From Propionibacteriaceae bacterium (GTDB lineage: Bacteria > Actinomycetota > Actinomycetes > Propionibacteriales > Propionibacteriaceae), in the NCBI GenBank assembly GCA_031261485.1, contig JAISJO010000091.1:62001-126000 (forward strand): DNA of 64,000 bases, in the 5' to 3' direction. The number at the start of each line of letters is the position of its first letter. Positions within the stretch are counted from its first letter, which is position 1. The position numbers were made by a program, and so were the translations under genes. Shown piece by piece: positions 1 to 64,000 of the stretch. A model generated the notes under the pieces. The model ran no database searches. It was not told the DNA's origin and saw only the letters and a list, made by a program, of their open reading frames with translations.

Positions 1-1
1 C

Positions 2-403
2 CTGCGAACGACCATCCCGCTCATCACCGCCTCGATGGACGCAGCCTTAGTTGTTTTCGCCCCCCGCAACGCAGCGGAAATACGCCGGATTCTGGCCCCC
101 GGTGGAGTGTGCGTGGTGGTGACCCCGACCGAGCGCCATCTGCAAGAGTTGCGAGCCACCCAACACATGCTCGATATCGACCCCGACAAAGAAGACCGCC
201 TGACAAGGCAGTTCGCTGACTTCAACCTTATGGAGCAACGACAGATCGAATGGCAGACAGACCTGACACAGCAGCAAGTGCAATGGGTCGTGGGCATGGG
301 CCCAAGCGCCTTCCACACCGAATCAACAGACCGAGCAAGCCACATTCAAGACCCGGTCAACACAACAGTTTCCGTCACAGTTCGCGCATTTCAACCGAAG
401 TAG
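2..403 (+). CDS. rlmA: 23S rRNA (guanine-N1)-methyltransferase, C-terminal part
   Basis: The reading frame is open from base 2, so the gene enters from the left and only its last ~134 residues are present; the ATG at 35 is internal. The segment around VVFAPRNAAEIRRILAPGG is the typical post-motif region of RlmA-type SAM-dependent methyltransferases (RlmA-I/RlmA-II, the latter including the tylosin-resistance enzyme TlrB), which methylate a guanine in a 23S rRNA hairpin. The N-terminal zinc finger and SAM-binding motif I lie outside the window, so the subtype and intactness cannot be judged. The assignment rests on recognised family sequence. Confidence 0.8.
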   Translation: MRTTIPLITASMDAALVVFAPRNAAEIRRILAPGGVCVVVTPTERHLQELRATQHMLDIDPDKEDRLTRQFADFNLMEQRQIEWQTDLTQQQVQWVVGMGPSAFHTESTDRASHIQDPVNTTVSVTVRAFQPK

Positions 404-802
404 ATCCCAAGCACCCCGAAGCACAGTAACGCTCCCCAAAGGTGCGGGGAGTTCTGCATGTGCAGGCTTGGGCTCAAATCGTCCCACCGATTTGGGGCGC
501 CCATAGTGCAGCGAGTCGGTAAAGTGGCGCAGCCACCGCCTCGCGGAACGACCTGCACATGCAGCACTCCCCACACCAACCCACATGAGGCAACTCAACA
601 ATCCTAGATACTGCGACTTCGCGCAGCATGACAACCGACAGGTAAAGTGGCGCAGCCACCGCCTCGCAGAACGACCTGCACATGCAGCACTCCCCACACC
701 GCCCCACATGAGGCAACTCAACAATCCTGGATACTGCATCCTTCAACTGTCGTGCAAGACACCGCGCTCGGGCTCATACACACTGTGGCATGATAGGTCT
801 TC
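404..802. other. Non-coding stretch with a duplicated 97-bp block
   Basis: About 400 bases without a convincing gene. It contains two direct copies of a 97-base block (listed separately) and a short copy of the dispersed CTGCG..CGCAG palindrome around 611-632. The ORFs drawn here on both strands follow the repeat and show no protein-like features. Confidence 0.6.
518..737. repeat. Imperfect tandem direct repeat, 2 x 97 bp
   Basis: Bases 518-614 and 641-737 align over 97 positions without gaps and with about four substitutions; the copies start 123 bases apart. The 26-base spacer carries a copy of the dispersed hairpin (CTGCGACTTCGCGCAG). Each copy also contains short self-complementary parts such as TGGCGCAGCCA. 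No function is assigned. The arrangement could reflect slippage, or a duplication mediated by the small palindromic element. Confidence 0.85.
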
Positions 803-1165
803 ATGAGCGACAATGTCATGACCACTGTCGATGAATACATCGCGTCGTACCCGCCCGAGCAGCAAGCCGTCATGGAAAAGGTACGCGCCATCATCTTGGC
901 TTCCACTCCCGGAGTCATTGAACGTATCGCCTGGCAAATGCCGAGTTACAAGCTGAAACGCCCACTCATCCACTTTGCCGCAACCAAGAAACATCTTGGC
1001 ATATACCCTGGCACGGTGCTCCCCGAAATATGGGGTGACATGCTCAAAGAGTACGACACATCCAAGGGGACCATCCGCTTCCCCTGGAACAAACCCATCC
1101 CCTACGACCTCATCGAACAGATTGTCGCCGCGCGCGTCCTCATGCTCCAAGGCGATGTCGAATAA
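803..1165 (+). CDS. DUF1801 (YdhG-like) protein, putative iron-chaperone fold
   Basis: A 120-residue protein matching the whole length of the DUF1801/YdhG family: an N-terminal 'TVDEYIASYP' opening, a central 'IAWQMPSYKL' block and 'IHFAATKKHLGIYPG'. Members adopt a frataxin-like fold and have been proposed as iron chaperones, but the biological role is poorly established. It is cytoplasmic and has no signal sequence. There is no clear Shine-Dalgarno before the ATG at 803; ATG at 818 (MTTVDEY) is an alternative start. It stands alone between the repeat region and the LRV gene. Confidence 0.8.
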   Translation: MSDNVMTTVDEYIASYPPEQQAVMEKVRAIILASTPGVIERIAWQMPSYKLKRPLIHFAATKKHLGIYPGTVLPEIWGDMLKEYDTSKGTIRFPWNKPIPYDLIEQIVAARVLMLQGDVE

Positions 1166-1202
1166 GGAGAACATGGCCAGGCGACACCCAGTTCTTCGCG
1201 GT

Positions 1203-1240
1203 GAGGGAACCACTGCCCAATCGTGCACTTCCTCCCAGGG
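1203..1240 (+). repeat. Solo terminus of the GGGAACCACTG dispersed element
   Basis: GAGGGAACCACTG followed by a TGCACT-containing stretch matches the element ends near 22055 and 26290. It sits between the DUF1801 gene and the LRV gene, and no second terminus is seen nearby. Confidence 0.5.
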
Positions 1241-1298
1241 GGGAGACACACCACGACTGAACGTGGGAGAATAGTTCGGCACCTAGTTGGGAGAAACC

Positions 1299-2999
1299 AT
1301 GGTTGATTGGAATGACAGGCCCGTTGCGAAGGCAGCGCTCGCAGATCCGACGACGTCTGCCGACGACCTGGCGGACATCGCTGGGGAGCAGCCTAGTCTG
1401 TGGCCGGATGTCGCCGCACATCCGAATGCCTATGCGGCGTTGTTGGACTGGTTAGATGCCCAGGGCGTGCCCGAAGTCAGTGCGGCTGTCGCTGCTCGCC
1501 GTCGCGCTGATGAAGGTCGTCTGGAACCCTCACCGGCAACCGAGACAGTGCTCATGATAACCGGCAATACCGAAACCACAAAGTATGACCCACAGGACGC
1601 CTTTGCAACCGCACCGTATTCTTATGGAGGCACCCCGCTGACAGCGGCATCCGAGGGCGGCCATGGCGCAACGACCAAGCTCGCCTCTGTGGAGAACCCA
1701 TTCTCCGATGAAGACCCTGACGAGCCAAAATCGCGCAAGCCGCTCATCATTGGACTGTGCGTGGCCTTGGGCGTCGTCCTGCTTGTGGCTGGAGCATTGG
1801 CGTATTACTTCGCCGTCGCGCGTCCCTTGTCTTCCGCGCAGGAAACCTACGACACCGCGGCAGCGAACCTGCAGTCCGCTCAAGACGATCTGAGCGAGTC
1901 AATAGACGAGGCCAACCGTATTTCAACTTCCACATCCACCCTCGTCCCCAGCGACATACGCGACAGTCTTTCTTCCTCAATCGAGACCGCACGCCCTCTG
2001 CTTGGCAAGCCTCCTGCTCAGCCAACTGGATCGCAGGAATTGATCGATGCTGCGAAAGACCTCGACTCGCGCGCCGAGGATGTCAAGCGCGCCACGACTT
2101 CACTGAACGCAGCAATTCGCAATGCCCTCGACCTTGTGGCCAAAGCCCTGACGGGCGTCGTCGAGACGGCACAGTCGGTGTACGATGCTTCCGCCGAGTC
2201 GTTGGGTGAAGACGATGAGCATCGCGCTGCCCTGAAGGACGCTCTCTCAGTCACCTGCACCCAATCCGACCCAGTGAACAAGCTGACCTGTTCGGACAAG
2301 GCCGCTGACGACATCCTCGTACAAGCTCACGGCATCCTTGTGGCCGTTGTCGCCCAGGCCCAGGCGATGTACGACTCCACTGACGGCCAACTCGTCGATG
2401 ATGCCCCCCGCCAGGCACTCCACGCCGCCATTGAGCAAGCCACCTGCGACCAGACTGACATAACGGAGGCTCTGGCGTGCATCAATGCGGCCCTCGTCGC
2501 GTTGCCTCAGGCTCAGAAAGCGGTCACTAAGTCTCTGGAGACTCAGACGTACGAGTACGTGATCACCGGCCCCAGTTGCGGACAGATGGGCTTTGACTGC
2601 GGCTACCCGAACAATGGCAAAGTCGAAAGTATCGACGGCTGGACGGCGTTTGCCCAGGCGGCCTTCTTGTGGATAAGGGTGAGCGTGACCGGAGACCAGG
2701 TGAAAGCACAAGTGTGCGGCACTCAAGGCGTTCTGCTAGATGTAAAGAATTGTTCCTTCAACGAGAGTGGAGTGGATGAGAGTTGGGCCTGGTCCGGAAC
2801 TCGCACAGGGAGCGAGGCGATCATCACCCCTCTTGATGCTTCCGGCACTAACGCCCCGTTCGTCTGGGCAACGGTGAAGTTTGCTGGCTCTGAGGCGGTA
2901 AGCCCGGCCACCACCGTCGCTTTCCCGCAGCCTTGCGAGAAACAGGACGGTACCTACGGCACGTACGTGGCTGACGATGGGCCACCGCACTGCGAGTAA
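1299..2999 (+). CDS. LRV-domain membrane protein with coiled-coil extracellular part
   Basis: The track starts at a TTG (1287), but the ATG at 1299 has GGGAGA just upstream and gives the same N-terminus as the paralogue at 24562, so I use 1299 (566 residues). Residues ~1-75 form a variant leucine-rich repeat (LRV-like) helical module with the motif 'DPTTSADDLADIA...PSLWPDVAAHPNAY'. A Ser/Pro/Thr linker follows, then one membrane helix (LIIGLCVALGVVLLVAGALAYY). The rest is a long external segment rich in Ala/Asp/Gln heptads, ending in a Cys-containing domain. The likely topology is a cytoplasmic LRV module with the coiled coil outside. It shares N-terminus and architecture with the genes at 4375 and 24562. 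Partner and function are unknown. Confidence 0.75.
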   Translation: MVDWNDRPVAKAALADPTTSADDLADIAGEQPSLWPDVAAHPNAYAALLDWLDAQGVPEVSAAVAARRRADEGRLEPSPATETVLMITGNTETTKYDPQDAFATAPYSYGGTPLTAASEGGHGATTKLASVENPFSDEDPDEPKSRKPLIIGLCVALGVVLLVAGALAYYFAVARPLSSAQETYDTAAANLQSAQDDLSESIDEANRISTSTSTLVPSDIRDSLSSSIETARPLLGKPPAQPTGSQELIDAAKDLDSRAEDVKRATTSLNAAIRNALDLVAKALTGVVETAQSVYDASAESLGEDDEHRAALKDALSVTCTQSDPVNKLTCSDKAADDILVQAHGILVAVVAQAQAMYDSTDGQLVDDAPRQALHAAIEQATCDQTDITEALACINAALVALPQAQKAVTKSLETQTYEYVITGPSCGQMGFDCGYPNNGKVESIDGWTAFAQAAFLWIRVSVTGDQVKAQVCGTQGVLLDVKNCSFNESGVDESWAWSGTRTGSEAIITPLDASGTNAPFVWATVKFAGSEAVSPATTVAFPQPCEKQDGTYGTYVADDGPPHCE

Positions 3000-3005
3000 T
3001 GCCTA

Positions 3006-3017
3006 TTTACCGGTAAA
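3006..3017. promoter_or_regulatory. 12-bp perfect palindrome TTTACCGGTAAA
   Basis: A perfect palindrome six bases after the LRV gene stop and ~160 bases before the GH3 lipoprotein gene. It could be an operator for the downstream gene or a chance site; there is no poly-T to suggest a terminator. Confidence 0.3.
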
Positions 3018-3175
3018 CTTGGCGGCCGAACCGAGGATCCGGGAGATCTGGGGATCCGGGGGACCGACAGCACCGGACTGCATAGACTCTGAAGCGCGCA
3101 GTCATCAGCACCTCTCCGACACGCTACTGCTTCCCAAACACGCGGTCAGCACGTCCTACCTGAGATACTGGACCT

Positions 3176-4378
3176 GTGCGTCGATTTTCTTCCACTCTGC
3201 TTGCCGTGACAACTGTTCTCGCCTTGGCCTCGTGCGCCCGGCCCATGCCAGCGCCTACCGAGCCGCAACCCACTGTCACTCCTAGCCAGACGGTGACTCC
3301 CACGCAGGCCACCCCGACTCCCACGGCGACTCCCGACCCCATCGACCCCAAAGTGGAGGCACTTCTCGCAGCAATGACTCCTGAGGAGAAGGCGGGGCAA
3401 TTGCTCATGGTGGCGATCAGGAATGCGGACGGCTCGGCCCTTCCCGATGCCCTCGCCACTATCCATGCCGGATCCGTGCTCTACCTCGAATATGGCTGGA
3501 CGGCGGCGGCAACCAAACCTATCTCCGACATGCTCAACGCACAGCCTCGCCCTCAGGGTATCGGGCTGTGGATTGCAGTGGACCAAGAAGGCGGCATGAT
3601 TCAACGCTTGGCAGGCGAGGGTTTCTCCACCATCCCTTCCGCCACCGAGCAGGGCAAGATGGACGACGCCTCCCTGCAAGCCAAGTGGACGGCTTGGGGG
3701 GCCGAACTGCTCGCTGTTGGGGTCAACATGAACCTTGCTCCGGTGGCCGACACTGTGCCGGCAGACAAGGTGGACTCCAATGCGCCCATTGGGCAACTTG
3801 GCAGGTATTTCTCCACCGACCCCGTCCTCAACGGGCACAAGGCCGAGGCCGTCATCGCCGGACTCACCGCAGCGGGTGTTGGCTCAGCCATCAAACATTT
3901 CCCTGGTTTAGGCCGTGTCACCGGTAACACCGACTACTCCGCCGAAGGAGTCACTGACGATGTGACAACTGCCAACGGTGCTTATATTACTCCTTTCACT
4001 GAGGCGATGCAGGCGCATCCCACGATGGTCATGGTCTCGGTCGCCACGTACTCCCTGATCGACCCTTCCAATCCTGCCGCCTTCTCCCCTGCCATCATCA
4101 ACGACCTCCTGCGCGGTCAGCTAGGTTGGCGCGGGGTGGTCATCTCCGACGCCCTCGACGCCGCCGCTGTGGAGGATGTGCCGATGGCTGAGCGGGGTGT
4201 ACGTTTCATCGACGCGGGCGGTGACATCGCCATCATCCCCGACGTGAGCGACGCTGCCACCGCACATGCAGGAATCGTGGAGACCATGGCCTCCAACCCC
4301 ACCTTCGCGGCGGCTGTGGACCAAGCAGTAATCCGAGTTCTGACCGCCAAGCTCGCAGCCGGACTGTTGTCCGAGTGA
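3176..4378 (+). CDS. Glycoside hydrolase family 3 lipoprotein (LpqI/NagZ-like)
   Basis: A 400-residue GH3 domain protein behind a lipoprotein signal peptide: basic start, hydrophobic core, lipobox LASC with Cys20, then a Pro/Thr-rich tether. GH3 landmarks are 'WIAVDQEGGMIQRL', 'AIKHFPGLGRVTGNTDYS' and 'GVVISDALDAAAV', whose Asp is the expected nucleophile. The family includes NagZ/LpqI beta-N-acetylglucosaminidases that trim muropeptides in wall recycling. The loop with the catalytic His in classical NagZ (KHFPGHG..DSH) reads GLGRVTGNTDYS here, so classical NagZ chemistry is uncertain. GTG start; GATACT ends six bases upstream and no Shine-Dalgarno is seen. Its stop overlaps the next gene's GTG, suggesting an operon. 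Confidence 0.82.
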   Translation: MRRFSSTLLAVTTVLALASCARPMPAPTEPQPTVTPSQTVTPTQATPTPTATPDPIDPKVEALLAAMTPEEKAGQLLMVAIRNADGSALPDALATIHAGSVLYLEYGWTAAATKPISDMLNAQPRPQGIGLWIAVDQEGGMIQRLAGEGFSTIPSATEQGKMDDASLQAKWTAWGAELLAVGVNMNLAPVADTVPADKVDSNAPIGQLGRYFSTDPVLNGHKAEAVIAGLTAAGVGSAIKHFPGLGRVTGNTDYSAEGVTDDVTTANGAYITPFTEAMQAHPTMVMVSVATYSLIDPSNPAAFSPAIINDLLRGQLGWRGVVISDALDAAAVEDVPMAERGVRFIDAGGDIAIIPDVSDAATAHAGIVETMASNPTFAAAVDQAVIRVLTAKLAAGLLSE

Positions 4379-6075
4379 GTACGTCTGGGGTACACATGCT
4401 TGATTTGATGGATGCGACAGTTGCTCAGGATGCACTGAGGGATCCGCATACGAGCAGCGCCGACTTGGCGTTCATCGCTGAAAACCATCCGAGCCTGCGC
4501 CTTCTGGTCGCCCACCACGGTGAGGCCGATCCGGCCTTGCTTGACTGGCTCAAGGATTTGGGAGACCCAGCGGTGTCGGCGGCTGTGCAGTATCGACAGG
4601 CTCTGGCGGCGAGACCTGTTCCCTCGACCCTGCCGACGCCGACACAACCGGAGTTCTTGCCGATCCCCGAATCGTCATCCACCGAATCGTCGGCTCTTGA
4701 CGCGCATGCTGAGCCTCGGCCGGCTCTTGAGCTCAAACTCACAGGGGCACCCTCAGGCATGACCAGGAGCCGCAGACGCTTGATAGCAATTGTCAGTTGC
4801 GTTGTCGCGTTGACTCTCCTTGTCACTGGTTTTGTTGTCGTGGTGCTTCCGAGAATCATTCCACCGAATCCATGGACTCAAGTCCTCGACAACAGTCCTC
4901 CCTACATGTTCTCCTCTGTGGCGGTTGCTGACAATGGAGATATCATCGCAGCCGGAGTGGTCAGGCCGATTGCAGCCTCCCCCGATGACTACCGCGGCAT
5001 AGACGCGGTTATTGCTCTGTTCGCTGCTAGCGGTGACCTCTTGTGGTCCAAGACCTATGGCGGCAATGACACCGACTGGTTCGGCTCCGTGGCGATTGCT
5101 GGCAATGGTGACATCATCGCTGTGGGATTCACCGACTCATCCGATGGGGACTTCCCCACCACTCATGACGGCTCTGACGCTCTCGTCGCCAGGATTAGTC
5201 CGAAGGGCAATCTCCTATGGGCCAAGACCCTTGGCGGCGATTCCTGGGACATTTTCGAATCTGTGGCGATTGCGGACAATGGTGACATCATCGCAGTCGG
5301 AAGCACGTACTCACTGAGTGGGGACTTCGCGACCACTCATACCCTCCCAGATGCGGTCGTCGCACGATTGAGCCCGACAGGAGACCTCCTGTGGGCCAAC
5401 ACCCGCGGCGATGGTCGTGCGGCATATTACTTTTCCGATGTGGCGGTTGCTGGCAACGGTGACATCATCGCAGTCGGTTGCGACGACTCAGCGAAAACTG
5501 CGGACATGGCCTGTGCGAGCGAGACCGCCAATGCAGTGGTTGCCCGAATCAGCGCAACCGGCGACTTTCTGTGGGTTAAGGAAATCGGCAGCGCTCTTCG
5601 ATATAGGTTCACCTCCCTTGCACTGGCAGACAACGGTGACATCATCGCGGCCGGAGATGGCACCACACCCACCGGACTGAACAATGGCGATGCGGCCATT
5701 GCCCGAATCAGCGCGACCGGCGACATCCTGTGGACCAAGGCCTATGGCGGCTTTGATGCAGACGGGTTCACATCCGTGGCACTTGCCAAGAACGGCGACA
5801 TCATCGCAGTCGGATACACCATCTCGACCAACGGAGACTTCCGCGTCACCCATGACGGTCCCGATGCTGTCGTCGCAGGAATCAGCGCAACCGGAGAGTT
5901 GCTGTGGGCCAATACCTACGGCGGCAGCCGCATCGACCTTTTCAATTCTGTGGCACTCGCCAAGAACGGCGACATCATCGCCGTCGGGTACACAACCTCA
6001 TTGGATGGAGACTTCCCCACCACCCTGGAGGTCGGGGCCGTCGTCGCTCGGTTCACCCCGAAGGGGGAACTCTAG
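4375..6075 (+). CDS. LRV-domain membrane protein with seven-repeat beta-propeller ectodomain
   Basis: Starts at a GTG overlapping the GH3 stop by four bases; ATG at 4396 is the alternative. Residues ~8-80 are the LRV-like module (QDALRDPHTSSADLAFIAENHPS), followed by a Pro/Ser linker and one membrane helix (IAIVSCVVALTLLVTGFVVVVL, ~140-160). After it come seven ~55-residue repeats, each with 'VA.A.NGDIIAVG', 'DAVVAR.S..GDLLW' and a Gly-rich turn, as expected for a seven-bladed SBBP-type propeller outside the cell. Paralogous to the genes at 1299 and 24562. Ligand unknown; coupling to the GH3 gene suggests a role at the wall, which is inference. Confidence 0.78.
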   Translation: MSTSGVHMLDLMDATVAQDALRDPHTSSADLAFIAENHPSLRLLVAHHGEADPALLDWLKDLGDPAVSAAVQYRQALAARPVPSTLPTPTQPEFLPIPESSSTESSALDAHAEPRPALELKLTGAPSGMTRSRRRLIAIVSCVVALTLLVTGFVVVVLPRIIPPNPWTQVLDNSPPYMFSSVAVADNGDIIAAGVVRPIAASPDDYRGIDAVIALFAASGDLLWSKTYGGNDTDWFGSVAIAGNGDIIAVGFTDSSDGDFPTTHDGSDALVARISPKGNLLWAKTLGGDSWDIFESVAIADNGDIIAVGSTYSLSGDFATTHTLPDAVVARLSPTGDLLWANTRGDGRAAYYFSDVAVAGNGDIIAVGCDDSAKTADMACASETANAVVARISATGDFLWVKEIGSALRYRFTSLALADNGDIIAAGDGTTPTGLNNGDAAIARISATGDILWTKAYGGFDADGFTSVALAKNGDIIAVGYTISTNGDFRVTHDGPDAVVAGISATGELLWANTYGGSRIDLFNSVALAKNGDIIAVGYTTSLDGDFPTTLEVGAVVARFTPKGEL

Positions 6076-6152
6076 GCGGGCTCGGCGTCGGCACGGGGTG
6101 GAATGCATTGCCGCTTTACCATCTCGGCGAGGCAGTACACCCAGCCCGAACC

Positions 6153-7142
6153 TTACTGATTCTTGAGACCGAAGTCCGACCCGAACCCGCGTCGCTCGTC
6201 AGCGGCCAACCTGTGGCGGCGGTTGGAGACGATTCCGACTATCAGAAGGGTAAGAATGGCGGCGACTGCCACACCCAAGACGATGATGAGGCCCAGCATG
6301 AGATTCGGATTGTCCTTCATGGACTGGGCCGCGCTCACGGGTGCCACTGTGGGTGCATTGGTCGGAGCGGTCGATGCCTTTGCGGTGGGTGTGGCAGTGG
6401 ACGAGGTGGAGGACGCTGATGGCGTGGGGGTCGGCGTGGGGGTTGCTTTGAGCGGTAGTTTCGCGGTTACCGACGAAGACTCGTACACGTTGTCGCCCGC
6501 ATATTCCACGAGAATATCCAACGAGGAGGGAAAATCGGAGGTCTGCGGCAGACTCAGGACGATGTCGTACTTCCCCTCGTCGCCGGTCACCGTCATGGAG
6601 GACACGTCGCCCCACGACAGAGTCACCGTGACTCGCGCCAGACTGACACCACTGCCCGTCGAGGATGTGAGGGCCCCAGAGATGGCGATGGTCGTTCCGG
6701 GATTTGCTGTCGCAGGATCGAGGGTAGCCGTCAGAACTGTCGTCGGTTTCGGCGGGGGCGCGATGTGGAAGGACAGCGAGTCAGAGCTTCGCAGGTATTG
6801 GGCGTCGCCGGGCCACATGACCACGACCGAATGGTCTCCCGCGTCTGGGTTGTTGAAGGACATCTGGAAAGAGCCCGTGGAATCTGTGGTGGCTTTGCCG
6901 ATGTTCTTTCCGTCCACGGAGACGGTCAGACTGAAACCGGCGAGGGGGTCGTTGTTGTCCTTGGCGAATGATCCAGAGATGGTTGTAGTGACAGGTCCGG
7001 GGGTCACGTCGGCGAGGACGACGACGGTGGCTTGGGCGGCTGCATGCGCAGTAGGCAGGCACACAAGAACGCCCGCACAGGCCAGAATAAAGGCGGCCAG
7101 TGCGGCGAGGGGGTTCAACCAGGTTCCCCGGACGTGGACCAC
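6153..7142 (-). CDS. Secreted, membrane-anchored Ig-like-domain protein
   Basis: The track ORF is 407 residues, but on the minus strand AGGAGG lies five bases before a GTG at 7142, directly ahead of a classical signal peptide (NPLAALAAFILACAGVLVCLPTAHAAA). I therefore start there (329 residues). The mature protein has two Ig-like beta domains of the 'TVVVLADVTPGPVTTTISGSF' and 'TVLTATLDPATANPGTTIAISGAL' type, a Pro/Thr/Ser-rich stalk, and a C-terminal helix (LMLGLIIVLGVAVAAILTLLIVGIV) followed by basic residues. It is probably a wall-spanning surface protein held by the C-terminal helix. Convergent with the LRV-propeller gene. No ligand can be named. Confidence 0.75.
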   Translation of the reverse strand: MVHVRGTWLNPLAALAAFILACAGVLVCLPTAHAAAQATVVVLADVTPGPVTTTISGSFAKDNNDPLAGFSLTVSVDGKNIGKATTDSTGSFQMSFNNPDAGDHSVVVMWPGDAQYLRSSDSLSFHIAPPPKPTTVLTATLDPATANPGTTIAISGALTSSTGSGVSLARVTVTLSWGDVSSMTVTGDEGKYDIVLSLPQTSDFPSSLDILVEYAGDNVYESSSVTAKLPLKATPTPTPTPSASSTSSTATPTAKASTAPTNAPTVAPVSAAQSMKDNPNLMLGLIIVLGVAVAAILTLLIVGIVSNRRHRLAADERRGFGSDFGLKNQ

Positions 7143-7459
7143 CAGCGCCTCCTGTCTTTGTAGGAACTCTACCTTGCCGTCCACGACTGTGCCAGTCCAA
7201 TCGCGGAAGAGCGGAGCGATTGCAAGCAAGAATGGATGTCTTGGGAAACGCTGATTGTTGGCTGCTTTGTCCGTCATCTGGCGACTTCGCGGAGAATGAC
7301 GAGGTGCGCGAATCAGTGTTTCCCAAGCCAACGCATCACCCGTGCGTGCGTCCCAGGTTGCCAACCCCCACGCCACGTGAACGCGACCTTCAGCCTCACC
7401 CGCGCGCGGCCCGGATTGGGTTTCCGACGTGAGTGATTGGGTGGACTACAGTAGGTGTC

Positions 7460-9127
7460 ATGATTGATGTCACCTCCACCTCCGCGTGGCAGACCCTCAC
7501 GTCCCTCGCCGATACCTTGCAACCTGACTTGCGCGCATGGTTCGCCACCGATCCTTCTCGCGTCTCGAATCTCACCCACGACGCTGGGGACTTGCGCGTC
7601 GACCTCTCCAAGAATCTGGTCACCGCCGATGTGTTGGCTGGCCTGCTGGACTTGGCCCGTGCCGCCGATGTCGAGGCTCGCCGCGACGCCATGTTCGCTG
7701 GCGAGCGCATCAACGTGACGGAGAATCGCTCGGTCCTCCACACCGCACTGCGCCGTCCGAAATCGGACTCACTCGTTGTCGACGGCGTCGACGTGGTGGC
7801 CCAGGTACACGAGGTCTTGGACCGTGTGTACGCCTTTGCGCGCCGGGTGCGTTCGGGGGCTTGGCAAGGGGTAACGGGCAAGCCCATCTCCACGGTTGTC
7901 AACATCGGCATTGGTGGTTCCGACCTCGGGCCTGTCATGGTGTACGAAGCTCTCAAGCCGTATGTCAAAGACGGCCTGGAATGCAGGTTCGTGTCCAACA
8001 TCGACCCCACCGACATCGCTGAGAAAACGCGCGGGCTCGACCCCGAGACGACCTTGTTCATCGTGGCCTCCAAGACGTTCACCACTTTGGAAACATTAAC
8101 CAATGCCCGTATGGCCCGTACGTGGCTGTGGGAGGCACTGGACGCCCAAGGCGTGTCGGTTGGCTCTGACGACGAGAAGTCAGCCGCTGTCGCCCACCAC
8201 TTCGTTGCCGTCTCCACGGCATTGGACAAAGTGGCTGCTTTCGGCATCGACCCGGCCAATGCCTTCGGTTTCTGGGATTGGGTCGGCGGGCGTTACTCGG
8301 TCGACTCGGCAGTCGGCACGATTCTGGCTATCGCCATCGGTCCGGAATCCTTCGCCGACTTCCTCGCCGGTTTCCACGCCATCGACGCCCATTTCTGCGA
8401 GGCGCCGCTGGAAGACAACGTTCCGGTCCTCATGGGGATGCTCAACATTTGGTACCGAGACTTCCTGGGATATTCCTCGCATGCCGTCCTGCCCTACGCA
8501 CAATACCTCCACCGCTTCGCCGCGTACCTCCAACAGTTGACAATGGAATCCAACGGTAAGAGGGTGCGCCTCGACGGCACGCCCGTGACAGCGGCCACAG
8601 GAGAGATATTCTGGGGCGAGCCTGGTACAAACGGGCAACACGCCTTTTACCAACTCATCCACCAGGGCACGCAGGTCATTCCGGCTGACTTCATCGCAGT
8701 GGCCACCCCCGCCCATCCTTTCAAGGACGGCGGCGTGGATGTACATGAGTTGTTCCTCGCCAACTTCTTCGCACAGACCAAGGCCCTGGCATTCGGCAAG
8801 ACCGAGGAGGAGGTACGCGCCGAAGGCACGGCTGAGGCAGTCGTCCCCCATCGCGTTTTCCCCGGCAATCGCCCCACGACATCTATCATGGCTCCAGCGC
8901 TGACTCCCTCGGTCGTCGGACAGTTGATTGCCCTGTACGAACACATCACCTTCGTCGAAGGCGTGGTCTGGGGCATCGATTCCTTCGACCAATGGGGCGT
9001 GGAACTCGGCAAGAAACTCGCCCTAGAAATCGCCCCCGCCATCAGTGGCGACCAGGACGCACTGGCCGCTCAGGACGCTTCCACCCAAGCGCTCATCCGG
9101 TACTACCAAGCGAATCGGGCGTCGTAA
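7460..9127 (+). CDS. pgi: Glucose-6-phosphate isomerase
   Basis: Interconverts glucose-6-phosphate and fructose-6-phosphate in glycolysis; cytoplasmic. Family signatures are clear: '[12 protein letters not shown]', '[18 protein letters not shown]', '[19 protein letters not shown]' and the C-terminal '[19 protein letters not shown]'. The track begins at a GTG at 7433; ATG at 7460 gives [10 protein letters not shown] and a usual family length (555 residues). TACAGT ends seven bases before this ATG and no Shine-Dalgarno is seen, so it may be leaderless. It supplies the substrate for the PFK encoded at 57735, which is not linked. Confidence 0.95.
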
Positions 9128-9137
9128 GGGGGCGCTG

Positions 9138-9189
9138 CGTCCTGCACACCCGCAACGACACGGAATCATGGATTCGCGTAAGCGGGTCA
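9138..9189 (+). pseudogene. Remnant of a ParE toxin gene (3' end)
   Basis: Bases 9138-9176 match 15037-15075, the end of the intact parE, with two differences in 39 bases, and encode the same peptide VLHTRxDTESWIR. No ParE sequence precedes it, because the preceding bases are the end of pgi. It is the leftover of a second parE copy and marks the left border of the accessory region. Confidence 0.8.
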
Positions 9190-9196
9190 CGTCACC

Positions 9197-9228
9197 TTGA
9201 TTCATGATAGCGAATCCGCTATCATGAA
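9197..9228 (+). promoter_or_regulatory. higBA promoter with perfect 12-bp palindromic operator
   Basis: TTGATT (9197-9202), a 17-base spacer and TATCAT (9220-9225) form a credible sigma-A promoter. TATCAT ends six bases before the higB GTG, so the mRNA would be leaderless. A perfect inverted repeat, TTCATGATAGCG (9201-9212) and its complement (9217-9228) around AATC, covers the spacer and -10. It is well placed for repression by the HigA antitoxin. Confidence 0.75.
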
Positions 9229-9231
9229 TGT

Positions 9232-9600
9232 GTGAGTCACAAGCCTGAGTTTGACTGGGTTCGCCGAGCAGACGGGACGAGCGAGTTCGAGGATTTCCTA
9301 GCGTCCTTGCCTGTCAAGGATGCCGCGAAACTGCTTGCAGTCATCAGCAACACAGAAAAGCAAGGGCTTGAGGTGGCGATCAGAATGCAATGGGTAAAGA
9401 GACTTGAAGATGATTTCTGCGAATTGCGGTCCATCAGAGGAAGCAATATTCAAAGAGCAATCTACTTCCAGGTCATTGGCACCCAGTATGTGATTACCCA
9501 CGGATTCACGAAGAAGACGCAGAAAACGCCACCCCAAGAGTTGGAGCATGCGCATCAAGTTCGGGAGCGGTATCTGCGACAAGAAGGAGAAGGAAGATGA
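9232..9600 (+). CDS. higB: HigB-type toxin (RelE/ParE superfamily, phage Gp49-like)
   Basis: A 122-residue protein of the Gp49-like/DUF891 toxin family. The central 'KRLEDDFCELRSIRGSNIQRAIYFQ' strand region and 'HGFTKKTQKTPPQELEHAHQVRERYL' helix are typical of HigB ribosome-dependent mRNA interferases. GTG start with no Shine-Dalgarno, directly behind a -10. The antitoxin gene follows with an ATGA overlap, the toxin-first order characteristic of higBA. Located just outside the duplicated DHHW fragment at 9931. Confidence 0.85.
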   Translation: MSHKPEFDWVRRADGTSEFEDFLASLPVKDAAKLLAVISNTEKQGLEVAIRMQWVKRLEDDFCELRSIRGSNIQRAIYFQVIGTQYVITHGFTKKTQKTPPQELEHAHQVRERYLRQEGEGR

Positions 9601-9878
9601 CCAGAATTGACGAACTGATTGCGGATCGCAGCGAGCATGATTCTGAGTTTGCCCACGCCTACTCGCAAGAGGACGAACGACTCCAGATGGCTGTGGCGCT
9701 CACGGAACTCCGCCAAGCCGAGGGTCTCACGCAGCGGCAACTCGCCAGGCTCGCGGGAAAGCCTCAGTCAACGATTGCACGCATTGAAAACGGCAATATG
9801 AACGCATCACTGAAAGTGCTCAGCGAAATCGCTGCCGCCGTAGGTCGGAAGCTAGAAATCCGATTCGTTGGTGTCTGA
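9597..9878 (+). CDS. higA: HigA-type antitoxin with XRE helix-turn-helix
   Basis: A 93-residue protein with a Cro/C1-type HTH in its second half: 'LTQRQLARLAGKPQSTIARIENGNMNASLKVLSEIAAAVGRKLEI'. The N-terminal part (IDELIADRSEHDSEFAHAY) is acidic and probably wraps the toxin. It overlaps higB by four bases, so the two are likely translationally coupled. It is the obvious repressor for the palindrome at 9201-9228. Confidence 0.88.
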   Translation: MTRIDELIADRSEHDSEFAHAYSQEDERLQMAVALTELRQAEGLTQRQLARLAGKPQSTIARIENGNMNASLKVLSEIAAAVGRKLEIRFVGV

Positions 9879-9930
9879 GAATCCTGAACTGGCCAGGGCA
9901 AGACAAACCAGATTCCGCCCCTCCGACTCC

Positions 9931-10030
9931 CTCAGTGAACGAGTAATACGGACTCACTGTTGAGGATTTGGGAGGAGTAGCAGAACCAGACGTCGGAACC
10001 GGGGATGAACTCCACCAAATCGGGCACAAG
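9931..10030 (-). pseudogene. Remnant of the DHHW-protein gene (3' end)
   Basis: This ~100-base stretch aligns without gaps to 15349-15447, the 3' end of the intact DHHW gene. It still encodes the C-terminal peptide ending VWFCYSSQILNSESVLLVH and a stop (TGA here, TAG in the intact gene). Differences are few and mostly silent or conservative, so the copy descends from a functional gene. The rest of the gene is absent. It forms the right edge of the higBA segment and underlies the track start of the next ORF. Confidence 0.85.
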
Positions 10031-10088
10031 GGACTGGAACAAAGTACTATTGGAGGACACCCACCGTTCCCACCAAGGAGTTGAGACT

Positions 10089-13000
10089 TTGTGGATAACT
10101 CGTGATGTCGATCTTCCTGAGCAGGTTGTAGAGGCTCATTCGAACGGACGCCTTGTCTTCTTTGTCGGTGCTGGAGCATCAATGAACGCCCCGTCCAGCC
10201 TGCCATCATTCAAGAGGCTTGCTATCGAGTTGGCAGAAATGGCACATGGAACATTCCCTGAAGATCACTACTACGAGCCCATCGACTTCTTTCTGGGATC
10301 ACTGCCAGACAACTTCGATACAAAGACCCACGCCCAGAGAATCCTGGCCAGAGAAGACTCGACACATAATTCGACACACTCCGCAATTGTTCGAGTTGCG
10401 TCGGCAGTTGGTCCGGCAAGAATTGTCACTACCAACTTCGACAACCACCTTGCGTCTGCCGCTGCTGCTGAGAAACTCAATATTGATGACTTGTGGATTG
10501 GACCAGCACTCCCCCTGGGGGATAATTTCGCTGGCATTGTCCACCTCCATGGCTCCGTTCTCCGAGAACCACAAGAGCTCGTCCTCACCGACCGCGACTT
10601 CGGACGCGCCTACCTAACTGATGCTTGGGCAACTCGTTTTCTTCAAAGAATGTTCGGTGAGTTCACAGTGGTCTTCGTTGGCTACAGCCTTGATGATCCG
10701 ATTATGCGATACCTGTCGCTTGGGTTGCAGTCGAACACACAGCGTTACGTGTTGACGGACCGCTCGGATGCCGACAAATGGAGGCATCTTGGTGTCAAGA
10801 CAATTGCGTACCCGGCCAGCGACAATCACGGCGCCCTAGTCGCTGCCTTGTGCGCGTGGGACTCTAGAGCACGGATGGGCCAGTTGAGTCACCGCACTCA
10901 AATGAGCCAGATCCTCGACTCGGGTTCCTTGCCAACACCCGTCGATGGGGACTACCTAGTTGCGAGGATTCGAACCGTGGATGGCGCGCAGGACTTCGCC
11001 CAGTTCGCTAGAGGAACCAGGTGGCTCCTATGGGTAGAGGATCACTCATCAGAATTCCAAGGACTCTTCACTGGTGAAGCGGAGTCGCCAACAGCACGAA
11101 TCCTCAGTGAGTGGTTCTGCCAAGAGTATGTTGCGGATCCAGAATTGACCGGAGCAGCGCTACAAACCGTCCAGAGGCTGGGGCAACACTTTGGCGACTG
11201 TCTCTTCGTGTCTGCGGGCCGGGCTACAGAGCAACTGGGTAGGGCAGACCCGTTGGCTGCGCAGCGTTGGAAGACCCTCCTTGCCACATCCATTGACGGA
11301 AAGTCCACTCCGGCAGACTTGACGTTCATTTTGCCTTACAAGTCCGGCGGCCAACCGGAAGACCCAGCACTGCTTCGAGTTGCTCTGCGTCCTTTCTTAC
11401 AACTCGAGAGATCCTGGTTTCCTAGTTCAACGGACAAGACTCTTCCACCAAACGCTGAATTGAAATGGTACGTGCCAGAGGAAACACTAACGGCTCATGT
11501 CGCAAAGCTAATTGACGATTCAGATGCTAACGACCCATGCATCAGATCACTCTTGGAGGAAGCCCTCAACAGCGCGCTCGACCTTCTTGATGGGTACTTC
11601 GGCGGTGATAACTCAGATTCGCTGACCTTCCGCAGATCTTCGATAGCGGTGCATCCTCAGGACAACTTCAGAGAACCGATCGATGCTCTCATCGATGCAC
11701 TTCGAGACTTTGGGGAGAAAGCGCTCCCTCTAGATCCAAGTCTCCCCAACCGTTGGTGGGCTTTCAAACATGCGCTCTTTCAACGGCTCGCGCTGCATCT
11801 CATTGACTCTGACCTGTCGCGGACGCCAGCTAGCAAACTCCAATGGATTCTTGACCGAAACCTACTCTATGAAACGAAAGTCAAGCATGAGACATACCAG
11901 ATCCTGGCCACAACTGTCGGGCATATTGACGAAACCATGAGAGCCGCCCTCTTGGCTGACATTCTGCATGGCCCTGAATACCCAGAAGACAAGCCTGACG
12001 AAGCTCGTCACGCGGCATATGCGACATACAACTTGCTCGTCTGGATCGCGCAACACGCGCCCAACTGGGAAGAAGCGATAGCCGCACACGACGAGATACG
12101 CACATCGAACCCGGATTTCGAGCCACGTGAGCACCCCGACCTAGACTGGGCCGTGGTCAGCAGCACATGGGGAAGAAATCTCCTGATGGAGCCGGAGGAT
12201 TTCATTCGTTCGGCTGACACGGACTTGGGCAAGGCATTCGATGACCTCCTTGATAACGACTACTCGGAACACAATTTCGACGAGCCAAGTTGGGACGATG
12301 CCCTGTCTCTCTTGCGTCAAGTGGTTGGCATGCGTCCCGACATAGGTCAGAGGCTCTGGCCTATGGTCGTTCAACGAGATCTGGCCGTGGCCAAAGTGGA
12401 CGACCTCCATGGTGCCCTCATCGGCGGCTGGACCTGGTCGAGTCTCGCCGGTTTGGAAGAACCAATTACTATGCTTGTCGCTTCCGAAATCGAGAACCCC
12501 AGGTCAACACGACTTATCAGCGAATATCTCTTCCATCAGATACGCCAGCAGATCGACAGCGACGAATCACCAGCTACAAGAGAAATGCGCCAGATCGCTT
12601 GTGAGCTCTGGGATTCATATCGGGATTCGTTTGCCGACACCAATGATTCTGACAATGCCCCTATCCTCATGAATTCTTGGCCAGGCGAGATCGCTGCCTA
12701 CTGGCTCCAAGAGATAGATAGGCGCTGGCGAAAGAACAGAGAGAACTGGAGTGGGCTCAGCGACACTGAAAAAGCGGCGCTTCGCTCACTTCTTGATGGA
12801 CCGGACCTGACAAAGAACGCGGTGTCTCCGGTACTTGCCAGAGAAACCTTCTTCTTGTTCGCTGCCGACGAAGCCTTCACGACCACGGAGATTTTCCCTC
12901 TGTTCCTAGCGGACAACACGGCAAGCAGAGCCTGGTCTGCATATCTTGATAACCCTCGTTGCAATGATCGAATGCTCGGGCAAGGTTTTCTGAATTGCAT

Positions 13001-13616
13001 TGTCGGCGAATGGGACAGACTCAGCCAACTGAAACCTCGAGGGGCTCAAGACCAATTCTATTCCTTGGTTGCTTCATGTTCGTCTTTCGCTGGAATCACT
13101 TGTCAAGACCGTCAGCGACTCCTATATGGGTCTATCCTTGCGGAGAACGGTGTTCATGCACCCAAGTTCGCGGAGGCAGTCGTTGTTTTCCTTCGAGCCA
13201 AGGAAAATGATGGTGCGCAAGTATGGGATGTGTGGTTACGAGATCATCTGTCCAAGAGGCTTGCAGGTCTCCCGCGAACTGCGAGCGCCGAAGAACTCGA
13301 ACGTTGGGCTGATGCCGTACCGTATCTCGGCGACAAAATACCAGATGCTGTGTCGCTGCTCAAGAATCACCAGATCGGGCTAGGCGACGCGTATCATGAC
13401 CCTAGAATCTCCACTGATATCCTGACCTCATACGGACCTGCGCTAGTAAGTCATCTTGCGGACCGAGTGCTCAACTCATCTCCGACTGGGTTGATGACTG
13501 GGTACTATCTGAGAAAGACAATTGGCGAAATCAAGGGCATCATCGGCCCTGAGGCATGTCAACCCCTCATTGCAGCCGCCATCAGCAGGAGATTCCTCTC
13601 TGAAGACCCTCAATAG
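10089..13616 (+). CDS. Large SIR2-domain protein, putative anti-phage NADase effector
   Basis: The track starts at ATG 10005, but that codon lies inside the antisense of the DHHW remnant. TTG 10089 has AAGGAG eight bases upstream and begins the domain naturally (~1175 residues). Residues ~15-215 are a SIR2-like domain: GAGAS at ~27, TTNFD at ~114, HLHGS at ~152 and 'FVGYSLDDPIM' at ~198; the conserved Asn and His are present, so NAD hydrolysis is plausible. The remaining ~950 residues look mainly helical, with no signal or membrane segment. SIR2 proteins of this size include defence sirtuins (DSR type) and SIR2-DUF4020 proteins; I cannot choose. Parts look AT-richer than neighbours (27 G+C in the 60 bases from 11461), and it lies among toxin-antitoxin genes. 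Confidence 0.78.
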   Translation: MWITRDVDLPEQVVEAHSNGRLVFFVGAGASMNAPSSLPSFKRLAIELAEMAHGTFPEDHYYEPIDFFLGSLPDNFDTKTHAQRILAREDSTHNSTHSAIVRVASAVGPARIVTTNFDNHLASAAAAEKLNIDDLWIGPALPLGDNFAGIVHLHGSVLREPQELVLTDRDFGRAYLTDAWATRFLQRMFGEFTVVFVGYSLDDPIMRYLSLGLQSNTQRYVLTDRSDADKWRHLGVKTIAYPASDNHGALVAALCAWDSRARMGQLSHRTQMSQILDSGSLPTPVDGDYLVARIRTVDGAQDFAQFARGTRWLLWVEDHSSEFQGLFTGEAESPTARILSEWFCQEYVADPELTGAALQTVQRLGQHFGDCLFVSAGRATEQLGRADPLAAQRWKTLLATSIDGKSTPADLTFILPYKSGGQPEDPALLRVALRPFLQLERSWFPSSTDKTLPPNAELKWYVPEETLTAHVAKLIDDSDANDPCIRSLLEEALNSALDLLDGYFGGDNSDSLTFRRSSIAVHPQDNFREPIDALIDALRDFGEKALPLDPSLPNRWWAFKHALFQRLALHLIDSDLSRTPASKLQWILDRNLLYETKVKHETYQILATTVGHIDETMRAALLADILHGPEYPEDKPDEARHAAYATYNLLVWIAQHAPNWEEAIAAHDEIRTSNPDFEPREHPDLDWAVVSSTWGRNLLMEPEDFIRSADTDLGKAFDDLLDNDYSEHNFDEPSWDDALSLLRQVVGMRPDIGQRLWPMVVQRDLAVAKVDDLHGALIGGWTWSSLAGLEEPITMLVASEIENPRSTRLISEYLFHQIRQQIDSDESPATREMRQIACELWDSYRDSFADTNDSDNAPILMNSWPGEIAAYWLQEIDRRWRKNRENWSGLSDTEKAALRSLLDGPDLTKNAVSPVLARETFFLFAADEAFTTTEIFPLFLADNTASRAWSAYLDNPRCNDRMLGQGFLNCIVGEWDRLSQLKPRGAQDQFYSLVASCSSFAGITCQDRQRLLYGSILAENGVHAPKFAEAVVVFLRAKENDGAQVWDVWLRDHLSKRLAGLPRTASAEELERWADAVPYLGDKIPDAVSLLKNHQIGLGDAYHDPRISTDILTSYGPALVSHLADRVLNSSPTGLMTGYYLRKTIGEIKGIIGPEACQPLIAAAISRRFLSEDPQ

Positions 13617-13769
13617 CGAGACCTCAAGACTCGACAACTCGGGCCCCGCACTTCGTGCCGGATACTGCGGCGTGAGCGTTTGTGGGTAGACAGAAGGGGA
13701 CACTCTGCTCTTTCTCCGAGCGTCGCGAAGGGACGGTGGGTGGCTATTTCATGTTGCCCAAAGATCAGT

Positions 13770-13800
13770 GTAGACGGGTGAGTCTACGCATGAGTAGACT
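13770..13800 (+). promoter_or_regulatory. Three phased GTAGAC half-sites at the RHH-pemK promoter
   Basis: GTAGAC (13770), GTCTAC (13782) and GTAGAC (13794) alternate in orientation and start exactly 12 bases apart. The last one forms TAGACT (13795-13800), a plausible -10 seven bases before the antitoxin ATG. This spacing suits cooperative binding of RHH dimers and autoregulation. Confidence 0.65.
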
Positions 13801-13807
13801 GTGTTGT

Positions 13808-14053
13808 ATGACGCCATCGACCACAATCAGAGTGCCAGTGCCTCTCCATGAGCGACTGAGCCAGTCCGCGAGCAGAATGGAACAGACCCTGGCCCAATAC
13901 ATTGAAGCGATGATGAATCGGTTGGATGAAGAGGACTTCTGGAACGCTTGGGAGGAACAGGCGGCAGACGCGGACACTGAGACGCGCATCCTCGACGGGA
14001 CTCTGCGTGACGGACTCGTTGAGGACTCCTTCGACTGGGGGAGCCTGGCGTGA
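13808..14053 (+). CDS. Ribbon-helix-helix-type antitoxin
   Basis: The track ORF begins at 13682, but the protein-like part starts at ATG 13808 (MTPSTTIRVPVPLHERLSQSAS), right behind the phased operator; 81 residues. The N-terminal strand 'TTIRVPVPLHERL' followed by 'EQTLAQYIEAMM' is the RHH DNA-binding pattern. The acidic C-terminus (EEDFWNAWEEQAADADTETRI) is probably the toxin-neutralising tail. Its stop overlaps the start of the PemK/MazF gene. It is an antitoxin by position; the exact MazE-like family is not certain. Confidence 0.78.
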   Translation: MTPSTTIRVPVPLHERLSQSASRMEQTLAQYIEAMMNRLDEEDFWNAWEEQAADADTETRILDGTLRDGLVEDSFDWGSLA

Positions 14054-14370
14054 AGCGTGGAGAGATTTACTTGTGCGATTTCGGGGCAGAGCCTCTGCCC
14101 AGCGAGGCGGGGTTCCTGCGGCCTGCCGTTGTGGTGTCCGATGAGCGCTTGGGCCGTGGTGGGCCGGTCATCGTGCTTCCGGTCACGTCGACTCGCAGGG
14201 CGTACGTGACACACGTCGAACTGGACGGCGTTCTTCCGGTCACAAGCTATGTCCAGTGCGAACAGGTAAGAGCTATTTCCCCTTCGCGCCTGGGCAAACT
14301 CCTCGGCCATGTGGATTCGGTGGCGATGCTTCAGATAGACACGATCCTGCGTCGAATCATGAGACTGTGA
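14050..14370 (+). CDS. PemK/MazF-family endoribonuclease toxin
   Basis: A 106-residue PemK-like protein: 'MKRGEIYLCDFGAEPLPSEAGFLRPAVVVSDE' at the start, 'PVIVLPVTSTRRAYVTHVEL' in the middle, and 'SYVQCEQVRAISPSRLG' with the usual conserved residues. Such toxins cut mRNA at short motifs. The GTG start overlaps the antitoxin stop by four bases. Length and motifs indicate an intact toxin. Confidence 0.88.
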   Translation: MKRGEIYLCDFGAEPLPSEAGFLRPAVVVSDERLGRGGPVIVLPVTSTRRAYVTHVELDGVLPVTSYVQCEQVRAISPSRLGKLLGHVDSVAMLQIDTILRRIMRL

Positions 14371-14490
14371 GGTGGTTTGCCTTGCAAGGCACCATTTACG
14401 TATTCCCCGCAAACGCCGAAACAGGCGCTGACCTGGGGAACCGCTGAACGATCAGCACTTCCCTGGGTGCACTTGCCGCTATCACACCAT

Positions 14491-14520
14491 CTTGACAATT
14501 TTTGCCAAGCCAGCCATAGT
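14491..14520 (+). promoter_or_regulatory. parDE promoter with imperfect palindrome
   Basis: TTGACA (14492-14497), a 17-base spacer and CATAGT (14515-14520); the -10 ends six bases before the parD ATG, again leaderless in form. The -35 is embedded in an imperfect inverted repeat, CTTGACAA and TTGCCAAG, a likely ParD operator. Confidence 0.6.
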
Positions 14521-14526
14521 TGTTCC

Positions 14527-14751
14527 ATGACGACGATGAATATCTCAATCCCAGACACGATGCGGGACTTTGTGGAGAGTCGGGTTGGTGAAGGAACGTT
14601 TGCCACATCAAGTGAGTATTTCCGGGACCTCGTGAGGCGCGACCAGGAACGTACACAGATGCGCGCGTTGATCCTTGATGGTGCTGCGTCGGAGCTGGAG
14701 GGGCCGATGGATGATCAGTTCTTCGCTGAATTGAGAGCGCGTGCCCGCTAG
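14527..14751 (+). CDS. parD: ParD-type antitoxin
   Basis: The track start (14377) is upstream of the promoter; ATG 14527 gives the canonical beginning MTTMNISIPDTMRDFVESRV and 74 residues. 'GTFATSSEYFRDLVRRDQER' is the RHH helix pair of the ParD/CC2985 family, and the C-terminal tail 'PMDDQFFAELRARAR' is typical of the toxin-binding region. Overlaps parE. Confidence 0.88.
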   Translation: MTTMNISIPDTMRDFVESRVGEGTFATSSEYFRDLVRRDQERTQMRALILDGAASELEGPMDDQFFAELRARAR

Positions 14752-15094
14752 AGCGCCCAACGGATCCGCGGTGAAACCAGTCATCCGTCGACAGCGGGCA
14801 CGACTAGATATTGAAGACGCTGTGGACTATTACGTTGCGGTTGCTGGGGAGGATATCGCGGCAGACTTTCTTGATGCGGTCCAAGCCGAGGTAGCCCTCA
14901 TTGGCCAATACCCAGAGATTGGCTCTCAGAGACTGGGATACGAGTGGGGCATTCCGGGACTTCGCACTCGCTTTCTTGACCGATTTCCGTATGGTCTGTT
15001 CTATGTTGACTTGCCTGAACACGTAGAGGTCTGGCGCGTCCTGCATACCCGCAGCGACACGGAATCATGGATTCGGGCGACGGCTTCCGACTAG
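14741..15094 (+). CDS. parE: ParE/RelE-family toxin
   Basis: Toxin partner of ParD: 'RRQRARLDIEDAVDYYVAVAGEDIAADFLDAVQAEVALIGQYPEIGSQR' followed by 'LRTRFLDRFPYGLFYV' and 'VWRVLHTRSDTESWI' is the full ParE pattern. Family members poison gyrase, though some act on ribosomes. GTG 14741 overlaps parD; GTG 14771 (MKPVIRRQ) is an equally likely start. The last 39 bases before the divergent C-terminus recur at 9138, the remnant copy next to pgi. Confidence 0.87.
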   Translation: MPARAPNGSAVKPVIRRQRARLDIEDAVDYYVAVAGEDIAADFLDAVQAEVALIGQYPEIGSQRLGYEWGIPGLRTRFLDRFPYGLFYVDLPEHVEVWRVLHTRSDTESWIRATASD

Positions 15095-15101
15095 GTGCGA
15101 C

Positions 15102-15245
15102 GGATTTTGGCCTACTCCGAGCGTTTTCACCACTCGGGGACGAGTTTGGATCGAAGTTGGCCGGAAAGCGGCCTGGAAATGGGCGGACTTTGGACCAACT
15201 CCGTGCCCTGCCCTTGGAATCCGCCCGTAAAGGTCAAAGTTCGAC
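15102..15245. repeat. MITE-like element B, copy 1
   Basis: One of three ~143-base copies (others at 31860 and 63856). It begins TTTTGGCC and ends GGTCAAAGTT, slightly degraded versions of the AACTTTGGCC / GGCCAAAGTT inverted ends of the other copies, and shares the internal GAAGTTGGCC and GGACTTTGGACCAACTCCG blocks. It carries no gene. Confidence 0.75.
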
Positions 15246-15282
15246 TAGCATGCCCCCGACTTCTCCACCCACACGCTGACTA

Positions 15283-15354
15283 ACGCAGCTCGTCACTCTG
15301 CGCGAAGTCGCAAAATGACAGAGAACGCGGTCAAATTACCAGCGTTCCCCTAGT
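15283..15354. repeat. Dispersed palindromic element A, short copy at the DHHW stop
   Basis: Contains the CTGCGCGAAGTCGCA hairpin and ends in AGCGTTCCCCTAG, the terminal motif of family A. The final CTAG supplies the TAG stop of the DHHW gene on the other strand; the duplicated fragment at 9931 ends in TGA and lacks the element. Confidence 0.7.
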
Positions 15355-16474
15355 GCACAAGTAATACGGACTCACTGTTGAGGATTTGGGAGGAATAGCA
15401 GAACCAGACGTCGGAACCGGGGACGAAGTCGACCAAGTCGGGCACGAGTTTCCAATCGACGTACCTCAGGTCGATGAGGGTGACTTGGGCGTACGACTGG
15501 GCGAGCAGGGGCGCGATGGAGGACCCGAAAGAGTCGCGGAAGATGTATAAGTGCTTGTCAGAGGGTGCGTTCGCGTTCGTGAGGGTAACCAAGGGAGTCG
15601 CCCCGCGCAGGAAGAGGTCGTAAGGGTCTGGGCCCGCGAAACGGTTGAGGTCGTACACCGGCCCGTCCTCCCAGGCGAGGGTCTTGGCATTGAGGTAAGA
15701 AGCGGTGATGGACTCGGGGAGGTCCACGTACGTCATGACATCATCGGCCATAGGTAAGGCGAGTTGCCCTGGGTACACCCCCGAGAAGAGCCCCGCTGTC
15801 TCGATGGGAGTCAGGGTGGGTGGCGCGAAGCCCATTGTCTGCGCCAGGGTCGCGGTCACGCCGGTCAGCTTGGTCTGGTCCCAATGGAGGTCGGTGCGGT
15901 AGAAATCCTGAGCTGACAAGGAGTTTGTCAGGTCGACGGGGGCCAGATCGGGGAGGTCTGCGCCGAGAAGGGCGCGGGCTTGGTCGGGGTCGAAGCCGGG
16001 CAGGTACCTCCCTGCGTACACCGACTTGTCGGGAATGAAGGAGTAATAGATGTTCATCCCCTCCAACGAATCGGCGACTCGCTGAATCTTGGCAGCCGCC
16101 TTGTGCCAGGACGCCTCATTGATGGGCTGGAACTTGCCCGCCCCGGAGTCCCCGAAGTACAAGCCCGACTTGTCTGTTTGGAAGTACACCCCGAAGACGG
16201 TCAGTGCCTTGAGGGTACGCCACTGGTCGCGCCCGATGAAGGAATCAGCCGCGTAGTCCTCGAAGTCGTCCATGAATTGTGCGGAGGACACCGGCCCCCA
16301 TGAAGGAATAGGCAATGTCGCAAGTGTACGTCGTTCAGATTGGGAGACGACGGGCGCGGTGTAGAACAGGTTGGCGAGGAAGATCCCGCCCAAAGTGACC
16401 ACGACTACGCCAAACGTCAGGATGTGCCTCAAGGTCAGACGGGTGCCGTCGCCTGCGGGCTGTGTGTCTTCCAC
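15350..16474 (-). CDS. DHHW/AlgX-like SGNH-fold protein, envelope O-acylation partner
   Basis: On the minus strand AGGAGG lies five bases before GTG 16474, inside the track ORF, so the protein is 374 residues. It has one N-terminal membrane helix (ILTFGVVVVTLGGIFLANLFY) and a large external domain. The DHHW-family motif appears as 'FYRTDLHWDQ', with 'YIFRDSFGSSIAPLL' as the likely serine block. Such proteins pair with MBOAT acyltransferases, as AlgX/AlgJ do with AlgI, to transfer acetyl groups to a surface polymer. The MBOAT gene lies directly upstream in the same orientation, separated by repeat sequence. The TAG stop comes from the terminal repeat of element A. Confidence 0.75.
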   Translation of the reverse strand: MEDTQPAGDGTRLTLRHILTFGVVVVTLGGIFLANLFYTAPVVSQSERRTLATLPIPSWGPVSSAQFMDDFEDYAADSFIGRDQWRTLKALTVFGVYFQTDKSGLYFGDSGAGKFQPINEASWHKAAAKIQRVADSLEGMNIYYSFIPDKSVYAGRYLPGFDPDQARALLGADLPDLAPVDLTNSLSAQDFYRTDLHWDQTKLTGVTATLAQTMGFAPPTLTPIETAGLFSGVYPGQLALPMADDVMTYVDLPESITASYLNAKTLAWEDGPVYDLNRFAGPDPYDLFLRGATPLVTLTNANAPSDKHLYIFRDSFGSSIAPLLAQSYAQVTLIDLRYVDWKLVPDLVDFVPGSDVWFCYSSQILNSESVLLVH

Positions 16475-16509
16475 TTTCACCTCCTCTCCCTTGAGCGGAC
16501 AGTCTTGCA

Positions 16510-16672
16510 CGCGACGTCATTCTGCGTCTTGGATCCTGCGACTTGCGCGCAGGATGACGGGGGCGTCGCGCACGAAGTGGCCTTCGCGCAGGATGCTTGC
16601 GACACCGGATGGATTCTGCGACTCCGCGCAGAATGACGGGGGGCTCGCGCAGAATGACGATTCACATTCATC
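16510..16672. repeat. Cluster of family A palindromes between MBOAT and DHHW genes
   Basis: At least three copies of the CTGCGnCT..CGCAG unit with GGATGAC or GAATGAC flanks (around 16518-16560, 16575-16600 and 16610-16665) fill the gap between two genes that should be co-transcribed. The hairpins would form in the shared transcript. Confidence 0.75.
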
Positions 16673-16681
16673 AACACCTCC

Positions 16682-18091
16682 CTAGAACCTGAAGTAGATA
16701 AAGGGGTTGAACGACCCGTCGACCAGGCATGCCGTGACAACGAGCAATCCTAGCGCGACCAGGACCGGCTCGACCACGGTGTACACCTTCTTCTTTGCAA
16801 CCCACCCCATGACCTTCTTGGGCAGCGGGGTCGCTCCGATGATGCCGACGAGCAAGGGCACCGCATAGCTACGAAGGTAGTACACACTCTCAGGACCGAC
16901 AACACTCGACGCGCCGAACCCTGCCATGGCCGCCAGTGTGGTACCCGCGTCAGCGAAGCCGCCCGAATCGAAGAGCACCCACGAAATTGCCACGATGACA
17001 AGGGTGTACACATTCCCCATCCCACGAGGAAGTCTCTGCAATACCCCGCCGAAAGCGTACTTCTCCACGGCCAGAACCACAGCGAACCACAGTCCCCAGG
17101 CAATGAACTGCCAGCCCGCCCCATGCCAGAAACCGGTCAGACCCCAAACAATGGCGATGTTGAGCAGATGCCGAGGCACACTGACCCGATTGCCGCCCAA
17201 TGGGATGTACACATAGTCGCGGAACCAACTGGAAAGACTCATGTGCCAGCGCCGCCAGAACGCGGTGATGGAGGCCGCGACATAGGGGTAATTGAAGTTC
17301 TCCGGGAACCGGAAGCCCAGTACCGTCCCGAGTCCGATGGCCATATCGGAGTACCCAGAGAAGTCGAAATAGATCTGGAGGGCAAACGCGACAACGTACA
17401 ACCACGCGGCCAGGAAAGACGTGTCCCCGCTGGCGCGGATGACCTCGACCAACTCAGCCATGACATTGGCAACGAGTACTTTCTTGGCCAACCCGACGAC
17501 GAAACGCCGCCCGCCTTCGGCGAAACCAACGAGGGTGTGCCGCCGAGTGACTAGTGCGGCGGCGACCTCCGCATACCTAACAATGGGCCCAGCGACGAGT
17601 TGAGGGAACATGATGACGTAACAGGCGAAGTCGAGGGGGTTGCGCTGAACCTCGATCTTTCCCCGATACAAATCGATGGCGTAGCTCAGCATTTGGAAGG
17701 TGTAGAAGCTGATACCGATGGGCAAAGCGATTCGGAGCAAGGGAACGTGGACGCCGAAAGCGGCATCGAAGCTGGAGATGAAGAAGTCGGCGTACTTGAA
17801 ATACGCGAGAACCCCCAGCCCGACGACCAAAGATGCAATGAGAAATACTCTCCTCCAAGCGATGCGCTCTCGGTAGCGATCCATGAGCAGGCTGAGCACC
17901 CACGCGACAAGGACTTCTGCCATCATGAGCAGGCAGTACACGGGCTCGCCCCAGGCGTAGAAGACCAGGCTGGCAAGGAGAAGGACGAGGTTACGCCAGC
18001 GGGTCTTCCCGCCGGGCATGGGTGTGAGGAAGTACACCGCCAAGGTGACGGGCAAGAAGTAATACAGGAAGGTCACAGACGAGAAGAGCAT
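16682..18091 (-). CDS. MBOAT-family O-acyltransferase (AlgI/DltB-like)
   Basis: A 469-residue polytopic membrane protein with ~11 hydrophobic helices. Diagnostic MBOAT segments are 'PIGISFYTFQMLSYAIDLYRG', 'FPQLVAGPIVRY', 'FDFSGYSDMAIG', 'FWRRWHMSLSSWFRDYVYIPLGGNR' and the catalytic 'LTGFWHGAGWQFIAWG' (His). AlgI-type members move an acyl group across the membrane to a surface polysaccharide. It is followed by the DHHW partner and preceded by a DUF4358-like lipoprotein, an arrangement common in Gram-positives. The polymer acylated is unknown. Confidence 0.9.
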   Translation of the reverse strand: MLFSSVTFLYYFLPVTLAVYFLTPMPGGKTRWRNLVLLLASLVFYAWGEPVYCLLMMAEVLVAWVLSLLMDRYRERIAWRRVFLIASLVVGLGVLAYFKYADFFISSFDAAFGVHVPLLRIALPIGISFYTFQMLSYAIDLYRGKIEVQRNPLDFACYVIMFPQLVAGPIVRYAEVAAALVTRRHTLVGFAEGGRRFVVGLAKKVLVANVMAELVEVIRASGDTSFLAAWLYVVAFALQIYFDFSGYSDMAIGLGTVLGFRFPENFNYPYVAASITAFWRRWHMSLSSWFRDYVYIPLGGNRVSVPRHLLNIAIVWGLTGFWHGAGWQFIAWGLWFAVVLAVEKYAFGGVLQRLPRGMGNVYTLVIVAISWVLFDSGGFADAGTTLAAMAGFGASSVVGPESVYYLRSYAVPLLVGIIGATPLPKKVMGWVAKKKVYTVVEPVLVALGLLVVTACLVDGSFNPFIYFRF

Positions 18092-18122
18092 CCCGTGGTC
18101 CTGCCTCCTTTACCCGTCAGCA

Positions 18123-18200
18123 ATCATTCATTGTCATTCTGCGCAGAGTCGCAGGATGACACACGCAGGACGATGGAGACATGTGCCGACATCGAGTGAC
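18123..18200. repeat. Family A palindromic repeat
   Basis: GTCATTCTGCGCAGAGTCGC and following bases match the family A hairpin. It lies between the MBOAT start and the end of the lipoprotein gene. Confidence 0.65.
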
Positions 18201-18205
18201 TGCGA

Positions 18206-18748
18206 CTACGGCCCGGTGAAGAACGTGTTCGCCTCGCCGACATTCCCCTCGGCCAAGTCCGAGAAGCCTTGAACGAGGGCATCCACGGCCGCGGCTTGCC
18301 CAACGGCGAGCAGGATGTAGCTGCCAGAGATGACGACGACCGACTTGTCGGGCATGACGCAGATCCACTTCTTAGAATCGAAGCCGTCAGCGATCTTCTT
18401 GGCCACAGTTGCGGCTTGTGTGATGTCCTGAACCTTGACAATGGCCACTTCGTGAGCGGAGGTCGTGAGGAGGGCAGTGGCTGCGGCGGCCTGGGACACG
18501 AGGGCCTCATAGTCCTCTGTGCTCAGGCCCAGCATCTGTTGAGACTCGGATGCCTCCACGGGGCGCAGTTCGGACATCGGCATTTTCTCTGTCAGTTTCG
18601 ACCCTGCCTTGTCAAGGACCGACAGGAGCACCGCTGGGGTCTCGCCCGTCAGAGTGTCGGTCTCAGGGGCGGTGGGAGCGCCGATGCTCGAACATCCTCC
18701 GGTGACCGCTAGGGCGGCGATGGCTAATACAGCAAGAATCCTCTTCAT
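18206..18748 (-). CDS. Lipoprotein, DUF4358-like
   Basis: A 180-residue lipoprotein: signal peptide 'MKRILAVLAIAALAVTGGC' with lipobox Cys19. The mature part contains 'MSELRPVEASESQQMLGLSTEDYE...SAHEVAIVKVQDI.QAATVAKKI', which resembles DUF4358 proteins. Those are repeatedly found beside MBOAT and DHHW genes, as here (458 bases upstream of MBOAT, same strand). I infer an extracytoplasmic accessory role in the O-acylation cluster; the biochemistry is not known. Confidence 0.65.
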   Translation of the reverse strand: MKRILAVLAIAALAVTGGCSSIGAPTAPETDTLTGETPAVLLSVLDKAGSKLTEKMPMSELRPVEASESQQMLGLSTEDYEALVSQAAAATALLTTSAHEVAIVKVQDITQAATVAKKIADGFDSKKWICVMPDKSVVVISGSYILLAVGQAAAVDALVQGFSDLAEGNVGEANTFFTGP

Positions 18749-18757
18749 GGGTTCATT

Positions 18758-18870
18758 CTAGGGAACCACTGATTATTGACCAAGTTCTCTGTCATTTTGC
18801 GCGAAGTCGCAGAATCTACCCTTGTCAGATGGATTCTGTTCGGCACTATCGCGCTTGTATACAACGTCAT
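18758..18870. repeat. MITE-like element A, partial long copy
   Basis: Starts with CTAGGGAACCACTGAT (18758-18773) and continues with TTTTGCGCGAAGTCGCAGAA and a GTCAGATGGATTCTGTTCGG block that matches the long copies at 49940 and 62665. The right end is not recognisable because the mntH gene ends at 18883. Confidence 0.75.
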
Positions 18871-18882
18871 GGACGCTGGGCA

Positions 18883-20136
18883 TTACTGGGTAAAGGTGAG
18901 AACAATGAGCCCCACATTGAGTGCGACGATGAGCGCCGTCGCCAACCACGCGAGGCCCTGGGTTACCCTATTGTTCACATCTTGGCCCATGAGCGAGCGC
19001 CTGCCGGTGTACACCACGAGAGGAATGAGAGCGAAGGGGATACCGAAACTCAGGACGACTTGGGACGCGACCAGCGCGAATGTCGGTTGTACACCCACGG
19101 CCAGAATGACGAGGGCCGGAACAAGTGTGATGAGGCGCTGCACGAGCAGGGGCGGGCGCACTTTCAGCAAGCCAGAGAGCACTTCCGCACCCGCGTACGA
19201 CCCAACGGACGTGGAAGCCAAGCCAGAAGCGAGTAGGCCCACGGCGAAGATCAGGGCGATGCCTGGGCCGAGGGTCTCGGCGATGGCGGCGTGTGCGCCC
19301 TGGATGGTTTCGGTGCCGTCGTGCCCACGCAGATTGGCTGCGGCGAGAACGAGCATGCCGATGTTGACCGAACCAGCAATGAACAATGCGCACAACACAT
19401 CCCACCGGGAAGCGCGGATGAGACGACGATGATGCACGACAGACGAGTCCGGTGAGTCAGCCCCCGTTGTATGTGCGTGTTCCCTTGTCAGCGAGGAATG
19501 CAGGTAAATGGCATGGGGCATGACGGTCGCGCCCAGCATGGAGGCCGCCAGCAGAATCGAGTTGGAATCGGCGAAGCGGGGAATGAGGCCCGAGACGAGT
19601 TCCGTCCCAGAGATATCAGAGAAGAACAGCCCCGCGATGAAGCCCAAGGTGATGATGAGCAGCAGGCCTGTGATGACGACCTCGAAGCGGCGCTCGCCTG
19701 TGGCTCGGCCGGATTGGAGGTGCAGCAGGAGCATGGACACGCCACCGACAATGAGTCCTCCCACCACTAGGGGCAAGGAGAACAACAGGTACAGGGCAAT
19801 GGCCCCTCCCACGACTTCTGCCAAGTCTGTGGCAATGGCGATGAGTTCGGCTTGAAGGAAGAAGGCGATGCGCGCAGGTTTGCGCAGGCGTCCCCCCAAG
19901 ACATCGGGAAGGGACTGCCCCGTGGCCAGGCCGAGTTTCGCGGACAGGTATTGCACGAGAACCGACATGAGGTTGGCGAGCACGAGCACCCAGACGAGAA
20001 GGTATCCATAGCGGGCGCCAGCGCTGAGATTGGCCGCCACATTGCCGGGGTCGACGTACGCCACAGCCGCGACAAAAGCGGGACCAAGCAGGCGGAATCC
20101 AGATGTCCGCTTGTGCGACGAGTCGGTCGAATTCAT
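18883..20136 (-). CDS. mntH: Nramp-family divalent metal transporter
   Basis: A 417-residue protein with ~11 membrane helices. The metal-binding DPGN is present in helix 1 ('AAVAYVDPGNVAANLSAG') and the helix 6 'MPHAIYLHSSL' motif is intact, so Mn(II)/Fe(II) import by proton symport is expected. It is a single gene; no MntR-type regulator is seen beside it. Confidence 0.93.
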   Translation of the reverse strand: MNSTDSSHKRTSGFRLLGPAFVAAVAYVDPGNVAANLSAGARYGYLLVWVLVLANLMSVLVQYLSAKLGLATGQSLPDVLGGRLRKPARIAFFLQAELIAIATDLAEVVGGAIALYLLFSLPLVVGGLIVGGVSMLLLHLQSGRATGERRFEVVITGLLLIITLGFIAGLFFSDISGTELVSGLIPRFADSNSILLAASMLGATVMPHAIYLHSSLTREHAHTTGADSPDSSVVHHRRLIRASRWDVLCALFIAGSVNIGMLVLAAANLRGHDGTETIQGAHAAIAETLGPGIALIFAVGLLASGLASTSVGSYAGAEVLSGLLKVRPPLLVQRLITLVPALVILAVGVQPTFALVASQVVLSFGIPFALIPLVVYTGRRSLMGQDVNNRVTQGLAWLATALIVALNVGLIVLTFTQ

Positions 20137-20298
20137 AAGACGACCCTATCTGGGCCTGCGGTGCGTCTCCAAGGTTGAGGTCTACGACAACACTGCGAGA
20201 GCCAGCGAAGCAGCGCGGTGAAAGGGGTTGCGGCGACGAAGTCTCCTCACAGTCCAAGACTCGCGGCGCATGCAGGGCATAGCTGCAAGAATGGAGGC

Positions 20299-22044
20299 AT
20301 GACCATCGCACTGTCCCCGCCGTACACCGACCACGGCGTTATCCCACGCGACAAGCGCATACGAGTATGGGGGCGGGCCTGCTCCCAGGCAGAGGTGAAG
20401 GTTGGGCTGGATGGACCTCAATGTCGGTCGGGCGCAGTGGTCGCAGCCGATGATGGGACTTTCGAGGTAACGCTGGACACGGTGGGCGCGGGTGGGCCGT
20501 ACACGCTGACAGCGACGTGTTCTGGGGAGTCGGTCGCCATCGGGGACCTGTGGGCCGGAGACATCTGGGTTGCGGGCGGCCAATCGAATATGGAACTCAC
20601 GATGGACTGGATTCGCGCCACCGTGCCCTGGGAGTTCCGCGACGCGCAGAGAGCCTGGGCCGAACCTACTCATACAGCCAAGACAACTGACCCAGCCGAA
20701 CCAGCCGCCCCGACGGACTCAACCGGGACAATATCTGCCGAACTAACCACCTCCTCCGGCGACCAGGGACTTGTTCGACAGTTCTTTGTCCCTGCCTACT
20801 TCGATTTCACTGGGCCGCGCGACGACTTCTCCACGCAAGGACTGGGCGATTTGCCCCTGCCTCGCCATGCGCTTCGCTGGGCGACGACCGCTGAGTTGGG
20901 GACCTTCTCTGCGGCTGCGTACTTCTTCGCGCGCAGAATCGCGGCAGAAACCGGGGTCGTCCAAGGCATCGTCGCCACAGCAGTCGGAGGGACACCGGCG
21001 CGTGCCTGGACCGCACCCGACACGCTTGTGCCTTGGCCCGATGAAGTGGAGCGACTGGAGACCATCGCACAACCGGGGTACGTCGAGGACACGACTGCCT
21101 CGGATCTCGCAGCGGTCGCGGCTTACGACAAGGCTCTTGATGCGGCTGACTTGGGATTACAGGAGCATTGGTACGACCCAGGTTTGGATGATTCCTCCTG
21201 GGAGACCCACACTCTGGATGACGATTGGGGCGAAGCTGAGCTTGGAGAACAGTCGGGGGCCGTGTGGTGGAGGGTCGCCATCGACGTCCCTGAGGATTGC
21301 GCGGGGCCAGCCACATTGTGCTTCGGGCAGTTCGTGGACGCGGATCGGGTCTGGGTCAATGGTCGATTTATCGGCGGATCGACATATCGATTCTTGAATC
21401 GGGAGTACGACATCACCCTTCCGGCGGGCCGAGTCGTCATTACTGTGCGCGTCTTGGTGTACACCGGCGAGGGCCAAGTCACACCAGGCATGTTCCGCGT
21501 CCTGCACACCCCGCGCCGCGACTGGGACCTGTCCGGGCTCACCTGGCGGGCCCGAAGGGGAGCAACGACCGGCGATGTGCCCGCGACTACGACTTTCATC
21601 TACGAACCGGCAGGGCTGTACAACGCCATGATCGCCCCGCTGGCCAAACTCAGCCCCACCGGAGTCCTTTGGTACCAGGGTGAATCCGACGCTGTCCAGG
21701 CCAATACCTACTGCGCCCGATTCTCGGCGGTCGTCGATTCTTGGCGACGCCTGTGGGGGGAAGTTCCCTTCCTCTGGGTCGAACTCGCCCACTGGGCGCC
21801 AGCGCCAACAAAGCAAGATGTCTGGGCCGAGTTGAGGCGCGCGCAGCGGAAATGCTTGTCAATTCCTGCGACCGCAATGGTCGCTGCCGAAGGACTTGGC
21901 GATTCCAACGACCTGCATCCTCGCCACAAACGCGATGTTGGAGAGCGCCTGGCTTGGGCTGGTCTGGAAGTCGTTTACGGGCGTGACTTGGGGTTCAGCC
22001 CGTACATGCTGCGTGGCGCGCCGCCGAACTCGGACGAGCAATGA
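20299..22044 (+). CDS. SGNH-family sialate O-acetylesterase-like protein
   Basis: The track start (20218) is too early; ATG 20299 has GGAGG five bases upstream, giving 581 residues. The catalytic blocks of the family are present: 'GGQSNMEL' (nucleophile Ser, residue ~96), 'GVLWYQGESDA' and a terminal 'DSNDLHPRHK' carrying the Asp/His pair. A beta-rich insert (~270-390) resembles the jelly-roll region of these esterases. No signal peptide, so it is probably intracellular and acts on imported acetylated sugars such as O-acetylsialic acid. Transcribed divergently from mntH. Confidence 0.83.
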   Translation: MTIALSPPYTDHGVIPRDKRIRVWGRACSQAEVKVGLDGPQCRSGAVVAADDGTFEVTLDTVGAGGPYTLTATCSGESVAIGDLWAGDIWVAGGQSNMELTMDWIRATVPWEFRDAQRAWAEPTHTAKTTDPAEPAAPTDSTGTISAELTTSSGDQGLVRQFFVPAYFDFTGPRDDFSTQGLGDLPLPRHALRWATTAELGTFSAAAYFFARRIAAETGVVQGIVATAVGGTPARAWTAPDTLVPWPDEVERLETIAQPGYVEDTTASDLAAVAAYDKALDAADLGLQEHWYDPGLDDSSWETHTLDDDWGEAELGEQSGAVWWRVAIDVPEDCAGPATLCFGQFVDADRVWVNGRFIGGSTYRFLNREYDITLPAGRVVITVRVLVYTGEGQVTPGMFRVLHTPRRDWDLSGLTWRARRGATTGDVPATTTFIYEPAGLYNAMIAPLAKLSPTGVLWYQGESDAVQANTYCARFSAVVDSWRRLWGEVPFLWVELAHWAPAPTKQDVWAELRRAQRKCLSIPATAMVAAEGLGDSNDLHPRHKRDVGERLAWAGLEVVYGRDLGFSPYMLRGAPPNSDEQ

Positions 22045-22054
22045 ATCTGAACAC

Positions 22055-22105
22055 TTAGGGAACCACTGATGAATCATGCACTGCCCTCTCCGAGGCACTC
22101 TTGTT
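22055..22105 (+). repeat. Solo terminus of element A upstream of msrAB
   Basis: TTAGGGAACCACTGAT, then a GAATCATGCACTGCCC-type stretch, similar to the sequence at 26288-26320. It covers much of the msrAB upstream region. Confidence 0.6.
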
Positions 22106-22126
22106 TCGCTACGTAAACTGTGCCAT

Positions 22127-23083
22127 ATGTCGATGATTTACTTAGCGGGGGGCTGTTTCTGGGGCCTTGAGGCGTACCTTCGAGCCATCCCGGGTATCAC
22201 TCGCACTCGTGTGGGGTTCGCCAATGCCTCCAGCGAGCGACTCGCTTCCCCCCGACCGCTGTCCTACACCGAGGTATGTACAACAAACACTGGTGCGGTT
22301 GAGACGGTCGAAGTCGAGTACGAACCGGACCAAATCGCGTTGGGCGACCTGCTCTTCCTTTTCTTCGAGGCCATCGACCCCACGACACTCAATCGTCAGG
22401 GCCATGACGTGGGCACGCAATACCGCACGGGCGTTTACTTCTGCGAGCCACAAGACGAGTCCGTGATTGAAGGCGCTCTAGCCGACCTTCAGACCCGCCA
22501 TTTCGAGCCCGTCGTTGTCGAGTGCCTCCCACTCGGCTCTTTCTTCCCGGCGGAGGAATACCACCAGCTCTATCTGGACAAGAATCCTGTCGGCTATTGC
22601 CACATTCCGGCCGCGACAATTGCGGGCGTCACGCGCAAAGCCGCTCACATCGCTCAGATTCGGGCACTGTCCCACCTGTCCTACCAAGTGACCCAGCATG
22701 AAGCAACTGAGGAGCCGTTCAGCAATGAATACGATGAGTTGTTCGAGGCTGGGATCTATGTGGACATTGTCTCGGGGGAACCGCTGTTCACATCAGCAGA
22801 CAAGTACGATGCTGGGTGCGGCTGGCCAGCCTTCACAAAGCCCATCGCTCGCGGCATTGTCACTGAGCGCCCCGATCACAAACTGACCCGCACGCGCGTC
22901 GAAGTCCGCTCCCTCGTGTCGGATTCCCATCTCGGCCACGTCTTCCCCGATGGTCCCAAGGATCGCGGCGGGATGAGGTACTGCATCAACTCGGCCGCCG
23001 TGCGTTTTGTTCCTTTGTCCGACATGGACTCTGAGGGATACGGCGAGTACGTCAGCCTTGTGACAGGCGACACCGCGAAATAG
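22127..23083 (+). CDS. msrAB: Bifunctional peptide methionine sulfoxide reductase MsrA/MsrB
   Basis: A fusion of MsrA (residues ~3-165, catalytic '[13 protein letters not shown]') and MsrB (~190-318, '[11 protein letters not shown]', '[10 protein letters not shown]', catalytic '[11 protein letters not shown]'). Together they reduce both S- and R-methionine sulfoxide in proteins. The usual zinc-binding CxxC pairs of MsrB are absent, as in many fused forms. ATG 22127 is chosen over 22076; ATG 22133 is two codons later. TAAACT ends seven bases before 22127 and no Shine-Dalgarno is seen. Confidence 0.93.
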
Positions 23084-23228
23084 TTCCTGCGGCAAGAGGT
23101 AAAGGGCCGACCGACTCTGCGTCCACCGGGTTTCATCGACACAGGTGCATGTAGATCGGCCGCCCTGGGGGGATCACTCGACAAGGACCTCCCCCTGAAT
23201 TACGGTGAATCGGCGCTAGTCTGGATAC

Positions 23229-24494
23229 ATGTCCATTGAGCCGACCTGGGATCAGCCGCTCGACACGTCCGCATTGAAGGCGGATGACGAGGTGGTTGCT
23301 GGCAAGATTCTCGCTGCCACGACCGAAGGAGTCAAGCGCATGTCGCGGGCGCAGCGAGCTCAGGTGGCAGCGTCGATGAGGATGACTGAGATGGCCGCGC
23401 GTAACCGGCTTCGTCTCGTGTCCAACGGTCTTGAGATGCTGGCGCCTGCCTTGCCTGCTCAGGTTCAGGTCCAGACTCAGACATTCGATTCCTCCCCAGG
23501 CTTCAACAATTTCACGTCCGCTGGCGCACTCTCCCCTCAGAGACCCGTCCAGGTTCACACGTTGTCATCGCGATCAGTAATGAAACTGCTGACTGCAGCA
23601 CTGCCTCTTCTGCGTCCTGGTCAAGCCCTCTTTGGCGATAGCAATCCCCTTGTGACGGGCACTTCTCTCGCGTCGAGTGATCGCTGGGCCGTCTCGCCAT
23701 TGACGGCATGGGCAGACCCCGTCTTCGTCGGCGATGGCGTCGAGTTCGGCGTCACGCACCTCAGCGCCCAGGGGACGAGCATGGCACCGGGTTGGGAGAA
23801 AGGGACCGTGGTCTTCCAGACCTTCTATGCTATTTTCGCCCTCCCGCGGCCCGTTCCCCACATCATTATCGACTCGCGCGCCAACGACATCTTGGCTTCG
23901 GACCTCCCACGGGCGTACGACAGGTCCCTTGTCATGGGGATCGACGACGAGTTCGACAAGGCATTCACCACGTACGTCGCACAGGACGCGGAACGCAAGG
24001 CCGAGTCCCTCCTCACCGACAAAGTGCGCGACATGCTCCTCAAGGTTGCCATCATGAACGTGGAGATGAATGGGCAGGCTTTGATTTTCTTCGGACATGA
24101 CCCGGCTGATTTCACGAAGCCTGAACCGTGGGCCAAGGCATTCCGCCTTCGCGCACTCGTCGCCGACATCCTTCCTGACTTGGGCGAATACATCGATGGC
24201 GGCAGTGGGCTTATTGCCTCGAATGTCAATCCTGTGCCGTATCAGCTTCTTCCCACCACCAACCCCAATACTGCGCCTCGCAGCCCTGGTGGAGTCGCCT
24301 TGGGATTGTCCATTGCCGGGTTTCCCACGGCGCTTGGTGTCCTTCTGGGGCTCACAGCCGACGGTATCATCCCGCTCGTGGCCGGATCGGCGGGTCTTGG
24401 AGCCATCGGTGCCGCTGGTGCGGGCGTCATCGCCTGGTTGGTCCACAGACGAAAGAAGATCGCTCAGACCAAGCTCGACTCCGATTTCCGGTAA
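23229..24494 (+). CDS. Hypothetical protein with C-terminal membrane hairpin
   Basis: 421 residues, no assigned family. The middle segment (VVFQTFYAIFALPRPVPHIIIDSRANDIL..., then GIDDEFDKAFTTYVAQDAERKAESLLTDKVRDMLLK) resembles a widespread actinobacterial domain of unknown function linked to membrane anchors. Near the C-terminus two hydrophobic stretches (GLSIAGFPTALGVLLGLTADG and PLVAGSAGLGAIGAAGAGVIAWLV) are followed by basic residues. TAGTCT ends seven bases before the ATG, so it may be leaderless. It precedes the third LRV gene by 67 bases and could be expressed with it. Confidence 0.6.
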   Translation: MSIEPTWDQPLDTSALKADDEVVAGKILAATTEGVKRMSRAQRAQVAASMRMTEMAARNRLRLVSNGLEMLAPALPAQVQVQTQTFDSSPGFNNFTSAGALSPQRPVQVHTLSSRSVMKLLTAALPLLRPGQALFGDSNPLVTGTSLASSDRWAVSPLTAWADPVFVGDGVEFGVTHLSAQGTSMAPGWEKGTVVFQTFYAIFALPRPVPHIIIDSRANDILASDLPRAYDRSLVMGIDDEFDKAFTTYVAQDAERKAESLLTDKVRDMLLKVAIMNVEMNGQALIFFGHDPADFTKPEPWAKAFRLRALVADILPDLGEYIDGGSGLIASNVNPVPYQLLPTTNPNTAPRSPGGVALGLSIAGFPTALGVLLGLTADGIIPLVAGSAGLGAIGAAGAGVIAWLVHRRKKIAQTKLDSDFR

Positions 24495-24561
24495 AGGCTC
24501 TTGATTGTGCCGACCCTGACAGCTATGGGATAGTGGCACTAGTTCACCAAAGGAGCGAAAC

Positions 24562-26247
24562 ATGTCGTACTCTGATGTCTCTCAGGCTGCCGCCGCTGTG
24601 TCGAATCCGGCGACCAGCGCCCAAGACCTCGCCGATATCGTCACACAGTATCCGAGCCTATGGGCCCAGGTCGCCGCACATCCGAACGCCTACGATGAGC
24701 TTCTGACTTGGCTGAATCAGGCAGGTGACGAGCAGGTACGCGCTGCTGTGGCCATCCATCGGCAAGGACCGCCTCCCTCCCCTTCCACGTCCGACACATC
24801 CGCCACGGTCACACAGCAGTATCCGGCGTCCACCTGGGCCGCGAGTGGCTCCACACAGCCCTCCTCTGGCTCATCCTCGGGCCTGGGCTCGGCACTGACC
24901 TCCGCGAAGACTCCGAAAAACCCGAAGGCTCAGAGGGCTCCCAAGAGTCCCAGAGGCCCCAAGTCGGCCAATCCTGCGCCGGGTTGGCAACCCAAACAAC
25001 CTGCGCAGCCTGCGGCGACTGGGCCGTCCGCGCCATCCGGGCAACCCTCCCAGGTCACGGTCGTGGAGAAGAAGGGCGGCCTCGGGATGGCCATCCTTAT
25101 CGTGGGATTGTGTGTTGTCCTAGTTCTTGGCGCTGCGGCCGCCGGTTACTTCCTGTGGTGGAAGCCTCGGCACGACGCGGAGAACACCTTGGCCGAGGCA
25201 CAACTCCAGTACACGACGACCGTGGCGTCCTACAATGACGATCAGGATGAGTTGCAGAAGGCCATTGACGAGGCGAACGCCTTCTTGGACTTGGCCGAGC
25301 CCGAAGACGTGGGAGACGCCGACCTGCTGACCGACTTGCGCGATGCTGTGGATGCGGCGGAACCTCTCATTGTCGCTGCTCCAGAAATGGCGACCGACGC
25401 TCAAGCCATTCAGAACCAAGTGCGCGACCTCACCGAGATGCAGAAACAGACGAATGCCGCGACGAAGGACGTGCGCGACAAGTTCGACAAGGCCACGGAT
25501 GCCTTCGTGAAGAAAGCCTCGGACACTTTGCAGGAGGCTATCGAGGCGGCTCAGAAGCAATTGTCGTCCGCCGAATCCAAACCAGGTGTGAGCCAGGAAG
25601 TACAAGCCCTGGAAGACGCCGTCTCCGACGCGCTGGAGGCTGTGGACACCCTGAAAGACATCGAACTCGACCAAGTCTTCGCCACAGTCGACAAGAACGT
25701 CGCCGCGTTGAGCGAAGCCACGAAGGCCCTGGAAGAAGCAGTCGCAAACTCGTGCGGCGGCGTGGACTTACCTGATGGAGTGACCGACCTCGTGTGCGGC
25801 GGGATGCCGTCGGGCGCGACCACTCCGCGCGTGACGACCGCCTATGGCGAAGACATCCAGTTCTCTGCGTCTTCAGGCAATATTGGTTGTACTGCGAATG
25901 CCTACACCTTCCAAGTCATCTGCGAAATCACCAAACGGGATTGGACAATGCCACCAGAGATACTGTCTGGTTGCCTTGCCTCCGGGGGCCCTGGCGCGAC
26001 GTGCAAGGGCGACCTCGCGCTTGCCGTCATCATGGTCGCCAGAGTCTCCGCTTACCAAACCTCGGACGTCCCGCCGTGGGCAGCCAACAAGATTCAGAAG
26101 TACACCATCCCCACCCTCGCGGTTGGTGCGAGTGCCGACATGGCGGAGTCTGTTGCCTGTTATTCGGCCAAGGATGGCGTGACCTGCTGGGACATCGAGT
26201 CTCATCACGGCTTCAAGATCTCCCAGGACAAGTTCCTGCACTGGTAA
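24562..26247 (+). CDS. LRV-domain membrane protein with coiled-coil ectodomain (third paralogue)
   Basis: 561 residues; AAAGGAG stands before the ATG. Residues ~1-75 hold the LRV-like module (SNPATSAQDLADIVTQYPSLWAQVAAHPNAYDELLTWL), almost the same as in the 1299 gene. A Pro/Lys/Ser-rich linker follows, then one membrane helix (LGMAILIVGLCVVLVLGAAAAGYFL, ~173-198), a long Ala/Asp/Gln-rich coiled coil, and a C-terminal domain with several cysteines (IGCTANAYTFQVICEI, VACYSAKDGVTCW) suited to disulfides outside the cell. Likely the same topology as the other two LRV proteins; role unknown. Confidence 0.75.
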   Translation: MSYSDVSQAAAAVSNPATSAQDLADIVTQYPSLWAQVAAHPNAYDELLTWLNQAGDEQVRAAVAIHRQGPPPSPSTSDTSATVTQQYPASTWAASGSTQPSSGSSSGLGSALTSAKTPKNPKAQRAPKSPRGPKSANPAPGWQPKQPAQPAATGPSAPSGQPSQVTVVEKKGGLGMAILIVGLCVVLVLGAAAAGYFLWWKPRHDAENTLAEAQLQYTTTVASYNDDQDELQKAIDEANAFLDLAEPEDVGDADLLTDLRDAVDAAEPLIVAAPEMATDAQAIQNQVRDLTEMQKQTNAATKDVRDKFDKATDAFVKKASDTLQEAIEAAQKQLSSAESKPGVSQEVQALEDAVSDALEAVDTLKDIELDQVFATVDKNVAALSEATKALEEAVANSCGGVDLPDGVTDLVCGGMPSGATTPRVTTAYGEDIQFSASSGNIGCTANAYTFQVICEITKRDWTMPPEILSGCLASGGPGATCKGDLALAVIMVARVSAYQTSDVPPWAANKIQKYTIPTLAVGASADMAESVACYSAKDGVTCWDIESHHGFKISQDKFLHW

Positions 26248-26284
26248 GGCCCGTGCGCCCCTGGCAAAGTGATCTGACCATGTC

Positions 26285-26330
26285 CCGCCAAGGGAACCAC
26301 TGATCAGTCCTGCACGTCCCGAGGCGGGCG
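26285..26330 (+). repeat. Solo terminus of element A
   Basis: CCAAGGGAACCACTGAT followed by a TGCACGTCCCGAGGC stretch, closely similar to the copy at 22055. Confidence 0.6.
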
Positions 26331-26470
26331 CAACTTTCTTATGGTCTGTCATTCATGGTCCCGCGCGTCCTGAGGTGCCGCCTGTAGGGCATACACTATT
26401 TGTGAAACAATTCGCGTGATAACGCACGCAGGTGTGTAGGCACAGCGACTGACTCATGAAGGAGCCAACG

Positions 26471-27286
26471 ATGGCAACGAAGAAACCGAGTAGTAGCTCG
26501 GCGAGCAAGCCGACCAAGCCAGCCACCGCCAAGGCTGAGTCGGCTAAGAACTGGCAACCCACTGCTGAGGCCAAGGGGAAGGCCACACAGCTACGCATCA
26601 TCGCGTTCATCCTGTGGCTCGTCGCCATCGGGCTAGAGGCATTCACCATTTTCTGGGTGCTCCCGCGTCCGGCATTGGGTGACGCCGCCACACCTGACGG
26701 CTCAGCGTCGACTATCTTCATGGTCGTCCTCATCGGGGCCATTGTGGTCATTGGCGTCATCGCCCTCATCGGGTCGCTCATGTGGAAGAAGGCTGGCCGT
26801 CTCGACCCGCCGTCTGAAGCGAACAAGGTCACGTTCTTCCTGAAGACCCAACTGGGTGTCATCATGACGCTCATCGCCTTCGTCCCGCTCATCATCCTCA
26901 TCTTCCTGAACAAGGGCATGAGCAAGAATCAGAAGACCCTGGCTGGCATCGTGGGCATCGTCGTGCTTCTTCTCGTCGGTGTGGGTTCTGCTGACCTCGC
27001 GCCGGTTTCCTCTGAGGACATGGGCAATCAGACCGACTCCGCCATCTCTGCCATTGGCTCTGACTCCGTGTACTGGGTGCCGGGCGGCAATGTGTACCAC
27101 TACTGCTCGGACTACAACGGCAAGATCATTCCGGCCTTCTCCCGTTCCGATGTCACCACCATCACAAATGGCACGGTGGCCGAGGCCGTGGCTGCCAACA
27201 AGAAGCGCCCGAGCATGTACGCCTACTCTGAGTGCGGCTTGACGGAAGGCAGCGTTGCCGAACTCCCCACGGATCAGCCGTCCTGA
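26471..27286 (+). CDS. Hypothetical four-helix membrane protein
   Basis: ATG 26471 is chosen because AAGGAG lies six bases upstream; the ATG at 26456 would place this Shine-Dalgarno inside the coding region. 271 residues: a Lys/Ser/Ala-rich cytoplasmic start, four membrane helices (~40-65, 80-105, 130-150, 160-180), then a ~90-residue domain with 'SDSVYWVPGGNVYHYCSDYNGKIIP' and a second Cys near the end. No family recognised. Its 3' end faces dnaB across a perfect hairpin. Confidence 0.65.
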   Translation: MATKKPSSSSASKPTKPATAKAESAKNWQPTAEAKGKATQLRIIAFILWLVAIGLEAFTIFWVLPRPALGDAATPDGSASTIFMVVLIGAIVVIGVIALIGSLMWKKAGRLDPPSEANKVTFFLKTQLGVIMTLIAFVPLIILIFLNKGMSKNQKTLAGIVGIVVLLLVGVGSADLAPVSSEDMGNQTDSAISAIGSDSVYWVPGGNVYHYCSDYNGKIIPAFSRSDVTTITNGTVAEAVAANKKRPSMYAYSECGLTEGSVAELPTDQPS

Positions 27287-27303
27287 TTCTTTTTCTTTGT
27301 AAA

Positions 27304-27330
27304 CGAGGGGCCCGGATTCCGGGCCCCTCG
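27304..27330. terminator. Bidirectional hairpin between convergent genes
   Basis: CGAGGGGCCCGG, loop ATT and the perfect complement: a 12-bp GC-rich stem between the membrane-protein gene and dnaB. No strong U-tract follows on either side, but position and stability suit transcription termination for both. Confidence 0.75.
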
Positions 27331-27336
27331 TCGCGT

Positions 27337-28734
27337 CTATTCCTGTCCGGCGTCGTCTAGGGCGAAACCCGCACTGGGATCGTCCACGAAACGCGACAAA
27401 TGACCTTGGAAGAGGACATGGATCGTCTTGGTCTGGCCGTTACGGTGTTTGGCAACAATCAAATCCGCTTCTCCCTTGCGGGTGGACTCCTTGTTGTAGG
27501 CGTCCGGTCGGTGAAGCAGGATGACCACGTCCGCGTCTTGTTCCAGAGAGCCCGATTCACGCAGGTTCGACAGCTTCGGTTCCTTGGGTTCCTTGCCTTG
27601 GACGCCCTGCTCGGTCTCGCGGTTCAACTGGGAGATGGCGATGACGGGGATGTCCAGTTCCTTGGCCATGAGCTTGATTTGGCGGGAGAACTCGGAGACT
27701 TCCAGCTGGCGAGACTCAACCTTCTTACCCGAACTCATCAGTTGAATATAGTCGATGACAACGAGTTTCAGGTCGTGGCGTTGACGCAGTCGTCGGGCCT
27801 TGGCCCGTATCTCCATCATCGTCAGGTTCGGGGAATCGTCAATATAGAGCGGAGCAGTGGACAGTTGGCCCGACGCCACGTTGAGCTGCTCCCAGTAATC
27901 GTCCAGGTTGCCTGTACGGATGTTGTGCAGCGGGACGGAACCCTCAGAAGACAGCAGCCTCATCATGATTTCCGTCGAACTCATCTCCAAAGAGAAGATG
28001 GCGGTTGTCATGTGGTTGTGGACAGCAGCAGCGCGCGCGAAGTCGAGGGCGAGAGTCGACTTACCAATGGCAGGGCGGGCGGCCACGATGACCATCTGGC
28101 CCGGATGCAAACCGTTCGTCAACTCGTCCAAGTCGCGGAATCCCGTGGGCACACCGGCGAGACGCCCGTTGTGGGAGGCAAGGGCTTCCATCTCGTCGTA
28201 CGTTGCTTGAATCAGTTCGCCAACCGACTTGTAATCCTCGCCGACACCACCGTCGGTGACTTCGTACATCGTCTGCTGGGCCTGGTCCACGATGTCGTCG
28301 GCGTCCCCCTGCCCTGCATAGCCCAACTGGGCGATGCGGATGGAGGCGTCCACCAGGCGGCGCAGGACAGCCTTCTCCCTCACAATCTCCGCATAGAAGC
28401 TGGCGTTGGAGGCGATGGAGACAGTGGAGAGCAGGTCGTGAATGTACACATGCCCGCCGACGCGCCCGATCTCGCCCAGCTTCGTCAACTCAGCGGCCAC
28501 TGTGATGGCGTCGGCCGGCTCGCCCTTGGAATACAGGTCGAGGATGGTATTGAAAATCAGCTCATGGGCAGGCTTGTAGAAGTCATGGCCCTTGATGATG
28601 CCCATGACGTTGGCGATGGCATCCTTGCTCATCAGCATGGCGCCGAGCACAGACTGTTCGGCGAGCACGTCCTGCGGCGGAATCCTGTCGGGAGCCTCGT
28701 CCACGGGACGCGGGAAATCATGTGCGACGCTCAT
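27337..28734 (-). CDS. dnaB: Replicative DNA helicase DnaB
   Basis: The track ORF is extended upstream; the protein-like start is ATG 28734 (MSVAHDFPRPVDEAPDRIPPQD), giving 465 residues, the usual DnaB length. The N-terminal domain (residues ~20-125) begins 'PPQDVLAEQSVLGAMLMS'. The RecA-like core has Walker A 'AARPAIGKSTLALDFAR' and 'LVVIDYIQLMSSG'. No intein. It unwinds DNA ahead of the replication fork. Its upstream region carries the DnaA-box cluster, so DnaA control of its expression is possible. Confidence 0.95.
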   Translation of the reverse strand: MSVAHDFPRPVDEAPDRIPPQDVLAEQSVLGAMLMSKDAIANVMGIIKGHDFYKPAHELIFNTILDLYSKGEPADAITVAAELTKLGEIGRVGGHVYIHDLLSTVSIASNASFYAEIVREKAVLRRLVDASIRIAQLGYAGQGDADDIVDQAQQTMYEVTDGGVGEDYKSVGELIQATYDEMEALASHNGRLAGVPTGFRDLDELTNGLHPGQMVIVAARPAIGKSTLALDFARAAAVHNHMTTAIFSLEMSSTEIMMRLLSSEGSVPLHNIRTGNLDDYWEQLNVASGQLSTAPLYIDDSPNLTMMEIRAKARRLRQRHDLKLVVIDYIQLMSSGKKVESRQLEVSEFSRQIKLMAKELDIPVIAISQLNRETEQGVQGKEPKEPKLSNLRESGSLEQDADVVILLHRPDAYNKESTRKGEADLIVAKHRNGQTKTIHVLFQGHLSRFVDDPSAGFALDDAGQE

Positions 28735-29213
28735 AACCCTCTTCCCTGTGTCGTTGGACGCCCAATGCGAGCGACCACTTTCATGGTAGATGTGACCTCG
28801 GACATTTCCTTGGGGGTGGGTTCTCGCAGCATCGTGTGCGTCAATGTACCCCCGTCTTGGGTAGGCAAGCGAATCCTCGGTACACATGCCAGATGTGGAT
28901 AACTTCGTCTTCTCGCACAAAGTTATCCACAGGCCATGGGGATAACTGAAGACGGTTCTGGAAAGACTCGGAAAATACGCTCAGCGACTACCTGTTTCAC
29001 TGTTTCCACACGAATTTGTACGTACGAACCCCTCCGTTCACGATCCGAGCCGCGGCCATACCACACCTGACCAAGGCCCGATAGTATGGCGGTCGTCACT
29101 TATCCACAGAACTTATCCACAAGCCTTGTGGATAGCTTTTTCCCTTCGGCATCGTCCCTCGTCAGCCTGGCTGGCAGTGGACACTATGATGGAAAGCCAT
29201 GGAAAGGAGGGCA
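28735..29213. other. Intergenic region between dnaB and a divergent gene
   Basis: About 480 bases without a gene. It holds four exact DnaA boxes and an AT-richer middle (28960-29030) with TTTCACTGTTTCCACACG. It lies between the divergent starts of dnaB and the 29214 gene, so it must hold at least two promoters. Confidence 0.7.
28894..29135. promoter_or_regulatory. Cluster of DnaA boxes
   Basis: TTATCCACA is present exactly at 28923-28931, 29100-29108 and 29113-29121, and inverted at 28894-28902; a one-mismatch inverted box is at 29127-29135. The two groups are ~170 bases apart around an AT-richer stretch. It could regulate dnaB or titrate DnaA. The lack of dnaA, dnaN or rpmH nearby argues against this being the ordinary oriC. 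Confidence 0.8.
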
Positions 29214-29762
29214 ATGGGGACTGATCCTTTTGACTCTCTGCTGGAAGGAGGATTCCAGCCTTCCGATGCCGCGCAACCCAACGCATTGGGCGTGGACGTG
29301 CCTCCCCGCATTCCCGGCACGAACTCGCCGTCCGCAGTCAGCGACCCAGGCGATGCGCCGACCCTTACTCCCCAACCATCCAGCGAGCCGCAACAAGACT
29401 GGCGCGTCTACGTCCGGCCTTCTGCACCAGCCAAGGACGCACCGCCCGCACAGCCAACCCCGTCGCCCGTTCCTCGCGCTGCCGGATCTGTGGAAGTCGG
29501 TGTCGCCTCGGGCAAGACGATTGGCGCTGCTGTGGCAGGCACCAAGTCACGACGGGCACCACGTCCGAGTCGGGCCGCACAGTCAAACGCCCCCAAATCC
29601 TTGCAGAGATACTGGGGTGTGCGCAGGACGTACAGCAGAACACGCAATCGGCCAGCGAAGTCGATGTCCACCGGGTGGAAGGTGTTCTGGTTCTGGTGCC
29701 TGTTCTTTGCCGCAGTCGTCATCGTGTCGGTGGTGTACCTCGCCATCTTGGCGTGGACATGA
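29214..29762 (+). CDS. Hypothetical Pro/Ala-rich protein with C-terminal membrane anchor
   Basis: ATG 29214 (MGTDPFDSLLEGGFQ) follows AAAGGAGG, whereas the track start at 29199 would contain that site. 182 residues: a low-complexity Pro/Ala/Ser segment, a basic Arg/Lys/Ser region (~110-150), then one C-terminal helix (VFWFWCLFFAAVVIVSVVYLAILAW). A tail-anchored topology with the N-terminus in the cytoplasm is likely. No family recognised. Confidence 0.6.
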   Translation: MGTDPFDSLLEGGFQPSDAAQPNALGVDVPPRIPGTNSPSAVSDPGDAPTLTPQPSSEPQQDWRVYVRPSAPAKDAPPAQPTPSPVPRAAGSVEVGVASGKTIGAAVAGTKSRRAPRPSRAAQSNAPKSLQRYWGVRRTYSRTRNRPAKSMSTGWKVFWFWCLFFAAVVIVSVVYLAILAWT

Positions 29763-29900
29763 AACTCCGCGCGCATCGTGACGAAGTGAGAACGACATGG
29801 GTGTAATTCTTGTCACTTCTGCACTAGAAGTGCCATGTGCTGACATGGACCACCAATACTTCGGCGCACAAGTAGACTAGAGACGTCGAAGGAGTTGTCC

Positions 29901-30107
29901 ATGGAAACCCGTTACATTGTCACCGGCATGACCTGCCAGCACTGTGTCGCGCACGTCACAGAAGAGGTGTCCGCCATCGATGGAGTGAAGAGCGTCGATG
30001 TCGTTCTGGAGGGGCCGATGACTGTCGTCTCCGATGCGCCCATCGATTTCGCTGCCATTTCGGAAGCCGTCGCCGAGGCTGGCGACTACAAAGTATCCCT
30101 GGCCTGA
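29901..30107 (+). CDS. Heavy-metal-associated (HMA) domain protein, CopZ-like
   Basis: 68 residues forming a complete HMA domain with the metal-binding 'GMTCQHC' loop and the usual 'VSAIDGVKSVDVVLE' strand. Such proteins carry Cu(I) to P-type ATPases or repressors. AAGGAG lies six bases before ATG 29901, favoured over the in-frame TTG at 29895. No copper ATPase or CsoR gene is adjacent. Confidence 0.9.
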   Translation: METRYIVTGMTCQHCVAHVTEEVSAIDGVKSVDVVLEGPMTVVSDAPIDFAAISEAVAEAGDYKVSLA

Positions 30108-30262
30108 CAAGGGAAAAGGACTTCTCAACCAAAGAAAGCGGCAAGAATCACAACCGTGTCCTTTCTGAGGATTTCTCAGGATATTCTTGGTTTTCTCGCC
30201 GAATATGGCTAGAGTAGTCGAGTTGCGGAGGACCTGCCTCCCATGACGAAGGGGATTGAACC

Positions 30263-31420
30263 TTGGCTTCTCTCACGAAGACTCTCACCATCGCGCTAGC
30301 GGGCGCGCTTGCCATCGGGCTAAGCGGCTTGGGCGTTAATGCGGCTTTCGGGAAAGACATAACACTTGTCGTCGATGGACAGAGCGCGCCTGTCACGCTC
30401 GTCTACGGCTCTGTTTCAGAACTGTTGGCGACCAACAATGTGACGCTGGATGTGCGTGACCGGGTTGTGCCTGAATTGAGCACTCTGGTCACTCAAGGAA
30501 TGGTCGTGAATGTTTCGCACGCCAGACCTGTCCAACTCACTCTCAACGGCCAGGCGGGCGTGTTCTGGACGTACGCCACGACAGTCGGCCAGGCTATCGC
30601 CGACCTCGGACTGTCCGAAACATCCATCAGGGTCACCACCGCCCTCCAGACGCCTATCCCGTTGTCGGGGTATGCATTCGGTATCGATACCGGCCATGAT
30701 GTGTCGGTGACGGTCGCCGGTTCTCCTCTGGATATCCACGCATTTGGGACTGTCGCTGACGCTCTGCGAAGCGCTGGAGTGACCTTCGCTGCGGGAGACC
30801 TCATTACCCCCGGGCCTGGCGAGTATCTTCGTGACGGCATGGCAATTGTCTTTGTCAAGGTGGTAACCCAGACCGTAATCAGGGATGTGGAGATTCCGTA
30901 CACCGTCCAGAACAGCAACGACGCGGGCATTGCCAAAGGAACAGTAAACGTCGTCACGCCGGGACGGGTTGGCATGGCTTCCCAGACAGTTGTCCAGACC
31001 CTCCACGACGGACAAGTCGTCAGCGAGACTGTCACCGCAGAATCGACATGGCGCGAGCCCGTGACCCAGGTGCAGGTAACGGGAACGAAAGTCATCCCGC
31101 CCGCCGCCGTGGTGCCCGCTGGCGAGGCCCAGGAGATTGCCCACGGCATGGTCCTGGCGCGTGGATGGGGCGAAGGCGAGTTCGCCTGCCTGGTCAACCT
31201 GTGGAACCGCGAGTCCGGTTGGCGCGTGAATGCGTCGAACGCATACTCCGGGGCGTACGGCATCCCGCAGGCCCTGCCTGGTTCGAAGATGGCATCCGCT
31301 GGCGCTGACTGGCAGACCAACCCCGCCACCCAGATCACCTGGGGCCTCGGGTACATCGCAGGCCGCTACGGCACCCCCTGCGGCGCATGGGGCCACTTCA
31401 CCTCAACCGGTTGGTACTGA
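30263..31420 (+). CDS. Rpf-like secreted wall hydrolase (DUF348/G5/lytic transglycosylase-like)
   Basis: 385 residues from a TTG start. Signal-like helix (TLTIALAGALAIGLSGLGVNAAFG), then ubiquitin-like DUF348 units ('ITLVVDGQSAPVTLVYGSVSELLATNNVTL', 'QLTLNGQAGVFWTYATTVGQAIADLG', 'VSVTVAGSPLDIHAFGTVADAL'). A G5 domain ('VIRDVEIPYTVQNSNDAGIAKGTVNVVTPGRVG') follows, and a C-terminal lysozyme-fold segment ('CLVNLWNRESGWRVNASNAYSGAYGIPQALPGSKMA'). The Glu of 'NRESGW' is the expected catalytic acid. It probably cleaves peptidoglycan during growth or resuscitation. A terminator-like hairpin follows. Confidence 0.88.
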   Translation: MASLTKTLTIALAGALAIGLSGLGVNAAFGKDITLVVDGQSAPVTLVYGSVSELLATNNVTLDVRDRVVPELSTLVTQGMVVNVSHARPVQLTLNGQAGVFWTYATTVGQAIADLGLSETSIRVTTALQTPIPLSGYAFGIDTGHDVSVTVAGSPLDIHAFGTVADALRSAGVTFAAGDLITPGPGEYLRDGMAIVFVKVVTQTVIRDVEIPYTVQNSNDAGIAKGTVNVVTPGRVGMASQTVVQTLHDGQVVSETVTAESTWREPVTQVQVTGTKVIPPAAVVPAGEAQEIAHGMVLARGWGEGEFACLVNLWNRESGWRVNASNAYSGAYGIPQALPGSKMASAGADWQTNPATQITWGLGYIAGRYGTPCGAWGHFTSTGWY

Positions 31421-31434
31421 GTTCTATAACGAGT

Positions 31435-31486
31435 CACGGCCCGCCGTTCGCGTCCCAGACGAGGAGCGGCGGGCTGTGCCTTTCTT
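31435..31486 (+). terminator. Intrinsic terminator after the Rpf-like gene
   Basis: Arms CACGGCCCGCCG and CGGCGGGCTGTG pair at 11 of 12 positions around a 20-base loop and are followed by CCTTTCTT. It lies 15 bases past the stop codon. Confidence 0.7.
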
Positions 31487-31571
31487 GGCCTGAGTAGGGT
31501 CGGCCCCACCGCGTGTGTCGCGGCTCGCGTTGCCCCGAAGAGGCCAATGGCCTACAATAGTAAGGCTACAA

Positions 31572-31647
31572 GCGCCCATGGCTCAATGGATAGAGCATCT
31601 GACTACGGATCAGAAGGTTGGGGGTTCAAGTCCCTCTGGGCGCGCCA
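31572..31647 (+). tRNA. tRNA-Arg (anticodon ACG)
   Basis: 76 bases including an encoded CCA. Acceptor stem GCGCCCA/TGGGCGC, D-loop region GGCTCAATGGATAGAGC, anticodon stem CTGA/TCAG around CTACGGA, and T-loop TTCAAGT. The ACG anticodon reads CGN arginine codons. A UUCG hairpin terminator follows directly. Copies of its 3' part occur downstream. Confidence 0.96.
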
Positions 31648-31652
31648 CATAA

Positions 31653-31681
31653 GGCCCGCGACTTCGGTCGTGGGCCCTTTT
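31653..31681 (+). terminator. tRNA-Arg terminator
   Basis: GGCCCGCGAC, tetraloop TTCG, GTCGTGGGCC (one G-T pair), then CTTTT: a standard intrinsic terminator five bases after the tRNA. Confidence 0.9.
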
Positions 31682-31688
31682 GCATTTT

Positions 31689-31860
31689 GCCCAGAGGGAC
31701 TTGAGCCCGTGAGGGTGCGACCACCGAGAGGGAGCCCGGTGGGCTTCCGACCGGGGAAGCGGCGCGAGGATTCCCAAGGAATCGGAGCGAGGTGGATGCG
31801 ACGCAGACACACAAGTCCCTCTGGGCGCGCCAGACTAGGCCCGCGACGCAAGTCGTGGTC
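31689..31860. repeat. Inverted and direct partial copies of the tRNA-Arg 3' end
   Basis: 31689-31708 is complementary to the tRNA T-arm and 3' acceptor strand. At 31812-31832 there is an exact direct copy of tRNA bases 31627-31647 (CAAGTCCC to CGCGCCA), and similarity continues into the terminator hairpin (GGCCCGCGAC). The direct copies are 185 bases apart. This may be the footprint of integration and loss of a tRNA-targeting element. The track ORFs on the minus strand here are antisense-tRNA artefacts. Confidence 0.75.
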
Positions 31861-32002
31861 AACTTTGGCCACTTCCGGGCATTCTTGGGAGCGCACAACG
31901 ATGTTGGCTCAAAGTCAGCCCGAAACCGGCCCTGAAACGGGCGTACTTTGCACCTACTCCGTCAGTCGCCTCCGAAACTGCACGGAGATGGCCAAAGTTG
32001 GC
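31860..32002. repeat. MITE-like element B, copy 2
   Basis: Best-preserved ends: AACTTTGGCC at the left and GGCCAAAGTT at the right are perfect inverted repeats. Internal blocks (GGCTCAAAGTC.GCCCGAAA, TACTTTGCACC.ACTCCG) align with copies at 15102 and 63856. It lies immediately after the tRNA-Arg fragment copy. Confidence 0.8.
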
Positions 32003-32166
32003 CGACCGAGTGGAGCCCTGACCCCGTCAAAATGTTTCGCCAACTGTGCTTGGACTCACCTGCCCCCGAACTCACCTATCGCCGAACTCGCCTATCGCCC
32101 ACCGCACTTCCAAACAGAACCCGCCACTCTCCCGCAGGCCTACCTACCCCCGGTACACTTGGGGAC

Positions 32167-32820
32167 GTGCTGAAAGTACTGATTGTCGATGACCAGTCCC
32201 TCGTCAGTGCGGGGCTGTCCATGATCATCAACGCGCAGACCGACATGGAGGTCGTGGGCAGTGCGGAGTCCGGACTGGTCGGGGTGGAGCAGGCGCATGC
32301 GCTCGAACCGGACGTCGTGCTCATGGACGTACGTATGCCGGACATCGACGGGATTGAGGCGACCCGGCGCATACTGGCTGGTCCTGGTCCTCACCCGCGC
32401 ATTGTCATCCTCACCACCTTTGACCTCGACGAATACCTCATGTCCGCCATCAAGGCTGGGGCGTCCGGGTTCTTACTGAAGAACACCCCACCCGATGATT
32501 TGCTGGGCGCCATCCGTACAGTCCACTCAGGCGATGCTGTCATTGCTCCTTCTTCAACGAAGCGCCTCATCGAACACGTCGCGCTGCGCTCGCCCATCCC
32601 AGCCAATCCGCACGAGTTCGACTGCCTCACCGACCGAGAGCGCGAGGTGCTCCTCCTCATCGCCAAGGGCATGTCCAACCAGGAAATCTCGAAAACCATG
32701 TACCTCTCGGAGACCACGGTGAAAACCCACGTCTCCAAGATTTTGGAGAAGCTAGGGGTGCGCGACCGTGTACAAGCGGTAGTTGAGGCGTACGAGGGCG
32801 GCCTAGTCCATCCAGGGTAA
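32167..32820 (+). CDS. NarL/LuxR-family response regulator (orphan)
   Basis: The track start at 31948 runs through repeat B; the protein-like start is GTG 32167 (MLKVLIVDDQSLVSAG), 217 residues, with TACACT ending seven bases upstream. The receiver domain has the acidic pair DD8-9, phosphorylatable Asp54 in 'DVVLMDVRMPD' and the conserved Lys in 'FLLKNTPP'. The C-terminal LuxR HTH reads 'LTDREREVLLLIAKGMSNQEISKTMYLSETTVKTHVSKILEKLGVRDR'. No histidine kinase lies beside it; a NarL-type kinase at 56771 could be its separated partner, which is inference. Confidence 0.9.
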   Translation: MLKVLIVDDQSLVSAGLSMIINAQTDMEVVGSAESGLVGVEQAHALEPDVVLMDVRMPDIDGIEATRRILAGPGPHPRIVILTTFDLDEYLMSAIKAGASGFLLKNTPPDDLLGAIRTVHSGDAVIAPSSTKRLIEHVALRSPIPANPHEFDCLTDREREVLLLIAKGMSNQEISKTMYLSETTVKTHVSKILEKLGVRDRVQAVVEAYEGGLVHPG

Positions 32821-32862
32821 GCGCTACGCGCAATGAACTGGCGCACTCGGCCTGTCCTCGTC

Positions 32863-32976
32863 ATCCTGCGCGCAGTCGCAGGATCCAGACCCGATGAGAC
32901 ATGGACACCGCGACTGGCGCGCACCGTGATGAAGACGTGGACCCTGCGACTGCGCTTCGCTTGCGCAGGGTGACGG
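32863..32976. repeat. Family A palindromic repeats downstream of the response regulator
   Basis: CATCCTGCGCGCAGTCGCAGG (32864-32884) and CCCTGCGACTGCGC...TTGCGCAGGG (32941-32970) are variants of the dispersed hairpin. They lie between the regulator stop and the fumarase stop and may act as a bidirectional terminator. Confidence 0.6.
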
Positions 32977-32999
32977 TAGCTGCGGAGAACCCCCGACCC

Positions 33000-34661
33000 T
33001 TACAGCCCGGGCCGCTTCCCGATGGTGTACGTCAGGGGCTTGATCGTGGCAAAGAAGTCTGACCCCTTGTCATCAACCACAATGAAGGCAGGGAAGTCCT
33101 TGACTTCGATCTTCCAGATGGCTTCCATGCCCAACTCGGGATACTCCAGAACCTCCACTGAGGTGATGCAGTCCTGTGCGAGGCGTGCTGCCGGACCACC
33201 GATACTGCCCAAATAGAACCCACCGTACTTCTTGCACGCATCGGTCACGGCCTTGGAGCGGTTCCCCTTGGCGACCATGATCATCGAGCCACCAGCGGCT
33301 TGGAATTGGTCGACGTAGGAATCCATGCGTCCCGCAGTGGTGGGGCCGAACGACCCAGAGGGCATTCCTGGGGGAGTCTTGGCCGGTCCGGCGTAGTACA
33401 CCGGATGGTCCTGGAGGTATTCAGGCATGCCCTCGCCAGAATCCAAGCGCTCCTTGATCTTGGCATGCGCGATGTCACGGGCGACAATCATCGTTCCCGT
33501 CAAGGACAGCCGCGTCTTTACTGGATACTTCGACAACTTGGCCAACACGTCAGTCATGGGCTGGTTCAGGTCAATTTCGACGACCTTACCGCCCAGTTCT
33601 TCATCACTGGTTTCAGGAAGGTACTGGCCAGGATCGAACTCCAACTGCTCAATGAAGACCCCAGTCGGAGTGATCTTGCCCATGCATTGCCTGTCCGCCG
33701 AACACGACACTGAAATCGCCACCGGCAGGGAAGCCCCATGGCGAGGCAGTCGCACGACCCGAACATCGTGGCAGAAGTACTTACCTCCGAACTGCGCACC
33801 GATGCCCAACCGGCGCGTCATCTCCAACACTTTCTCTTCCAACTCGCGGTCGCGGAAGCCGTGCCCAGCGACCGACCCCGAGGTGGGGAGAGTATCCAGA
33901 TAATGCGCAGAAGCGTACTTCGCGGTCTTCAGTGTGAGTTCGGCGCTCGTCCCGCCAATGACAATGGCCAGGTGGTAAGGCGGGCAGGCCGCCGTCCCCA
34001 GGGAGCGCACCTTCTCTTCCAGGAACTTCATGAGCGATTCCTCGTTGAGAAGGGCTTTTGTCTCCTGATAGAGGTAAGACTTGTTCGCTGAACCGCCGCC
34101 CTTGGCCATGAACAAGAACTTGTAAACTGTGGTGTGGCTGGGCTCAGTGTCGGAGTAAATGTCGATTTGCGCTGGCAGGTTGTTCCCCGTGTTGACTTCG
34201 TCAAACATCGTCAGGGGCGCGTTCTGGGAGTAGCGCAGGTTGAGGTTGGTATAGGCGTTGTACACACCCAGCGACAATGCCCGCTCGTCCGGCCCGTCCG
34301 TGAGAATCTGGGAGCCACGCTTGCCCATGATGATGGCCGTCCCTGTGTCCTGGCACATGGGCAGCACACCCGCCGCTGAGATGACGGCATTCTTCAACAG
34401 ATCCAGGGCGACAAACTTGTCATTGTCGGATGCCTCAGGGTCCTCCATGATGGTGCGCAACTGGGATAGATGCGTGGGTCGCAGGTAATGGGCGATGTCA
34501 TGAAAGGCCGTTTCGGCCAAGAGCGTGAGAGCTTCCGGAGCGACCTCTACAAAGGTACGCCCATCCGCCTCGAATAACCGCACACCCTCGGACGACAACT
34601 GGCGGTACACCGTTGCGTCGCCTTCCGTGGGCAGCATCTCGACATAACTGAACTCGGCCAT
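33000..34661 (-). CDS. fumA: Class I (Fe-S) fumarate hydratase
   Basis: 553 residues covering both the alpha and beta domains of the oxygen-sensitive 4Fe-4S fumarase. Likely cluster-ligand cysteines are in '[11 protein letters not shown]', '[14 protein letters not shown]' and '[18 protein letters not shown]'. The C-terminal '[23 protein letters not shown]' belongs to the beta domain. It interconverts fumarate and malate. Possession of this labile form suggests an anaerobic or microaerobic habit. It is monocistronic and divergent from the AI-2E family gene. Confidence 0.95.
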
Positions 34662-34787
34662 GGAATGCCCCTTCCTACGGTGACTAAGTTACCATCCCGG
34701 CCCCAGTCCCCGTTAGGGGTTGGCGATATCTGCACATCATCGTGTTTCTGGAGGCCACTCACGGGATTCTGCTTGTGTGGCAAACTT

Positions 34788-36077
34788 ATGTCTATGGCTC
34801 ATCCTGAGGCTCCCGCCGACACCACCACGCCAGACCGCCGCCCACTCATGTCGCGCGGCCTGTCGCTGCTCGTGGGCTCGGCTGCGCTGCTCATCACCGC
34901 CCAGTCTGCCCGCGAGATCTCCTCCACCTTGGCGTCGGCCTTCATGGCCCTCAACTTGGTCATCGTCGTGTGGCCGATCCAGCGCTTTCTGGCCCGCCAT
35001 ATCCCCAAAGCCCTCGCCTCCATCGTGGCTGGCGTGGTTGCCATCGGCGTCCTCGTGGGGCTTCTCGGTTCGCTTGGCTGGACCATTACTCTCCTCATCA
35101 AGGAATTGCCGCACTACTCGGGCCCTTTCAACCAACTCATCTCCAATGTCCTGGACTGGGTCTCCCGCATGGGAATCGATACGTCGAGCTTTGGCTGGAA
35201 GGACCTAGCTGAGCAAGCCAAGGGCAGTGTTGGGACTATTGTCTCTTTCCTGTCGGGTTTCGCCTCATCGCTGAGTTCTGCAGTCGGGCTCATCCTCTTG
35301 GTCGCCATCATCTTGGTCTTCATGATTCTGGATTCGGTGGGTTTCTCCGAACGTATGCAGCGACTGGGCGAACGCCACAACCCGACACTCGCATGGGCCT
35401 TGACATCGTTCGCGGCTGGCACACGCAGGTACTGGGTGGTCGCCACCGTCTTTGGCCTGATCGTCGCCTTGTGTGATTGGGTCTTGTTGATTTCCTTGGG
35501 TGTACCGCTGGCGCTGGCCTGGGCTGTGCTCAGCTTCGTCACCAATTACATCCCCAATATCGGTTTCCTTCTCGGTCTCATCCCACCGGTCGTCATGGCC
35601 CTGCTCGCCACCGACCCCTGGACAACCGTGTGGGTCATCATCGGCTACTGCGTGCTCAACGTGGTCATCCAAACCATCATCCAACCGAAGTTCACAGGCG
35701 ATGCTGTGGGCATCACCTCCACGGTCGCCATCTTGTCCCTGCTTGTCTGGGCGTACATTCTTGGGCCGCTCGGCGCGCTCCTCGCCATCCCAGCAACACT
35801 CCTAGTCAAGACGTTGTTCATTGATATCGACCCGCAGGCGCGCTGGCTGAACGCCTTCATCGCGTCGAACCCCACCACGTCAGACCAAGACCCCATCCGC
35901 TTGTCGAATCTGCTCATCCGCGCCAAGCGCATCCGTAAGCTCACCGCTAAAGCCGCCTCCCCCTCCTCAACCCCCGAGGAAGCCGCCGACGCGACCTGCG
36001 AAATCGCCACTATCGAAGCCGAAGCAGGGGCTGAGGGCATTTCCCAGGCCGACATCGCACAACATCTCGACACTTAG
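34788..36077 (+). CDS. AI-2E family (PerM/YdiK-like) membrane transporter
   Basis: Start at ATG 34788 (MSMAHPEAPA), since the upstream part of the track ORF is not protein-like; ATG 34794 is equally possible. About 429 residues with seven to eight membrane helices and the family block 'ALAWAVLSFVTNYIPNIGFLLGLIPPVVMALLA', plus 'GDAVGITSTVAILSLLVWAYILGPLGALLAIP'. The family includes autoinducer and Na+/H+ exporters; the substrate cannot be read from sequence. A charged ~70-residue C-terminal tail (ISQADIAQHLDT) is cytoplasmic. Confidence 0.85.
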   Translation: MSMAHPEAPADTTTPDRRPLMSRGLSLLVGSAALLITAQSAREISSTLASAFMALNLVIVVWPIQRFLARHIPKALASIVAGVVAIGVLVGLLGSLGWTITLLIKELPHYSGPFNQLISNVLDWVSRMGIDTSSFGWKDLAEQAKGSVGTIVSFLSGFASSLSSAVGLILLVAIILVFMILDSVGFSERMQRLGERHNPTLAWALTSFAAGTRRYWVVATVFGLIVALCDWVLLISLGVPLALAWAVLSFVTNYIPNIGFLLGLIPPVVMALLATDPWTTVWVIIGYCVLNVVIQTIIQPKFTGDAVGITSTVAILSLLVWAYILGPLGALLAIPATLLVKTLFIDIDPQARWLNAFIASNPTTSDQDPIRLSNLLIRAKRIRKLTAKAASPSSTPEEAADATCEIATIEAEAGAEGISQADIAQHLDT

Positions 36078-36174
36078 CTTGAGGAGCAAGTCCCATCTTG
36101 AGCCGCCTCTTTGGTCTCTTGTAAACTGGTCTGATGTCATGTTTGTCTGAGTCAGGTTCTCCAAGGCCAGGCGC

Positions 36175-37251
36175 ATGCTGACTGCGTACGGGCCGAGCAC
36201 TTCTTTGGCGATACTCCTGGGCACTGTGCTCGCAGTGGTGGCATTTCTGCCTGTTGTGGCGGTGCGTTACCGGAAAGCGGGACGGCTGCGGCTGATTGAT
36301 TGGGTGTTGCTGCTGGGCTGTGCGATCTACTTCGTCGCTCTGTGGACGTACACACTGGTCCCCGTCCCCGAGACATTGGACTACACCTGTGTCTCGGCAA
36401 ACTTCCATCCCTTCGCCTTTGTCGATGTCATTCGGGAGAACGTGGCAAGAGCCGGGCGCTTCCGACTCAACGACCCGATGCTGCTACAGGTGGTCTTCAA
36501 TATTGTGCTGTTCATGCCTCTGGGTGGTTTCCTGCGCTTGGTTTTCCGCCGAGGCGCGGTCTTTGCAACGGTGACTGGTTTCATCATCAGCGGGCTCATC
36601 GAGACCACGCAACTGACTGGCGACTGGTGGATTTTCCCGTGCTCCTACCGATTCTTCGACGTGGACGACCTGTCGATGAACACCCTCGGAGCGCTGCTCG
36701 GCTCCCTCATCGTGTGGCCCTTGGTTGCCTTGTTGTCCAAGCGCGTCGCACCGAAATGGGAGCGGGTAACGCCGGGGCGGCGGTTCATGGGCGTCTTCGC
36801 CGACCTCATGGTGATTCTCTTCTTGTACGTCCCCACACAGATCGCCTGGCGCGCTGTGGAAGTCTACTTGCTTCAGGTCAGTGCCGAGCAGATTCGGCCA
36901 TGGGTCGACCTGGCGGTTGGGGCAGGGGTCACCCTCCTTGTCGAAGGATTGTGGGTCTTCCTAGACGGGCGTACATGCGGGGAAGCTATCGTCGATATCC
37001 GTCCCGTCGATGCTCGTCCCATTGTGCTGCGCCGCCTGGTGAAGTATGTGACTGGCGTCGGCGGGTTCATCCTCCTGCTCGCCACCGACTTCCCTTACTC
37101 CTCTGTCGTCTTTGTAGTATTTTGCCTTGTCAGTTTCATACTTCTGTTCTCCACTCGAACTCATCGCGGTCTGACCGGCCTGCTCAGCAGGATGGACATG
37201 CAACCAGATCCGGAGCCGTCGGCAGCACAGACAACACGAGTTACCGAATAG
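36175..37251 (+). CDS. VanZ-like/RDD-like fusion membrane protein
   Basis: 358 residues. The N-terminal half (~1-190) is a VanZ-like domain: four to five helices, 'ANFHPFAFVDVIRENV', 'NIVLFMPLGGFL' and the signature 'RFFDVDDLSMNTLGALLG'. The C-terminal half (~205-345) looks like an RDD domain (GRRFMGVFADLMVILFLYVP ... GRTCGEAIVDIRPVDARP). VanZ proteins affect susceptibility to glycopeptides that act on the wall; RDD domains are of unclear transport function. The last 11 bases overlap the convergent PIN gene. Confidence 0.8.
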   Translation: MLTAYGPSTSLAILLGTVLAVVAFLPVVAVRYRKAGRLRLIDWVLLLGCAIYFVALWTYTLVPVPETLDYTCVSANFHPFAFVDVIRENVARAGRFRLNDPMLLQVVFNIVLFMPLGGFLRLVFRRGAVFATVTGFIISGLIETTQLTGDWWIFPCSYRFFDVDDLSMNTLGALLGSLIVWPLVALLSKRVAPKWERVTPGRRFMGVFADLMVILFLYVPTQIAWRAVEVYLLQVSAEQIRPWVDLAVGAGVTLLVEGLWVFLDGRTCGEAIVDIRPVDARPIVLRRLVKYVTGVGGFILLLATDFPYSSVVFVVFCLVSFILLFSTRTHRGLTGLLSRMDMQPDPEPSAAQTTRVTE

Positions 37252-37696
37252 CCGTGTCGCTCGCTGGCCGGGTATTTCGGAAATAGAGTTCTACGCGGTC
37301 GGTGGTCCAGGTCGGGACTCCACTGCCGAAGAAATCCCGGTCCTCAGTCCAAATCGGACAATCGAGAACGAGAGCCGTCGCCAGAATCGGCCAGTCGTCT
37401 GGATCGCGCGAACTGATTCGCCACAAAGCCTCGTTTCTTGCCGGCTCGTAGGTGTCCGCAGAGACGGGTTGAATCAACGTCTCGACCTGCTCTAGGTGAG
37501 TCATCGCAAGTTGAGGGTCGATGCCGCGACGAGTCAGAATGGTCGGAAGATGTCGACGCGCATCGGCCAGGGCAACATCGGGGGCAAAGAACAACAGATT
37601 GTCGTGGTTCTGTGCCAAGAGTTGACGCACCCGTGGGCCGAGGACCGCTCGAATCACGATATTGGCATCAAGGACCAAAGCGCGAGAAAGACTCAT
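37241..37696 (-). CDS. PIN-domain toxin (VapC-like)
   Basis: 151 residues with PIN acidic positions in 'ALVLDANIVIRAV' and the C-terminal 'SSRDPDDWPILATALVLDCPIWTEDRDFF', expected to bind Mg2+ and cut RNA. It is preceded by an antitoxin gene with an ATGA overlap. The 3' end overlaps the convergent VanZ gene by 11 bases. Confidence 0.85.
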   Translation of the reverse strand: MSLSRALVLDANIVIRAVLGPRVRQLLAQNHDNLLFFAPDVALADARRHLPTILTRRGIDPQLAMTHLEQVETLIQPVSADTYEPARNEALWRISSRDPDDWPILATALVLDCPIWTEDRDFFGSGVPTWTTDRVELYFRNTRPASDTAIR

Positions 37697-37944
37697 GGTC
37701 GCTCGCGCCGGACCTTGTCGAAATCTCGAACTAGTTCCTCAGTATCGACTCCAGACTTCGCCAACTGCTGGTCAAGAGCGTCGCCGGATGCGAGGAAAGA
37801 CTCGGCGCTGAACGGGCGGTCTCGCCGTGTCGGCAGGAAGATTCCCACCATCTGTCCATGGCGAGTAACCTCGACGGGTTGCTCGGATTCGATGAAGTCC
37901 GCAAGCCCTGCCCGAAACTCCCGTATACCTGCCTGAACAGTCAT
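37693..37944 (-). CDS. Phd/YefM-type antitoxin
   Basis: 83 residues; 'MTVQAGIREFRAGLADFIESEQPVEVTRHGQMVGIFLP' is the Phd/YefM N-terminal DNA-binding fold, and the C-terminus is charged. GGAGG stands before the ATG. Coupled to the PIN toxin gene by a four-base overlap; probably represses the shared promoter. Confidence 0.87.
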   Translation of the reverse strand: MTVQAGIREFRAGLADFIESEQPVEVTRHGQMVGIFLPTRRDRPFSAESFLASGDALDQQLAKSGVDTEELVRDFDKVRRERP

Positions 37945-37953
37945 CGCGCCTCC

Positions 37954-37974
37954 TTGTGTAACATTGTGTACACA
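37954..37974 (-). promoter_or_regulatory. Repeats at the phd-PIN promoter
   Basis: TTGTGTA occurs twice ten bases apart (37954 and 37964), and the second lies in the palindrome TGTGTACACA (37965-37974), about 20-30 bases before the antitoxin start. A plausible autoregulatory operator. Confidence 0.45.
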
Positions 37975-38092
37975 TCATAGCGGAGATGTGTGGTGGCGGA
38001 TGCGCTTGTCTTGAAGGACAGCGACCGCGCGCCTGGGACTGCGTACAATGTCTTGGGAGTTGCATGGTCAGCACCTGCGGAGAGGAGCGCCG

Positions 38093-38536
38093 ATGAGCGA
38101 GTTCACTGTGCCGAGTTGGGATGAGTATTTCCTGGGAATCGCGCAGGCGGTGAGTACACGGGCGAAGTGCCGCCGCCGCAAGGTGGGTTGCGTCCTAGTT
38201 CTGGACCGCCGCATCATCTCCACTGGGTACAACGGGGCTGCTTCCGGCGAACCCGACTGCCTCGAAGGTGCTTGTCCGCGCGGGATGCTGAGTTACGACC
38301 AGGTGCCTGGCTTGGGGGATTACGACCGTCCCGGAACGCCCGGCTTCTGTATCGCCATCCACGGCGAGGTCAACGCCTTGCTGTACGCCACTCGGGACAC
38401 CAAGGGTGCGGTTGCGTACATCACCGACCCGCCCTGCCCCGGCTGCCGCAAAGCCCTCGCCGCCGCTGGCATACAACGGGTCGTGTGGCCCGGTGGGGAG
38501 TATGACAGAGTCGGACTCACCAACTGGGCTGTGTAG
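38093..38536 (+). CDS. Deoxycytidylate (dCMP) deaminase
   Basis: ATG 38093 is preceded by GAGAGGAG; the track start at 38048 is too early. 147 residues. Zinc ligands and catalytic Glu are visible in 'CIAIHGEVNALLYA' and 'DPPCPGCRKALAAAGI'; 'VLDRRIISTGYNGAASGEPDC' is the usual substrate-side block. It deaminates dCMP to dUMP for thymidylate synthesis. Followed by a long non-coding region. Confidence 0.92.
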   Translation: MSEFTVPSWDEYFLGIAQAVSTRAKCRRRKVGCVLVLDRRIISTGYNGAASGEPDCLEGACPRGMLSYDQVPGLGDYDRPGTPGFCIAIHGEVNALLYATRDTKGAVAYITDPPCPGCRKALAAAGIQRVVWPGGEYDRVGLTNWAV

Positions 38537-38582
38537 TCCTAATCTTGGGACGGTCCCGTGATGACGGGACCCACTGGCACCG

Positions 38583-38730
38583 ACATAACCCATCCACAAA
38601 CGGGCCCAACCGACCCCGCTTGAACGGTTGGGGATGGGTCTTGAAGCCAGAATGCCCCAGATTGCTCCATAACCCATCCGCAACCGAGTTGGAAGTCTCA
38701 GAATGCGCCGATTGCGGATGGATTGTGAAG
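38583..38730. repeat. Hairpins built on CCCATCC.CAA
   Basis: ACCCATCC with CCAACCG pairs with CGGTTGG and GGATGGGT (38587-38640). A second CCATCCGCAA (38683-38692) pairs with TTGCGGATGG (38712-38721). A related AACCCATCCGCAAACG sequence occurs at 46728, before the rhomboid and ferrochelatase genes. Confidence 0.55.
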
Positions 38731-38795
38731 AGCCATGCGTTCATCGGGCACATTCTTAGTCCTTTCTGAGTGTGTCGGCTCCACACTAGTTATTA

Positions 38796-38898
38796 GGCAG
38801 CAGTGAGGTGGACCGAAAGTGGTACCTGGGCGACCGCGTCTTCTTCCCTGATGCGAGTTGGGAACAAAGGTCCCGCGTGGTCCGCCTCACTGACTGCC
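38796..38898 (+). ncRNA. Candidate structured RNA 1 (long closing hairpin)
   Basis: GGCAGCAGTGAGGTGGACC pairs with GGTCCGCCTCACTGACTGCC to close a 64-base loop, a ~19-bp stem with one bulge and one G-T pair. Seventy bases upstream is TGAAGAGCCAT, and in between are CATTCTTAG and TAGTTATTAG, which could be promoter boxes. The same arrangement recurs ~310 bases downstream. Strand is inferred from the promoter-like boxes. No known family is recognised. Confidence 0.45.
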
Positions 38899-39106
38899 GT
38901 CCACTTCCCGCCAGCACGCATGGTCCGAACAATCAATGACTCCGCTGCCTCGCCAACTCCCATAAATCGCGTCGTTCTATGCCGCCACTCTGGTCGGAAG
39001 CAGTCGGCGCAGAATCCACCGATTCCGTATTCTGAAGAGCCATCCGAGCCAAGTGACGCATTCTTAGCCTTTTCTTAGAATGCGACCTGCATACTATTTA
39101 CCAAGA

Positions 39107-39215
39107 GAGCGGTGAGAGTGAGCCACACCATGCGGCGGCCTTCGTTGGCCATATCATTTCCCCCCACTCGATGTGGCCGACGGCAGTGCCTGCTCGGCTC
39201 ACCTCACTGCTGCTC
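39107..39215 (+). ncRNA. Candidate structured RNA 2 (long closing hairpin)
   Basis: GAGCGGTGAGAGTGAGCC pairs with GGCTCACCTCACTGCTGCTC around a 71-base loop that contains GGCC-TTCGTT-GGCC. TGAAGAGCCAT lies 74 bases upstream, with CATTCTTAG and TACTATTTACC between, so spacing and order repeat candidate 1 although the loops differ. A diverged duplicate of the same element. Confidence 0.45.
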
Positions 39216-39243
39216 GCCACCTCCACAGGCGTGGGTGGCCCCA

Positions 39244-40458
39244 CTACTTCCCCAGCGCAACCTTGAGGTTGAGCTTCTTTGTGTATTCAACCGAGCCGTA
39301 CTGGAACAAGCGCGCCGCGATGCGGAACATCAGGGCGGTGGCTGCGAACAACAGAACGACGACGATGACCCCATGCCACCACGGCAGGGTGCCCAGGGCG
39401 TTGCGGGCCATGGCGGTGATGGGGGCGGTCCACGGGAAGAACGTGAATACCTGAACAATGAGACTGTCGGGATTCGTGAGGACGATCATGGCCACATAGA
39501 TAGGCATGACGGCGAGAATGATGACAGCCGAGAATATTCCTTGTGCGTCTTTGACCGTGGGCATGGCTGCGCCGATGGCGACCAGGGTTGCGGTGAAGAG
39601 GAAGAACCCGCCCAGGAGAAGGAGGACGCCGAAGGTCATCTTCGTCGGGTCGAAGACGAGAATGGACCAGTCGAAACTGGAGATCTTGCCCATCTTGGCA
39701 AGGATGAACGCCAGAATGGCGACCGGTGCGACCATGGCGACAATCTGAGTCAACCCGATGATGATGAGCGCGATCACCTTTCCGACAAGCAAAGACGTGG
39801 GCGAGATGGTGGTCAGAATCATCTCGGTGACGCGGTTCTCTTTCTCCTCCAAGGTGGCGGTCAGCATCCGGTTGCCTTGGACGATGACCAGCATGAAGAA
39901 CAGGACAATGAACGCAGCGGGGACAATGGCCGCACCGATTCCTTGGCTGACTTCTCCATTGTCGTAGGTGGTCGTGGTCGTGGAGATCACTCCGGTCAGA
40001 AGGGCGAGGACGGTCGGACTTTGCACCTGGGTGGCGGCGGAGGCTTTGAGGAGTCCGGTGGCGACGGCGTCGTACTTCCCCGAACCAATGAGTCCTGCGT
40101 CGGCAGCGGCGATGGTGACCGGGTCTTTGGTGGGGTCAGCGGGATAAGCGAAGAAGGCCTCGACCTTGCCGGACTTTACATCCTCCACGCCCTGGGCCGG
40201 GTCGGAGATCTTGGTTCCCTGCATGGCGGTGGCGATATTGTCTTGGACGATCCCGGAGGCGTCGGCGTACTCGAAGGCGAAGGCTGTTTGGGCCTGGTCT
40301 TCGATGGTTTGCGTGCCTGACATGGAGGACGCGATGGCGATACCGTACACGGCGAGGATGAGCAAAGGTGCGGTGAAACTGCCGATCCAGAAGGCCTTGG
40401 ACTTCAGCGTGCGCACGACCTCGAATCCGACAACTGTACGGACATTGGAGTTCTTCAT
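39244..40458 (-). CDS. ABC-2 type exporter permease (NatB-like)
   Basis: The track ORF is overextended; ATG 40458 lies one base after the ATPase stop and gives 404 residues. An N-terminal helix (FWIGSFTAPLLILAVYGIAIASSM) is followed by a large external domain and five to six C-terminal helices, the NatB/ABC2 membrane layout. 'ALLTGVISTTTTTYDNGEVSQGIGAAIVPAAFIVLFFMLVIVQGNRMLTATLEEKENRVTEMILTTISPTSLLVGKV' is typical. Exports an unknown compound (ions, lipids or peptides) with the ATPase at 40460. Confidence 0.87.
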   Translation of the reverse strand: MKNSNVRTVVGFEVVRTLKSKAFWIGSFTAPLLILAVYGIAIASSMSGTQTIEDQAQTAFAFEYADASGIVQDNIATAMQGTKISDPAQGVEDVKSGKVEAFFAYPADPTKDPVTIAAADAGLIGSGKYDAVATGLLKASAATQVQSPTVLALLTGVISTTTTTYDNGEVSQGIGAAIVPAAFIVLFFMLVIVQGNRMLTATLEEKENRVTEMILTTISPTSLLVGKVIALIIIGLTQIVAMVAPVAILAFILAKMGKISSFDWSILVFDPTKMTFGVLLLLGGFFLFTATLVAIGAAMPTVKDAQGIFSAVIILAVMPIYVAMIVLTNPDSLIVQVFTFFPWTAPITAMARNALGTLPWWHGVIVVVLLFAATALMFRIAARLFQYGSVEYTKKLNLKVALGK

Positions 40459-40459
40459 G

Positions 40460-41368
40460 TCAGTCCACTTCCTTCGCGCCATACACTTCAACGAAAATCG
40501 ACTCCAGGGACTTGCGGCCCGGAGTGAAACCAGAGACCCCGATTCCCTGTGTGACAAGGTCCTGAAGTATCGCGGCGGGTTCGACTCCGGTGGCCAGGGA
40601 GATTTCGGCATGCCCATGGGTCTGGGTGAGCACGGCGTACTTGCTCGAAGGCGGAATGTCACGCTCAGATTCGATCCTGACCGTCGTCCCACCGAATGAC
40701 TCCTGGACCTGGGTCACGGTTCCGTACGCGCGCGCCACGCCGTCTTTGAGGAGGATGATACGGTCGCACAGCCGCTCCACGTCCTCCATCTGATGGGTCA
40801 CCATGACAATGGTTGCGCCTGCTTGTTTACGCTCTTCGACGATGCTCATCAACATGCGGCGATTGACCGGGTCGAAGCCCTTGGTCGGTTCGTCCAGAAT
40901 GAGCAACCTGGGGTCGTTCATGATGGTGACGCCGAGTTGTACCTTCTGTTGCTCGCCGCCCGAGAGTTTGTCGAGTCGGATCTTGGCCTTGTCAGGCAGG
41001 CCGACACGCTCCAAATAGTTGAGTGACCAGGCACGGGCCGCCGAGGCGCTCATACCTTTGAGCTTCCCGAAGTACACCATGGTGTCGAGGGTGGGCTCCT
41101 TCTTGTACAAGCCGCGCTCCTCGGGGAGGTACCCCAATTCGCCGGTCTGGGAAGGTTGGAACTGTCGCCCGTTGATGGTCAACGTGCCCGCCGTGGGGAT
41201 GTATATGCCGAGGAGAGCCCGAATCGTCGTCGTCTTCCCCGAACCGTTCGACCCGAGGAACCCGAACGTCTCCCCCGCGTGTACGTCGAACGACAGGTCG
41301 CGGATGACGGTCAGCGGGCCGAAGTCCATACGAAAGTTCTCGATATGGACTAGCGAATCAGATGCCAT
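40460..41368 (-). CDS. ABC transporter ATP-binding protein
   Basis: 302 residues: Walker A 'GSNGSGKTTT', signature 'LSGGEQQKVQ', Walker B 'LLILDEPTKG' and 'VTHQ'; the C-terminal ~75 residues are an accessory domain as in the NatA/CcmA type. It energises the permease immediately downstream. An inverted repeat (41376-41391) lies just before the start codon, so the operon is probably repressed by an unlinked regulator. Confidence 0.93.
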   Translation of the reverse strand: MASDSLVHIENFRMDFGPLTVIRDLSFDVHAGETFGFLGSNGSGKTTTIRALLGIYIPTAGTLTINGRQFQPSQTGELGYLPEERGLYKKEPTLDTMVYFGKLKGMSASAARAWSLNYLERVGLPDKAKIRLDKLSGGEQQKVQLGVTIMNDPRLLILDEPTKGFDPVNRRMLMSIVEERKQAGATIVMVTHQMEDVERLCDRIILLKDGVARAYGTVTQVQESFGGTTVRIESERDIPPSSKYAVLTQTHGHAEISLATGVEPAAILQDLVTQGIGVSGFTPGRKSLESIFVEVYGAKEVD

Positions 41369-41375
41369 GTAAAAA

Positions 41376-41391
41376 AGATATCACAATATCT
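41376..41391 (-). promoter_or_regulatory. Palindrome AGATAT-CACA-ATATCT before the ABC operon
   Basis: A perfect 6-4-6 inverted repeat eight bases upstream of the ATPase start. On the coding strand it contains TGTGATATC, also present before the SPFH operon at 62633. Confidence 0.6.
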
Positions 41392-41411
41392 GAGGCGGGG
41401 TTTGCAGCGCC

Positions 41412-41480
41412 TGATGTGCACATTTCCACAGACATGATGTTCACTTTTCCACAGTCTTGATGTGCACTTTACCGCACAAC
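41412..41480. repeat. Three 23-bp repeats (TGATGTkCACwTTTCCAC type)
   Basis: Units start at 41412, 41435 and 41458, exactly 23 bases apart; the third is more diverged. Multiple short terminal repeats like this are seen at ends of IS21-type elements, but no transposase is present. Could be a solo IS end or iteron-like binding sites. Compare 63788. Confidence 0.6.
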
Positions 41481-41521
41481 CAGTGAGGGTCCTTGCTGGG
41501 GAGGGATTGCGGCCCTGGCGC

Positions 41522-42442
41522 TTACCAGATGAGGTTGGCGAGGGTAAGGCTGGCGGGCAGGGTGACAAGGCACATCAGGGTCGAAAGACACACCAGGCGT
41601 GTGGGGAAGGTCGTCTCGGCATTGCGCATGACGGAGAACATCACGAGGTAAGCACCAACGGGGCAGCCCAGGGCGATGAGGATGGCCAGGCGGGCAGACA
41701 CGGGCAAGGGTATGGGCCACAGGACGAGGATGCCGATCAGCGGTACGGCGATTGTACGGACGGCTGAACCGACCCAGAGCAACACGTCCTTGAGAAAGGA
41801 ACTCCATGCGACTGCGGCGAGGTTCGCACCGATGACAATCATGGAAAGCGGCGCGTTGATGGCAGTCATGTACGACAGCCCTTGAGCCACGATGTCCGGT
41901 AATTGTACGGACGTGAAGAAGAGGACCAGTCCGATGAGGACTGAGGGAAGGGCTGGGTTGGAGAACAACTGTTTCAGCGGCGACTTCCGCTCTCCGGGGA
42001 ACATCGCCCAACCATGGGTCCAGGCGAAGACGTTGAAGAAGACAACGGAGATGACAACGTAGAAGACGCCATCGGCTCCCAGGAGGGCCTGAGCTAGTGG
42101 GATTCCAAAGAAGCCGACATTGGCGTACACCGCACCGAACTTGAGTGCGCGACGGCGGTCAGGGTCGGCCACCTTTGAATACAGCAGGGCGACGGCGGGA
42201 ATAAGGAGAACATAGGAACCAGCACTGATCAGCGTCACGAGACTGAGGTCATGGAGTTGCGACCACGAAAAAGGCCTGTGAAAAGCAGAAACGATGACAC
42301 AGGGATTCACAAAGTAGACCAGGACATTGGTCATTCCAATGATGGCGTCATTTGAGATCCACCGCTTCTTTGCCCCGAACAAGCCCAAGGCCATCATGGC
42401 GAACATGAGCGCGACTTGAGACAGAATCACCATGAATCCCAT
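41522..42442 (-). CDS. Auxin efflux carrier (AEC) family permease
   Basis: ATG 42442 follows GGAGGAG; the upstream part of the track ORF is antisense to the response-regulator gene. 306 residues with about ten helices; 'LVYFVNPCVIVSAF', 'GAVYANVGFFGIPLAQALLG' and 'ALGCPVGAYLVMFSVM' are AEC landmarks. Bacterial members export or import organic acids such as malate; substrate not determinable. Divergent from the two-component operon. Confidence 0.87.
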   Translation of the reverse strand: MGFMVILSQVALMFAMMALGLFGAKKRWISNDAIIGMTNVLVYFVNPCVIVSAFHRPFSWSQLHDLSLVTLISAGSYVLLIPAVALLYSKVADPDRRRALKFGAVYANVGFFGIPLAQALLGADGVFYVVISVVFFNVFAWTHGWAMFPGERKSPLKQLFSNPALPSVLIGLVLFFTSVQLPDIVAQGLSYMTAINAPLSMIVIGANLAAVAWSSFLKDVLLWVGSAVRTIAVPLIGILVLWPIPLPVSARLAILIALGCPVGAYLVMFSVMRNAETTFPTRLVCLSTLMCLVTLPASLTLANLIW

Positions 42443-42562
42443 GTGCGCTCCTCCCACCTTGTCCCCGACATGGTACCGCCCTTTGCTGCGGCACATAGAG
42501 TGGTTACAGGACTTTGCACACTTCCTTAGAGCATTCTGAGCGTGGGAGAGGACAATAGAACC

Positions 42563-43216
42563 ATGAACCTGCTGTTCATCGAAGATGACCCCGCCATCGC
42601 GGAGATGGTGGTCGAAGTGCTGTCCGAGGACTACGACGTGGACTACGCCGCCACTGGAGAGGCGGGACTGGACCGTGCCTTGAGGGGACATTACGACCTC
42701 ATGGTGATCGACCGGCGCTTGCCCGGTATGGATGGCGTCCAGGTCATTGAAGGGATAAGGACCGCAGGGATCACCACTCCCATCCTCATGTTGACCGCAT
42801 TGGGGTCCGTGGACGACCGAGTCTCAGGTTTGGACGCGGGGGCCAATGATTACCTCGTGAAGCCCTTCGACTTTGAGGAGTTGCTCGCCAGATTGCGTGC
42901 TCTGAGAAGGGGTTTTGCTGCCGAGACGGGCCGGACGTACATCGGTGAGTGGCTTTTCGCTCCCGCGACGAAGACCTTGTACGACCCCTATGGCGACCGC
43001 ATCGTCCTGACGACCAGCGAGTCGGCCCTTCTGCGCCTACTGGCCGAGTCCCCTGAGCATGTCTTCAGCAGGGAAGAGATACTCTCTGCCGTGTTCTCCT
43101 CCGAGGATTCGCCCGGGACTGTGGACACGTACGTCCACTACATCCGGCGAAAGTCCGTACAAAGCCTTATCGAGACCGTGCGCTCCCAGGGATACCGATT
43201 AGGGGATGGGCGATGA
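42563..43216 (+). CDS. OmpR-family response regulator
   Basis: ATG 42563 chosen (MNLLFIEDDPAIAEMV). 217 residues: receiver with acidic 'EDD', Asp50 in 'YDLMVIDRRLPG' and Lys in 'YLVKPFDF', then a winged-helix DNA-binding domain ending 'VDTYVHYIRRKSVQSLIETVRSQGYRLGD'. The stop overlaps the kinase start (ATGA), so the pair is translationally coupled. The target regulon is unknown; the divergent AEC gene is a candidate. Confidence 0.93.
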   Translation: MNLLFIEDDPAIAEMVVEVLSEDYDVDYAATGEAGLDRALRGHYDLMVIDRRLPGMDGVQVIEGIRTAGITTPILMLTALGSVDDRVSGLDAGANDYLVKPFDFEELLARLRALRRGFAAETGRTYIGEWLFAPATKTLYDPYGDRIVLTTSESALLRLLAESPEHVFSREEILSAVFSSEDSPGTVDTYVHYIRRKSVQSLIETVRSQGYRLGDGR

Positions 43217-44292
43217 GTGACGCTGACTCTGGCTTGGCTGACGGACCTCCAACGATTCCCCCTGCGCGGGTCACTCGCCGTGCCGCCCGTACCGTTGCTC
43301 TGCGCGACGAAGTCAAGATACACAAGGCCTCAATCTCGGTTGGGGTCGCTGTCGCCACATCCGTTGGCGCTGTCGTCCTCGTGGGAGTGTTGATCCTCAT
43401 CGCTCTGGCTTTCACACGGTCAGTTCCTGGGCCGCAGGTGTCCGGAGGTGGCCCAGCGGACTGGGTGTCGCAACAGGCCTTCCCCCATGAGCCTCCCCGG
43501 ATGGGTTGGGTGTCCGCAGATGAACTGCTGTGGGCTGTTGTCCTGCTCGCTGTGGTGTCCGTGGTGTTGGCGGGAGTGGTCGGTTGGTGGGCGTCCAAGA
43601 AGGCGGTCACACCTTTGGCTGAGGCCCTGCGACTCCAACGCCATTTCGTGGCCGACGCGAGCCATGAGTTGCGCACACCCCTGACGGCGCTGTCCTCGCG
43701 TGTACAAATTCTCGAACGCCGAATGGCCGCTGGCAAGGAGGTTGATTCGGTCATCGCCCAGTTGCAAACCGATGCGGACGCCATGACGCACACCCTCAAC
43801 GACCTCCTTCTGACCGCCGAAGGTGCGGCACGGGTGGATTCCGCCGCCTCGATGAGCAGGGCGGTGGACTCAGCGGTGTCGTCCCTGGAGTCTCTGGCTG
43901 AGGAAGGCCAGGTGCGATGCGTGACGTCCATCGAGGGCGACCCCATGGTTGGCGTGCCCTTCACTTCGTTGACGAGGGCAATTGTCGCAGTTGTGGACAA
44001 TGCGATACAGCACTCTCCCGCTGGGACAACGGTCACCGTGTCGGCCCGAGTCGAAGGGGCCACAGCGGTTGTACGTGTGGCCGACCAAGGCCCCGGCATC
44101 GTCGGCGTTGATCCCGCCCATGTCTTCGACCGCTTCGCCCACGGCTCCGAAACAGGCAAGAGACGCAGTTTCGGGCTTGGCTTGGCCCTGGCCTCCGAAG
44201 TCGCCCACCGTTTTGGCGGGGATATTTCCGTGGAGTCCACCGGCCCCGACGGTACGGTCTTCGCCCTGTCATTCCCGAATATCGCGCGGTAA
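43213..44292 (+). CDS. Sensor histidine kinase (HisKA/HATPase_c)
   Basis: 359 residues. Two membrane helices (~45-70 and ~105-127) bracket a short external loop of ~35 residues. HisKA reads 'FVADASHELRTPLTALSSRVQIL' (phospho-His ~151). The ATPase domain has the N box 'AIVAVVDNAIQHSP', 'VADQGPGIV' and 'GLGLALASEVAHRFGG'. Partner of the OmpR regulator directly upstream. The small external loop suggests it senses a membrane-proximal cue. Confidence 0.93.
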   Translation: MSDADSGLADGPPTIPPARVTRRAARTVALRDEVKIHKASISVGVAVATSVGAVVLVGVLILIALAFTRSVPGPQVSGGGPADWVSQQAFPHEPPRMGWVSADELLWAVVLLAVVSVVLAGVVGWWASKKAVTPLAEALRLQRHFVADASHELRTPLTALSSRVQILERRMAAGKEVDSVIAQLQTDADAMTHTLNDLLLTAEGAARVDSAASMSRAVDSAVSSLESLAEEGQVRCVTSIEGDPMVGVPFTSLTRAIVAVVDNAIQHSPAGTTVTVSARVEGATAVVRVADQGPGIVGVDPAHVFDRFAHGSETGKRRSFGLGLALASEVAHRFGGDISVESTGPDGTVFALSFPNIAR

Positions 44293-44382
44293 GGGTGTGC
44301 AGACTGGTCGCTTCGCCGGTTTACGCAATAAACAACGCAGCCTGCGCCTTGGGTAAGGATGCCGCCGCTCGTGGGTGCGGCC

Positions 44383-45591
44383 TCAGACGTACACCCGAGG
44401 CACTCGGGCGGCAATGGTGCACAACACTTCGTACGAGATGGTCCCGAGGAGGGCGCCCACATCGTCCGCGCCGATGTGCTGGTCGCCATCTCTCCCGATG
44501 AGGGTGACCTGCTCGCCCACGGCCACGTCGGAAGTGGGCCCGAGGTCCACCATGATTTGGTCCATGCACACGGTCCCGACTTGGGCGTAGCGCGCCCCAC
44601 GGATGAGGACCTCTGCTTGGTTGGACAGTCGCCGAGAGTACCCATCGCCGTACCCCAAAGGCACAGTGGCCACACGGGTGTCACGGGGGGCCGTCCACGT
44701 ACGTCCATAACTCACGGTCTCGCCCTCGTGGACTGTCTTCACGAAGGACACATGGCTGACAAGGGATAACACCGGAAGGAATAGGGGCGAAGCAGTGCCC
44801 TGCCGACCGCGCGCGACGCTGTCCTCCGGGTCGAAAGCGGACAGGTCGCCACCGTCAAAGGCCCAATCCTCGACCGACCCTTGCGGATACCCATACGACA
44901 AAATCCCCGGCCGCACCATGGAATACCACGCACGGGGGTGGCGCAGAACCGCCCCAGAATTGGCAGCGTGTTTGAGCCCGATAATCCGTCCCAATTCTTC
45001 CTCGACATCGGCGACGGCGGAATCGAAACGGTCCAACTGGCTCGCAGTGAAGTCGTCTTCGGCTGGGTTCTCTGACGCGGCCAAGTGGGTGAATACCCCT
45101 GTCAGAGACAGGACAGGCGAACTCTCGATGAGCGTGGCAAGGCGCGACGCCTCCTGCGGCGCAACCCCGATTCGGCGCATCCCCGTGTCAATCTTCAGGT
45201 GTACATCTGCGGTGACCCCCAGCGAATCGGCTGCGGTGGCAGCTTCACGGACTTCCCGTTCGTCCCCAACTGTCAGGGTGAGGCCCGAAGCGATGGCGGC
45301 GTGTACACTCTCCGCACTGGCTCCCGACAATTTGAGAATGGGCAGTGCGACGCCGGCCTCACGCAGCGCGACTCCCTCATCGACAGTCGCCACACCCAAC
45401 CAGTCGACCAAGCCCTGACTCTGGACATACTCAACCAGAGGGGCACGCAGTTGGCCGCCGATGCGCGTCACCAAGCCATGCCCATACGCATTCGCCTTGA
45501 CCGGCAAGAGAATCGGGCGTTTCACCAGGTCACGGATGCTCTGGAGGTTATGAGCGAGCGCTGAAAGGTCCACTCGTGCGTACGTCTCCAT
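44383..45591 (-). CDS. alr: Alanine racemase
   Basis: 402 residues. PLP Lys in 'LLPVKANAYGHG'; the second catalytic Tyr is expected in 'ETVSYGRTWTA'; 'GTVCMDQIMVDLG' is the usual C-terminal block. Converts L- to D-alanine for peptidoglycan. AAGGAGG precedes the ATG. Confidence 0.95.
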   Translation of the reverse strand: METYARVDLSALAHNLQSIRDLVKRPILLPVKANAYGHGLVTRIGGQLRAPLVEYVQSQGLVDWLGVATVDEGVALREAGVALPILKLSGASAESVHAAIASGLTLTVGDEREVREAATAADSLGVTADVHLKIDTGMRRIGVAPQEASRLATLIESSPVLSLTGVFTHLAASENPAEDDFTASQLDRFDSAVADVEEELGRIIGLKHAANSGAVLRHPRAWYSMVRPGILSYGYPQGSVEDWAFDGGDLSAFDPEDSVARGRQGTASPLFLPVLSLVSHVSFVKTVHEGETVSYGRTWTAPRDTRVATVPLGYGDGYSRRLSNQAEVLIRGARYAQVGTVCMDQIMVDLGPTSDVAVGEQVTLIGRDGDQHIGADDVGALLGTISYEVLCTIAARVPRVYV

Positions 45592-45725
45592 CAGGCCTCC
45601 TTCCTGGACATCTTAGTATGGCTCCAAATCAACGCTGCGCACCCCGCCTCTCCATCGACCACCAACACCCCCAAGCCATATTGAGGACACCACCGGCGCC
45701 GCTCAGGAGAGCAATACCACGGCTC

Positions 45726-46643
45726 CTACAGCAGCAACATAGTCCGTCCCACAAACCCAGCGATAACCACAACCGACAACACCGCAACCCAATCCCATTG
45801 CTGACGAGTCTTCCCTCGTGGTGTGAGCGCCCATATGCAGGCCAGCAGCGCACCCCCCACGAGCCCGCCGAGATGAGCCTGCCACGAAATCGACGCACCA
45901 CCCACGAAGGTGATGACGATATTCAGGCCAAGCCACATCAGTATTTGCCGCACATCCACCTTGAGCTTCAAGAAGATGACGATCAACGCCCCCATGAGAC
46001 CGAACAACGAGCCCGAACCTCCATACGAAATGGTGTTCATCCCTGACAACCAGTACACAGCCAGCGACCCAATTATCCCTGAGACAAGGTACGTCACAAC
46101 GAAACGCACACGCCCGAGGATGGCCTCCAGTGGCGGGCCGAGGAACCACAGGGTCAGGCAGTTGGCCGCAATGTGCAGGAAGGAGACGTGGGTGAAGATG
46201 GAGGTGAAGACCTGCCACCATGCTCCGTCCGCGACACCCGGAATCCACACTGCCCCTGCCACCCCATCACAGAGCGCGTGGCCGACACCGGGATAATACA
46301 TTGTCCCGGTCGAATCCTGGCACATCCCGACCGGCGACAGCCCCAAGAACTCGATGATTGTGTTCCGCCACGGCCCAGCGATTTGGATAATGCCCCATAC
46401 GACAGCATTGATCGCAATGATGACAATGGAAGTTATCCTTGCATTGGTGCTTTGTTTTCCGCCGAAGCGCGCCTGGTATTGACGAGTCTCTTTCAGGCCA
46501 CCGGACACACACGACGGGCACTGGAACCCCACCGCCGCTGGCACCATACACTCGCCACAAATCGGCTTCCCACACCGTCGACACATGATGCGAGTGGGGC
46601 GGTCAGGGTGGTTGTAACACACTGTCGGCAAGGCTTCGTCCAT
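45726..46643 (-). CDS. Rhomboid-family intramembrane serine protease with N-terminal zinc finger
   Basis: ATG 46643 (MDEALPTVCYNHPDR) gives 305 residues. A B-box-like finger 'CYNHPDRPTRIMCRRCGKPICGECMVPAAVGFQCPSC' is followed by six to seven helices. The catalytic Ser is in 'YGGSGSLFGLMGAL' and the His in 'ISWQAHLGGLVGG'; the oxyanion-side 'FLHIAANCLTLWFLG' is intact. This finger-plus-rhomboid layout is common in actinobacteria. Substrates unknown. Confidence 0.9.
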   Translation of the reverse strand: MDEALPTVCYNHPDRPTRIMCRRCGKPICGECMVPAAVGFQCPSCVSGGLKETRQYQARFGGKQSTNARITSIVIIAINAVVWGIIQIAGPWRNTIIEFLGLSPVGMCQDSTGTMYYPGVGHALCDGVAGAVWIPGVADGAWWQVFTSIFTHVSFLHIAANCLTLWFLGPPLEAILGRVRFVVTYLVSGIIGSLAVYWLSGMNTISYGGSGSLFGLMGALIVIFLKLKVDVRQILMWLGLNIVITFVGGASISWQAHLGGLVGGALLACIWALTPRGKTRQQWDWVAVLSVVVIAGFVGRTMLLL

Positions 46644-46802
46644 CCCTCTATGGTACGCGAGGGGTCTGACATTTCGTGGGGATATCCCCAGGGGTACGGC
46701 ACCTGCCACCGAGACAACCAGTACACAACCCATCCGCAAACGAACGGTCTGAGCCGTTCCGAATCGGTTCTGGGGGGGGTTATGCTCCAGAACCCTCGCC
46801 CC

Positions 46803-47804
46803 TTACACCCAACCCTGGAGATTGCTCTGGATGATGCGGGTGACCTCACCGATGAACGCGGGGTCCTTGTTGACGCACGGAATACGGTGGAACTCGCCCT
46901 TATTGTTGGTTGCCTCCGCGAACGCTTCGCGATTGAGGATGCCGATCTCTTCCAGGGTCTCCAAACAATCGGCGGTGAAGGCGGGACATATCACGTCCAC
47001 CCTTGCCACGCCGGATTTTCCGAGCGCCTCAACGGTATTTATCGTTGCTGGAGTAAGCCAGGGAGCCGGGCCGAACTTGGACTGGAATGTCACGCGGCAT
47101 TGTGTGTCGTCTATCCCCAGACGCACCCTCAAAGCCTGCGCCGTCGCCTCGCACTCGCTGCGATACGGGTCGCCGGCCTCGCTCATCGACACCGGAATCC
47201 CGTGGAAACTCAGGAGCAGAGTGTCCCCGTGGTCGAAATCAGGCCTCCCGCAGATATCCCACTTTTCCTCGATCTTGGATGCCAAAGCCTCGATATAGCC
47301 CGGGGCGGTCGGCCACGAGCGGACGAACCTGTACTCCATTTGGTTGCGTGACGAGCGCATATACGCCGTGACAGCGTCGTACACCGAACCCACCGTCGTC
47401 TGGGAATACTGAGGATAGGCAGGAATGATCAGAACACGCTTCACTCCGGAGTCAGCCAACCCTTGGAGGACAGACGCGACCGATGGCTCGCCATACCTCA
47501 TGGCGTACACGATGGGCGCATCCACGCCCGCATCCGTGAGGCTCGTCTTGAGAGCCACGATTTGACGCTGCGTGTGGACGAGCAGGGGCGAGCCTTCGTC
47601 ATACCAAATCGAGCGGTATTTCTCCGCTGAAACCCGAGGACGGCGCGACAAGACGAACAGTTCCAAAATGACGCGCCACATGGCCGGATTCATCTCGACG
47701 ATGCGAGGATCCATCAGGAACTCGCGCAAGAATCGGCGCACAGCGGTTGGTGTGGGCTCGTCAGGGGTGCCCAGGGCAATCCAGACAACAGCAGTGTCGT
47801 TCAT
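46803..47804 (-). CDS. hemH: Ferrochelatase (probably coproporphyrin III type)
   Basis: ATG 47804 follows AGGAAGGA; 333 residues. Metal-site His in 'LLLSFHGIPVSM' and Glu in 'LETLEEIGI' are present; 'PAYPQYSQTTVGSVYDAV' is a family block. It inserts Fe2+ into a porphyrin. Gram-positive members usually act on coproporphyrin III (CpfC); no other haem genes are in the window, so the substrate is inferred. Confidence 0.9.
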   Translation of the reverse strand: MNDTAVVWIALGTPDEPTPTAVRRFLREFLMDPRIVEMNPAMWRVILELFVLSRRPRVSAEKYRSIWYDEGSPLLVHTQRQIVALKTSLTDAGVDAPIVYAMRYGEPSVASVLQGLADSGVKRVLIIPAYPQYSQTTVGSVYDAVTAYMRSSRNQMEYRFVRSWPTAPGYIEALASKIEEKWDICGRPDFDHGDTLLLSFHGIPVSMSEAGDPYRSECEATAQALRVRLGIDDTQCRVTFQSKFGPAPWLTPATINTVEALGKSGVARVDVICPAFTADCLETLEEIGILNREAFAEATNNKGEFHRIPCVNKDPAFIGEVTRIIQSNLQGWV

Positions 47805-47958
47805 CAGTGTCCTTCCTCGGATGGTGGGCGGGGCGACCCTCGATGCAGGGCACTTGATTCTATCCAGTTTAGGCATGGCATGACACCGCACCCGGAGCCG
47901 GTGAGCCGGTGAGTCCGTTCAGCGCCTGGGGAATCTGCCCAAGGCGCGGGTGAAACGG

Positions 47959-48363
47959 TCAGTTTTTCGCCGCGTCCTTGGCTGCCTGGGCGGCCGCCTT
48001 CTCAGCTGCTTCTTGAGCATCCTTGGCGGCTTTGGCAGCGGCCTTCTCGGCTGCTTCCTTCGCTTCGGCGGCATCATTGGCCTGTTGGGCTTCCAACTTG
48101 GCCTTGAAGGTACGCCTCGGCAGACCGATACCGATACCCAAGAGCAAGCCGCCAGCCAAGGCCACCGCAGCAGCAATCAACACACCGGTGGTTGTGGCAT
48201 CGAAGAAGTGGATGTCCTGGTTCGACTTGCACGCGAGAGCAGCCGACACAATGGTATTGATCGACTGGGAGCTGAGTCGGAAGTAAAACAGGATGAGGCC
48301 AATGGCGCCCAGAGTGACGATGGCACCGAGAATCAAGAGAGCAGACTTCAGAAACTTAAGCAT
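47959..48363 (-). CDS. Hypothetical small membrane protein with Ala/Lys coiled-coil tail
   Basis: 134 residues: two membrane helices (ALLILGAIVTLGAIGLILFYF and GVLIAAAVALAGGLLLGIGIGL) separated by ~25 residues, then a regular repeat of the type AEKAAAKAAKDAQE making a highly charged amphipathic helix. No family recognised. Lies downstream of tpx on the same strand. Confidence 0.6.
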   Translation of the reverse strand: MLKFLKSALLILGAIVTLGAIGLILFYFRLSSQSINTIVSAALACKSNQDIHFFDATTTGVLIAAAVALAGGLLLGIGIGLPRRTFKAKLEAQQANDAAEAKEAAEKAAAKAAKDAQEAAEKAAAQAAKDAAKN

Positions 48364-48408
48364 GGAAACACCTTCCGTGATGTGGCAAAGACACTCTACC
48401 CGAACTCG

Positions 48409-48918
48409 TCAGGCAATGATTGCGGCTTCTGCCTCAGCGTAATCCGGTTCCTCCCCGATGACGGGCGACAAGCGGGTGTACACGATGGTTCCGTTCTCGT
48501 CGGCGATGACCACTGACCTGGCGAGCAGGCCGCGCATCGGGCCGTCCAGAAGAGTCACCCCATACCTCTGCCCGAAGTCAGAGCGGAAAGCCGACGCGGT
48601 GACGACATTGTCGATGCCTTCAGCGCCGCAGAAGCGCGACAGGGCGAAGGGGAGGTCCACTGACACACACACGACAACAGTGTTGTCCCATTTCGCGGCC
48701 AATTCGTTGAAGCGGCGCACAGACATCGAGCAAACACCCGTGTCCACACTCGGGAAGATATTGAGCACAACCCTCTTGCCCGCGAAGGATGAAGAGTCGA
48801 TGTCGCCCAAGTCGTTGCCTGCGAGAGTGAATGGTGGCAGAGCCGAGCCGACCTCAGGTAGGGTGCCGACAGTGGTCATTGTTGTGGCGATATCGCCATT
48901 TCTCGTTACAGTTGCCAT
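48409..48918 (-). CDS. tpx: Thiol peroxidase (atypical 2-Cys peroxiredoxin)
   Basis: 169 residues: peroxidatic Cys in '[18 protein letters not shown]' and resolving Cys in '[11 protein letters not shown]'. Reduces lipid and alkyl hydroperoxides with thioredoxin. The promoter TTGACA-18-TAAACA ends six bases before the ATG, so the message should be leaderless. Confidence 0.95.
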
Positions 48919-48924
48919 AATTCT

Positions 48925-48954
48925 TGTTTACCGCACACGAGGTGCGCGTGTCAA
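48925..48954 (-). promoter_or_regulatory. tpx promoter
   Basis: On the minus strand TTGACA (48954-48949), an 18-base spacer and TAAACA (48930-48925), with six bases to the start codon. The spacer holds the inverted repeat CGCAC..GTGCG, a possible operator. Confidence 0.7.
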
Positions 48955-49002
48955 GGTTTCGGGAAACTGACGCGCTTCTCCTGGGGAGCCGCCGACTAGC
49001 GC

Positions 49003-49068
49003 ATCTCGTCATGCTGCGCGAAGTCGCAGTGACGTGTGGAATGGCCAATAGTCGGCGTTTTCCTAGTT
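49003..49068. repeat. Family A short copy at the ecsC stop
   Basis: CTAGCGCATCTCGTCATGCTG, then the GCGCGAAGTCGC hairpin and a terminal GGCGTTTTCCTAG. As at 15350, the terminal CTAG provides the TAG stop of the adjacent gene. Confidence 0.65.
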
Positions 49069-49815
49069 GGATTCGTACACCGGCCAGCCCGCGCCAGGGG
49101 ATGCGAGCCACGTCGCAGTGGAACGACGCAAGATAAAGTGTTTCTTGACTGTGCGCGCGACTTGGTATGTGCCGTACGAGTCGGCGATGCCGCCGATGGC
49201 TCCGCCCGCGATGGGAATACGGCGTCCGACGATGTCCACGACCCCTTTGCCCGTCGCCTCCTGGACGACGTGGCTCAAGACGCGCGAGGTCACGACCGCA
49301 TGCAGGCGGGCGTCGTGGATGGGGGATGTCGCCACAGCCAGGGGAGAAGTCGGCAGGAGTCCCCCTGCGATCTGGCGGTCCAACTCGCGGTCGCCGAGCA
49401 GGCACATGGCCAGTGCGGTTCGTACACGCGGGTCGTCCACGTCGTAGCCGTGCAGATGGGCGATACAGGCCGCCATCCGAGTTTGAGTGATTATGACACC
49501 AGCAATGTTCGCAGGTACACCCACAGCGGCGGACACGAGCCCGCCGATATTGGCGAGCACGCCCTGACTACCGGCGACTGCCACATGACCACGCACGATG
49601 GAGTCCACCGCCTTGGCGACGTCCTTCTTCTTGAGCAAGGTCTTCCCCGCGAGTTGCTTGGCTGAAGGAAACTTGCTCACGCCGTCGATGGCGAAATCCA
49701 TGAGGCGGATGAGGCCAGAGGAAAGGGCGGGCGCGGCGAATCTGGGCAGTTGGGTGATGGCCAAATCGGCAACGTATCCCGCTGCCTTCTGCGCTCCCTC
49801 GGGAATGGTCGGCAT
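49063..49815 (-). CDS. EcsC-family protein
   Basis: ATG 49815 (MPTIPEGAQKAAGYV) preceded by AAAGGGG; 250 residues, whereas the track ORF runs upstream through repeat A. The C-terminal 'VATSPIHDARLHAVVTSRVLSHVVQEATGKGVVDIVGRRIPIAGGAIGGIADSYGTYQVARTVKKHF' is characteristic of EcsC-like proteins. Hydrophobic stretches suggest membrane association. The function of this family is not established; the name comes from a gene beside an ABC exporter in Bacillus. Confidence 0.78.
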   Translation of the reverse strand: MPTIPEGAQKAAGYVADLAITQLPRFAAPALSSGLIRLMDFAIDGVSKFPSAKQLAGKTLLKKKDVAKAVDSIVRGHVAVAGSQGVLANIGGLVSAAVGVPANIAGVIITQTRMAACIAHLHGYDVDDPRVRTALAMCLLGDRELDRQIAGGLLPTSPLAVATSPIHDARLHAVVTSRVLSHVVQEATGKGVVDIVGRRIPIAGGAIGGIADSYGTYQVARTVKKHFILRRSTATWLASPGAGWPVYESN

Positions 49816-49939
49816 GGAACCCCTTTCGTGGACCGCTTCCATTGTCCCACCCCGCGCCCAGACATAGGCACGGGGGTTCGCCCGGAGTACACCCTGAATC
49901 GTGCCGCTGGGGAAGTGCCAATTACTAGCTGCTCCAACC

Positions 49940-50113
49940 GTCGTCCAGCGCACTGTGACTTCACGCAGCACAGGCTCCGCCGCGGGATCTACGCTTGTCA
50001 GATGGATTCTGTTCGGCGCTGTCGCGCCTACAACAAGCATCAATCGCCTCGGTCACGAAGCGAGTTTCGTTCCTCTCGGCTCAATCGCTTGTGCGACTAC
50101 GCGCAGAATGACG
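49940..50113. repeat. MITE-like element A, long copy (reverse of the 62665 copy)
   Basis: GTGACTTCACGCAG at the left, GTCAGATGGATTCTGTTCGG and CTCAATCGCTTGTGCGACTA towards the right; it aligns over most of its length with the reverse complement of 62691-62843. It sits between ecsC and gltA. Confidence 0.8.
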
Positions 50114-50137
50114 AAGACCGAGGCGCAGGGACCTCAC

Positions 50138-51490
50138 TTACATTGAGCGCAACTCATTGGGGACGCGGAACTCCATGGAGTCGTCACTCTCGGTCTCGCG
50201 CTCGCGGTGGAAACGCGACACCCAAGCCCGTTCCGACGGGCCCACGTACACCTGCCGAGGCCGGTATATCTTCGCGTCCTTGTTGTCGTAGATCTCTTTC
50301 CAGTTGGCAATCCACCCAGGCATGCGCCCGATAGCGAACAGCGCGGTGAACATCTCCATCGGAATGCCCAGCGCCGTCAAGATAATCCCGGAGTAAAAGT
50401 CGACATTCGGGTACAACTGCCGCGAGACGAAGTAATCATCATGAAGGGCCACTTCCTCCAATTGGAGAGCGATGTCGAGCCGCTCATCGTGAATCTCCAT
50501 CTTGGCCAACAGATCGTCGCACGCCTTCTTCAAGAGCGTGGCGCGAGGGTCATAGTGGCGGTACACCCTGTGGCCGAAACCCATGAGGCGAATGCCAGAA
50601 GACTTGTCCCTTATCTTGCTGACGTACTCCGAGACAGGAGTCTTCGAGGCTTGCAAGATATTCAGCATCTCGATGACGGCCTGGTTCGCGCCACCGTGGG
50701 ACTTGCCCCACAGCGCACACACCCCGGCGGCGACAGAGGCATACAAATTGGCCTGACCGGAAGCGACCATGCGCACAGTCGAGGTCGAGCAATTCTGTTC
50801 ATGGTCGGCGTGCAGCAGGAAGAACAGGTTGAGCGCTTGGGTGGCTTCGGCGGTGGGGACGTATTCGCGGTAAGGCCTCGAGAACATCATGTGCAGGAAG
50901 TTCTCGACGTATTTCAGGTCGTAGCGCGGGTAGATCAGGGACTCACCGATGCTGGACTTGTACGCCGCAGCCGCGATTGTGCGGACCTTGGAGATCAGCG
51001 AGCCCGAGACCCGCCAGAACTCTTCCTCATCGTCGATGGACAAACCCGGCAGGTCGTAGGACTGGAGGGCGTTGATCATGGCCGACAGGATCGACATGGG
51101 GTGTGCGTGGACGGGGAATCCGGCGAAGTGTCGGCGGAAGTCCTCTGGCAAGGCAGAATGCTCGGTCAGCAGGTCGGAAAAAGCCTTGCGTTTCTCTGGG
51201 CTGGGCAAGTCGCCGCTGATGAGCAACTGCGCGGTCTCGATGAAGGAACAGCGTTTGGCGATCTCCTCGATGTTGTACCCGCGATAGCGCAGGACGCCCT
51301 TCTCACCATCGATGAACGTGATGGCCGACTTGCAAGAACCCGTGTTCGTGTAGCCGTCGTCCAGCGTGATGTAGCCGGTATCCGAGCGCAGGCGCGAGAT
51401 GTCGAGTGCACGCTCGCCCTCAGTTCCGACGACCACCGGGAGGTAGGCCATTTGTCCACCGGGAAGAGACAGTGTCGCTGTGTCAGTCAT
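50138..51490 (-). CDS. gltA: Citrate synthase
   Basis: 450 residues from ATG 51490 (an ATGATG pair behind AAAGGAGGA; 51493 is the alternative). Active-site blocks: 'ALWGKSHGGANQAV' (His), 'LMGFGHRVYRHYDPRA' (His) and 'LYPNVDFYSGI' (Asp). Condenses acetyl-CoA with oxaloacetate. Length and the N-terminal beta domain match the hexameric Gram-negative/actinobacterial type. Element A borders its 3' end. Confidence 0.95.
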   Translation of the reverse strand: MTDTATLSLPGGQMAYLPVVVGTEGERALDISRLRSDTGYITLDDGYTNTGSCKSAITFIDGEKGVLRYRGYNIEEIAKRCSFIETAQLLISGDLPSPEKRKAFSDLLTEHSALPEDFRRHFAGFPVHAHPMSILSAMINALQSYDLPGLSIDDEEEFWRVSGSLISKVRTIAAAAYKSSIGESLIYPRYDLKYVENFLHMMFSRPYREYVPTAEATQALNLFFLLHADHEQNCSTSTVRMVASGQANLYASVAAGVCALWGKSHGGANQAVIEMLNILQASKTPVSEYVSKIRDKSSGIRLMGFGHRVYRHYDPRATLLKKACDDLLAKMEIHDERLDIALQLEEVALHDDYFVSRQLYPNVDFYSGIILTALGIPMEMFTALFAIGRMPGWIANWKEIYDNKDAKIYRPRQVYVGPSERAWVSRFHRERETESDDSMEFRVPNELRSM

Positions 51491-51573
51491 CATTCCTCCT
51501 TTTCGGAGCTCTGGGTCATGAGACATCAGATAGACTGGTTATCTTAGCGTGCGAATCTGTGAAGGGAGTCGAA

Positions 51574-51885
51574 ATGAGCGATATGGACATGGCCTCCGAG
51601 GGAACATGGATGCTCCCGCCACCTCCGATTCCCCGAGATGACGAAGCCGAAACTGACCAGCCAGAGGCGGTCACTGACGAGGAAGCGTTCCTCGATTCCA
51701 TCGTGTCTCATGTCGATGACGATTCTTCCGAGATGGTGGCTTTGCGTGACAAAGTCAGCGCATGGTACTCCTCGTGCGACACGGGCACAGCGAAAGAAAC
51801 CCCCTCTGACAAGGTTAAACCCGGAAGCCAAGAAAACGACGAAGACTTACCTCTGGGCGGAATCGACACACCGAACCGCGGCTAG
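51574..51885 (+). CDS. Small acidic hypothetical protein
   Basis: ATG 51574 follows GAAGGGAG. 103 residues, strongly acidic and Pro/Ser-rich, with one predicted helix ('FLDSIVSHVDDDSSEMVALRDKVSAWYSSC'). No membrane segment and no family recognised. Divergent from gltA and convergent with ppgK. Confidence 0.6.
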   Translation: MSDMDMASEGTWMLPPPPIPRDDEAETDQPEAVTDEEAFLDSIVSHVDDDSSEMVALRDKVSAWYSSCDTGTAKETPSDKVKPGSQENDEDLPLGGIDTPNRG

Positions 51886-51928
51886 TGGCCCACGCCCGAG
51901 TGTCTCGGAGGGTTGGACCGCAGGGGAC

Positions 51929-52684
51929 TTACCCTTTGCGCTGCTGGTGCGCGTACATCGCCGCGCCGACGATACCGGCCTGATTGCGCAATTGCGCAGG
52001 GACAATGGGGGTGCGCAGGTCGAGGAAGGGCAGGAACTTCTCCGACGACTTGGAAATGCCACCTCCGACAACGAACAGGTCTGGGGAGAACAAGAACTCC
52101 AGAGTGGAGTAATACGTCTGAAGGCGCTTGATGTAGGCGTTCCAACTCAGGTCCTCGGCGGTGCGGATGGATGCGGCGGCACGTTTTTCAGCGGCCATTC
52201 CGTCGATTTCGATGTGCCCGAGTTCGGAGTTGGGCACGAGGATTCCGTTGTAAATGAGTGCAGAACCAATGCCCGTTCCCAGCGTGGTGACGATGACGAG
52301 ACCAGGTTGCCCCTGCGCTGCGCCGTAGTACGTTTCCGCTAGTCCGGCCGCATCGGCGTCGTTGAGAAGAGTGATCGGACGACCGCAGGCGTCGGAGACG
52401 ATGTCCTGAGCGGGCGCGTTGATCCATTTCTTGTCGATATTCGCCGCCGAACGGGTCACACCATTGTGGACGACGGCCGGAACGGTCACCCCCACCGCGA
52501 CATCGCTGGGCAGGTCGAAGGAGTCAAGCACGTCGCGCACAGTCTTGGCGACAGCAGAAGGTGTTGCCGGTTGTGGAGTAGGGATACGAACGCGAGCGGC
52601 GGTACTTTCGCCCGTCGCGATATCCACAGGCGCGCCCTTGACGCCCGACCCACCAATGTCAATACCGAAAGCCAAATCAGTCAT
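51929..52684 (-). CDS. ppgK: Polyphosphate/ATP glucokinase
   Basis: ATG 52684 ([21 protein letters not shown]) with TAGTCT ending seven bases upstream; 251 residues. ROK-type kinase motifs: '[11 protein letters not shown]', '[12 protein letters not shown]' (catalytic Asp), '[11 protein letters not shown]' and 'ELGHIEIDG'. Actinobacterial members phosphorylate glucose with polyphosphate or ATP, feeding pgi and pfk. Confidence 0.93.
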
Positions 52685-52801
52685 GAGGAAAAGACTATCG
52701 CGTACCAGGCGGTGTTGGGGGCGGGTTCTTTGTCGCACCAACATGCCCAAGCGTTAGGCGCGACCGAGAGTGATTGGCGACACCACTAGAATTAGTCTGT
52801 T

Positions 52802-55800
52802 ATGACCGAAAGTAATTCCCAGGCGGAGGCCTCCACCTCCGCACAGTCGCCCACTTCCACGCCGCCCTCTGCGGACAAACCGCACTTCGAGCCGACCTTT
52901 GCCGTTGTGCCTCCGCAGATCGACCTGCCCGCGATGGAGCACGACATTCTCGCCCTGTGGGCGAAGACGGACCCGTTCGGGCGCTCGGTGGATCGACCCG
53001 GTGCGCCGACATGGACCTTCTACGAGGGGCCGCCGACAGCCAACGGGATGCCGGGCACCCACCACATTGAGTCGCGCGCTTTCAAGGATGTCTTCCCCCG
53101 TTTCAAGACCATGCAGGGGTATTTGGTGCCACGCAAGGCTGGCTGGGATTGCCACGGCCTGCCCGTCGAATTGGCGGTTGAGAAGGAGTTGGGCTTCAAC
53201 GGCAAGCCCGACATCGAGAGGTACGGCATCCGCGAGTTCAACGAGAAGTGCCGTGAGTCGGTAAGTCGATATGTCGATATGTGGAAAGAACTCACCACGC
53301 GGATGGGCTTCTGGGTCAACCTGGACGAGGCTTACCAGACGATGTCCACACCCTATGTCCAGTCGGTGTGGTGGGCGCTCAAGACGATTCACTCCAAGGG
53401 CCTTCTCGTCGAGGACTATCGCGTCGCGCCTTATTGCCCGCGTTGTGGGACGACATTGAGCGACCATGAGCTGTCCCAGGGGTACCAAGACGACCCGGTG
53501 ACGACGGTGTACGTCCGACTCCCGCTGACCGACGGCCCGTGGGCTGGCAAGGCGTCCCTGCTCGTGTGGACTACGACGCCATGGACCCTCATCTCCAACA
53601 CAGCGGCTGCGGTCAATCCAGAGGTAACCTATGTTGCCGCCAGCAATGGCGAAGAAACCCTCATCGTTGCCGAATCACTCAAAGACAGCGTTTTGGGCGA
53701 AGAGTATGTCGCCGGGGAAACCATGCTCGGGCGCGATATGGAAAAGTGGCATTACTCTCGCCCCTTCGACGTCGTGGACATGCCTACCGATGCGAATTAC
53801 ATCATCTTGGGCGACTTCGTCACCACGGATGATGGAACTGGTCTTGTCCATGAGGCTCCTGCATTCGGCGAAATCGACATGATCGCCTGCCGCGCGTACG
53901 GGCTGCCCTTCGTCAACCCGATTCTTCCCGATGGCACCTTCGAGGCTGGATTGTCCCTTATCGGAGGCGAGTTCTTCCAAAGTGCTGACAAGACGATCCT
54001 GGACGACCTCAAAGCTCGCGGCCTGTGTTTCAGAACTGCTGACATCACCCACCAATACCCGCATTGCTGGCGTTGCGACACAGCGCTCATTTACTATGCA
54101 CAACCGAGTTGGTACATCCGCACAACCGCCATCAAAGACGAACTCCTGCGTGAGAATGAGGCGACCAACTGGTACCCGGACCACATCAAGCATGGCCGCT
54201 ATGGCAACTGGCTGGAAAACAATGTGGACTGGGCCTTGTCTCGCAAGCGCTACTGGGGCACGCCGCTGCCCATCTGGCGTTGCGAGGATGGCCATCAGGT
54301 CTGTGTCGGCTCGCTGGAGGAATTGTCCGAACTGACGGGTATCGACCAGTCGGGCCTCGACCCGCACCGCCCGTACGTGGACGAGGTGATGTTCGCCTGC
54401 CCGACGTGCGGCAAGGACTCGTGGCGCGTTCCCGAGGTCATCGACGCCTGGTTCGACTCCGGGTCCATGCCCTTCGCACAGTGGGGGTACCCCTGGGCCG
54501 ATGGCAGCAAAGAGCAACTTGACAAGGCATTTCCCGCAGACTTCATCTGCGAGGCCTTGGACCAGACACGCGGGTGGTTCTACTCGCTGATGGCCGTCTC
54601 GACCCTTGCGTTCGACCAGAACTCCTACCGCAATGTTCTGTGCCTCGGGCATATTCTTGCCGAGGACGGCAGGAAGATGAGCAAGCACTTGGGCAATATC
54701 CTGGAGCCCATTCCGCTGCTCGACCAGCACGGCGCAGACGCTGTGCGGTGGTTCATGCTGGCTGGCGGCTCGCCCTGGAGTTCGCGGCGCGTGGGCCATG
54801 GGACCATCCAGGAGACGGTCCGCAAGGTCTTCCTGACCTACTGGAACTCGGTCAGTTTCCATGTTCTGTACGCTCGGGCCAACGATTGGCTCCCTGGCCG
54901 CCCGCCCGCTCTGGAAGAGCGCCACATCTTGGACCGCTGGCTCGTTTCCCGCACTCAGATCCTCGTTCGTGATGTGACTGAGGCGCTGGAGGGGTTCGAC
55001 ACTTTGCGCGCGGGCACGCTCATCACCGAGTTCGTGGATGAGTTGAGCAATTGGTACGTGCGTCGGTCGCGTCGCCGCTTCTGGAATGGGGACAATTCGG
55101 CCCTGTCCACGCTGCACGAGACGCTGAACGTCCTGACCCGCCTCATGGCGCCGATGGCCCCCTTCATCACGGAGAGAGTGTGGCAGGACCTCTTCGTTTC
55201 GACGAGTGAGTGCCCTGATTCTGTGCATCTGACCGAATGGCCGACCCACGACCCGGCTCTCATTGACGACTCCCTCGACTCCGCCATGGCGCTCACTCGC
55301 TCCGTCGTGGAATTGGGCCGCTCGGCCCGAGCCGAAGCGAGTATGAAGATTCGTCAGCCCTTGTCACGCGCCCTGATCTCCTCGTCGGCGCTCTCGCGGT
55401 TGGATGAGGAATTGCTGGGCGAGATTCGTGCTGAGTTGAACGTGGAAGCCGTCGAGTCCTTCGCCGATGCGGGCGACTTGGTCGATTACACAGTCAAGGG
55501 TAACTTCCGCGCGCTGGGCAAGAGATTCGGAAAGCAGACTGCTGAGGTGGCTGCTGCCATCGCCGCTGCTGACCCCATCTGGGTGGCCAACGAGATTCGT
55601 GAGAACGGGCAGATTACTCTGAATGTTGCCCCAGAATCTGGCGACTCCGGTGGCCTCGTCATTACTGCTGAGGAAGTCCTCATCACCGAGCGCCCGCGCG
55701 AAGGCTGGGCCGTCGTCGGTGAACAGGGAGAGACGGTCGCTTTGGACCTGACGTTGACCCCCGATCTGGTCCGCAAGGGGTGGGTCCGCGAGGTTGTACG

Positions 55801-56017
55801 TGGGGTACAGGAGTTGCGCAAGACCTCAGGGTTGGACGTGTCCGACCGTATCCGCTTGTCATGGTCCGCTTGTGGCGACCTTGCCGAAGCGATACGTGAA
55901 GGAGCGGATTCCATTGCCGCTGAAGTGTTGGCTGTGGAAATGACCGAAGGGGTGGTGGACTCCAAGTGGACCACCGACCCCGATCTTGGTGCGTCTTACG
56001 CCCTAGTCAAGGCGTAA
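52802..56017 (+). CDS. ileS: Isoleucyl-tRNA synthetase, long type-2 (eukaryote-like) form
   Basis: 1071 residues. The HIGH motif appears as 'GMPGTHHIES' (~83-91) and KMSKS as 'GRKMSKHLGN' (~625); the editing domain has 'VWTTTPWTLISNTAAAVNPEVTYV'. Length and the stretch 'KDVFPRFKTMQGYLVPRKAGWDCHGLPVELAVEKELG' match type-2 IleS, the class that includes mupirocin-insensitive enzymes. No Shine-Dalgarno is evident; only ~117 bases separate it from divergent ppgK, leaving no room for a T-box leader. Confidence 0.95.
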   Translation: MTESNSQAEASTSAQSPTSTPPSADKPHFEPTFAVVPPQIDLPAMEHDILALWAKTDPFGRSVDRPGAPTWTFYEGPPTANGMPGTHHIESRAFKDVFPRFKTMQGYLVPRKAGWDCHGLPVELAVEKELGFNGKPDIERYGIREFNEKCRESVSRYVDMWKELTTRMGFWVNLDEAYQTMSTPYVQSVWWALKTIHSKGLLVEDYRVAPYCPRCGTTLSDHELSQGYQDDPVTTVYVRLPLTDGPWAGKASLLVWTTTPWTLISNTAAAVNPEVTYVAASNGEETLIVAESLKDSVLGEEYVAGETMLGRDMEKWHYSRPFDVVDMPTDANYIILGDFVTTDDGTGLVHEAPAFGEIDMIACRAYGLPFVNPILPDGTFEAGLSLIGGEFFQSADKTILDDLKARGLCFRTADITHQYPHCWRCDTALIYYAQPSWYIRTTAIKDELLRENEATNWYPDHIKHGRYGNWLENNVDWALSRKRYWGTPLPIWRCEDGHQVCVGSLEELSELTGIDQSGLDPHRPYVDEVMFACPTCGKDSWRVPEVIDAWFDSGSMPFAQWGYPWADGSKEQLDKAFPADFICEALDQTRGWFYSLMAVSTLAFDQNSYRNVLCLGHILAEDGRKMSKHLGNILEPIPLLDQHGADAVRWFMLAGGSPWSSRRVGHGTIQETVRKVFLTYWNSVSFHVLYARANDWLPGRPPALEERHILDRWLVSRTQILVRDVTEALEGFDTLRAGTLITEFVDELSNWYVRRSRRRFWNGDNSALSTLHETLNVLTRLMAPMAPFITERVWQDLFVSTSECPDSVHLTEWPTHDPALIDDSLDSAMALTRSVVELGRSARAEASMKIRQPLSRALISSSALSRLDEELLGEIRAELNVEAVESFADAGDLVDYTVKGNFRALGKRFGKQTAEVAAAIAAADPIWVANEIRENGQITLNVAPESGDSGGLVITAEEVLITERPREGWAVVGEQGETVALDLTLTPDLVRKGWVREVVRGVQELRKTSGLDVSDRIRLSWSACGDLAEAIREGADSIAAEVLAVEMTEGVVDSKWTTDPDLGASYALVKA

Positions 56018-56037
56018 GACGCTGACCAACGCGGTCC

Positions 56038-56556
56038 TTAGTCTGCTTTGTCCTTCTTTTCGAGGATGCGAGCGATACCCAGGACTACGTACATCGTGAC
56101 AAGGCCAATGACCAATGCCTCGATAAGGTTGAACAGGAAGCTGAAGAAAGTCCCCGCACTGAAATACCTGTAGGACCCGATGAGCCCGATGATGAAGCTG
56201 ATCAGAGATATGGCAGGGGGAACGATGAGCCCGATAAGCGCGAGCACCTTAGCTTTGGGCAGCCAGAAGTCCAAGTCGAGAATGCCAGGGCCTGCGGGAA
56301 CGGGAGGAACAGCAGGAGCGTATTGCTGAGGCACCCCTGGATAAGGCTGCTGGGGCTGAGGTGTGTACCCAGGATAGGGCTGCTGAGGAACAACGCCTGG
56401 CTGTGCGCCGGGATACTGAGCGGGCGGAATGGGCTGACCAGGCTGTTGCACAGGGCCATAAGCCTGCGGCTGAGGCACCTGCACCTGCGGCTGCTGGGGA
56501 GGCAGCGGAATCGGGGGGAACGAGTTCTCCTGGGCAGGATCTACGGGCTGGGACAT
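56038..56556 (-). CDS. Pro/Gln-rich membrane protein, DUF4282-like
   Basis: 172 residues. The first ~90 are Pro/Gln/Tyr-rich low-complexity sequence (PQQPYPGYTPQPQQPYPGVP). Then come 'FWLPKAKVLALIGLIVPPAISLISFIIGLIG' and 'LFNLIEALVIGLVTMYVVLGIARI', two helices followed by a charged C-terminus, an arrangement like DUF4282 proteins. Function unknown. Convergent with ileS. Confidence 0.6.
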   Translation of the reverse strand: MSQPVDPAQENSFPPIPLPPQQPQVQVPQPQAYGPVQQPGQPIPPAQYPGAQPGVVPQQPYPGYTPQPQQPYPGVPQQYAPAVPPVPAGPGILDLDFWLPKAKVLALIGLIVPPAISLISFIIGLIGSYRYFSAGTFFSFLFNLIEALVIGLVTMYVVLGIARILEKKDKAD

Positions 56557-56770
56557 GATGACTCCTCGTTACTTACGAGCCGGCCCTTGTGGCAAGCTCT
56601 CGGTCGGCTGTCGGCGGACAGCGAAACTTCTTTCAGACCTCCAGTGTAGGGGGTATCAGTGGCCACGATAAGGAGGACGCTCATTCCTCGTCATGACGAG
56701 GCAAAATGGCACCGGGTCATACATGGCTGCCGTCGGCTTGTCCAGGGCAGATTTCGCTGCTTCACTATAA

Positions 56771-57547
56771 TCATTCATTCTTTGGCAGAGGCAAGACAGC
56801 CCGGACTCGGAAGCCTTCTTCATATGGCCCGGCGGTCAGTGTTGCTCCGACCGTTGCCGCTCTCTCTTTCATGGAGATGAGACCCTGGCCGAGGCCCGAT
56901 TCGTTCTTGGTCTCTTTTCGTCCGTCGGCGTCTGTTATTGTCAGGACCACATCACCGGCTCGCCAGTTCTCAATGAGGGTAACTCGCGCGCCCTCGCCTG
57001 CGTGCTTCATGGCATTGGTCAATGCTTCCTGCGCTATTCGGTACAAGGCCAGCCCGACCCCAGAAGGAAGGGAACGAGGCTCCCCCAGGCGCACCAAATA
57101 GGCGTCGAGGCCCGACGTGCGAGCCCGTTTCACCAAGTCATCCAGCGAACTCTCGTCGGGCACGGGGGTGAGGACCGCGGAATCGGCATCGGGTTTGAGC
57201 ATGCCCAATACCCTCTTCGTCTCGTCCACCGCCGTACGTCCTGTGTCGGCAATCGTGGCGAAGGTTCGCCGCGCCGCATCCGGGTCTGACACCACGTACG
57301 TCCCACCGTCGGCTTGGGCGATCATGATGGCTAATGAATGAGCAATGATATCGTGCATCTCGCGCAGGATTCGTGCGCGTTCGGCAGTCACCGCCCGCTG
57401 GATGATGGCTTCACGTTCCGCGCGATGTACTTCTTCGCGTATGCCAATGTAGGACTTTCTTTTCCGCGCCTGAAAGACGATGACGCCCACGGCAATGGCC
57501 AAGCACACGCTCAGGGCGATGATGATCCAAGAGTTCCGAGTGAACAT
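56771..57547 (-). CDS. NarL-type sensor histidine kinase, probably truncated and orphan
   Basis: ATG 57547 (MFTRNSWIIIALSVCLAIAVGVIVFQARKRK), 258 residues. A single N-terminal helix is followed by a short linker, HisKA_3 ('AERARILREMHDIIAHSLAIMIAQADGG', phospho-His in MHDIIAH) and the ATPase domain ('ALTNAMKHAGEG', 'SGLGQGLISMKERAATVGATLTAGP'). Relatives usually have several helices; here the upstream part stops where a family A repeat begins (57585), so the sensor region may have been lost. No response regulator is adjacent; the LuxR-type regulator at 32167 is a possible partner. Confidence 0.85.
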   Translation of the reverse strand: MFTRNSWIIIALSVCLAIAVGVIVFQARKRKSYIGIREEVHRAEREAIIQRAVTAERARILREMHDIIAHSLAIMIAQADGGTYVVSDPDAARRTFATIADTGRTAVDETKRVLGMLKPDADSAVLTPVPDESSLDDLVKRARTSGLDAYLVRLGEPRSLPSGVGLALYRIAQEALTNAMKHAGEGARVTLIENWRAGDVVLTITDADGRKETKNESGLGQGLISMKERAATVGATLTAGPYEEGFRVRAVLPLPKNE

Positions 57548-57584
57548 CACCGCTGCTTCCCCACAAGACTCACCACTCGGCATA

Positions 57585-57690
57585 TGTCATCCTGCGCGAC
57601 GTCGCAGGACCCAGAATCCGTACCTGTCGAATGGATTCTGCGACGGAGCCTGTGCTGCGCGAAGTCGCACTGCGCACAACGACGACCACG
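57585..57690. repeat. Family A repeat between kinase and pfk
   Basis: CATCCTGCGCGACGTCGCAGG (57588-57608), an AATGGATTCTGCGAC block and CTGCGCGAAGTCGCACTGCG, matching parts of the long element A copies. Confidence 0.7.
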
Positions 57691-57734
57691 AGGCATCGGC
57701 GCCCCCTCGACTCGCCGCCCACGCAGGTCACCCA

Positions 57735-59984
57735 TCACGCTTCCCTGTTCACGCAAGCTAGGACGTCCCCGAGTCCCAACCACCACTGGTCGAGCGGGCG
57801 CTGGTGCTCCTGGTCGGTGGAGGCCATCGCGGTCGCCATGTCCGTGAATCCGATGCCTTCGGGCCCTGACCCCACGCACGTGACCGCCCGTGAATGCGAT
57901 TCCATCTCAACGGCGAGCCTCGTCATGGCGGCGTCCACAAAACGGGTGGCCAGTAGCCGGTCGGCAGGGGTGGGGGAGCCACCCTGTTGGATATGGCCAA
58001 TGACCATCGTGCGTGTGTCGTAGCGCCCGTGGCCTTCTTCGTCCATCATCCTCGCCAACCCATCAGTGGTGTAATTGGCGTTGGCGTTCTCGTTGCGGAC
58101 GGCTAGGAACAATTTACGTCCCTGAGTGTCGAAGGAATGGTTCGCCCACTCGATATCTTGTCTCAGTTTGTCGAGGGTAATACCTGTTTCATTGAGGTAA
58201 ATCTGCTCCGCGCCCGACGCCAACCCGCCCATGAGCGTGAGGTATCCACAATCTCGCCCCATCGTCTCAATGACAAAGCATCGATGACTCGCAGAGGCCG
58301 ACATCTTGATCTTGTCGAGGCAGTCCACGACAACGTTGAGTGCTGTGTCCGCGCCGACAGTCAGGGCCGTGCCTGGTAGGTTATTGTCAATTGTCGCAGG
58401 GACGCACACGATGGGGACCTGGAGGGCCGGGTACCTCCCCCGTTCCGCCAGCATCAACTGGACGCCCTGGTAAGCCGACCAGCCGCCAATGACCAATAAC
58501 CCCTCAATCTGATTGTCTTCCAGGCTGCGGGAGATGGAGTACAACTCCTCTACCTCGGGGACGTGGCGCCTCGTCCCGAGCACGGCCCCGCCCTCCTGGT
58601 TCCACCCGTCCACGTCTTTCCAGGTCAGCTCTGACATTGTTCCATGGGCGAGGCCAACGAATCCGTCACGGATGCCCATAACCGAGAACCCGCGCGAAAT
58701 ACCTAGCCAGGTCGCAGTTTTCACCGCCGTGTTCATCCCGGGAGCCAGCGCGCCCGCGTGCAAGATACCAATTCGGCGGGCATTGGGGGCGGCGGTCACT
58801 CGCTGAGGGGCGGACAGTTCGGTGAAGACGCGAGTGAAATCCTCAAACTCGCATCCACGCAGTTCGACGGCTCGGTTATACTCCCCGGCCTGGATGATCG
58901 TGGGAACGGATCGAGTGTCGGCCACGGCCTGGACCAGTGGCACGTCGATGGCCTGCTGGCCCTTGAACCCGAAGACCGGGCCAGGGGCGTCGGGGGCCGC
59001 GGTCAGAACATGACATGTTGCCGCGTACCCGAGCCAGGTGGAGGCCCAGCGGTCGTACGCCGACGGGGTGCCGCCACGCTGCACATGCCCGAGGATGGTC
59101 ACCCGTGCGTCTTCGTGCAGTTTCTCCTCAATCGCGCGACAGACGTAGTCAGCGCTGATATCCGCACCATCGCGGGTCGTCGCACCTTCGGCGAGAATGA
59201 CGATGGAGTCCTTGCGGCCCGCCTCACGGGAACGGTGAAGTTGCGCGCACATGGCGTCCTCCCAGCCGTCAGCCGGGGGCAGTTCGGGCACGAGGACGTA
59301 ATCGCATCCGCCCGAGATGGCAGCGGCCAAAGCGAGGTACCCACAGTGGCGGCCCATGACCTCGACAACGAAGCAGCGTTGATGGCTCGCGGCAGTTGAA
59401 GCAATGGCATCAATGGCATCCTGGATGCGGTGCAGAGCCGAGTCCACACCGATAGTCATATCAGTCCCAACAAGGTCATTGTCTATGGAGCCGACCATCC
59501 CCGCGAAGATGAGGTGCGGGTGCGCGTCGGCCAGTTCCTGAGTTATCTCACCCTGGGCGACCAGCTCTTCCATGAGGGAGGCCCACTCTTCCGAAAAGGC
59601 ATTGAGCCCTGTCAAAGACCCATCGCCGCCAATGACAACCAGTCGGTCGATACCATTGCTCACGAGGTTTCTGGCCGCTTTCAGCCGTCCTGCGCGTTCC
59701 CGAAACTCGGCGGACCGGAAAGTACCAATAACAGTGCCCCCACGGTTGAGGATGCTCGACACATCCTCCCAGACCATCTCCCGAATGGAGTCGTCCCCGT
59801 CGATCATCCCCTGGTACCCCTCGGCAATCGCGTAAGGCGTGGCCCCCGCGAACAGCGCCGTACGCGCAACAGCCCGCAGCGCCGCATTCATGCCCTGAGC
59901 ATCCCCGCCCCCGGTCATGACGCCGATCTTCACCCCCCGTCCCAATCCCGCAATCTGGTCAGGAGTCAGTGCTAATGGTCGCAT
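57735..59984 (-). CDS. 6-phosphofructokinase, tandem-domain eukaryotic-type
   Basis: ATG 59984 (MRPLALTPDQIAGLG) with TATGAT ending six bases upstream; 749 residues, about twice a bacterial PFK. The N-half (~15-395) has 'MTGGGDAQGMNAALRA', 'GGDGSLTG' (119) and catalytic 'GSIDND' (165-170). The C-half (~400-749) repeats the fold with 'VIGGWSAYQGVQLM' (498) and 'PATIDNNLPG.ALTVGADTALN' (529), where the catalytic Asp is Asn. A catalytic N-half with a degenerate C-half is the arrangement of animal and fungal PFK-1, in which the C-half is regulatory. Makes fructose-1,6-bisphosphate; allosteric control is inferred. Confidence 0.92.
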   Translation of the reverse strand: MRPLALTPDQIAGLGRGVKIGVMTGGGDAQGMNAALRAVARTALFAGATPYAIAEGYQGMIDGDDSIREMVWEDVSSILNRGGTVIGTFRSAEFRERAGRLKAARNLVSNGIDRLVVIGGDGSLTGLNAFSEEWASLMEELVAQGEITQELADAHPHLIFAGMVGSIDNDLVGTDMTIGVDSALHRIQDAIDAIASTAASHQRCFVVEVMGRHCGYLALAAAISGGCDYVLVPELPPADGWEDAMCAQLHRSREAGRKDSIVILAEGATTRDGADISADYVCRAIEEKLHEDARVTILGHVQRGGTPSAYDRWASTWLGYAATCHVLTAAPDAPGPVFGFKGQQAIDVPLVQAVADTRSVPTIIQAGEYNRAVELRGCEFEDFTRVFTELSAPQRVTAAPNARRIGILHAGALAPGMNTAVKTATWLGISRGFSVMGIRDGFVGLAHGTMSELTWKDVDGWNQEGGAVLGTRRHVPEVEELYSISRSLEDNQIEGLLVIGGWSAYQGVQLMLAERGRYPALQVPIVCVPATIDNNLPGTALTVGADTALNVVVDCLDKIKMSASASHRCFVIETMGRDCGYLTLMGGLASGAEQIYLNETGITLDKLRQDIEWANHSFDTQGRKLFLAVRNENANANYTTDGLARMMDEEGHGRYDTRTMVIGHIQQGGSPTPADRLLATRFVDAAMTRLAVEMESHSRAVTCVGSGPEGIGFTDMATAMASTDQEHQRPLDQWWLGLGDVLACVNREA

Positions 59985-60297
59985 GGTTCCATCATAGGGC
60001 GCGTGGTACTGGTTGCACGGAGTAGGCGCCCCCCAGAAACCCTCAGTCATCCTCCAACAAGAAGTCCGGGATGCGCCGAGAAACAATGCTTCCACTTGGA
60101 TGTTCAGCCGACTTACTTGGTGAGTACGTTCAGCGGCTCCGCGATTCCCAGGAGAGTGGTAAATACACTTACCAGAATTGGCCAATTTGGGGATTCTGGA
60201 AAGTATATTTACCAGAATCGCCGCAGCGGCCGAATGGACGCGCCCTTGGGGTGGTCCGAGAGCGACGAAGCCGCTCTCAGTTCCTAGGAGCCCATCC
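59985..60297. other. Intergenic region upstream of pfk
   Basis: Just over 300 bases with no supported gene. Near pfk it holds the TATGAT -10; further out are the TTACCAGAAT repeats at 60158-60218. The N-terminal extension of the track's PFK ORF runs through here but has no homology-like composition. Confidence 0.6.
60158..60218. promoter_or_regulatory. TTACCAGAAT repeats with alternating orientation
   Basis: GGTAA-ATACAC-TTACC (60158-60173) flows into CCAGAAT; ATTCTGG is at 60193-60199 and TTACCAGAAT again at 60209-60218. Half-sites 15-20 bases apart suggest a repressor operator. It is ~175 bases before pfk and ~80 bases past the DsbA-like gene end. Confidence 0.5.
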
Positions 60298-61287
60298 TTA
60301 CCCTAGGCTCTTGAGGCTGGAGAGCAGGCTTTCAGCGGTGATCTTCTGGACGGGGCTGCCGTGGGCCACGTCAGATTGAAGGTTGAAGTTCACTTGCTGG
60401 CCGTTGACGAAGATGGTGGGCGTGCCCTTCACCTCGGCGGCGACTCCTTCTTGCTCCATCTCGGTGACCGCAGCCATTGTCGCCTTGGCGTCGTAGCATG
60501 TCTGGAATTGGGCGAGACTGGCACCGGTGATCCCTGCTTGGCTAGCGAAAGTGTCGCGCAGTTGTGCGTCGGTGTACCCCACACCCTCCTGAGGTTGGTT
60601 GGCGAAGATTGCCGAGTGATAGTCCCAGAAGCGGCCAACCTCGTTGGCGCAGAGGGCACCAACAGACGCGCGCGCCGACGAATCGTTCTTGATGAGTTGA
60701 TCACCAATGATCGTCCGAAGATGAATACGCAGGTCGATGTCGCCGGACTCGCTCAACGAATGGAGCGCTTCGCCATAGATATCCTCTAGGCGCTCGCACC
60801 ATGGGCATTGGTAATCAGTATGAATCTCCACGATGATCGCGCCGTCTTCTACCTTGTCAGGGTTCACTGCGACGTAGTTTTGGAAGTAGGTCAGCGCAGG
60901 TGCAGCAGCGGTGGTCTCGCTGCCGGAAGAGGCGGACGTTGTCTCGACAGCGGGAGGTTGGGTGCCGCCTGCCGGGAGACCGCGCATGACGACTACGAGC
61001 AATGCGATGAGAAGCCCCAGGGCGATTGCACCCACAATGACCAGCGTGAGCGACAGAGTGCGGATGGTCGAGTCGCGTGGGTCGCGCGGCGCATTGGGGT
61101 AAACCTGCACCGCGGTTGTCAAAGTCTCCGACCCGCCGCCCGATGAGTCGGAAGGAGGTGTCGGTGTGCCGGATGTCGAGGACTCCGCCGTTTCCGTCTC
61201 AGGCTCGTGACTATCAGACAGGTCTCGTGATACCGCTTTCGCTTCGTTGGACTTGGCCGCTACCTGCGACCTCTTTACCTTCGCCAT
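60298..61287 (-). CDS. Membrane-anchored DsbA-family thiol oxidoreductase
   Basis: ATG 61287 (MAKVKRSQVAAKS) follows AAGGGAG; 329 residues. A charged, Ser/Thr-rich cytoplasmic region, one helix (LTLVIVGAIALGLLIALLVVVM, ~80-105) and an external thioredoxin-like domain with catalytic 'DYQCPWCERLE' and cis-Pro 'KGTPTIFVNGQQV'. It probably oxidises or reshuffles disulfides in exported proteins, possibly the Cys-containing LRV ectodomains (inference). Confidence 0.9.
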   Translation of the reverse strand: MAKVKRSQVAAKSNEAKAVSRDLSDSHEPETETAESSTSGTPTPPSDSSGGGSETLTTAVQVYPNAPRDPRDSTIRTLSLTLVIVGAIALGLLIALLVVVMRGLPAGGTQPPAVETTSASSGSETTAAAPALTYFQNYVAVNPDKVEDGAIIVEIHTDYQCPWCERLEDIYGEALHSLSESGDIDLRIHLRTIIGDQLIKNDSSARASVGALCANEVGRFWDYHSAIFANQPQEGVGYTDAQLRDTFASQAGITGASLAQFQTCYDAKATMAAVTEMEQEGVAAEVKGTPTIFVNGQQVNFNLQSDVAHGSPVQKITAESLLSSLKSLG

Positions 61288-61351
61288 GGCTCTCCCTTGT
61301 GACACACCAACGGTACCAGTTGGTCTCTAGGCTGTGCTGGGAGCACGGGTT

Positions 61352-61660
61352 TCACGCATTGGGCGGACGGCCCGGACGCCTCAACGGCGGCAGGTTCTTG
61401 GGGGCGCGACCTGCCTTGTGCAGGGCCTCCCGCAGCAGTATCTCAATCTGCGCGTTGACAGAACGGTTGTCGTCCGCAGCCCAACGGGCGAGCGCCTTGT
61501 ACACCTGCGGGTCCAGTCGCAAGAGCATGGACTTGCGCCCCTCATCCGCTGGCGCAGACACCTCGTCAACTCCGGCAACCGCTTGGTCATCCACGACAGG
61601 CGTACGAGGAAGGCCCCCGGAGGAGCCTCCCTCAAGCGAAGCGTTACCGCTTGTCATCAT
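61352..61660 (-). CDS. Arc-like ribbon-helix-helix protein
   Basis: The ATG at 61660 overlaps the SPFH stop (ATGA), so the genes are coupled; 102 residues. The C-terminal half '[43 protein letters not shown]' is a complete RHH domain of the Arc/HicB-antitoxin type. The N-terminal half is a flexible Gly/Ser-rich segment. No toxin partner is present; it may regulate the SPFH operon. Confidence 0.83.
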
Positions 61661-62616
61661 GTGTAAAGCGAACCTGTGTTGATGGTGGGAGTGGCCCGCG
61701 AATCCGAGCACAACACGACGAGCAGGTTGGATACCATGGCCGCTTTGCGTTCCTCGTCGAGGTGCACGATCTCGTCGTCCTCCAACCGGGCCAGGGCCGA
61801 CTCGACCATGGTGACCGCACCTTCGACGATCTTGGCACGGGCGGCGAGAATGGCCTCGGCCTGCTGACGTTGGAGCATCGCGGAGGCGATTTCTGGGGAG
61901 TACGACAGGGACGAAATGCGGGTCTCGACGATGGACACCCCGGCCACCTTGATGCGCTCGCTGACTTCCCGCTCCAGCTCAGCAGCAACAATGTCAGTGG
62001 AGCCCCGTAGAGTCGCCTCCCCTTCATCGCCGTTGTCGTAAGGATGGATGGTGGCAACGTGGCGCAGAGCAGCCTCGGACTGGACATGCACGAACTCCTC
62101 GTACTTTTCCACGGCGAACTTGGCCTCGGCCGTGTCGGCGACCTGCCACACAACGATTGCAGCAATCATGATCGGGTTGCCGCGCGCGTCGTTGACCTTG
62201 ATTTCGCGGGTCTCGAAGTTGCGGACCTTCACCGAGACCTTTGCCCTGCTTGTGAGGGGGTACGTCATGCGCAGGCCAGTCTTGCGGATCGTGCCGATGT
62301 ACGACCCGAAGAACTGGACAACTTTGGTGTCGCCGGGAGCGACAATGGCCAACCCGCTAGCCAGCAGCATGTCAACGACGAAGATGGCGAAGGCGGCCCA
62401 GAAGAGTGGGGGAGGCGCGTCGGGGTTTGGAGCGTCGACAACGACTTGAATCATCCACCATACGTCGACGGCAGCAATGATGAGGACCACGAGTAGGGCA
62501 ATCAGGCCTGAGACGGTCGGCGCGGCCTTCTCTGAAATGATCTTCTTGGGGACGGGCACCTGAGAGGGCGCAATCTGGACGGCTGGACCTGGCGACGTGG
62601 GCGATGTGGCAGACAT
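61657..62616 (-). CDS. SPFH/Band 7 (prohibitin-like) membrane protein
   Basis: AAGGAG precedes ATG 62616; 319 residues. Two N-terminal helices (~33-55 and ~68-92), then the SPFH domain beginning '[45 protein letters not shown]' and a C-terminal helical segment '[38 protein letters not shown]'. Such proteins form oligomeric membrane microdomain scaffolds. Coupled to the RHH gene. TGTGATATC repeats lie upstream. Confidence 0.9.
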
Positions 62617-62632
62617 GGGGCTCCTTCCTGAA

Positions 62633-62651
62633 CCTGATATCAGGATATCAC
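62633..62651 (-). promoter_or_regulatory. GATATCA repeats before the SPFH operon
   Basis: On the coding strand TGTGATATCCTGATATCAGG: two GATATC cores eight bases apart, 17-35 bases upstream of the start codon. Shares TGTGATATC with the palindrome before the ABC operon at 41376. Confidence 0.5.
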
Positions 62652-62664
62652 ATTTCTGGAGGCA

Positions 62665-62867
62665 CTAGGGAACCACTGACTGGGGCATCCTGTCATTCTG
62701 CGCGAAGTCGCGCAAGCGATTGAGCCGATAGACTCGAAGCTCGCTTCGTGTCCGAGGCGATTGAAGCTTGTTGCAGGCGCGACAGCTCCGAACAGAATCC
62801 ATCTGACAGACGTAGATTCTGCGACTTCGCGCAGAATGACGATAGGCGTTAATCAGCGCTTCCCCAG
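62665..62867. repeat. MITE-like element A, most complete copy
   Basis: About 203 bases. The left end CTAGGGAACCACTGAC and right end ATCAGCGCTTCCCCAG are imperfect inverted repeats (12 of 16). Just inside are two outward copies of the TTCTGCG...CGCAGAA hairpin (62695 and 62816). The interior has no ORF. Best reference copy for family A. Confidence 0.8.
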
Positions 62868-63051
62868 GGCGGAATAGTGGGCACCAACTCGTCGCCCTGT
62901 TGCTCCTCGAAGAATCCGTCCGGCCGTGGCAACTCAAACTCTCCCGTTTCGTAACAATTCGGGAACAACTATCCTCTCGACACGCGATTTTGCGCTGTGG
63001 CAAGGGCACACTCGGCTAAGGTTGTCAGGGATACGTCGTCCTAGGAGAGCC

Positions 63052-63708
63052 ATGAACCCCATCACCGTCCCCATGCGTACAAAGGGACTGAAACTCATGG
63101 CGGCCTTGCATGCGACACTGTCCGTTCTCTTCTTGGGCGTGGCAGGCTGTTCCCTGTGGCTGTTCATCCTAGAGATCGTCCAGTGGGGTGAGCCTGGTGA
63201 TTGGCTCGGCAACAGCCAGATTCTGTGGATAATCCGTGGCGTGCTGCTCTTCCTTCTCATGATCGTGGGGGTCATCGCATGCTTCGTCACCGTTCCCACA
63301 CTGGTGTGGGTGCTGTCCACACTCGGGCGTGGAGAGACGACTGGCCTCATCATCAGTGAGGACGGACTCGACATTCGCGTGGACCCGTTCACCCGCCGTA
63401 TCGGCTTGATCCCCTGGTCCGAAATCGCGTTCATCGAGTACAAACCCATGACAGCGGGCTACTCAATGCACATCCACTTCGTCCATCCCGAAAAGTACGC
63501 CGTTCAATCGCGCACCCTCGACCCCGTCGTTGGTCCCGTCGGCCTATTCCGCCAAGGTCGAGACGGTTTGGCCAGGACTGGGCTGCCCTTGTACACAGCA
63601 TTGTTCGAGTCCCCCGACGCACAATTGTGCGCCTCCATGGCCGAAGTCTCTCGCGGACGTACAGCCACGCGGCAAATCGGCCTGTCCCAGCCCTGGGATT
63701 TGCAGTAA
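63052..63708 (+). CDS. STM3941-like membrane protein
   Basis: ATG 63052 follows TAGGAG; 218 residues. Two membrane helices (~20-42 and ~60-85) precede a PH-like domain: 'GLIISEDGLDIRVDPFTRRIGLIPWSEIAFIEYKP', then 'IHFVHPEKY' and 'TGLPLYTALFESPDAQLCASMAEV'. This order resembles STM3941-family proteins of unknown function. No linked partner. Confidence 0.65.
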   Translation: MNPITVPMRTKGLKLMAALHATLSVLFLGVAGCSLWLFILEIVQWGEPGDWLGNSQILWIIRGVLLFLLMIVGVIACFVTVPTLVWVLSTLGRGETTGLIISEDGLDIRVDPFTRRIGLIPWSEIAFIEYKPMTAGYSMHIHFVHPEKYAVQSRTLDPVVGPVGLFRQGRDGLARTGLPLYTALFESPDAQLCASMAEVSRGRTATRQIGLSQPWDLQ

Positions 63709-63787
63709 GTAAGGACCGTGTTCGGCGGACGTGGCCTTCATCCCAGTCCCCTCTACCTGTCGTTTCGGGATGTTCCAGGAGTCCGAC

Positions 63788-63848
63788 TTACCGTTTGGTC
63801 GGGTATTCACTTACGGTTTGGTCGGCACTGGAGTTACGGTTTGGTCGG
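63788..63848. repeat. Three 23-bp-spaced copies of TTACsGTTTGGTCGG
   Basis: Copies start at 63788, 63811 and 63834, exactly 23 bases apart; the second and third are identical over 15 bases. The period equals that of the unrelated repeats at 41412. They directly precede element B copy 3. Possibly the end of a lost IS21-type element or protein-binding iterons. Confidence 0.65.
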
Positions 63849-63855
63849 GTTGGGG

Positions 63856-64000
63856 AACTTTGGCCTACTCCGCGCCTCATCACGACTCAACGACGGCCTA
63901 GGCTCAAAGTTGGCCCGAAAACAGCCCCAGAATCGGCTGACTTTGTACCAACTCCGAACCGGTACCTCGAATCTCCGCTCTTACGGCCAAAGTTGGACAG
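63856..64000. repeat. MITE-like element B, copy 3
   Basis: Begins AACTTTGGCC and reaches GGCCAAAGTTGG at 63986-63997, close to the window end. Internal GGCTCAAAGTTGGCCCGAAA and CTTTGTACCAACTCCG align with copies at 15102 and 31860. Confidence 0.8.

Follow-up and report, generated by a model that had tools for sequence, protein, structure and literature searches.

The usual bacterial 6-phosphofructokinase (PFK) is a single-domain enzyme of ~320 residues. A doubled form is represented by the model TIGR02478 (NCBIfam, eukaryotic two-domain ATP-PFK, 6PF1K_euk), the description of which presumably mentions a bacterial exception, Propionibacterium acnes. In a 2025 review of the superfamily, the doubled gene is given as a eukaryotic feature, and the bacterial family is absent from the passages of the review on which we draw (PMC12203962). 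The window analysed here (the whole stretch of 64,000 nucleotides, from a Propionibacteriaceae bacterium) carries a gene for such a doubled enzyme. Very probably, the product is an ATP-dependent PFK of the eukaryotic two-domain type that belongs to an old actinobacterial family, has its fusion in common with animal and fungal PFK-1, and does not derive from the sampled animals or fungi.

The open reading frame runs on the minus strand from an ATG at 59984 to a stop at 57735 and comprises 749 codons; the initial annotation gave the coordinates correctly and omitted the strand. A longer version of the frame, started by TTG, reaches 60185 and comprises 816 residues. The closest homologue (L015) has only ~13 residues upstream of the alignment start, and the ATG is therefore preferred. 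The protein scores 945.5 bits against TIGR02478 (curated cut-off, 708.4 bits), covering profile positions 2–739 of 744, and is matched by PF00365 in two stretches with a total of 615 bits. Human PFKL is collinear with it over residues 9–741 (E 1.2e-204), a match that chance does not explain. The match is near full length for the human liver, muscle, and platelet enzymes and ends at about residue 685 for yeast PFK. An AlphaFold2 model, computed from an alignment of 48 proteins (the window protein and related loci), has a mean pLDDT of 93.6 and a pTM of 0.93. In the PDB, it is best matched by R-state human PFKL (8w2g; TM 0.96, rmsd 1.5 Å), with 44% identity over the structural alignment. The window protein truly belongs to the known two-domain PFK family (UniProt 'eukaryotic two domain clade E'), as had been proposed from its motifs, and the quoted motifs GSIDND (residues 165–170), IGGWSAYQG (499–507), and PATIDNN..VGADTALN (529–550) are all present. 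The features of the locus are collected in Table 1.

Table 1 Features of the two-domain PFK locus (positions in the window).
Feature	Position	Strand	Remarks
Two-domain ATP-dependent 6-phosphofructokinase gene	57735..59984	(-)	749 aa + stop; TIGR02478, PF00365, model
N-terminal half, predicted catalytic, residues 1-393	58806..59984	(-)	E. coli PFK catalytic and fructose 6-phosphate ligand positions kept
GSIDND catalytic motif, residues 165-170	59475..59492	(-)	general base D168 = E. coli D127
GGDGSLTG ATP-site motif, residues 119-126	59607..59630	(-)	Gly where PPi-dependent enzymes have Asp
C-terminal degenerate (putative regulatory) half, residues 402-749	57738..58781	(-)	ATP site lost, sugar-phosphate ligands kept
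GGWSAYQG, residues 500-507	58464..58487	(-)	degenerate remnant of ATP-site GGDGS motif
D533-N-N535 (E. coli D127/D129)	58380..58388	(-)	Asp at general-base position, Asn at 129
Two near-identical 22-nt palindromic sites	60157-60178, 60197-60218		TGGTAAATACACTTACCAGAAT, TGGAAAGTATATTTACCAGAAT; core TGGTAA-N6-TTACCA
DsbA/thioredoxin-like protein gene	60298-61305	(-)	same strand as PFK, upstream; PF13462, PF01323

The two-domain form is common in the family and the phylum of the window organism and is no oddity there. It occurs in 148 of 199 genomes of the family, in 25 of 397 genomes sampled from the phylum, in 7 of 395 genomes drawn from the window's own class, and in half of those from a second actinobacterial class (33/66). 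Carriers include complete single-contig genomes; those with names are Propionibacteriaceae metagenome assemblies, Arcanobacterium, Actinotignum, and Actinobaculum. None of 14 control genomes has a two-domain PFK above the cut-off, the viral contigs searched contain no relative, and the plasmid search returned, among the matches listed, single-domain enzymes. The initial annotation had presented the form as unusual for a bacterium; the form is real, but it is not exceptional in this lineage.

Sporadic two-domain PFKs (L037 in G512, L105 in G857, and one in G981) occur in a family of the window's own class in which most sampled members are without the form. L037 branches within clade A, which consists mainly of sequences of the second class, and this placement suggests transfer between actinobacteria. 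Two second-class genomes have both a two-domain and a TIGR02482-type single-domain PFK (L032 with L081, in G301; L042 with G387:C23), and the L081 enzyme groups with the other single-domain enzymes in the tree of halves. In the single-contig genomes G204 (L106) and G047 (L107), the halves are contiguous with one frameshift, near residues 362 and 282, respectively, which points either to faulty assembly or to a broken gene. A gene split into two proteins was considered for both and rejected, the contiguous halves differing in reading frame only. The two halves are also in different frames in G189 (L108).

Upstream of the PFK gene, the two palindromes lie 40 bp apart, ~170–235 bp from the start codon. 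The pattern has no other copy in the genome and none in the loci of other organisms examined; the two sites may together serve as operators for a dedicated regulator. The neighbouring DsbA/thioredoxin-like gene has no evident link to PFK. A conserved operon was rejected as well: of the neighbours in the window, a histidine kinase alone recurs, in two related loci.

The N half retains, in E. coli numbering, D103, G104, G124, D127, D129, and R162, together with M169, R171, E222, R243, H249, and R252. Residue T125 is replaced by Ser, a substitution common to all two-domain N halves. Across 48 bacterial homologues, S166, I167, D168, N169, and D170 of the window protein are invariant. Gly at positions 104 and 124 is the mark of an ATP-dependent PFK, and the N half has Gly at both, the PPi-PFK signature of Asp 104 and Lys 124 being absent. 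With the catalytic residues kept and the donor site of the ATP type, the N half is assigned as the catalytic one, in agreement with the earlier proposal. Judged by its residues and its family, it would convert ATP and fructose 6-phosphate to fructose 1,6-bisphosphate and ADP.

The C half has lost its ATP-site positions, which are variable (GGDGS has become GGWSA). The sugar-phosphate ligands R473, R568, M575, G576, E632, and R658 are invariant in the 48 bacterial homologues, and H664 is conserved at 98%. Six of the eight ligand positions are thus invariant, compared with 39 of 350 positions across the whole half (hypergeometric p 3e-5). The pattern of kept ligands has the appearance of the eukaryotic F′ site as given in the relevant passages of the review (PMC12203962). 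At positions 127/129, the C half has Asp/Asn in the window protein and clade B (the actinomycete clade), mainly Asn/Asp in clade A, and Ser/Asn in animals and yeasts. On sequence grounds, the C half would be best described as a dead copy unable to bind ATP that retains the pocket known as the F′ site in animal and yeast PFKs. In this pocket, fructose 6-phosphate, fructose 1,6-bisphosphate, or a different sugar phosphate would bind and act as an allosteric activator. The earlier suggestion that this half is degenerate and able in principle to bind an effector fits the lost ATP site and the invariant pocket.

The initial annotation recommended a search for a second PFK in the genome, and two more are present, one group-III-like and one of the PPi type. 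The former (376 aa, with G104 and K124) lies near mixed group III and scores under the cut-off of that model. The latter (414 aa; NF005121, 707 bits) has the motifs GGDDT and PKTIDND. Taken with the window PFK, the two indicate that the genome encodes ATP-dependent steps and PPi-dependent ones. To go by the title of a 2004 report by Meurice et al. (cited in PMC2909200), P. freudenreichii reportedly has ATP- and PPi-dependent steps as well, with a PFK called 'atypical ATP-dependent'.

The presence of a PPi-type gene elsewhere in the same genome, together with the fact that propionibacteria are known for a PPi-type PFK (PMC2909200), could be taken to mean that the window PFK is itself PPi-dependent and of ordinary bacterial descent, an outcome against which the two-domain proposal had been set. 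This is very improbable: PPi dependence is rejected on the donor-site residues, Gly 104 and Gly 124 being those of ATP enzymes, whereas the PPi-type enzyme of the genome has its own signature motifs. Ancestry was addressed with the phylogeny of both halves that had been suggested, rooted with single-domain outgroups and including three human and four yeast sequences (two yeast species) from PDB alignments. Bacterial and eukaryotic N halves fall into one clade (100/100), the C halves likewise into another (100/100), and each bacterial half groups with the matching animal and yeast half, indicating that a single duplication-fusion underlies the bacterial and eukaryotic enzymes. The halves of the bacterial protein do not branch with each other, as they would after a lineage-specific duplication. 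An independent duplication-fusion in bacteria, convergent with the architecture in eukaryotes and one of the options raised at first, has in its favour solely that single-domain enzymes are normal in bacteria. It is refuted by this topology and runs counter to the degenerate C-half features common to both lineages, including the change of Arg (as in E. coli) to Gln at position 252; we regard it as next to impossible.

Full-length sequences give a tree in which a 100/99 split divides eukaryotes from bacteria. For the direction of descent, both halves were held to one root in joint AU tests. Roots inside the eukaryotes, which would nest the bacterial genes in the sampled animals or fungi, are rejected (p-AU 0.004–0.03). 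Of the earlier suggestion of a transferred gene, the part that concerns a source within these groups falls, and a deeper transfer, in either direction, is left standing. The bacterial genes would represent an old actinobacterial lineage, the fusion having arisen either in a bacterium or on the stem lineage of eukaryotes. The root between eukaryotes and bacteria is the best one under LG+F+G4 and is never rejected (p-AU 0.33–0.79); under C20, it is better by 2.1 lnL in the smaller data set. This root under LG+F+G4 and the patchy taxonomic spread in bacteria favour a single capture by an ancient actinobacterium from an early or unsampled eukaryote, such as an amoebozoan or a stem opisthokont. We regard such a capture as possible, though less likely than not, for under C20 with more taxa (85 rows) the better position for eukaryotes, by 3.4–5.7 lnL, is next to clade B, clade A lying outside. 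In addition, at two positions fixed in the outgroup, eukaryotes agree with clade B and differ from clade A (T141S in the N half and D129N in the C half), and members of the family occur in at least two bacterial classes. The same three observations favour a duplication-fusion in Actinomycetota from which the ancestor of animals and fungi got its PFK-1, and the C-half tree also joins eukaryotes to clade B with clade A outside (96/83). However, bacterial monophyly is not rejected, either in the joint tests or for the C half alone (p-AU 0.116), and the N half alone gives support of 39/21 only. The C-half root branch carries 1.55 changes per column, and a long-branch effect is possible. An actinobacterial origin is plausible, though short of probable, and is held tentatively. 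The three remaining roots, including those with eukaryotes sister to or nested in the actinobacterial family, are not separated by the tests.

Two aspects of the locus are of lasting interest: the polarity of the fusion and the state in which the regulatory pocket is found. It may be, and we put it forward with reserve, that the fusion occurred in Actinomycetota, that animals and fungi inherited the fused enzyme, and that the regulatory pocket predates fructose 2,6-bisphosphate signalling. Should the fused enzyme prove ancestral in bacteria, the timing of PFK-1 doubling given in textbooks would have to change. The bacterial C halves would then be natural regulatory pockets from before, or without, fructose 2,6-bisphosphate, with three residue states to compare (Asp/Asn, Asn/Asp, and Ser/Asn). 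The bacterial two-domain PFK can help to date and place the fusion.

Compared with animal and fungal PFK-1, the window protein has the same collinear two-domain layout, the same arrangement of a catalytic N half and a C half with lost ATP site and kept pocket, and the same Gln at C-half position 252. The C-half 127/129 pair is Asp/Asn in the window protein and Ser/Asn in the eukaryotic enzymes, and C-half position 171 is Arg instead of Gly. The alignment with human PFK-M stops at residue 750 of 780 in the human enzyme and at residue 743 of 749 in the window protein, indicating that the latter is without the ~30-residue C-terminal tail of PFK-M; it ends shortly past the QWWL motif. The C-half position that corresponds to E. 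coli 127 is Ser in seven of seven eukaryotic sequences and Asp533 in the window protein. We take this position to be Ser724 of the yeast alpha subunit. In yeast mutagenesis, Ser724 is reportedly required for activation by fructose 2,6-bisphosphate, and Asp at this position abolishes activation. In a further difference from the animal and fungal systems, none of 27 carrier genomes, the window's own included, gave a match to PFK-2 (PF01591) in a profile search without a positive control above the cut-off. The sequences thus argue against fructose 2,6-bisphosphate as the effector. Because of the Asp at the Ser724 position and the lack of a PFK-2 match in these genomes, the effector would be another sugar phosphate.

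Among bacterial enzymes, the two-domain PFKs of Propionibacteriaceae, Actinomycetaceae, and the second class are orthologous to the window protein, with identities of up to 72% within the genus and ~44–63% beyond it. Those of clade A differ in having Asn/Asp, not Asp/Asn, at C-half positions 127/129. Single-domain bacterial ATP-PFKs (TIGR02482; E. coli, Geobacillus) agree with the N half in their catalytic residues, and the fold of one half resembles one of their subunits; they consist of one domain, however, and branch outside both halves of the two-domain enzymes.
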